Shown here: positions 1-32,831 of the stretch, in pieces
Numbering within the stretch: position 1 is the first letter of the stretch
Layout of the letters: every line of letters starts with the position of its first letter
Source: Alphaproteobacteria bacterium
Lineage (GTDB): Bacteria; Pseudomonadota; Alphaproteobacteria; SP197
Direction of reading: 5' to 3'
DNA: 32,831 bases
NCBI GenBank assembly: GCA_028277285.1
Contig: JANQGO010000108.1
Location: 1 to 32,831 of the forward strand
Made by a program: the position numbers and the translations under genes
The notes under the pieces: model-generated
Databases searched by the model: none
What the model saw: only the letters and a program-made list of their open reading frames with translations
What the model was told of the DNA's origin: nothing

Positions 1-18
1 GTCGGCCATCTCCACGAG

Positions 19-98
19 CCCTCGCCCCCGCGTCAGTGGGGGAGAGGGTTGCGCAGGCTTGGGATCGTAAGATCCCTAGCCGGAGCTGGGTGAGGGGG
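19..98 (+). repeat. Dispersed palindromic repeat, copy 1
   Basis: CCCTCGCCCCC-N8-GGGGGAGAGGG stem (19-29/38-48) followed by GGGATC-GTAA-GATCCC hairpin (61-76) and CTAGCCGGAGCTGGGTGAGGGGG. The reverse complement recurs at 16858-16937. Confidence 0.85.
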
Positions 99-155
99 AA
101 CCAACGGTCGTCATCAGGCGACCGTTTCTCAACAGATCCTAGATGGCCACGTCAG

Positions 156-509
156 CTAATAGAGCCGTCCGCCATTGGGCACGGGGCGGTCGACGGCGGC
201 CAACACGACCTCGCCCTCATCGTCGGGGAAACCCAAGGTCAGCACTTCCGACATCATGGGTCCGATCTGGCGTGGCGGAAAGTTGACCACGGCCGCGACC
301 TGGCGTCCGAGCAGATCGTCCAGCGTGTAGTTGGCGACGACCTGGGCCGACGTCTTGCGCACGCCGATCTCCGGACCGAAATCGATCTGCAGCCGGAAGG
401 CCGGCTTGCGTGCCTCGGGAAAAGGCTCGGCCGCGATCACCGTGCCGACACGGATGTCGACTTTCAGAAAATCATCGATACCGATCTGCTCGGCCGCGGC
501 ACCCGTCAT
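156..509 (-). CDS. csaA: CsaA-like tRNA-binding domain protein
   Basis: 117 aa; [35 protein letters not shown]...SAQVVANY is typical of the tRNA_bind/CsaA family. Overlaps the upstream gene by 4 nt. Confidence 0.9.
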
Positions 510-1132
510 GCGGGCTGTTCGACGGCATCGTCCTGACGGTCGTCACCTCGGCGCGGGCCCATGCGGCAGAGCGCCGCGCAAAGCCTGTCGACCTGGCCCA
601 GCCGCTTGTCGAGCAAGGCCATGGTCTTGCCCATGTCCTCGCTGTCATCGGCAAGCCATGTGCGCATGACATCGGCATAGAGCGCCATCAGCCCCTTGAT
701 CCGGACCCGTCCGGCCAAACCGGAGGTATCGATCCGCGCGGCCTCCAGCATCCACGCCATGGAACGCATCAGGCGGCAGGCGCTGCCCATCATGGCGCAG
801 GGATCGGCACCGCAATCGCGCACGATCGCGCGGACCGCGTCCTTGTGCGGCGCCAGCGCGTCGAACCGGCGCATCAAGACGTCGAACAGACGGTCGCGAA
901 CGCTCTCGGCGGCCAGATCGGCACGGTCGCCGGCCAGAACGGCATCGTCGATCTCGTCAGAAAAGGCTTCAAGAATGGCTGCCTTCGAGCCGTAGGCTTC
1001 GTGCACCTGGGCGAGCGTCATGCCGCCTTCCGCGGCGATATCGGCAAGCGTCAGGTCACGCCAACCGCGCTGTGCGGCGAGATTCAGCGCCGTAGCCAGC
1101 GCTGTCTTCGGTACGTCGGCCTTCTTCACCAT
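506..1132 (-). CDS. TetR-family (COQ9-like) regulator
   Basis: N-terminal HTH ([43 protein letters not shown]). ATG at 1132 preferred over 1147 because GGGAGG lies upstream of it. Confidence 0.75.
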
Positions 1133-1214
1133 GGTCAAGCCTCCCACAGGTCATGTCAGGGACCCCCATGGGTGAATCTAGGGTGGCTGGCGCCTTATGC
1201 CAACGCTCAACTGT

Positions 1215-2039
1215 TTAGTTGGCGAGTTCCTTCGAACGGCGGGTCGCCGCGGCGATGGCGCTGTCGAACAGGGGCTGCAGACCGTTTTCGGCCATCAGGA
1301 CCGCCAGCGCTTCAGCTGTGGTGCCGCCCGGGCTGGTCACCGCGCGGCGCAATTCCTCGGCCGATTGGTCGGAAAGGCGCGCCAACTGACCGGCGCCCTC
1401 GACAGTGGCGCTGGCCAGCCGCGCGGCAACGTCGGACGGCAATCCGTTGGCCGCGCCCGCCTTGGCCAGGATCTCGATCAGCAGAAAGACATAGGCCGGA
1501 CCGCTGCCGGAAAGCGCGGTGACCGGATCCATCAGGGCTTCGTCGTCCAGCCACACGGTCTCGCCGACCGTCGCGGCAAGCGCATCGGCGGCGGCACGCT
1601 GCGCGCCGGACACACGGGCGTTGGCGACCAGGGCTGTGATGCCATGGCCGACTGCCGCCGGCGTGTTCGGCATCGATCTGACGATCGCGGTGTTTTCGCC
1701 GAGCGCACGCTCGAAGAAACCGATCGTCGTTCCCGCCGCGATCGAGAGGACCAGCGCGCCGGCATCGGCGAAACGCTGCAACCCGGCGACCGCATCCGCC
1801 ATCACCTGCGGCTTGACGGCGACCACGATGACGGAGGGCGCAAAGCCGGCCGGCACGTCGCCGGCATCACTGACGACGGCAACGCCGTGGTCGGCCGCGA
1901 TGCCCTCGGCGGTCGCCTCGGCCGGTTCGATGACGACGATGTCGTCGGCGTCGATGCCTTGGCCGCGCCACCCTGCCAACATGGCGCCACCCATCTTGCC
2001 GCAACCGACCAGCAGCACGGGGAACGCGTCGGAAAGCAT
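1215..2039 (-). CDS. proC: Pyrroline-5-carboxylate reductase
   Basis: 274 aa; VLLVGCGKMGGAMLAGW Rossmann motif and ALSGSGPAYVFLLIEILAKAGAANGL signature. Confidence 0.95.
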   Translation of the reverse strand: MLSDAFPVLLVGCGKMGGAMLAGWRGQGIDADDIVVIEPAEATAEGIAADHGVAVVSDAGDVPAGFAPSVIVVAVKPQVMADAVAGLQRFADAGALVLSIAAGTTIGFFERALGENTAIVRSMPNTPAAVGHGITALVANARVSGAQRAAADALAATVGETVWLDDEALMDPVTALSGSGPAYVFLLIEILAKAGAANGLPSDVAARLASATVEGAGQLARLSDQSAEELRRAVTSPGGTTAEALAVLMAENGLQPLFDSAIAAATRRSKELAN

Positions 2040-2043
2040 GGGG

Positions 2044-2550
2044 TCAGGCTTCGCCGACCGGATCGATGATGGCGGCGCTGACGGCGTCTTCGGCGGACTT
2101 GCCGTCGCCGATCACGTATTGGAAGGCGGGATAGAAACGTTCGGATTCAGAGATCGTGATGTCGATCAGATCGGCCAGCTGCTCGTCGGTCGGCATGTCG
2201 TGACCGCCCAGCAACAGCGCGTGCCGGTAAGTGATCACGCGCTCACCGCTGAACAGGTCGAAATGGCCGACCCACAGGCGCTCGTTCACATAGGCCAGCA
2301 GGCGGCAGACCTCCGAAAGCCTGTCTTCCGGCACCTTCAGGTCGAAGGCGCAGGACAACATCAGCGCATCAAGCTCGCCCTCCCAGCCGAACCACATGCG
2401 GTAGGCGCACCAGCGGCCCTCGATCTCGACGGCGATTTCGTTCTCGGCCAGGCGCTCGCACGCCCACGCATTGGCCGTGACAAACCGCTCGACCATATCC
2501 AGCGGGTGCTGGTCCGGGCCGGTCGCCTCTTCTTCCAACAAATCCGTCAC
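2044..2550 (-). CDS. YbjN domain-containing protein
   Basis: 168 aa; ENEIAVEIEGRWCAYRMWFGWEGELDALMLSCAFDLKVPEDR...LLAYVNERLWVGHFDL matches the YbjN/chaperone-like fold. Confidence 0.8.
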   Translation of the reverse strand: MTDLLEEEATGPDQHPLDMVERFVTANAWACERLAENEIAVEIEGRWCAYRMWFGWEGELDALMLSCAFDLKVPEDRLSEVCRLLAYVNERLWVGHFDLFSGERVITYRHALLLGGHDMPTDEQLADLIDITISESERFYPAFQYVIGDGKSAEDAVSAAIIDPVGEA

Positions 2551-2662
2551 TGCGCCTCTCCTTGTCGAGGCACGGTAAAGCCTTACCGCGATGGAGGTGA
2601 AGGGGATGCACTGTCTGGCAGCATCGACACAAAGGTCAGCCTGCCAGACGGTTCTTGTCCCA

Positions 2663-3001
2663 TCAACTGGCTTTCTGCGCCTTTTTTGTACCCGTTGTGG
2701 ACGTTTTCTTTCGTTTGGAGGAGGCCGATCCGCCTATCTTTTTCGCTGATTCCAGAGCTTCCACCCGCGCCTCGAGCGCCTCGATGCGCGCGCTCAGCCG
2801 CTCGTTCTCCTGGCGCGCCAGAGCCGCCATGTCGCGGACGACCTCGAAATCCTCACGGTTGACCAAGTCCATGCGCTCGAAGACGCCCTCAAGCTGCTGG
2901 CGCAGGCGCGCCTCGACCTCTTCGCGCACGCCGGACGCCGCGGTCACCGCGCCGCTCAGGACACGCGCGAAATCGTCCAGTATCCGGTTGTCGGTTTGCA
3001 T
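2663..3001 (-). CDS. ubiK: Accessory factor UbiK family (BMFP) protein
   Basis: MQTDNRILDDFARVLSGAVTAASGVREEVEARLRQQLEGVFERMDLVNREDFEVVRDMAALARQEN plus coiled coil. Start at internal ATG 3001 preferred. Confidence 0.85.
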   Translation of the reverse strand: MQTDNRILDDFARVLSGAVTAASGVREEVEARLRQQLEGVFERMDLVNREDFEVVRDMAALARQENERLSARIEALEARVEALESAKKIGGSASSKRKKTSTTGTKKAQKAS

Positions 3002-3198
3002 GGTGACTTCTCCAGGTTTGATGGGCGTCATATGGCCTGATCGCGCCATAACCGCAACCGTTCGGTCACGATCGGTTGAATTGAGATGCCAAATGGGCCA
3101 GAACCGGGCGATTTCGTCGATCGATAGATGCTGGAGAAGCGATTCAAAGACGGGTTTATCTGCTCTAAGGTCGCGGTCGCCAAAGCTCCGGAAGCTTC

Positions 3199-4056
3199 AT
3201 GCACGCACTTGCCCTCGCCTTTCCCGAGATCGATCCGACACTGGTCCAGATCGGCCCCTTCGCCATCCGCTGGTATGCGCTCGCCTATGTGGCGGGCATC
3301 CTGCTTGGCTGGGGCTATGCCATTGTGCTGGCGCGCCGGTCGCCGGTCGCCATCGACCGCAAGACGATCGACGATCTGCTGCTATGGATCACGCTGGGCA
3401 TCGTTCTGGGCGGGCGTCTGGGCTACGTCCTGTTCTACAAGCCCGGCTACTACATCCACCATCCCGGCGAAATCTTCGCCGTGTGGGAAGGCGGCATGGC
3501 GTTCCACGGCGGCCTGCTGGGCGTCATCCTGGCCTTCACGATCTTTGCCCGCATCAAGAAGATCCCGGTCCTGGCGCTGGGCGACATCGTCGCCTCGGTG
3601 GTGCCGATCGGCCTCTTCCTGGGGCGTTGCGCCAACTTCATCAACGGCGAGCTGTTTGGCCGCGTCACCGACGTGCCCTGGGCCTTCGTCTTTCCCCATG
3701 GCGGTCCGGAGCCGCGCCACCCCAGCCAGCTCTACGAGGCCGCGCTGGAGGGCCTGGTGCTTGGCCTCGTGGTCTACTGGGCATGGCGGGCGACATCGCT
3801 CAGGCTGCGTCCGGGTGCCATCGGCGGGCTGTTCCTGGCCGGCTACGGCATCTCCCGCTTTGTCGTCGAGTTCTTCCGTGAGCCGGACGCGCATCTCGGT
3901 TTCCTGTTCGCCGGCGCGACCATGGGCCAACTGCTGTCGCTGCCGATGATCGTGATCGGTCTGGCCCTGATAATCTGGGCGAAACCCTATGTCGCGCCCG
4001 CCCAGGAAGCGCCGGCGAAAGCCAAGCCCTCCAAAGCCAAACGCAAGAAGACGTGA
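3199..4056 (+). CDS. lgt: Prolipoprotein diacylglyceryl transferase
   Basis: 285 aa; IRWYALAYVAGILLGW, GGMAFHGGLLG, GRCANFINGELFGR and HPSQLYEA motifs. Confidence 0.97.
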   Translation: MHALALAFPEIDPTLVQIGPFAIRWYALAYVAGILLGWGYAIVLARRSPVAIDRKTIDDLLLWITLGIVLGGRLGYVLFYKPGYYIHHPGEIFAVWEGGMAFHGGLLGVILAFTIFARIKKIPVLALGDIVASVVPIGLFLGRCANFINGELFGRVTDVPWAFVFPHGGPEPRHPSQLYEAALEGLVLGLVVYWAWRATSLRLRPGAIGGLFLAGYGISRFVVEFFREPDAHLGFLFAGATMGQLLSLPMIVIGLALIIWAKPYVAPAQEAPAKAKPSKAKRKKT

Positions 4057-5114
4057 GCGACCTGGCGGCCATGCTGCATCAGCGCATCGCCCGCGACGGC
4101 CCGATCGGGGTCGATGCTTTCATGGCCGAGGCGCTCGGCAACGCCGCGTTCGGCTACTACATGCATCGTGACCCCTTCGGCCGCCAGGGCGACTTCGTCA
4201 CCGCGCCGGAAACCAGTCAGATGTTCGGCGAACTGCTGGGGCTGTGGTGTGTCGACGCATGGCAGCAGGCCGGCGCGCCGCAGCGCGCGTTGCTGATCGA
4301 AATGGGTCCGGGCCGCGGCACCTTGATGGCCGATGCGCTGCGCGCGATGGCCGTGCTTCCCGCCGCGCGCGATGCCTTTGCGGTTCATCTCGTCGAGACC
4401 AGCCCGCATCTGCGTGGCATACAGCGCACAGCGCTGGCCGATCAAGAGATCGCGTGGCACGATAGGCTGGACGACATCGATGACGGCTGCCCGGCCTTCG
4501 TCATCGCCAACGAGTTCTTCGATGCCCTGCCGGTGCGTCAGTTCGTCGCCACCGCGTCCGGATGGCGCGAGCGTCTTATCGCCAGCGACGGTGAGGTCTT
4601 CTCGCCGGTGCTGGCCGAGGCGGCGACGGTGAACGGCCTGCCGCCGCTGGCCCCGGCCGGCCGCGTGACCGAAATCTCGCCGGTTCGCCAAGCGATGATG
4701 ACATCGCTGGCCGGACGGTTGGCGCGCGACGGCGGCGCGGCCCTGGTGATCGATTTTGCCGGTAGCGGCGACACACTGCAGGCCGTGCGCGATCACCGTC
4801 ACGCCGAGCGTTTCGCCAGTCCCGGTGACGCCGACCTGGCTGCCGCCGTCGACTTTGGCGCGCTGACCGAGGCCGCCGAAGACATCGGCGCGTCCTGTTT
4901 CGGCCCGGTCGATCAAGGCGCCTTCCTCAAACAACTCGGCATCGAAGCCAGGGCCTCGACCCTCGCCCAATCGGCCAACGACGAGCAAAGGGCGCAGATT
5001 GCCGCCGGGTTCGCCCGCCTGACCGGCGACGATGCCATGGGTCGCCTCTACAAGGTCCTCGCGCTGGCCGGCGCGCGCGCCGTGACGCCGGCAGGCTTTG
5101 GAGACGCGCCATGA
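4053..5114 (+). CDS. SAM-dependent methyltransferase, MidA/NDUFAF7 family
   Basis: 353 aa; FGYYMHRDPFGRQGDFVTAPETSQMFGELLGLW and EMGPGRGTLMAD. Starts at GTG overlapping the lgt stop (GTGA). Confidence 0.92.
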   Translation: MSDLAAMLHQRIARDGPIGVDAFMAEALGNAAFGYYMHRDPFGRQGDFVTAPETSQMFGELLGLWCVDAWQQAGAPQRALLIEMGPGRGTLMADALRAMAVLPAARDAFAVHLVETSPHLRGIQRTALADQEIAWHDRLDDIDDGCPAFVIANEFFDALPVRQFVATASGWRERLIASDGEVFSPVLAEAATVNGLPPLAPAGRVTEISPVRQAMMTSLAGRLARDGGAALVIDFAGSGDTLQAVRDHRHAERFASPGDADLAAAVDFGALTEAAEDIGASCFGPVDQGAFLKQLGIEARASTLAQSANDEQRAQIAAGFARLTGDDAMGRLYKVLALAGARAVTPAGFGDAP

Positions 5115-5890
5115 TCACCGCCAGCGCGCTTGACGGCGGCGGCCTGTGCCACGGCTTTTTTGATCGCACCGGCGGTGTCAGCAGCGGCATCTACGCGACG
5201 CGCAATTGCGGTTTCGGTTCCGACGACCACCGCGACGCCGTCGCCGAGAACCGGCGCCGCGTGACCAACGCCTTGGGCGTCGGCGACGACCGGCTGTGCA
5301 CGCTTTATCAGATCCACAGCGACCAGGTGGTCACCGTGCGCGCGCCGGACGACGTCGCGGGCCAGAAAGCCGATGCGATGGTCACGGCCGAGCCGGGCAT
5401 CGCGCTTGGCGTGCTGACCGCCGATTGCGCGCCCATTCTGTTCGCCGACCGCCAAGCCAAGGTGGTCGGCGCGGCCCATGCCGGCTGGAAGGGCGCGCTT
5501 GTCGGCATCGCCGAGGCGACCGTCGATGCCATGGTGTCGCTGGGCGCCAAGCGCGAAGACATCGCGGCCATGATCGGCCCGTGTATTGCGCCCGCGTCCT
5601 ATGAGGTGGGGCCGGAGTTTCGGGCCCGCTTTGTCGACGCCGGCCCCGCCAACGCACGTTTCTTCACCGAATCGAAGCGGGCCGGCCATGCCATGTTCGA
5701 TCTGCCGGGTTACCTGCTGGCCCGGCTTTCGCTGCTTGGCCTGCGCTCAACGAGCTGGACGGGTCACGATACGTGCGCCGACAGCGAGCGTTTCTTCAGC
5801 TATCGCCGCAGCGTCCATCGAAGCGAACCGGACTACGGCCGACAGGTCTCGGCTATCGCGTTGGCACCCAGCCAACCAGGGTCGTTATGA
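5111..5890 (+). CDS. pgeF: Peptidoglycan editing factor PgeF (multicopper laccase-domain family)
   Basis: 259 aa; HGFFDRTGGVSSGIY, TADCAPILFAD and AAHAGWKGAL motifs. ATGA overlap with the previous CDS. Confidence 0.92.
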   Translation: MITASALDGGGLCHGFFDRTGGVSSGIYATRNCGFGSDDHRDAVAENRRRVTNALGVGDDRLCTLYQIHSDQVVTVRAPDDVAGQKADAMVTAEPGIALGVLTADCAPILFADRQAKVVGAAHAGWKGALVGIAEATVDAMVSLGAKREDIAAMIGPCIAPASYEVGPEFRARFVDAGPANARFFTESKRAGHAMFDLPGYLLARLSLLGLRSTSWTGHDTCADSERFFSYRRSVHRSEPDYGRQVSAIALAPSQPGSL

Positions 5891-5895
5891 CGGGG

Positions 5896-7104
5896 CTAGG
5901 CGACGGACGGTTCGGGATCGGCTTGCGCGACCGGCGGCCGCCGGTTTCTGACGGCGAAGTGCAGGACGGCATAACCGAGCGTGCCGGACAAAATCGATCC
6001 GGAGAGCACGCCGAGCTTCACCATGTTGACCTGCTCGACACCGTTGAATGCCAGGCCGCCGATGAACAGACTCATGGTAAAGCCGACACCGGTCAGCAGG
6101 CAGACGCCATACATCATGGGCCAGGTACAGCCCTCCGGCAGGCGCGCGATGCCCAGTTTGATGATCAACCAGGCGCCGCCGAAGACGCCGATCTGTTTGC
6201 CGACGAAGAGCCCGAGCGCGACGCCAAGCGGGATCGGCGCCATCATCGCCTCGACACTAACGTCGCCGAGATAAAGGCCCGCATTGGCAAAACCGAAGAC
6301 CGGCAGGATACCGAAGGCAACCCAGGGGTGCAGACCGTGCTCCAGACGCCTGAGCGGCGAGCGCCCGTGTTCATCCTGGGCCTTGAGCGGGATCGCCATG
6401 GCCAGCGCGACGCCGGCCAGTGTCGCGTGCACGCCGGACTTCAGAACGCAGACCCACACAAAAAGACCGATCAGCATATAGGGCGTCAGCCGCGTCACGC
6501 CCAGAAGGTTCAGGACGACCAGGCCGATCAACCCGAGCGCCGAGATGGCCAGCGACAGCACCGAGAGATCGGCGGTGTAGAAGATCGCAATGACGACAAT
6601 GGCGCCAAGATCGTCCAGGATCGCAAGCGCGGTCAGGAAGATCTTCAAGGTGACCGGCGCGCGGCTTCCCAACAGCGCCAGGATGCCCAAGGCGAACGCG
6701 ATGTCGGTCGCCGCCGGAATCGCCCAGCCGCGCATAGCCTGGGCATCGCCTATGTTAAAGATGGTGTAGACCAGAGCGGGCACTGCCATGCCACCGATGG
6801 CGGCAATACCGGGCAGGATGATCTGATCGCGCGACGACAGGTCGCCCTCCATGACCTCGCGCTTCAGCTCCAGACCGACCAGAAAGAAGAAAACCGCCAT
6901 GAGCCCGTCGTTGACCCACAGCAGGAGCGGCTTGGAAATATCCAGCGTACCGACCGAAACGACGACGGGCGTGGTCAAGAGCAGATCATAAATGTGCGAA
7001 AGACCCACGTTTTCGACCAGAATAGCCAGCACGGCCGCGGCCATGAGCACCATGCCCGCAGCACTTTCCAGCTTCAGAAAATCACGCAACGTAGGTAACG
7101 CCAT
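5896..7104 (-). CDS. nhaA: Na+/H+ antiporter NhaA
   Basis: 402 aa; LESAAGMVLMAAAVLAILVEN, AATDIAFALGILALLGSR and FLTALAILDDLGAIVVIAIFY. Confidence 0.97.
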   Translation of the reverse strand: MALPTLRDFLKLESAAGMVLMAAAVLAILVENVGLSHIYDLLLTTPVVVSVGTLDISKPLLLWVNDGLMAVFFFLVGLELKREVMEGDLSSRDQIILPGIAAIGGMAVPALVYTIFNIGDAQAMRGWAIPAATDIAFALGILALLGSRAPVTLKIFLTALAILDDLGAIVVIAIFYTADLSVLSLAISALGLIGLVVLNLLGVTRLTPYMLIGLFVWVCVLKSGVHATLAGVALAMAIPLKAQDEHGRSPLRRLEHGLHPWVAFGILPVFGFANAGLYLGDVSVEAMMAPIPLGVALGLFVGKQIGVFGGAWLIIKLGIARLPEGCTWPMMYGVCLLTGVGFTMSLFIGGLAFNGVEQVNMVKLGVLSGSILSGTLGYAVLHFAVRNRRPPVAQADPEPSVA

Positions 7105-7164
7105 CTCTTCAAATCACCCTTTGCCGTTCTAGCTATAGGTAACCCGGCTTCCGATTGGAACTCT

Positions 7165-8106
7165 ATGTCATACTTGTACGTCTTCGTCGGCCTGATTTTG
7201 TTGTTCTTGGGCGGCGAACTCCTGGTCCGTGGCAGCGTCGCCCTGGCTTTGAAACTTGGCGTTTCGAAGCTGATCGTGGCCGTTGTTCTGGTCGGGTTCG
7301 GAACATCGGCACCGGAAGTCCTGGTTAGCATTGAGTCGGCCGTCCTGGGTCATCCCGAGCTGGCGCTGGGCAACGCGGTCGGCAGCAACATCGCCAATAT
7401 TCTTTTGATTGTCGGTGTCAGCGCCGCCATTGCGCCAGTTGTTGTCAAGCGCGCACAGGTCAACCATGACATGTGGCTGGTGCTCTTGGTGACGGCAGCC
7501 TTCGTCGCCGCCGGTTTGATCAGCGAGTTGACGTTCTGGCACGGCCTGGTGATGTTGACGTGTCTTGGCATCTACGTTTGCCACGGCTACCGGCGCGCAC
7601 GGCGTACGGACACCGCCGATCTGACAGCAGAGACCGAAATCGACCCGGAAACGATGGCGCTGAGCCACGCCATCGTCTTTGCCATCGTCGGCCTGATCCT
7701 GCTGATCGTCGGCGCTGATCGCCTGGTCGCTGGGGCCGTCCTCATCGCTCATGAACTCGGCGTGCCCGAGGCCGTGATCGGCCTGACCATCGTCGCCATC
7801 GGATCGTCCCTGCCCGAACTCGCGATCTGCGCCGCGGCGGCACGGCGGCGCGAGCCTCTTGTCGCCATCGGCAATGTCCTGGGCAGCAACATATTCAACC
7901 TGCTGGGTGCGATGGGCGTGGTCGCGCTGATCACCAATGTCGGCATCGCCGAGACCATGATCGGGCTCGATCTCGTCATCATGCTGGCGATGACCGTCGC
8001 GCTCGCGATCCTGCTGCTTTATGTCAATCGCATTGGCCGCACCACCGGCCTATGCTTTGTCGGAGCCTACTGTCTTTATCTGGCCGGGCAGTTCGACGTC
8101 TTCTAA
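7165..8106 (+). CDS. Calcium/sodium antiporter (CaCA/YrbG family)
   Basis: 313 aa with two alpha-repeats: GFGTSAPEVLVSIESAVLGHPELALGNAVGSNIANILLI and AIGSSLPELAICAAAARRREPLVAIGNVLGSNIFNLL. Confidence 0.95.
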   Translation: MSYLYVFVGLILLFLGGELLVRGSVALALKLGVSKLIVAVVLVGFGTSAPEVLVSIESAVLGHPELALGNAVGSNIANILLIVGVSAAIAPVVVKRAQVNHDMWLVLLVTAAFVAAGLISELTFWHGLVMLTCLGIYVCHGYRRARRTDTADLTAETEIDPETMALSHAIVFAIVGLILLIVGADRLVAGAVLIAHELGVPEAVIGLTIVAIGSSLPELAICAAAARRREPLVAIGNVLGSNIFNLLGAMGVVALITNVGIAETMIGLDLVIMLAMTVALAILLLYVNRIGRTTGLCFVGAYCLYLAGQFDVF

Positions 8107-8148
8107 GGCGTTCCGGGGACCGGCCTTCAGAACCTGGGGGATGGCCTG

Positions 8149-9300
8149 ATGGTCCTGCATTTCGACCATGATGAGTACGCGGCGCGCCAGAAGCGAACGC
8201 TGGATCAGATGGCGAGCGACGGCCTCGACGGTCTTTTGATGTTCCGGCAGGAAAGCATGTACTACCTGACCGGCTATGACACCCAGGGCTTCGTCTATTT
8301 CCAATGCCTGGTGCTGACCGCCGACGGCCGGTTCGTCCTGCTGACCCGCGCGCCGGACCTTCGTCAGGCCCACCACACCTCGACCCTCGATGATGTCCGC
8401 ATCTGGGTCGACCGTGCCGGCGCCGATCCGGCCGCCGAGTTGAAGGACCTGCTGCGCGATTTGGGCCTTCAGGGCAAGACGCTCGGTATCGAGCTTGAGT
8501 CCTACGGCCTGACCGGCCGCAGCTGGGAGCGCCTGCGCACCACGCTGGACGGCTTCTGCCGGCTGGAGGACGCCTCGGACTTGGTCAACCGGCTGCGTAT
8601 CGTGAAGAGCCCGGCTGAACTGGCTTACGTGAAGAAGTCCGCGGAACTCGGCGATCTCGCGCACGCGGCCGCGCGGGACATCGCGGGTCCCGGCGTCTTC
8701 GAAGGCGATGTCCTGGCCGCCATGCAGGGCGCCGTCTTCAAGGGCGGCGGCGACTATCCGGCGGCGCACTGGATCGTCGGCTCGGGCGAGAACGCGCTTC
8801 TATGCCGCTACTACACCGGACGGCGAACGCTGTCGGAGAACGACCAGCTGATGCTGGAGTTCGCCGCGACCTATCGGCATTACCATACGGCCCAGATGTG
8901 CACGATCCTGATCGGCGATGCCGATCCCGAGCACACCGCCATGCACGAGGCCTGCCAGGAAGCGCTTGCCGCCTGCGAGGCGACGCTCAGACCCGGCGCC
9001 ACCATGGGCGACGTCTTCGACGCCCATGCGCGCGTCATGGATGACCACGGCTACCGGGCCCACCGGATGAACGCCTGCGGCTATTCCATGGGCTCGACCT
9101 TCCCGCCCAACTGGATGGATTGGCCGATGTTCTATCACGGCAACGATGTGGAGATCGTGCCGACCATGACCTTCTTCCTGCACATGATCCTGATGGACAG
9201 CGACAGCGGGCGCGCCATGGCGCTGGGTGAGTCCGTGGTCGTTACGGACGATGGCTGCGAACCGCTCAACAAGGCGCCCCTGGATCTGTGCCGCCGCTGA
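8149..9300 (+). CDS. M24 (creatinase/aminopeptidase-fold) family protein with non-canonical metal site
   Basis: 383 aa; N-terminal creatinase domain (DGLLMFRQESMYYLTGYDT) and C-terminal pita-bread domain. Canonical D/D/H/E/E ligands are not conserved by eye. Confidence 0.85.
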   Translation: MVLHFDHDEYAARQKRTLDQMASDGLDGLLMFRQESMYYLTGYDTQGFVYFQCLVLTADGRFVLLTRAPDLRQAHHTSTLDDVRIWVDRAGADPAAELKDLLRDLGLQGKTLGIELESYGLTGRSWERLRTTLDGFCRLEDASDLVNRLRIVKSPAELAYVKKSAELGDLAHAAARDIAGPGVFEGDVLAAMQGAVFKGGGDYPAAHWIVGSGENALLCRYYTGRRTLSENDQLMLEFAATYRHYHTAQMCTILIGDADPEHTAMHEACQEALAACEATLRPGATMGDVFDAHARVMDDHGYRAHRMNACGYSMGSTFPPNWMDWPMFYHGNDVEIVPTMTFFLHMILMDSDSGRAMALGESVVVTDDGCEPLNKAPLDLCRR

Positions 9301-9482
9301 CGCCATGCCCCACATCATCATCTTCGTGTTCCTCTTGATCCTGGGCCTGATGGCAAGCTGCATTCTGATGTGAAGTCTGTTCAGATCAGGCGTGGTCGTG
9401 CGGGCAACCCGTCGACGGACGTATCGTTCGCGCCCCACGCCTGCTAGAAGTGCCCTTCCTGCCTCTCCCTGACGGGTCGTCG

Positions 9483-10643
9483 ATGTCGGATATCGTGCTG
9501 TCAGCCCCGGCGCGTTTTCGCAGCCTGTTTGCCGCCATCGTCGCGATGGGCGTGACCTCGGCCATCTACAGCCTGTCGCTGCCGCTGTTCGCCACCCGGC
9601 TCGACGAGATGGGCCATTCGGAGACCGTCATCGGCATCAACACGGCCGCGCAGGCAATCGCGCTGATCGCCGTTGCGCCGTTTGGACCGGCCCTCTTGCG
9701 CCGCTTCGGGCCGGCGATCCTGATGCTGTGGATGCTGGCGCTGACCTTCGTCTTTGCGCTGCTGTGTCCGCTTTACGAGGACGCCTGGTTCTGGCTTGTC
9801 ATGCGGCTCCTGATCGGCGCGGCGACCGGCATCCTGTGGATCGCCGGCGAGGCCTGGATCAACGAGGTGGCCGACAACGAGAGCCGGGGCCGGATCCTGG
9901 CGCTCTATGGTATCTCCGGCGCCGCCGGCACCATGCTGGGCTTCGCCGTCCTCTACCTGGCAGGTCATGAGGGCTGGGTGCCCTTCATCGTGATCGAAGT
10001 CATGATCGTCGCCTGCGCGCTCGCCATCGTCCCCGCCGTCAAGGTCGCGCCGCCGTTCCGCGGGCGGGCGTCCCAGACCATGCTGCGTCTGGCCTTGCGG
10101 GCGCCGACACCGATGGTGATCAACCTCCTGGTCGCCCTCACCTTCGGCTCCCTGGCGAGCTTCATGCCGATCTATGGCCCCGATGTCGGCCTGCCCCTTC
10201 AGGACATCTTCCTGCTGCTGGTCTGCCTCAGCGCCGGCGGCATGCTGCAATATCCCATCGGCTGGCTGGCCGACAAAGTGAACCGGCGCCTGCTGGCCAT
10301 CCTGATCATGGTCATCATGGCGGTCATGTTCGTCATCATGCCCGTGGCCCTGCACGATCCGATCCTGCGCTGGCCTTACGTCGTCGTCTTGGGCGGCGCC
10401 ATGATGGGGCTCTACACCATGGGCCTCATCCTTCTGGGCGAACGCTTCCGCGGCATCGATCTGGGTTCGGCGACAACGCTGTTCCAGGTCATGTGGAATG
10501 TCGGCATGGTGGCCGGCCCGTTCGCGGTCGGCACGGCGATGGACGTCGCCGGCGCCACGGCCTTGCCCTGGACATTGGTCGCGACCTACGTCGTCGTCAT
10601 CGGCTTCACGGCGCTGCGCGGGCGCCGGCACCACGACCCTTGA
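9483..10643 (+). CDS. MFS transporter (first of tandem pair)
   Basis: About 386 aa from MSDIVLSAPARFRSL; 12-TM-like hydrophobicity; IAGEAWINEVADNESRGRILALYG motif. The ORF track starts at 9450, but ATG 9483 aligns with the paralogue. Confidence 0.9.
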   Translation: MSDIVLSAPARFRSLFAAIVAMGVTSAIYSLSLPLFATRLDEMGHSETVIGINTAAQAIALIAVAPFGPALLRRFGPAILMLWMLALTFVFALLCPLYEDAWFWLVMRLLIGAATGILWIAGEAWINEVADNESRGRILALYGISGAAGTMLGFAVLYLAGHEGWVPFIVIEVMIVACALAIVPAVKVAPPFRGRASQTMLRLALRAPTPMVINLLVALTFGSLASFMPIYGPDVGLPLQDIFLLLVCLSAGGMLQYPIGWLADKVNRRLLAILIMVIMAVMFVIMPVALHDPILRWPYVVVLGGAMMGLYTMGLILLGERFRGIDLGSATTLFQVMWNVGMVAGPFAVGTAMDVAGATALPWTLVATYVVVIGFTALRGRRHHDP

Positions 10644-11836
10644 GCGACATTGTTCTGACACCGCCTCAGCGGCGCCGGGGGATGGTTGCGGTCATCGCCT
10701 GCATGACCGTCACCGCCTTGATCTATGGCCTCTCTTGGCCGCTGTTCGCCCTGCGTCTCGAAGAGATGGGCGTCAGCGAATCGGCGATCGGCTGGAACGC
10801 CGCCGCCCAGGCCATCGCGATCGTCGCCGTCGCGCCGATCATGCCGTGGCTGCTGAACCGTTTCGGCGCCGCCTGGGTGATGATCGTGTCGATCCTGGCC
10901 GGCGTCGTCGCTTTGATGCTGTGTCCGCTGCTGCCCGACGAGGACGTCTGGTTTGTCCTGCGCCTGTTCATCGGCGCGTTCGGCCACATGATGTGGATCG
11001 CCGGCGAAACCTGGATCAACCAGATCGCCGAGGAAAAGAGCCGCGGACGGACCATGGCGCTTTACGGGATGGCGCTGGGTCTGGGCTCGGCAATCGGCCC
11101 GACCGTGCTGACCTTTGTCGGCATCGAAGGCTGGATGCCGTTCGTTCTGGCCGCCGGCCTGACCCTGGTGTCGACCATCCCGATTGCCATGGCGCTCGAC
11201 AGCGTGCCGCCCCGCGAGCCCGACCATGGCGGCGCACACGGCCATGCCTGGCATTCGGTGGTCCGCTCGCTGTTTCACGCCCCGCTGCCCATGCTGCTGA
11301 ACCTGTGTTTCGCGCTGATCTTCGGCGCCGTCTGGACGTTCCTGCCGATCTATGGGCCCGTGGTCGGTCTGGATGCCGATACCGCGATCATGTTCCTGAC
11401 CCTGCAGAGCCTCGGCGGCATCGTCATGCAATACCCGATCGGCTGGGTCGCCGACCGGATGGACCGGCGCCTGCTCAGCGTTATCCTGGTCGGGGCATCG
11501 TGCGTCTCCTATCTCTTCATGCCGGGCGCACTGGCCGACCCGTTCTGGGCCGGCCCCTATATCTTCTTCCTGGGCGGCTTGTCGGGCGCGATCTACAGCC
11601 TGGCCCTGACCCTGATCGGCGAGCAATTCCGCGGCGCGTCGCTGGCCGGCGCCTCCACCATGTTCACGGTGATGTGGAATGTCGGCGCCTTTGTCGGGCC
11701 GCCGGCAACCGGCACCGCGATGGCGGTCGGCGGCCTGGAGGCTTTCCCCTATGTCCTGGTCGTCATGACGCTGATCTTCCTGCCCGTTACGGTGACGAGC
11801 TACCTGCGCCGGAAACGGGCGCTGGAAGGGAACTGA
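10640..11836 (+). CDS. MFS transporter (second of tandem pair), TTG start
   Basis: Frame read from TTG 10640 gives (M)SDIVLTPPQRRRGMVAVIACMTVTALIYGLSWPLFALRLEEMG, collinear with the upstream paralogue. The ORF-track start at 10493 adds a non-homologous N-terminus lying inside the upstream gene. Confidence 0.85.
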   Translation: MSDIVLTPPQRRRGMVAVIACMTVTALIYGLSWPLFALRLEEMGVSESAIGWNAAAQAIAIVAVAPIMPWLLNRFGAAWVMIVSILAGVVALMLCPLLPDEDVWFVLRLFIGAFGHMMWIAGETWINQIAEEKSRGRTMALYGMALGLGSAIGPTVLTFVGIEGWMPFVLAAGLTLVSTIPIAMALDSVPPREPDHGGAHGHAWHSVVRSLFHAPLPMLLNLCFALIFGAVWTFLPIYGPVVGLDADTAIMFLTLQSLGGIVMQYPIGWVADRMDRRLLSVILVGASCVSYLFMPGALADPFWAGPYIFFLGGLSGAIYSLALTLIGEQFRGASLAGASTMFTVMWNVGAFVGPPATGTAMAVGGLEAFPYVLVVMTLIFLPVTVTSYLRRKRALEGN

Positions 11837-11864
11837 GCCATCCCCAAGTGGCCCTGTTATGGCG

Positions 11865-11893
11865 TTTACAGGTTGGGACCCCTTTGCTAAGAG
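11865..11893 (+). promoter_or_regulatory. Possible sigma70-type promoter upstream of prs
   Basis: TTTACA - 17 nt - TAAGAG, about 36 bp upstream of the prs ATG. The -10 match is weak. Confidence 0.3.
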
Positions 11894-11929
11894 TCCGGCG
11901 CCCCGGGCTGACCAACGAATTCCGCACAT

Positions 11930-12862
11930 ATGAAACTTGTCGCTTGCAACAGCAATCGGCCACTGGCCGAGGCGATGGCCGCTTCGTTGGGTGTCGAACT
12001 GACCAACGCCAGCGTCCGCCGCTTCAGCGACATGGAGATCTTCGTCGAGATCCACGAAAATGTTCGCGGCCAGGATGTATTTGTGGTTCAGTCTACATCC
12101 TATCCGGCTAACGACCATCTGATGGAGCTGCTGATCTGCATCGATGCGCTGCGCCGCGCCTCGGCACGCCGGATCACCGCCGTCATCCCCTATTTCGGCT
12201 ATGCCCGCCAGGACCGCAAAGTCGGCTCCAGGACGCCGATTTCCGCCAAATTGGTGGCCAACCTGATCACCATGGCGGGCACCAACCGGGTTCTGACGAT
12301 GGACCTGCACGCCGGCCAGATTCAGGGCTTTTTCGACATTCCGCTGGATAATCTCTACGCCGCGCCGGACTTCGAAAAAGACATCATGGAGAACTTCAAC
12401 GGCGGCGATCTGATGATCGTTTCGCCGGATGTGGGCGGCGTTTTCCGGGCCCGCGAGATCGCCAAGCGGCTTGACGGGGACCTGGCAATCGTCGATAAGC
12501 GCCGTGAACGCGCCGGCGTCTCGGAAGTCATGCACATTATTGGCGATGTCGAGGGTCGGCGCTGTATTTTGGTCGACGATATCGTCGATTCCGGCGGCAC
12601 CTTGTGTAACGCCGCCCAGGCCCTGAAGGATGCGGGCGCGACCAGCGTCAGCGCCCATATCGTTCACGGTGTGCTGTCAGGCGGTGCCGTCGGCCGGATC
12701 GAGGCCTCAGTGCTGGACAGCCTGACCATCACCGACTCGATCCAGCCGACCGAGGCGGTCCGGGTCGCCGAGAAGATTCGTGTGGTCTCCGTCGCCAAAC
12801 TGATGGCCGAGGCCATTCGCCGCATCAGTGACGAAAGCTCGGTGTCGAGCCTGTTCGACTGA
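11930..12862 (+). CDS. prs: Ribose-phosphate pyrophosphokinase
   Basis: 310 aa; [32 protein letters not shown] and the PRPP loop [17 protein letters not shown]. Confidence 0.97.
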
Positions 12863-12894
12863 CCGCGGCCAAGGTTTTTTGGAGGAGATGATCC

Positions 12895-13596
12895 ATGGCT
12901 GAAGAAGCCTCGATTGCAGCTGAGCTGCGTGAAACGCCGGGCAAGGGCGCCGCGCGTGCGGCGCGGCGCGCCGGCAAGATCCCCGGCGTCGTCTATGGCA
13001 GCGGCCAGGACAACGTGATGATCGAGCTTGACCGCGATCTGATGAACCGCGAAGTCAGCAAGCCCGGCTTCTATAACCGCCTCTACCAGCTCGATATCGT
13101 CGGCAAGACCGTTAACGTTCTGCCCCGTGAGCTGCAGGTGCATCCGGTCACGGACGCCATTCTGCATGTCGACTTCCTGGCGGTCAGGGCCGACGCGACC
13201 GTTACGGTGAACGTCCCCGTCGTCTTCCTGAACGAAGAGGAGTGCGAGGGCCTGGTCCGCGGCGGCGTCTTGAACGTGGTGCGCCACGAGATCGAGGTGA
13301 ACTGCCCGGCCAACGCCATTCCCGAATCGATCGAGATCGACCTGACCGGCCTCGATATCGGCGACAGCGTCCATATCAGCATGGTCAAGCTGGCCGATAA
13401 CGTCGCCCCGACCATCGACGACCGCGATTTCACCATCGCCACCATTGCCGCGCCGACAATCATCACCGAGGAAGAGGAAGCCGGCGAGGAAGGCGAAGAA
13501 GGCGAGATTCCGGAAGGCGAGGAAGGTGCAGCCGAGGGCGAAGGCGAGGGCGACGGCGACAGCGGGGATGCCGGCGGCGACGCCGAGGACTCCTAA
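12895..13596 (+). CDS. rplY: 50S ribosomal protein L25/general stress protein Ctc
   Basis: 233 aa; ETPGKGAARAARRAGKIPGVVYG and acidic C-terminal tail. Strong SD GGAGGAG upstream. Confidence 0.95.
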   Translation: MAEEASIAAELRETPGKGAARAARRAGKIPGVVYGSGQDNVMIELDRDLMNREVSKPGFYNRLYQLDIVGKTVNVLPRELQVHPVTDAILHVDFLAVRADATVTVNVPVVFLNEEECEGLVRGGVLNVVRHEIEVNCPANAIPESIEIDLTGLDIGDSVHISMVKLADNVAPTIDDRDFTIATIAAPTIITEEEEAGEEGEEGEIPEGEEGAAEGEGEGDGDSGDAGGDAEDS

Positions 13597-13620
13597 AGCC
13601 TCCACCCAACCAGGTGAGCC

Positions 13621-14250
13621 ATGTTGTTGCTTGTAGGCCTCGGCAACCCGGGGCCCGACCACGCGCGTGATCGCCACAATATCGGCTTTATGGCCGCCGA
13701 CCGGATCGCCGAGGACTGGGGTTTCGGCCCGTGGCGCCGCCGCTTTCAAGCCGACACCGCCGAAGGACGATTGGACGGCAAGAAGACGCTGCTGCTGAAG
13801 CCCGTCACGTTCATGAACGAGTCCGGGCGCGCCGTCGGCGAAGCCGTGCGTTTCTTCAAGATCGATCCCGATGACGTCGTCGTCCTCTATGACGAGATCG
13901 ATCTGGCGCCCGGCAAGGTCCGCTGCAAGCAGGGCGGCGGTCACGCCGGCCACAACGGGATCCGCAGTCTGCATGCCCATATCGGGCCGGACTATCGGCG
14001 CGTGCGCATCGGCGTCGGGCACCCGGGCAGCAAGGAGCGGGTCATCGGCCATGTGCTGAGCAGTTTCACAGCCTCCGACAAGGACTGGCTGAACCGCCTG
14101 CTCGACGCCATATCCGATGCAGCGCCGCTGTTGGCGGAGCACAACGACGAGAAGTTTCAATCCCAGGTCGCCCACCTGTCGCAACCGCCGAAACCGAAGA
14201 AACCGGCGCAAAAGGCCGACCCGATGAACGAGGACAGAAATGGGAATTAG
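13621..14250 (+). CDS. pth: Peptidyl-tRNA hydrolase
   Basis: 209 aa; LLVGLGNPGPDHARDRHNIGFMAAD, LLKPVTFMNESGRAV and GGGHAGHNGIRSL. Confidence 0.97.
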   Translation: MLLLVGLGNPGPDHARDRHNIGFMAADRIAEDWGFGPWRRRFQADTAEGRLDGKKTLLLKPVTFMNESGRAVGEAVRFFKIDPDDVVVLYDEIDLAPGKVRCKQGGGHAGHNGIRSLHAHIGPDYRRVRIGVGHPGSKERVIGHVLSSFTASDKDWLNRLLDAISDAAPLLAEHNDEKFQSQVAHLSQPPKPKKPAQKADPMNEDRNGN

Positions 14251-15340
14251 GTGCGGCATCGTGGGCTTGCCCAATGTCGGCAAATCGACCCTGTTCAACG
14301 CCCTGACCGCGACCGGCGCGGCGCAGACCGGCAACTTTCCGTTCTGCACCGTCGACCCGAATATCGGCCGGGTCGCGGTGCCCGACAGCCGACTCGAAGC
14401 CATCGCCGGCATTGCCCAGCCCGCCAAGGTCATCGCCAACCAGATCGAGTTCGTCGATATCGCCGGGCTGGTGCGTGGCGCCAGCCAGGGCGAAGGCCTG
14501 GGCAACCAGTTCCTGGCCAATATCCGCGAGGTCGACGCGGTCCTGCACCTCGTGCGCTGTTTCGAGGAGGGCGAGGTCGCCCATGTCGACGGCTCCGTCG
14601 ATCCGATCCGCGACATCGAGACGATCGAGACGGAATTGATGCTGGCCGATCTGGAGAGCCTGGAGAAACGCCAGCAGAGCACCGAGAAACGCGCGAAGAC
14701 CGGCGACAAGGAAGCCAAGCTGGACCTGGTGCTGATCGAACGCACGCTGGCGGCGCTGCGCGACGGCAAGCCTGCCCGGTCGGTCGAGATTGCCGATGAC
14801 GAGGCCAAGCGGTTCCGCATGCTGCAACTCCTAACGTCGAAGCCGCTGCTCTATGTCTGCAATGTCGATGAGGCCGACGCCGCCGATGGCAACCGGCACA
14901 CCCAGGCGGTGGCCGAACGCGCGGCGGCCGAAGGCGCGCAAAGCGTCGTGGTCTCGGCCAAGATCGAATCCGAGCTGGCCGAGATCGACGATGCCGATGA
15001 GCGCGCGATGTTTTTGGCCGAACTGGGCTTGGAAGAGGCCGGACTGGACCGCGTCATCCGCGCCGCTTACCGCCTGCTTGGCCTGATCACCTTCTTCACC
15101 GCGGGCCCGAAGGAAGCGCGCGCCTGGACCGTGCGCGACGGCGCCAAGGCGCCGGAAGCCGCCGGCGAAATCCACACGGACTTCGAGCGCGGCTTCATCT
15201 GCGCGGAGACCATTGCCTATGACGACTATGTCGCGCTGAACGGCGAACAGGCCGCCAAACAGGCCGGCAAGATGCGCCAGGAGGGCCGCGAGTACCTGGT
15301 GCGCGACGGCGACGTCCTGCTCTTCCGCTTCAACGTGTAA
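14240..15340 (+). CDS. ychF: Redox-regulated ATPase/Obg-like GTPase YchF
   Basis: 366 aa; MGIRCGIVGLPNVGKSTLFNALTATGAAQTGNFPFCTVDPNIGRV. Overlaps the pth end by 11 nt. Confidence 0.97.
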   Translation: MGIRCGIVGLPNVGKSTLFNALTATGAAQTGNFPFCTVDPNIGRVAVPDSRLEAIAGIAQPAKVIANQIEFVDIAGLVRGASQGEGLGNQFLANIREVDAVLHLVRCFEEGEVAHVDGSVDPIRDIETIETELMLADLESLEKRQQSTEKRAKTGDKEAKLDLVLIERTLAALRDGKPARSVEIADDEAKRFRMLQLLTSKPLLYVCNVDEADAADGNRHTQAVAERAAAEGAQSVVVSAKIESELAEIDDADERAMFLAELGLEEAGLDRVIRAAYRLLGLITFFTAGPKEARAWTVRDGAKAPEAAGEIHTDFERGFICAETIAYDDYVALNGEQAAKQAGKMRQEGREYLVRDGDVLLFRFNV

Positions 15341-15363
15341 GGGTGACGTCCGGGATCCCTTGA

Positions 15364-16107
15364 CTACGGCCGATAGGTCATGGCCCATCGGTCCTTTCCA
15401 CTCCAAGCGTCAAAGACATGCCCATATCCGCGCCGACGCGCGAGGTTTTCAACGCCGACAAGGAGTTCCTGTTGGCTTGCAAGGTCGGCCGTTTCCATGA
15501 CCGCCGTCAGTTTCTTCACGAAGTCATCGACCTGCCAAGGCAGGTCCGCGAGCGGATAAGCTTCAAGTTCCAGGACGACGTAGCCGAGGAACGGACGATG
15601 CCGGCCTTCGAAGGCAAACATCAGGTCAAGCAGGTGGAGCATTGAATCGGCGGCTTCCAAATGAGCGCCCAAAACATGACCGTTCTTCAAGCACTTAACG
15701 GCGCGGTAGGTGCTGTTCACATAGCTGTCGATCTTGCGCTCGAGGAAGTCGCGCAGGTGCTCGGGCGGAATACGTCCCTTCTCCTTGATGATTCGCTTCA
15801 CATCGTTCGAACGATCGAACACGACGTCCACATGAGCGTAGTCGTAGCGGTCCCCGTGGTCACGGCTCTCCCACGATGCGTAGTCCTGAAAACCGCTCAG
15901 TGACGTGACGAAGAGGTCGACACCGGCCAGGTCGAGGGCGCCATAGCGCGCCATGGCCTCATCCAGCGCAGCGTCTTGAACAACCAGCGTTACATCATGA
16001 TCGGAGTCCGGCACATCAAACGCCTTGCCGCGTGACCCCAACAGCAGAAAGGCGAGAACATCGTCGTCGCCCTCGGCCAACTCGCGCAAATGCTGGTACG
16101 TCGTCAT
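15364..16107 (-). CDS. Nucleotidyltransferase-fold protein (orphan)
   Basis: 247 aa from ATG 16107; FLLLGSRGKAFDVPDSDHDVTLVV (GS...DxD) and later DYAHVDVVF acidic strand. The ORF-track extension to 16926 runs through the antisense of another gene. Confidence 0.75.
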   Translation of the reverse strand: MTTYQHLRELAEGDDDVLAFLLLGSRGKAFDVPDSDHDVTLVVQDAALDEAMARYGALDLAGVDLFVTSLSGFQDYASWESRDHGDRYDYAHVDVVFDRSNDVKRIIKEKGRIPPEHLRDFLERKIDSYVNSTYRAVKCLKNGHVLGAHLEAADSMLHLLDLMFAFEGRHRPFLGYVVLELEAYPLADLPWQVDDFVKKLTAVMETADLASQQELLVGVENLARRRGYGHVFDAWSGKDRWAMTYRP

Positions 16108-16188
16108 TTCGGGAGAGTACCATCTCGGACTTGCCGCCGCCTCGGCACCTTGAGACCAGGCGGCTCTTGCCCGAAGGGAGATGTCGAC

Positions 16189-16854
16189 ATGGCGGACTGG
16201 ATGAACCTGACGGCCGACGATGGCCACACCTTCGCCGCCTACCGCGCGACACCGGACGGCACCCCGCGCGGCGCCGTCGTGCTGTTGCAGGAGATCTTCG
16301 GCGTCAATGGCCATATCCGCGGCTTGGTCGATGGTTTCGCCGCCGACGGCTACGACACCATCGCGCCGGCCCTCTATGACCGGATCGAGGCGGGCATCGA
16401 ACTCGGTTACGCCGATGAGGACGTGACCAAGGGCCGCGACCTGCGCGGTTCGATTGCCATTGACGACGTCATGCGCGATGTGGCCGCCGCCCGCGATGCG
16501 GTCAAGGCATCGGGCAGGATCGGCGCCGTCGGCTATTGCTGGGGCGGCACGCTGGCCTGGCTGGCCGCGACCCGGCTCGGCGTCGACTGCGCCGTCGGCT
16601 ACTACGGCTCGATGACCATCGACTTCGTCGACGAGACACCGACCTGTCCGGTGACCATGATGCTCGGCGAGACCGATGCCACCTTTCCGCCGGAGAACAT
16701 CGAGGCGATCCGCGCCAAGCACCCGGACGCCGTCGTCTTCACCTACCCGGCCGGCCACGGCTTCGCCTGCGACCAGCGGGGGTCCTGGCACGAACCGTCG
16801 GCCCAGCTCGCCCGTGAACGCACGCTGGACGTCTTCCGCCGCTACCTGGGATAG
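16189..16854 (+). CDS. Dienelactone hydrolase family protein
   Basis: About 221 aa; VVLLQEIFGVNGHIRGLVDGFAADGYDTIAPALYDR, GAVGYCWGGTLAW nucleophile elbow and PAGHGFACD. Confidence 0.92.
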   Translation: MADWMNLTADDGHTFAAYRATPDGTPRGAVVLLQEIFGVNGHIRGLVDGFAADGYDTIAPALYDRIEAGIELGYADEDVTKGRDLRGSIAIDDVMRDVAAARDAVKASGRIGAVGYCWGGTLAWLAATRLGVDCAVGYYGSMTIDFVDETPTCPVTMMLGETDATFPPENIEAIRAKHPDAVVFTYPAGHGFACDQRGSWHEPSAQLARERTLDVFRRYLG

Positions 16855-16857
16855 CGG

Positions 16858-16937
16858 CCCCCTCACCCAGCTCCGGCTAGGACGCTGCCGCGCCGAAGCC
16901 TGCGCAACCCTCTTCCCCATTACCATGGGGGCGAGGG
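16858..16937 (-). repeat. Dispersed palindromic repeat, copy 2 (opposite orientation)
   Basis: CCCCCTCACCCAGCTCCGGCTAGG...AAGCCTGCGCAACCCTC...GGGGGCGAGGG is the reverse complement of 19-98 apart from the variable hairpin and loop segments. Confidence 0.85.
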
Positions 16938-16955
16938 AGCATGGCAGCCGACATT

Positions 16956-17017
16956 CTCCCCCTCGCCCGCTTGCGGGAGAGGGAGGGGCCCGATGCGGAG
17001 CATTGGGAGGGTGAGGG
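16956..17017 (+). repeat. REP-like palindrome adjacent to repeat copy 2
   Basis: CTCCCCCTCGCCCGC-TT-GCGGGAGAGGGAGGGG hairpin followed by GGGAGGGTGAGGG; same general layout as the other copies. Confidence 0.65.
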
Positions 17018-17023
17018 CTTGCG

Positions 17024-17587
17024 TCAGGTCGGCAGCGGGCCGTCCCAATAGCGTGGCGCGGTGATCCGCGTGATGATCACGTAGAGCACGAAGGCGCCGA
17101 CGGACATGATCAGCCGGAACGTCACCCAGTCGTCGGTCGACAGGGTGAACCGCGCGATTTCGTTGGCGGCCGCCCAGGCGAGCGCAAGGCCGACCCAGCG
17201 CCACGTCAGAACACGCCAGCCCTCCCTGGTCAGCTTGATCTGTGACGACAACCCGCGTTCCAGGATGCTGGGGCGAAGCAGCAGGCCGCAGGCCAGGATG
17301 AGCCCGAACAAGACCTGGACGATGGTCGGTTTGATCTGGATGAAGAACGCGTCGTCGAGCGCCAGGCCCACACCACCGAGCAGCAGGACGAGCACCACGG
17401 TCACCAGGCCAAAGACCGGGACATGGCGGTCCACGGACCAGCCGATCGCCACGCAGATCGCGGTGGCCACCATGAGCGCGGCGGTCGCCACCATCAGGCC
17501 CCAGCCCATGTTGACGCCAAAAAAGACGGCAATCGGCGCGATTTCCAGCAGCATGTGCCGGTTAAGGTAACGTTCTCTAAAACTCAT
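17024..17587 (-). CDS. yciB: Inner membrane-spanning protein YciB/septation protein A (IspZ family)
   Basis: 187 aa; LLEIAPIAVFFGVNMGWGLMVATAALMVATA, IQIKPTIVQVLFGLIL and LTREGWRVLTWRWVGLALAWAAANEIAR. Confidence 0.9.
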   Translation of the reverse strand: MSFRERYLNRHMLLEIAPIAVFFGVNMGWGLMVATAALMVATAICVAIGWSVDRHVPVFGLVTVVLVLLLGGVGLALDDAFFIQIKPTIVQVLFGLILACGLLLRPSILERGLSSQIKLTREGWRVLTWRWVGLALAWAAANEIARFTLSTDDWVTFRLIMSVGAFVLYVIITRITAPRYWDGPLPT

Positions 17588-17598
17588 GAACCCGCCAT

Positions 17599-17627
17599 TT
17601 GACCTTTGCCGGTGCGGGTCCTATCAG
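17599..17627 (+). promoter_or_regulatory. Candidate sigma70-type promoter for the aminotransferase gene
   Basis: TTGACC - 17 nt - TATCAG in the 226-bp divergent intergenic region. Confidence 0.4.
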
Positions 17628-17813
17628 AACGACCGCCCTTTTTCATGGGAACCTCGACATGTTGATGACGCTCTTTATGGCACCACACTAGTTGGTCCTT
17701 GGTACTCACGATCGCAACCGTACCGGCCGCCTGCGCCGGTCACGATGTGCCACCGTTTTGACACCAAGAACACGCAACCAGGGCCGCAGCCGAGACGAGC
17801 GAGGAGTTGACCG

Positions 17814-19157
17814 ATGAACCAGGAACGTATTGCCGACATTGCGGCGCGCGAGCTCGAGCGGTTCGAGAAGGCGCGGCCGCGCTCGGCGACGTTGCGCGAA
17901 CGTGCCGCCGCGTCGATGCCATCGGGCGTGCCGATGGCGTGGATGAGCGGCCTTTACCACCACCCGCCAATGTTCGTGGAGTCCGGCGGCGGTGCCCATT
18001 TTCGCGACGTCGACGGCCACGACTACATCGACTTCAACCAAGCGGACATGAGCAGCAATACCGGTTACGCCGATCCGGCCGTCACGCGCGCCATCAACGA
18101 GCGCGCGGCAGCGGGTATCCAGTTTCTGCTGCCGGTCGAGGACGCCATCGCCGTTTCCGAAGACTTGGCGCGGCGCTTCGGCCTGAGCCATTGGCAATAC
18201 ACGCTGTCGGCCTCGTTGGCGAACAGCGAGGCGATCCGCTTGGCCCGCCTGGCGACCGGGCGCGACGGCGTCTTGATGTTCGACGGCAGCTATCACGGCC
18301 ATATCGGCGAAACCATGGTCGGCCACGACGGCGAGCAGGCCAAGTCCTACGCCCTGGGTCTGCCGGACGATCACGGCCGCGACACGGCCGTGGTGCCGTT
18401 CAACGATCTGGATGAGGTCGAGCGGGAACTGGCCAAGCGGACGACCGCCTGCGTGCTGGTCGAGCCGGCGCTGACCAATGTCGGCCTGGTCCTGCCCCAG
18501 GACGGCTTCCTGGCCGGTCTGCGCGAGGCCTGCGAGCGGCACGGCGCGCTGCTGATCGCCGACGAGACCCATACCCATATGCTGGCCTATGGCGGCCTGG
18601 TGAACCTATGGGACCTGAAACCGCACATCGTCGTGCTGGGCAAGAACCTGTCAGGCGGCATTCCGATCGGCGCCTATGGCTTCGGTCGGGATCTCGCCGA
18701 CCTGATGGACCGCCACCTGTTCGATCACGCCGGCGACGAGGCGGGCTTGGCGACCGGGGGCACGCTCTACGCCAACGCGCTTTCCCTGGCCGTGGCCCAG
18801 GCGACCTTGAGCCACGTGCTGACCAAGGATGGCTATGCCAGGAACGCGCGGCTGGGAGATAAACTGGCGGACGGCATACAAACGATTATCGACGAGGCCG
18901 GCCTGCCCTGGCGTGCCCAGCACCTGACCAGCCGAGCGGGCTGGCTGATCGGGACGCGCGAGCCGGTCAACGGCGGCGAGGCGGTCGCCATGATGGATAT
19001 CGATTTGGCGGATTGCCGCCGTCTGTTCATGGCCAATCGCGGCGTTTGGGAGGCCATCGTCACGGCGGGCCCGGCGGTCTCGTTCGCCATGACCGAGGAC
19101 GATATCGACCGTTACCTGGAAGTCGCGCGCGATTGGGTCAGGGTGCTGGCGGCCTGA
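17814..19157 (+). CDS. Class III PLP-dependent aminotransferase (glutamate-1-semialdehyde aminomutase-like)
   Basis: 447 aa; GSYHGHIGETMVGHDG, LLIADETHTHML and the PLP-lysine region IVVLGKNLSGGIPIGAYGF. SD GAGGAG. Confidence 0.88.
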   Translation: MNQERIADIAARELERFEKARPRSATLRERAAASMPSGVPMAWMSGLYHHPPMFVESGGGAHFRDVDGHDYIDFNQADMSSNTGYADPAVTRAINERAAAGIQFLLPVEDAIAVSEDLARRFGLSHWQYTLSASLANSEAIRLARLATGRDGVLMFDGSYHGHIGETMVGHDGEQAKSYALGLPDDHGRDTAVVPFNDLDEVERELAKRTTACVLVEPALTNVGLVLPQDGFLAGLREACERHGALLIADETHTHMLAYGGLVNLWDLKPHIVVLGKNLSGGIPIGAYGFGRDLADLMDRHLFDHAGDEAGLATGGTLYANALSLAVAQATLSHVLTKDGYARNARLGDKLADGIQTIIDEAGLPWRAQHLTSRAGWLIGTREPVNGGEAVAMMDIDLADCRRLFMANRGVWEAIVTAGPAVSFAMTEDDIDRYLEVARDWVRVLAA

Positions 19158-19162
19158 CGAAA

Positions 19163-19302
19163 CTAGAGCAGATCCTGTTTTGATGTCATCGCGAAGCGAT
19201 TCCATCAAAACAGGTGAATCCGCTCGATTCATAGATAGAGAGCGGATTCACGTGGTTGGATGGAACCGTCAAGCGGCTCCATCCAACCGTGATCCGCTCT
19301 AG
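19163..19302. repeat. TIR-bounded multi-hairpin intergenic element (MITE/RIME-like)
   Basis: Termini CTAGAGCAGATC (19163-19174) and GATCCGCTCTAG (19291-19302) are inverted repeats with one mismatch. Three internal hairpins have stems of 11-12 bp. Confidence 0.8.
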
Positions 19303-20147
19303 GCCGTAAACACCAGAGCGACGCCGCAAGCGTCTTCCGCCGCGACCATCACCGAACGCTGCTCGCGCAGCAGCGGGATGCTGGCCGACGCCATGACCCG
19401 TGTCGTTGCCTCGAGATCGGCGACCTCCAGGGTGATCACGGCGGGACACGGTACGGCGCCGGATTCAGGCAACAGGTCAGGATAGAGCTCGTCCAGGTCG
19501 TCGTGGGAAGCGAACAGGATGCTCTCATCGCCCAGCCACAGCGTCACGATGGCATCGGTCGCCGTGACGGCGTTTTCGCCCAACAGTCTCGAATAGGCCG
19601 CGATCAGCGGTTCCGTATCGTCGCACGGCACCGCCACGCTCTTGATGCGCCGCGCGCTGTTCGGGTGATGGGTCCAGCCTTCCCGCCGCACCAGTGCCGG
19701 TGTCTGATGGTGACACAGGAACATGGGCAGGCCCGGCGTTGCCGCGTCCGGCAGATGCACGATCTGAAAACGCGGTTCGCTCGTCTCGCCCGCCTCTTCG
19801 ATCAGACGCGAGAGATCTTTCGGTCCATCGGCGGCAATGCCGGCCTCTTTCAGGTTCGCGGCCGCCGCCGCACCGTCGTCGGTTGCCAGCGCAATCGCCG
19901 ATAACCCGCTGCCCCGGTCACGGTTGCCGCGGTGCGACGCGTTGGCAGCGAACTCGTCGGGATCGACGACGCCGATCAGTTCCAGGTAGCCGCGCTCCAG
20001 CATGAAACAGTAATTGCCGGTGCCCCATTGGGGATGGCGGCCGCGCGGCGTCGGGTTGAAACCCAGACGGATATAGGTTTCCCGGTCGGCTTCCAGATCG
20101 TCGGCATTGATGAGGGTGTGGTCGATACCCGTGATGTCGCCGGCCAC
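19299..20147 (-). CDS. VOC family (glyoxalase-like) protein
   Basis: About 282 aa from GTG 20147: GDITGIDHTLINADDLEADRETYIRLGFNPTPRGRHPQWGTGNYCFMLERGYLELIGV. The ORF-track start at 20324 overlaps apt. Confidence 0.85.
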   Translation of the reverse strand: MAGDITGIDHTLINADDLEADRETYIRLGFNPTPRGRHPQWGTGNYCFMLERGYLELIGVVDPDEFAANASHRGNRDRGSGLSAIALATDDGAAAAANLKEAGIAADGPKDLSRLIEEAGETSEPRFQIVHLPDAATPGLPMFLCHHQTPALVRREGWTHHPNSARRIKSVAVPCDDTEPLIAAYSRLLGENAVTATDAIVTLWLGDESILFASHDDLDELYPDLLPESGAVPCPAVITLEVADLEATTRVMASASIPLLREQRSVMVAAEDACGVALVFTA

Positions 20148-20157
20148 GGCGCCCGCC

Positions 20158-20676
20158 CTAGTACTCGACCAGGGCGTGGAACGGCACGCCCAAGGACTCA
20201 AGCTGCTTGGCGCCGCCCAACTCCGACAGCTCGATGACGAAGGCGCAGCCGACGATCTCGGCACTGGCTTGCCGGAACAGCTGGATACCGGCCGACATGG
20301 TGCCGCCGGTCGCCAGCAGGTCATCGACCATCAGGATACGCTGGCCGGCGGTCACGGCATCCTCGTGGATCTCGACCCGGTCGGAGCCATACTCCAGGTC
20401 ATAGTCCATGCCGATGGTCGCCCACGGCAACTTGCCTTTCTTGCGCACCGGGATGAAACCGACCGAAAGCTGATGCGCGACGGCGCCGCCCAGGATGAAG
20501 CCGCGCGCTTCGATGCCGGCGACGGCGTCGATCTTGTGGCCGGCATAGGGCTGCACCAGTTCGTCGACGGTCCGGCGGAAACCGCCGGCATCACCGAACA
20601 ACGTGGTGATGTCGCGAAACATGATGCCCTTGTGGGGATAGTCCGGAATGTTCCGGACCAACGACTTGATATCCAT
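20158..20676 (-). CDS. apt: Adenine phosphoribosyltransferase
   Basis: [29 protein letters not shown] and PRPP motif [20 protein letters not shown] 20676 preferred. Confidence 0.96.
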
Positions 20677-20677
20677 C

Positions 20678-21562
20678 TCAATCGGCTCCGCTGCCCAAGA
20701 CACGTCCGGCGACCGCATCCAACCGGGCGATCAGCTCGGGATCGCGTTTCTCCGGCGCCGTGATCAGGGCGTTATCGAGCGCCCGGTCGCAGCCGGCATA
20801 ACAAAGCTCGCCGTGCCGGTCGACCGACGGCGCCAGCGCCCGCACGAGTTGGCGCGCGTTGTCGGCGTTGGCGTGCAGGACTTTCAGAATCGATTCCACC
20901 GTCACGTTGTCGTGGCCGTCATGCCAGCAGTCATAGTCGGTCACCATGGCGACGGTGACGTAACAAATCTCCGCCTCGCGGGCGAGGCGCGCCTCGGGCA
21001 TGGCGGTCATGCCGATGACGTCGCATCCCCAACTGCGGTAAAGCTGGCTTTCGGCATAAGTCGAGAATTGCGGCCCCTCCATCACCAGATAGGTGCCGCC
21101 GCGGTGGTAGGCGATGTCCTCGTTCTGCAGCGCCGTTTCGATCAAATCCGTCAGCCGCGGACAGGTGGGATGGGCGAGCGAGACATGGGCGACCAGACCG
21201 TCGCCGAAGAAGCTCTTCGTTCTGAGGTGAGAGCGGTCGATATACTGATCGACCAGCACGAACATCCCCGGCGACAGGTTTTCCTTCAGCGAACCGACCG
21301 CCCCAACCGACAGGATATCGGTGACGCCCAGACGTTTCATGGCATCGATATTGGCGCGGGCATTCAGGCCGGTTGGCGAGATATGGTGGCCGCGGCCGTG
21401 GCGCGGCAGAAAGACCAGCTTCTGGTCGCCGAGCGTGCCTTGCAGAAACTCGTCGGACGGCGAACCCCAGGGTGTATCCACCTTGATCCAGCGCGCATCC
21501 TCCAGGCCGTCGATGTCATAGACACCGCTGCCACCGATCACGCCCAGAACGGTCTCACCCAT
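20678..21562 (-). CDS. mtnP: S-methyl-5'-thioadenosine phosphorylase
   Basis: [78 protein letters not shown]. Confidence 0.95.
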
Positions 21563-21645
21563 CACGCCCCCGCAGCCTGCCGATGCCCCTCGGCCGCCAC
21601 ACTCTAAAGCATGGTCCGGTCCGATCAACCGACCGCGCGGTCAAC

Positions 21646-22401
21646 TCAGTGATGGATCTTTGCCCAGATCTTGCGCTTCGAGACGTAGAACAAGCCGGTC
21701 AGGATGAGCAGGAACAGGAGCACCTTGATGCCCATGGACTTGCGTTCCTCGAGCTTCGGTTCGGCCGCCCACATCAGGAACGCCGCAACATCCTGGGACT
21801 GCTGTTCCAGGGTCGCCTCGGTGCCGTCGGCATAGGTGACATAGTCGTCACCGAGCGGCGGCAGCATGGCGATCAACCCGCCGGCAAAGTAAGGGTTCTC
21901 ATAAAGGCCGTTATCGGTCGGCACGTCGCTCGCGTAGCCGCTCAAAAGGGCCGCGATGTAGTCCGCACCGTACCCGTTGCGTTTGGCCTGCAACGACAGG
22001 TCGGGCGGATAGGCGCCGCCATTGGCAGCGCGCGCGGCTTCCGCGTTGGGAAACGGCGACGGGAACGCATCGGCGGGTATGGCCGTGCGGAAGAACATGT
22101 CGCCGTCCGCGTTGGGCCCGTCCTCGACCTCGTAGTCCGATGCGATCGCCTTGATCTGGTCCTCGTTGAAACCAAGCGCTTCCAGATTGCGGAAACGGAC
22201 GTACTTGAGCCCATGGCAGCTTGCACAGACCTCCTTGTAGACCTGCATGCCGCGCTGGAGCTGGTTCTTGTCATAGGTCCCGAAGATGCCCTGGAACGTC
22301 CACGAGAGTTCCGGCGGCGACTCCGCTTCTCCAGCGGCCATGGCACCCGACGACGTGAAAAGAGCGAAGGAGAGCGCGGCCGTGACGAGCAGTTTCTTCA
22401 T
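21646..22401 (-). CDS. petC: Cytochrome c1 of the bc1 complex
   Basis: Signal peptide MKKLLVTAALSFALFTSSGAMAA, heme motif CASCH and C-terminal TM anchor. ATG 22401; the ORF-track N-terminal extension overlaps petB out of frame. Confidence 0.96.
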   Translation of the reverse strand: MKKLLVTAALSFALFTSSGAMAAGEAESPPELSWTFQGIFGTYDKNQLQRGMQVYKEVCASCHGLKYVRFRNLEALGFNEDQIKAIASDYEVEDGPNADGDMFFRTAIPADAFPSPFPNAEAARAANGGAYPPDLSLQAKRNGYGADYIAALLSGYASDVPTDNGLYENPYFAGGLIAMLPPLGDDYVTYADGTEATLEQQSQDVAAFLMWAAEPKLEERKSMGIKVLLFLLILTGLFYVSKRKIWAKIHH

Positions 22402-22412
22402 GGTCGCCTCCC

Positions 22413-23681
22413 TCAAGCCTTGTCGCGCGACGCGCCGGCCGCCACCGGCGCACCACCGCCGCCAAGGACCGGCGTCGCGATACTGTCGGGCATCCGTCTG
22501 GGCCGCTCGAACCAACCGATCAGCGGCATCAGAATGATGAAATGCAGGAAGTAATAGGACGTGGCGACACGACCTATGACCAACCACCAACCTTCTGCCG
22601 GTTTGGCGCCGACATAACCCAGCACCAGCACGTCGACCAGCAGCAGCAGGAAGAACCACTTGTAGACCGGGCGGAAGGTCGACGAGCGTACCCGCGACGT
22701 ATCGAGCCAGGGGATCAACAGCAGGATCAGGATCGACGCGAACATGGCGATAACGCCGCCGAGCTTGGCGTCGATGAACCAGATATCCGGCACCGCGCGC
22801 AGGATCGCGTAGAACGGCAGGAAGTACCACTCCGGCACGATATGGGCGGGCGTCACCAGCGGATCGGCCGGGATGTAGTTATCCGGATGGCCCATGTAGT
22901 TCGGCGCATAGAAGACGAAGGCCGCGAAGACGATCAGGAAGACGCCCAGGCCCACCGCATCCTTGATCGTGTAGTACGGATGGAACGGGATGAAGTCCTG
23001 GGGACCCTTGTAGTCGATGCCCAACGGGTTGTTCGACTTCTTGTGGTGCAGCGCCCACAGATGCAGGAACACGACGCCGACGATCACGAACGGCAGCAGA
23101 TAATGCAGGCTGTAGAACCGGGTCAGCGTCGGATTGCCGACAGCGAAACCGCCCCACAGCCATTCGACAATGGCGGGGCCGATCACCGGGATGGCCGAGA
23201 ACAGGTTGGTGATGACGGTCGCGCCCCAGAAGCTCATCTGACCCCAAGGCAGCACGTAACCCATGAACGCCGTCGCCATCATCAACAGCAGAATGATGAT
23301 GCCCAACCACCACAAGACCTCGCGCGGCGCCTTGTAGGAGCCGTAATAGAGACCGCGGAAGATATGGATATAGACGACAACAAAGAACAGTGAGGCGCCG
23401 TTGGCGTGAATGTAGCGCAACAGCCAGCCGTAGTTCACGTCGCGCATGATGCGCTCGACACTGTCGAACGCCATCTCGGTGTTCGGGATGTAGTGCATGG
23501 CGAGCACGATGCCCGTGATGATCTGGATAACCAGCGCGATGCCGGCCAGCGAGCCGAAGCTCCACGCATAGTTCAGGTTGCGCGGCGCGGGGTACTCGAC
23601 CAGATGCTCGTTGACATAAGAGAAGATCGGCAGCCGGTTGTCGAACCAGCGCACGAAGGCAATGTTCATCAATCCGTTCAT
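22413..23681 (-). CDS. petB: Cytochrome b of the bc1 complex
   Basis: [42 protein letters not shown] and [24 protein letters not shown] (PEWY). Confidence 0.97.
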
Positions 23682-23694
23682 CTCGCGACCCCGC

Positions 23695-24219
23695 TTACCC
23701 GATACGCACGGTGGTATCGTCGAGAAACTCATAGGTGGGCACCGTCAGGTTCAGCGGCGCCGGTCCCTTTCGGATTCGCCCGGACGTATCGTAGTGCGAC
23801 CCGTGACAGGGGCAGAACCAGCCGTCGTACTCACCCTGATCGGCCAAGGGAATGCAGCCCAGATGGGTGCAGATGCCGACCATGATCAACCATTCGGGAT
23901 TGATCACGCGGTCGGCGTCGGTCTCGGGGTCCTTCAGTTCCTCCAGCGGAACCGCTTCGGCCTCGGCGATGTCTTCTTCGGTGCGGTGGCGGATGAAGAC
24001 GGGCTTGCTTCGCCAGCTCACGATGATCTGCTGACCCAGAGGCACCTGCGACAGGTCAACCTCGGTCGTGCTCAAGGCGAGCACGTCTTCGGCCGGGTTC
24101 ATCTGATCGATCAATGGCCACAGGGTAGCCAGCGCACCGACGCCGGCCACGGCACCGGTGGCCACATAGAGGAAATCGCGCCGGGTTTCCCCCTGCGCGC
24201 CTGCAGTCTGATCCACCAT
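23695..24219 (-). CDS. petA: Ubiquinol-cytochrome c reductase Rieske iron-sulfur subunit
   Basis: Tat-like signal [17 protein letters not shown] and Rieske motifs CTHLGC / CPCHGSHYD. Confidence 0.97.
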
Positions 24220-24387
24220 GCGTGGTCCCTACACAGTTGTCCTACCCAATGATCGAGCCGCACCGTCATGCCGGCGGCGACACCCAATCACCCGCGCCTG
24301 CGGTACCGCACCTTTCCGTGAGGCGGGCCATGATTATACTGTCAAAACCGGATAAGCAAGGGCCGCAAACCAAGGATTCTCAACGCT

Positions 24388-24870
24388 ATGCGCCTTGCCC
24401 TCTATGAACCGGATATTCCTCAGAATACAGGCACGCTTTTGCGCATGGCGGCCTGTTTCGCAGTGCCCGTCGATCTGATCGAACCGGCCGGATTTCAGCT
24501 TGGCGACGCCCGGTTTCGCCGCGCCCTGATGGACTATGGCGAGCGCCTTCACATGACACGCCACGTTTCCTGGCAGGCATTTCAGCGCGACCGCGAACCC
24601 GGTCGCCTGGTGCTGTTGACGACCAAGGCCAGCCAGACGATTTGGCATGTTGGCTTCCAAACGGGCGACACCCTGCTGCTGGGCCGCGAGTCGGCCGGCG
24701 TGCCCGACATCGTCCAGGAAGCCGCCGACATCCGGGCCCTGATTCCCATGGCCGACGGCGCGCGATCGCTCAACGTCGCGGTCGCCGGCGCCATCGCCCT
24801 GGGCGAAGCCTTGCGTCAGACCGGATTTCCAGCCATGTCTGGCAACGAAGCAACCCAGGGACATCCATGA
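24388..24870 (+). CDS. trmL: tRNA (cytidine(34)-2'-O)-methyltransferase
   Basis: 160 aa SPOUT; MRLALYEPDIPQNTGTLLRMAACF, LLGRESAGVPD and IPMADGARSLNVAVAGAIALGEALRQ. Confidence 0.95.
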   Translation: MRLALYEPDIPQNTGTLLRMAACFAVPVDLIEPAGFQLGDARFRRALMDYGERLHMTRHVSWQAFQRDREPGRLVLLTTKASQTIWHVGFQTGDTLLLGRESAGVPDIVQEAADIRALIPMADGARSLNVAVAGAIALGEALRQTGFPAMSGNEATQGHP

Positions 24871-25730
24871 GCCAATCCGAACGGGGACCCGGCGACGACC
24901 GCGGCAAGGAACGCGCCATCACGTGGTTCGAAGAACTGCGCAATCGCATATGCGACGCATTCGAAGGTCTGGAGGACGACCTGACCGGCACCTACGCGGA
25001 CCGGCCGGCGGGCCGCTTCGAACGAAAGGCGTGGCAGCGCCCCGGCGGCGGCGGCGGCACCATGGCGGTGATGAAGGGCCGCGTGTTCGAAAAAGTCGGC
25101 GTCAACGTCTCCGAAGTCTGGGGCACGTTCGACGAGAAGTTCCGCGGCGAGATCCCCGGCGCCGGCGACGACGGCCGCTTCTGGGCCGCCGGCATCTCGC
25201 TGGTCGCCCACATGCAATCGCCGCTTGTGCCGGCCGTACACATGAACACGCGCCACATCGCGACGTCGGCCAAGGCGTGGTACGGCGGCGGCGCCGATTT
25301 GAACCCGCCCCTGCCCGACGATCAGGATACCGCCGATTTTCACGCCGCGTTCGGCGCGGCCTGCGAACGTCATGCCTGCGCCGACCATAAGAAGTTCAAG
25401 GCGTGGGCGGACGATTACTTCTTCATCAAACACCGCGACACCGCGCGCGGCGTCGGCGGCATCTTTTACGACTACATCGACGCCGACGACGGCTCCTTCG
25501 CCTTCACCCAGGATGTCGGCCGGACGTTTGTCACGATCTATCCCGAGCTGGTGGCGCGCCACATGGACGAGCCGTGGACCGACGACCAACGCGACCACCA
25601 ACTGGCCTATCGCGGGCGTTATGCCGAGTTCAATCTGGTCTATGACCGCGGCACCCGCTTCGGCCTGATGACCGGCGGCAACCCCGAGGCGGTTCTGATG
25701 TCGCTGCCGCCGGTCGCGACCTGGCCGTGA
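24867..25730 (+). CDS. hemF: Oxygen-dependent coproporphyrinogen-III oxidase
   Basis: AWQRPGGGGGTMAVMKGRVFEKVGVNVSEVWG, VHMNTRHIATSAKAWYGGGADLNP and IFYDYI. ATGA overlap with trmL; ORF-track start at 24642 is too early. Confidence 0.96.
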   Translation: MSQSERGPGDDRGKERAITWFEELRNRICDAFEGLEDDLTGTYADRPAGRFERKAWQRPGGGGGTMAVMKGRVFEKVGVNVSEVWGTFDEKFRGEIPGAGDDGRFWAAGISLVAHMQSPLVPAVHMNTRHIATSAKAWYGGGADLNPPLPDDQDTADFHAAFGAACERHACADHKKFKAWADDYFFIKHRDTARGVGGIFYDYIDADDGSFAFTQDVGRTFVTIYPELVARHMDEPWTDDQRDHQLAYRGRYAEFNLVYDRGTRFGLMTGGNPEAVLMSLPPVATWP

Positions 25731-25755
25731 ACACGCGACAGCGGGAGCGCTGACC

Positions 25756-26610
25756 ATGCAGAAGCTGGAGGTGTTTCAGTCTGTCTGGGCGATGGAGCGG
25801 CGCCGGCCCGACGGCAAGGAGTGGTCGCTGGAAGAGCAGGTCGCGATGATCGCCGAGGCCGGTTATGCCGGCATGGATCTCTACAGTTTCGTGCCGGAGA
25901 TTTCGCGCCCGGCCAAAAAGCTGCTCGACCAGGCTGGGCTCGCCTGCACCTGCTGCGCCTTCCCGAAATCGATCGAGGGATTTCAGTCGGATATCGACAT
26001 GGCGTTGGAACTTGGCGCGCGGCACCTGAACGTCATCGGCCAGCTCTACCCGATGACCGTCGCGGAAGGCGCCGACATCATCAAACGATGGCTCGAGATG
26101 GGCGAGGCATCGGGCATGCCGATCACCATCGAGACCCACCGCGACTGCATCACCACCGACATGCTCTATACGCTGCAGTTGATGGAAGCGGTGCCCCAGA
26201 TGCGGCTGTGCGCCGATCTCTCTCACTTCGTCGTCGGGCGCGAGTTCACCTGGCCGATCCCGACCCGCGACGAGAACTGGATCCAGCAGATCCTGGACCG
26301 CAGCGTCGCCTTCCAGGGCCGCGTCGCCAGCCGCGAACAGGTCCAGGTGCAGCTCGACTTCCCGCAGCAGCAGGGCTGGGTCGGAAAGTTCCGCCAGTGG
26401 TGGGAAGACGGCATGCGCAAGTGGCGCTTCCGCGAACCCACCGACGCCACCTTGAACTTCCTGGTCGAACTCGGCCCGCCGCCCTACGCCATGACCGACA
26501 AGGACGGCTGGGAACTGTCGGACCGCTGGGAAGAAGCATTGGTCATCAAAGGCTGGGTCGAGGAGATCTGGGCGCGCCTCGAGGTCGAGGGCAAGGCGAA
26601 CCAGGACTAG
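25756..26610 (+). CDS. Sugar phosphate isomerase/epimerase-like TIM-barrel protein
   Basis: 284 aa; EEQVAMIAEAGYAGMDLYS, MPITIETHRDCITTDMLYTLQLMEAVPQMRLCADLSHFV. Confidence 0.8.
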   Translation: MQKLEVFQSVWAMERRRPDGKEWSLEEQVAMIAEAGYAGMDLYSFVPEISRPAKKLLDQAGLACTCCAFPKSIEGFQSDIDMALELGARHLNVIGQLYPMTVAEGADIIKRWLEMGEASGMPITIETHRDCITTDMLYTLQLMEAVPQMRLCADLSHFVVGREFTWPIPTRDENWIQQILDRSVAFQGRVASREQVQVQLDFPQQQGWVGKFRQWWEDGMRKWRFREPTDATLNFLVELGPPPYAMTDKDGWELSDRWEEALVIKGWVEEIWARLEVEGKANQD

Positions 26611-26638
26611 GACAGGGCAAACGATCACCCAGCGCTAC

Positions 26639-26686
26639 TTGACATCTAAGATGTCAATATGGCATCTGAGATGTCATGATGACATC
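26639..26686. promoter_or_regulatory. Cluster of three palindromic operator-like sites over the marR start
   Basis: TTGACATCT-A-AGATGTCAA (26639-26657), TGGCATCT-G-AGATGTCA (26660-26676) and GATGTCAT-G-ATGACATC (26670-26686). Confidence 0.75.
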
Positions 26687-27173
26687 GGCGCCGTCGAGCA
26701 GCGAAGCACTCTACGACCTCATCCGTCTTGTGCGGCCGCTCTACAAGAGCCTTGAAGCCTCGGTGGCGCTCAAGTTGGCGCCGACGGGCCTTAGCGTATC
26801 GCAGCGGGCGGTCCTGGAGCTGGTGTTGGACCACGGTCCCCTGACGGTTCCCGCGCTGGCGCGCCACCTGATCGCGCCGCGCCAGTTCATCCAACGTATC
26901 GTCAACGAGCTGCGCGCCACGGGACTGGTCGAAAGGCGGCGGAACACGGCCCACAAACGCTCGGTGCTGATCGCTCTGACGCCCGCCGGATCAGCCGCCA
27001 TCACAAGCGTTAAGCAGCGCGAGGCCGACGTGATGGAGCCCATCGCCCGCGATCTCGACGCGGCCGAGGTCGAGACAGCGAAGGCTGTCATGGCGGCGGT
27101 CGCTCTGGCGTTTCGCGCCCACAACGAAAGAAACGAGACGACCTATCAGGAGGACGATCATGACAGTGCGTGA
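26676..27173 (+). CDS. MarR-family transcriptional regulator
   Basis: 165 aa wHTH: LSVSQRAVLELVLDHGPLTVPALARHLIAPRQFIQRIVNELRATGLVERRRNTAHKRSVLIALTPAG. Confidence 0.9.
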   Translation: MMTSAPSSSEALYDLIRLVRPLYKSLEASVALKLAPTGLSVSQRAVLELVLDHGPLTVPALARHLIAPRQFIQRIVNELRATGLVERRRNTAHKRSVLIALTPAGSAAITSVKQREADVMEPIARDLDAAEVETAKAVMAAVALAFRAHNERNETTYQEDDHDSA

Positions 27174-27582
27174 AGGCGGCTGCCTGTGCGGCGCCGTCAG
27201 ATACAAGGTCGAAGGTGAACCGCTGATGTCGGGCGCCTGCTATTGCCGCGACTGCCAGTATGTGGCCGGCGGCGCCGAAGCGGTCGGCGCCGGATATCTG
27301 GCCGACGCCCTGACCGTGACAAAGGGCGAGACCCGTCAGTTCGTCATCAAGGGTGAGAGCGGCGCCGATGTCACGCGACACTTCTGTCCTGATTGCGGCG
27401 TCCACCTCTTCGCCCACAACAGCACGCACCCGCAATTCCTGTCGATCAAGATCGGCACGCTGGACGACCCCAGCGGCTTCACATCCCAGGGCAACATCTG
27501 GACGTCGTCGGCGCAGCCCTGGCACCACATCGATCCCAACCTGCCGGCGTGGGAAAAGGAACCGGACTTCGGCGCCGCCTAG
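27160..27582 (+). CDS. GFA family (CENP-V/GFA domain) zinc protein
   Basis: 140 aa; GGCLCGAVRY, CYCRDCQ and HFCPDCGVHLFAHN. SD AGGAGG inside the end of marR; 14-nt overlap. Confidence 0.92.
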   Translation: MTVREGGCLCGAVRYKVEGEPLMSGACYCRDCQYVAGGAEAVGAGYLADALTVTKGETRQFVIKGESGADVTRHFCPDCGVHLFAHNSTHPQFLSIKIGTLDDPSGFTSQGNIWTSSAQPWHHIDPNLPAWEKEPDFGAA

Positions 27583-28043
27583 GCGAGCTCGAGGGTCATG
27601 AAGACACTGTTGGGATCGGGGCGGTAGTCGGCGAAGGGCGGACATTCGACGAAGCCGAAGCGCGCGTAGAGCTCCCTTGCCGGCCGATAGCCCTCCATGG
27701 AGCCGGTCTCCAGGCTCAGCCGCCGGTAGCCGCGTTCGCGCGCGACGCCCAGAAGGTGCTCGACCATGCGCGCGGCGATGCCGCGCCCGCGATAGGCCTC
27801 AGCCGTATGCATGGACTTGATCTCGCCATGACTGGCGTCGAGCTGCTTAAGCGCACCGCAACCCAATAGATCGCCGTCATGCCACGCGGTCCAGAACGTC
27901 ACGCCGGGCTCGCGAAGCGAATCCAGATCAAGCGCGTGGGTGCTCTCGGGCGGCGCCTGGTCCGCGGCGTGATCCAGATGGGTCCTGAGAAGGTCCTGGA
28001 TTGCCGCGCCGCTGAGGTCGTCCTCGCGCATATCAATCTGCAT
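27579..28043 (-). CDS. GNAT family N-acetyltransferase
   Basis: HDGDLLGCGALKQLDASHGEIKSMHTAEAYRGRGIAARMVEHLLGVARERGYRRLSLETGSMEGYRPARELYARFGF. ATG 28043 preferred. Confidence 0.92.
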   Translation of the reverse strand: MQIDMREDDLSGAAIQDLLRTHLDHAADQAPPESTHALDLDSLREPGVTFWTAWHDGDLLGCGALKQLDASHGEIKSMHTAEAYRGRGIAARMVEHLLGVARERGYRRLSLETGSMEGYRPARELYARFGFVECPPFADYRPDPNSVFMTLELA

Positions 28044-28103
28044 GGTTGCCTGCCGCCTGGTGTCGTGGCGCCGCCCTATCATCCGGCGGCTATCGGCATC
28101 AAG

Positions 28104-29315
28104 TCAGGATGTCAGCAGCTGCTTGGCTTTCGCGAGACAGGCATCGCGGTCCGGCTGGAAGTCTTCCGCGCGCCACCAGGCCTCGACCGCGTCGACCACG
28201 CGGCCGACCTCCGGCCCCTTGGGCACGCCGAGTTCGACCACGTCCTGACCGCGGATCGGCAGCTTCGGATCGTCCCAACGGTTCGCCGTCTCCAGCATGG
28301 CGCGCCAGGCACCGGCGCGGCGCTCACCGTCATCGGCCCAGGCGAGCAGCACGAGGTCGCGATAGAGATCGGCGCCGCCATCGTAAAGCACCTGGCGCTG
28401 CGCCTTCTCATCCATCGCCGGGTCGAGCGAGACCGTCGGCGGCACCAGGGCGCCAAGCCGCGCCTTCTCCACATTCGACATGCGCAAACGGTCGGCGACG
28501 TCCTCGCCATCGCGCTCGATCAACGACGCCAGGCGGCGCACGGGATCGCGGTCGTCGATGCCGGTGAGCGCAAGCAGCCGCCCGAAATCATCGGCTTCGG
28601 GCAGCACCACCGCCAGTACGCCGGTCTCGTGCATGGCGGTCAGCGCGGGCACCGGATTGGCCGCCGACAAGAGCTTCAGCAGTTCGGTCCTGACCCGCTC
28701 CGCCGACAGGCGCGGCAGTTCGTCGCGAGCGTCAGCGCAGGCGCGCATGGCATCGCCGTCCGGCACCGCCTCGCCGAAATGGGCGAGGAAGCGAAAGAAA
28801 CGGAGGATGCGCAGGTAATCCTCCGCGATGCGCTCGGCCGGTTCGCCGACGAAGCGCACGTGGCCCGCGTCGAGATCCTCGCGGCCGCCGAAGGCGTCGA
28901 ACAAGGTCCCGTCGGGCCGCGCGCTCATGGCGTTGAAGGTGAAGTCGCGGCGCGAGGCATCGGCCAGCCAGTCGTCGGTAAACGCGACCTCCGCATGGCG
29001 CCCGTCGGTCTCGACGTCTTCGCGCAGCGTCGTCACCTCGAACGGCTGGCCCTTGGCGACAGCCGTCACGGTGCCGTGTTTGAGGCCGGTCGGCACCGCC
29101 TTCAGCTTGGCGGCCTTCAGCAGCGCCATGACGGTCTCAGGCGGATCGGGTGTGGCGATATCCATGTCGCTGATCGGCCGGCCGAGCAGGCAATCGCGCA
29201 CGCAGCCGCCGACAAAGCGAACTTCGCTGCCTTCCGCGGTCAGCGCCGCGATCACCGCGTTCGCGGCCGACGACGTCATTGCCGGCGCTAGCGTGATGCG
29301 TCCGACCGGCTCCAT
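28104..29315 (-). CDS. CCA tRNA nucleotidyltransferase/poly(A) polymerase-like
   Basis: VRFVGGCVRDCLLGRPISDMDIAT, RDFTFNAMSARPDGTLFDAFGGREDLDAGHVRFVG and EDYLRILRFFRFLAHFG. Confidence 0.93.
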   Translation of the reverse strand: MEPVGRITLAPAMTSSAANAVIAALTAEGSEVRFVGGCVRDCLLGRPISDMDIATPDPPETVMALLKAAKLKAVPTGLKHGTVTAVAKGQPFEVTTLREDVETDGRHAEVAFTDDWLADASRRDFTFNAMSARPDGTLFDAFGGREDLDAGHVRFVGEPAERIAEDYLRILRFFRFLAHFGEAVPDGDAMRACADARDELPRLSAERVRTELLKLLSAANPVPALTAMHETGVLAVVLPEADDFGRLLALTGIDDRDPVRRLASLIERDGEDVADRLRMSNVEKARLGALVPPTVSLDPAMDEKAQRQVLYDGGADLYRDLVLLAWADDGERRAGAWRAMLETANRWDDPKLPIRGQDVVELGVPKGPEVGRVVDAVEAWWRAEDFQPDRDACLAKAKQLLTS

Positions 29316-29593
29316 TACTCGCCGACCTGGCTCGGCTGGATCTCGCCGTCGACATAGGAGGGCGGCGTATAGTCGCCGGTCGGTTCGCCGCCCTCGAAGG
29401 CGGCAATCAGCACGAGCGCCAGCGCCATCGAACCGAGGGTGCCGATTACGATCATGGTCCACGGCGCGTCGCGCCATTGCGGCAACTGGCCCTTGGCTCT
29501 GAGTTCCTTGTTCTCGCGCGACAGCTTGTACCAGACGATGTAGCTGATGAGCGGCACGAAGATCAGCAGGAAGGGTAGGATTAAGCGGATCAT
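29315..29593 (-). CDS. Small membrane protein (DUF6111-like)
   Basis: 92 aa; two TM segments, MIRLILPFLLIFVPLISYIVWYKLSRENKELRAKGQLPQWRDAPW. TAATG overlap with the downstream gene. Confidence 0.75.
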   Translation of the reverse strand: MIRLILPFLLIFVPLISYIVWYKLSRENKELRAKGQLPQWRDAPWTMIVIGTLGSMALALVLIAAFEGGEPTGDYTPPSYVDGEIQPSQVGE

Positions 29594-30177
29594 GGATGAC
29601 CTTTCAAAACGCCAATCAAGTTGACAAGGATGGCCGCTGTTGCCCCCCAGATGTACCGGTCCTCGTATTCGAAGACGCTGTACCAGCGATCGGCGCCGCG
29701 CCAGAACATGCTTTCGCGGCGGTGGTTCTTCGGATCAGTCAGAAAGTCGAGCGGCACTTCGAAGGCATCGATGAACTCGATCCCGTCCGGCTTGAGTTCG
29801 ACCGGCGGCCGCACGATGCCGACCAGGGGCGCGATGGCGAAACCGGACCCCGCGCGGTGCGTGTTAAGCCGGGCGATGATCTCGACCTGAGCGGGATGGA
29901 GCGCCACTTCCTCTTCGGCCTCGCGCAAGGCGGCGGCGGCTTCATCGGCGTCGGCGTCCTCGATGCGTCCGCCGGGGAAACTGATTTGCCCGGCATGACT
30001 GTTCAGCCGCTCCGAACGCTGGCCGAAGATGACACTCATGCCGTCATCGCGGTCGACCAGGGGCACCAGGACCGCCGCCTTCTTGCTGACCGGTTCGGTC
30101 TCCCAGTCCGACGGCGGCACGTCGAGGATGGGTCGCGGCGCGGCACGCAGCGCGCCGATGACGGCGTCACGTGTCAT
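29590..30177 (-). CDS. NUDIX CoA pyrophosphatase-like hydrolase
   Basis: VIFGQRSERLNSHAGQISFPGGRIEDADADEAAAALREAEEEVAL contains UPF0035-type and Nudix motifs. ATG 30177 preferred. Confidence 0.9.
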   Translation of the reverse strand: MTRDAVIGALRAAPRPILDVPPSDWETEPVSKKAAVLVPLVDRDDGMSVIFGQRSERLNSHAGQISFPGGRIEDADADEAAAALREAEEEVALHPAQVEIIARLNTHRAGSGFAIAPLVGIVRPPVELKPDGIEFIDAFEVPLDFLTDPKNHRRESMFWRGADRWYSVFEYEDRYIWGATAAILVNLIGVLKGHP

Positions 30178-30733
30178 CGTCGAGTTTACCCAGCGTGAAG
30201 TACGCCCCACCGCTCCAGACACCCAGCACGTCGACGCCATCGTGCCGCTCCGTCTCGCCCAGGCCGACCAGTTCGTAATAGACGGCGCGCGCGATCAGCG
30301 CCTCCAGCCCCGGCCTGATCTCGATATAGGGTGCCGGCTCGCCCGTCGCCTTGTCGAACGCCACGCGGATCGGGTGGTCGGGACCGGCGGTGACCTCGTC
30401 ATCCACATTGGTGCGGAAGATCAGTTGCTGCGCCGCGCCCTCGCCGGTCGCGTCCACGTGCACCGCGACAAACGGCGCGTCATCAACGGTAATGCGCCTC
30501 TTTTCCGCGGGAGTCACCAAATAGTAACCGCCGTCGGGATCGCGCGTGAGGATGCCGGCGAACAGCTTCACCAGGGGCTTGCGGTTGATCGGCGAACCCT
30601 CGTGATACCAGGTGCCGTCGCGCGCGATACGGATGTCGATATCGGCGTGGAATACTTGGCGAAATCGGGCTTCGTCCTCGCGATTCAGCGCTTCGCGCGA
30701 TGACCCGGCCTCACGGGGTTGTGTTTCCGTCAT
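30167..30733 (-). CDS. DUF1285 domain-containing protein
   Basis: IDIRIARDGTWYHEGSPINRKPLVKLFAGILTRDPDGGYYLVTPAEKRRITVDDAPFVAV. ATG 30733 preferred over 30910, which lies in moxR antisense. Confidence 0.88.
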   Translation of the reverse strand: MTETQPREAGSSREALNREDEARFRQVFHADIDIRIARDGTWYHEGSPINRKPLVKLFAGILTRDPDGGYYLVTPAEKRRITVDDAPFVAVHVDATGEGAAQQLIFRTNVDDEVTAGPDHPIRVAFDKATGEPAPYIEIRPGLEALIARAVYYELVGLGETERHDGVDVLGVWSGGAYFTLGKLDDDT

Positions 30734-30800
30734 CGGTCTGGGTGATATCCTGTCGTGCAGACGCCAATTATATAGTTCGGGACACAGAAACGTAGGATCA

Positions 30801-31802
30801 ATGGCTGACACCCCACAAACCAACCTGCAAGACACCCAGGACCTGACCGCCGATATCGAACGAATCGGCGAAAAACTCGCCAAAGCGCGCAGCGCCATCG
30901 GCAATGTCATCTTCGGTCAGTCGGAGGTGGTTGAACAGACCCTGACCACACTTCTGGCGGGTGGCCACGCGCTGCTTATCGGCGTGCCGGGTCTCGGCAA
31001 GACCAAGCTGGTCGAAACCATCGGCACGGTGATGGGCCTGGACGAAAAGCGCGTCCAGTTCACGCCGGACCTGATGCCCGCCGACATTCTGGGATCTGAA
31101 GTCCTGGAAGAGGCCGATACCGGTCGGCGTTCGTTCCGCTTCATCCCCGGTCCGGTCTTCTGCCAGCTTCTGATGGCCGACGAGATCAACCGGGCGAGCC
31201 CGCGCACCCAGTCCGCCTTGCTGCAGGCGATGCAGGAAGGATCGGTCTCGGTCGCCGGCTCGCGGCACGAACTGCCCGATCCCTTCCACGTGCTGGCGAC
31301 CCAGAACCCGTTGGAGCTTGAGGGCACCTATCCGCTGCCGGAAGCACAACTCGACCGGTTCCTGATGGAAATCGATGTCGACTATCCCGGCCGCGATGCC
31401 GAGCGCGAGATGCTGGTGGTCACCACCGGCAGCGACGAGGCGCCGGTCGCCGAGGTGATGAGCGGCAACGAGCTGAAGGAAGCCCAGCGCCTGGTGCGCC
31501 GCATCCCGGTCGGCGAGAGCGTTGTCGAGGCGATCCTCTCGCTGGTGCGCTCGGGCCGCCCCGACGGCAGCGACACCACGGAGATGATCTCCTGGGGCCC
31601 CGGTCCGCGTGCCAGCCAGGCGCTGATGCTGGCCGCCCGCGCCCGTGCGCTGCTGGATGGCCGCTATGCCCCTTCGGTCGACGATGTCGTGACCCTGGCC
31701 GCGCCGGTGTTGCGTCACCGCATGGCGCTGACCTTCGCGGCCCGCGCCGACGGCATGACGGTCGACCGGGTGATCGAACGGCTGAAGGCGCCGCTCGCCT
31801 GA
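30801..31802 (+). CDS. MoxR-family AAA+ ATPase
   Basis: Walker A GVPGLGKTK, Walker B LLMADEINRASPRTQSALLQAMQEG and LATQNPLELEGTYPLPEAQLDRFL. Start ATGGCTGACACC at 30801. Confidence 0.96.
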   Translation: MADTPQTNLQDTQDLTADIERIGEKLAKARSAIGNVIFGQSEVVEQTLTTLLAGGHALLIGVPGLGKTKLVETIGTVMGLDEKRVQFTPDLMPADILGSEVLEEADTGRRSFRFIPGPVFCQLLMADEINRASPRTQSALLQAMQEGSVSVAGSRHELPDPFHVLATQNPLELEGTYPLPEAQLDRFLMEIDVDYPGRDAEREMLVVTTGSDEAPVAEVMSGNELKEAQRLVRRIPVGESVVEAILSLVRSGRPDGSDTTEMISWGPGPRASQALMLAARARALLDGRYAPSVDDVVTLAAPVLRHRMALTFAARADGMTVDRVIERLKAPLA

Positions 31803-31849
31803 CCGCGCCCGATGATCACCGTGTATCTCCTTCGCGCCACGGGCCGAGC

Positions 31850-32734
31850 ATGAGTGAGACGGCTGTCAGTTTCCGGCAGCGCGCCGAACAGCTCGTCGGC
31901 CATTTGCCGCCGCTGTTGGTCGAGGCCGAGCGGGTCGCGGCGATCGTGGCGCAGGGCGTGCACGGCAGGCGGCGCGTCGGCCCGGGCGAGGCGTTCTGGC
32001 AGTACCGGCGTTACGAGCCCGGCGAGGCGGCGAGCCTGATCGACTGGCGCGCGTCGGCCAAGTCGATGCAGCTCTATGTTCGCGAGAACGAATGGGAAGC
32101 CGCCGAGAGCGTCTGGCTGTGGTCCGACAATTCACCGTCGATGACCTATGGCTCGCGGCTTTCGGAATCGACGAAGCTGGAGCGTGCACGACTGTTGATC
32201 ATGGCGCTCGCCGTGCTGCTTGTGCGCGGCGACGAAAACATCGCGCTGCTCGGCGTCGACAAACGCCCGCGCACCGGCAGCGCGGCACTGACGCGTTTCG
32301 CGACGCGCCTGATGCATCAGGAGACCGAGGACGACACGCCCAGCCTGCCGCGTCACGAAATCCTGCCGCGCCATGCCCAGATCGTCTTGATCGGCGACTT
32401 CCTGGAACCGCTCGAATCCCTCGACGCCATGATTAAACACTTCGCGGGCTTGGGCGTTTCCGGCCACCTGCTGCAGGTCCTGGATCCCGCTGAGGAGAGC
32501 CTGCCTTATGCGGGCCGCGTCCTGTTCGACGGGTTCGAACGGGAAGGCACCATGCTGGCGAGCCGCGCTGAGGCCCTGCGCCAGGACTATGTCAACCGAT
32601 TGAAGGCGCACCAGGAGACACTCTCGGACATGGTGCGCCGCGCGCAGTGGACCTTCAGCATCCACCACACCGATGCCCAGCCGCAGTCCGCGCTGCTGCC
32701 GCTTTACGTTCACCTCTCCGGCCAGGTGGTGTGA
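31850..32734 (+). CDS. DUF58 domain-containing protein
   Basis: 294 aa; GRRRVGPGEAFWQYRRYEPGEAASLIDWRASAKSMQLYVRENEWEAAESVWLWSDNSPSM. Confidence 0.93.
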   Translation: MSETAVSFRQRAEQLVGHLPPLLVEAERVAAIVAQGVHGRRRVGPGEAFWQYRRYEPGEAASLIDWRASAKSMQLYVRENEWEAAESVWLWSDNSPSMTYGSRLSESTKLERARLLIMALAVLLVRGDENIALLGVDKRPRTGSAALTRFATRLMHQETEDDTPSLPRHEILPRHAQIVLIGDFLEPLESLDAMIKHFAGLGVSGHLLQVLDPAEESLPYAGRVLFDGFEREGTMLASRAEALRQDYVNRLKAHQETLSDMVRRAQWTFSIHHTDAQPQSALLPLYVHLSGQVV

Positions 32735-32742
32735 GGGTCTAG

Positions 32743-32831
32743 ATGGTCAGCCTCGGCCCCCTCGCCTTCGTCGCCCCCTGGGTCCTGGTCGCGCTCGTCG
32801 TGGTGCCGCTGCTCTGGTGGCTGCTCAAGAT
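32743..32831 (+). CDS. BatA-type N-terminal membrane domain protein, partial (runs off the window; possibly DUF4159 family)
   Basis: MVSLGPLAFVAPWVLVALVVVPLLWWLLK, the typical opening of BatA/DUF4159 proteins next to moxR-DUF58. Confidence 0.7.
   Translation, partial: MVSLGPLAFVAPWVLVALVVVPLLWWLLK

Follow-up and report, generated by a model that had tools for sequence, protein, structure and literature searches.

The RIME repeats of rhizobia consist of two large palindromes lodged in intergenic DNA, and the element that we consider here resembles them, in so far as such a general description goes, in both respects. A second two-armed repeat, the CIR of Caulobacter and Brucella, is described as two independent arms and a linker, about 110 bp in all, with TA termini, GANTC sites and a strictly intergenic location; in that account it has no terminal inverted repeat, its target duplication is unknown and the mechanism of its mobility is left open (PMC2229807). 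RUP of Streptococcus pneumoniae, which goes with IS630-Spn1, is a 107-bp sequence with a simple fold and ends paired with one another (PMC2229807, PMC3049150); it is enriched between convergent genes, for which its authors invoke weaker selection downstream of genes (PMC3049150). Finally, the Correia/NEMIS sequences of Neisseria are TA-flanked MITEs with a target duplication, 107-155 bp long, that form strong stem-loops (PMC2229807).

The element under study lies in a window of 32,831 nucleotides, positions 1 to 32,831 of contig JANQGO010000108.1 of an Alphaproteobacteria bacterium, and is closest to CIR in its architecture and to RUP in its mechanism. By the published description of CIR, the two share an alphaproteobacterial host, two arms with a linker, TA termini, GANTC and an intergenic place, whereas the element is longer by that description (134 bp against about 110 bp), has IS630-like ends and a TA duplication where CIR is without terminal inverted repeat, and carries GANTC in its inner ends rather than at a terminal loop. 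Like RUP, it is a MITE with a TA target duplication, IS630-like ends, about 100 copies and a preference for convergent gaps; yet the IS of RUP resides in the same genome, whereas no IS630 was found in the element's own, and two bulged hairpins with unit-specific ends replace the ends paired together of RUP. With Correia/NEMIS it has in common the TA flanks, the target duplication and the strong stem-loops, but the latter possess 24-bp end repeats and are described with no inverted pair of hairpin units (PMC2229807).

A first-pass annotation had proposed a 140-bp element at 19163-19302. Its bounding repeats, CTAGAGCAGATC and GATCCGCTCTAG, and its hairpins A, B and C are indeed all present in the sequence at these places. 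The repeats are real, but the extent had to be trimmed, as comparison with empty sites assigns the outermost C and G to the target, leaving an element proper of 134 bp; a covariance model matches the window copy at 19164-19301, with 128 bits. The parts of this copy and its two flanking genes are as follows.

17814-19157, plus strand: class-III aminotransferase (Aminotran_3) gene, stop TGA at 19155-19157
19164-19165, no strand: left TA of the target duplication (single TA at the empty sites of other copies)
19166-19299, no strand: element proper, GAGC...GCTC, 134 bp (empty sites of other copies; covariance-model match)
19166-19225, plus strand: unit 1, bulged hairpin GAGCAGATC-armA-GTGAATCCGCTC (sequence; unit pairing and covariation)
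19174-19214, plus strand: arm A of unit 1, that is, hairpin A (fold, covariation)
19214-19251, plus strand: hairpin B, the two mutually complementary inner ends around the spacer (fold)
19226-19239, plus strand: 14-nt spacer separating the units (14 or 15 nt in 128 of 138 copies)
19240-19299, plus strand: unit 2, bulged hairpin GAGCGGATTCAC-armC-GATCCGCTC (sequence; unit pairing and covariation)
19251-19291, plus strand: arm C of unit 2, that is, hairpin C (fold, covariation)
19300-19301, no strand: right copy of the TA duplication, the TA of the VOC stop codon (sequence; empty sites; gene calls)
19299-20324, minus strand: VOC / Glyoxalase_3 gene, open reading frame as listed; the true start may be further in

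The aminotransferase stop codon does end 5 nt before 19163, and the right-hand CTAG does contain the stop of the VOC gene (TAG at 19301-19299, minus strand), as the annotation had it. Open reading frames crossing the element are chance overlaps, and its 134 bp hold no transposase gene. In the sister species (G001 in our numbering, where G stands for genomes and L for loci), the VOC stop codon is followed only by joined end stubs, GGAGCAGATCGCGATCCGCTCTAG (L182, about 1470-1500), a visible sign of decay of the element; the VOC gene there has a YchF-like gene as its upstream neighbour, in place of the aminotransferase of the window, and the locus seems to have been rearranged at the element itself or close to it.

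The element is far from alone. Its own genome (G000, a draft of 5.26 Mb in 497 contigs, 96% complete) has at least 40 full-length places at 78-100% identity, counting the best 40 of 122 candidates, together with 105 exact hairpin units (none in the reversed control) and 52 exact central junctions (none in the control), so that a single copy without relatives elsewhere is not what is found: there are at least 52 copies, and relatives besides. For 22 copies the two flanks were joined and looked for in the genome of the sister species; 12 sites aligned across the join with a single TA kept, some of the alignments being gappy (L002, L004, L005, L012, L019, L024, L027, L029, L042, L047, L052 and L064). 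At L008 the alignment runs through the join, the TA being lost; four orthologous sites are occupied (L003, L006, L014 and L020), and at the counterpart of L009 little of unit 2 is left. Orthologous loci do not, then, all carry the sequence as ordinary alignable DNA, and the 12 empty sites with one TA establish that the element is mobile, extends from GAGC to GCTC and duplicates the 2 bp TA. Its status as a MITE that duplicates TA may be taken as secure.

The TA is present on both sides of 89 of the 122 copies. As C precedes it in 74 of 106 cases and G follows it in 72 of 100, the preferred target is CTAG. It had been suggested that CTAG was either part of the terminal repeat or a 4-bp target duplication; it is neither, the duplication being TA and CTAG the favoured landing site, since the outer base on one side varies without regard to that on the other, and the empty sites retain one TA. 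Identical copies break the assembly at L045, L046, L059 and L060 (contigs C47, C61, C205 and C206 of the own genome), where contigs start within the element, identical and then divergent, which points to recent copies of a CCCACTTGG / GCGTCCATATGG subfamily. On contig C390, L018 (11941) and L021 (12484) are identical copies with identical flanks, 543 bp apart, the outcome of either a tandem duplication of the region including the element or an assembly artefact. In another family, the complete genome G043 harbours 11 copies that are 95.7-99.3% identical, a recent burst; the copies concerned (L246-L268) belong to a sister subfamily, whose ends read GAGCAGGAT and GAGCGCGAT.

What could have moved these sequences? 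The ends of the element read GAGC[A/G][A/G]ATTCAC on the inner side and GAGC[A/G][A/G]ATC on the outer side, and ends of the form TA|GAGC[A/G][A/G]AT match those of one subgroup of IS630, found in G004 and on plasmids, the identity being short, some 8-12 bp. G004, which has the best DDE_3 match of the family, contains an IS630-type element of 1.05 kb, bounded by TA|GAGCGGTTTCAC and GAATCGGCTC|TA, relatives of which, annotated as IS630, are present on many plasmids. Its transposase (L194, 3-1055) is in two frames around an A run, TACAAAAAAAGT, an arrangement consistent with programmed frameshifting. A search of the plasmid copies for TA-flanked inverted ends, in which GAGC was not presupposed, retrieved GAGC-type ends in seven of eight, 1047-1085 bp apart (for example GAGCAGATTCGACTT, GAGCGGATTCGACTT, GAGCAAATTTGACG and GAGCATTTTCCG), with GCGC at one of these 14 ends; the eighth copy, L245, has GAGC at its right end only. 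Subgroup copies in G003, G005 and G009 likewise have right ends that begin with GAGC, while other IS630s of these genomes end differently, as in GTGTCATG and CCAAAACC. A mobiliser of this subgroup thus appears likely, judging from the ends. Since no DDE_3 transposase was found in the element's own genome, a draft, or in that of the sister species, it is from these ends that we infer the mobiliser and take the label IS630-type; an IS630-subgroup transposase would have been supplied in trans, or would since have been lost. The 26% of the complete genome G043 that we examined has no IS630 of the subgroup. The DDE_Tnp_1 loci of G000, G001, G002 and G016 were considered as partners and rejected, as their ends do not match. 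A look for long end pairs around copies, over 727 kb, yielded no more than some dozen unassigned ends, and an inverted end pair of 1.4 kb in G043 (L270) was dropped, having no recognisable transposase.

An inverted pair of palindromic units separated by a spacer, the bulges of the hairpins and the intergenic place would also suit a REP/BIME type of repeat, in which a RAYT (Y1 HuH) transposase moves paired palindromes in the form of single-stranded hairpins. Yet the own genome has no RAYT gene (Y1_Tnp, PF01797), the control genomes being positive, and TA duplication and IS630-like ends are absent from RAYT/REP units, which makes this origin extremely improbable. The earlier view, in which the element is a mobile palindromic unit, non-autonomous and MITE-like, is, on the other hand, borne out by the many copies, by the empty sites and by ends that resemble those of the IS630 subgroup.

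The body of the element is an inverted pair of bulged hairpin units of some 60 bp, in each of which 3 nt (TGA/TCA) bulge out on the inner side. Between the units, the spacer begins with TA in 95 of 122 copies and ends with it in 63 of 122, as if the units had formerly had TA flanks each of their own. The arms diverge strongly from copy to copy while retaining their complementarity: own arms are 88% and 92% paired, falling to 65% and 69% when swapped between copies, and among 36 diverse copies two-sided changes occupy 318 cells, against 94 (sd 10) after shuffling and 46-73 in slid controls. This could be kept either by selection on the fold or by template-switch correction of palindromes.

The 140 nt of the window copy nevertheless fold best, as a whole, into a complete four-way cloverleaf of -81.8 kcal/mol, where shuffled sequences average -36.2 (z = -12.8, none of 200 shuffles being as stable; z = -12.4 with DNA parameters), for which no Rfam family scores above its gathering threshold (best match 21.9 bits, cut-off 66). 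We might therefore be tempted to see in the cloverleaf, where outer ends pair with outer and inner with inner, the functional form, a junction extruded for excision or replication, all the more as the orthologous site of the sister species has kept joined outer-end stubs only, much as excision of the arms would leave them. The ends, at their fifth base, tell otherwise. This base agrees between ends of the same unit in 113 and 122 of the 122 copies, whereas outer agrees with outer in 8 of 122 and inner with inner in 10 of 122, and the pair that it should form in the cloverleaf is broken in 28 of 29 copies; hence it is the units that are conserved rather than the cloverleaf, and a functional cloverleaf is unlikely. 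The window copy is exceptional in having an A opposite a C in its unit 1, which accounts for the cloverleaf being its best fold. In G043, too, ends agree within units, with different letters.

The copies are rich in GANTC: the motif occupies the inner-right end in 120 of 122 copies and, with 2-5 sites in 118 of 122 as compared with 0.48 per element expected from shuffling, is additionally found in the apex of arm A in many copies. Three loci (L087, L120 and L121) share a common insertion, about CCCATCGTCATTTAGGGGGG, in that apex. There are a few candidates for solo units inserted independently (L041, L100); L040 and L109 are elements that have been truncated or that run off their sequence.

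The place of the element relative to genes was established on a sample of loci, with genes called by a codon model of our own, seeded with the four genes of the window. None of 100 elements lies inside a gene; convergent gaps, 7.8% of intergenic bases, receive 31 of the 100, and divergent gaps, with 34% of these bases, only 15. In 48 of the 100 a stop codon begins with this very TA, a count that the calls could inflate, as an open frame entering the element meets TAG in one of three frames; among background TAs, stop codons make up 9.9% of those in intergenic DNA, 21% of those in YTAR and 32% of those in CTAG. The enrichment over CTAG alone being modest (p = 0.001), target choice plus selection may suffice. 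That a stop codon hit at its TA is rebuilt, together with the removal by selection of copies that strike genes or promoters, would account for the presence of about half of the copies in stop codons and for the enrichment in convergent gaps.

Either end of the element contributes a G, so that a TAA or TAG stop codon hit at its TA always comes out as TAG; the window copy restores the stop of the VOC gene in this way. Inflation by the gene calls is countered at six such loci (L005, L007, L012, L024, L027 and L047), where the sister species has TAA or TAG in the corresponding position and lacks the element. The annotation had the element supply a stop codon; the TAG is there, but insertion into an existing stop, subsequently restored, is the better reading, since at other loci the sister species has the stop without the element.

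The annotation had further proposed domestication as a bidirectional terminator. The very strong compensatory change in both arms and the enrichment in convergent gaps would fit a structured regulatory RNA or such a terminator, with a fold selected at gene ends. The window locus, however, shows no terminator-like or promoter-like site, and not one intrinsic terminator (a GC-rich hairpin followed by a T run, hence the U-tract of a transcript) in 18900-19560; insertions are at stop-codon or CTAG TAs and not at promoters; a like enrichment is reported for the IS630-linked RUP, and is just as well expected from target choice and selection; template-switch correction of quasi-palindromes could likewise maintain complementary arms; and presence varies site by site between sister species, a turnover that disfavours a conserved role at each site. 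The proposal of domestication thus finds no support here, a terminator role is unproven, and we regard a fold selected as RNA or terminator as very unlikely.

We can understand the element, with good confidence, as a new family of composite MITE of the IS630 type. Its fixed inverted pair of hairpins would be best accounted for by two small units with IS630 ends having come to move as one. This accounts only in part for the fixed two-hairpin body and its unit-specific ends, which go beyond what simple MITE transposition needs. A broader view, which we hold as tentative and rather doubtful, is that two-hairpin repeats of the Alphaproteobacteria (this family, perhaps CIR and RIME) form one old superfamily of IS630-ended composite MITEs, each hairpin requiring matched, unit-specific ends of its own for transposition, and the whole specialised in the TA of stop codons, where insertion is nearly harmless; matched ends might then serve, for instance, synapsis of paired hairpins, or control of the inner ends by GANTC methylation. 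For the two-armed repeats of this class, a testable mechanism of mobility, IS630-subgroup ends and TA duplication, which is open for CIR, is now at hand. A nearly harmless mode of insertion is also documented, the TA target and the leading G rebuilding the stop codon; and more than 120 copies, near-fixed in architecture while their arms turn over with full compensation, offer material to weigh selection against templated correction of palindromes.

As for the range of the family, a covariance model derived from 36 diverse copies recovered every one of the 53 candidates scored in G000, G001 and G013, and places in 13 of the 16 genomes of the GTDB family; it found 50 places in G043 (both strands counted) and a weak one in G049. 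The exact central motif is in only 4 of 385 sampled genomes of the class, and the viral contigs, phages and plasmids searched contain no copy. Among the named carriers are MAGs of Pelagibius and Kiloniellaceae as well as an isolate, Aquibaculum arenosum CAU 1616. The central motif also turns up under the labels of other phyla: in a contig labelled Microbacteriaceae (L159) it was set aside as an unrelated palindrome; that in a contig labelled Anaerolineae (L098), from a sample that also contains Pelagibius, is probably a binning error.
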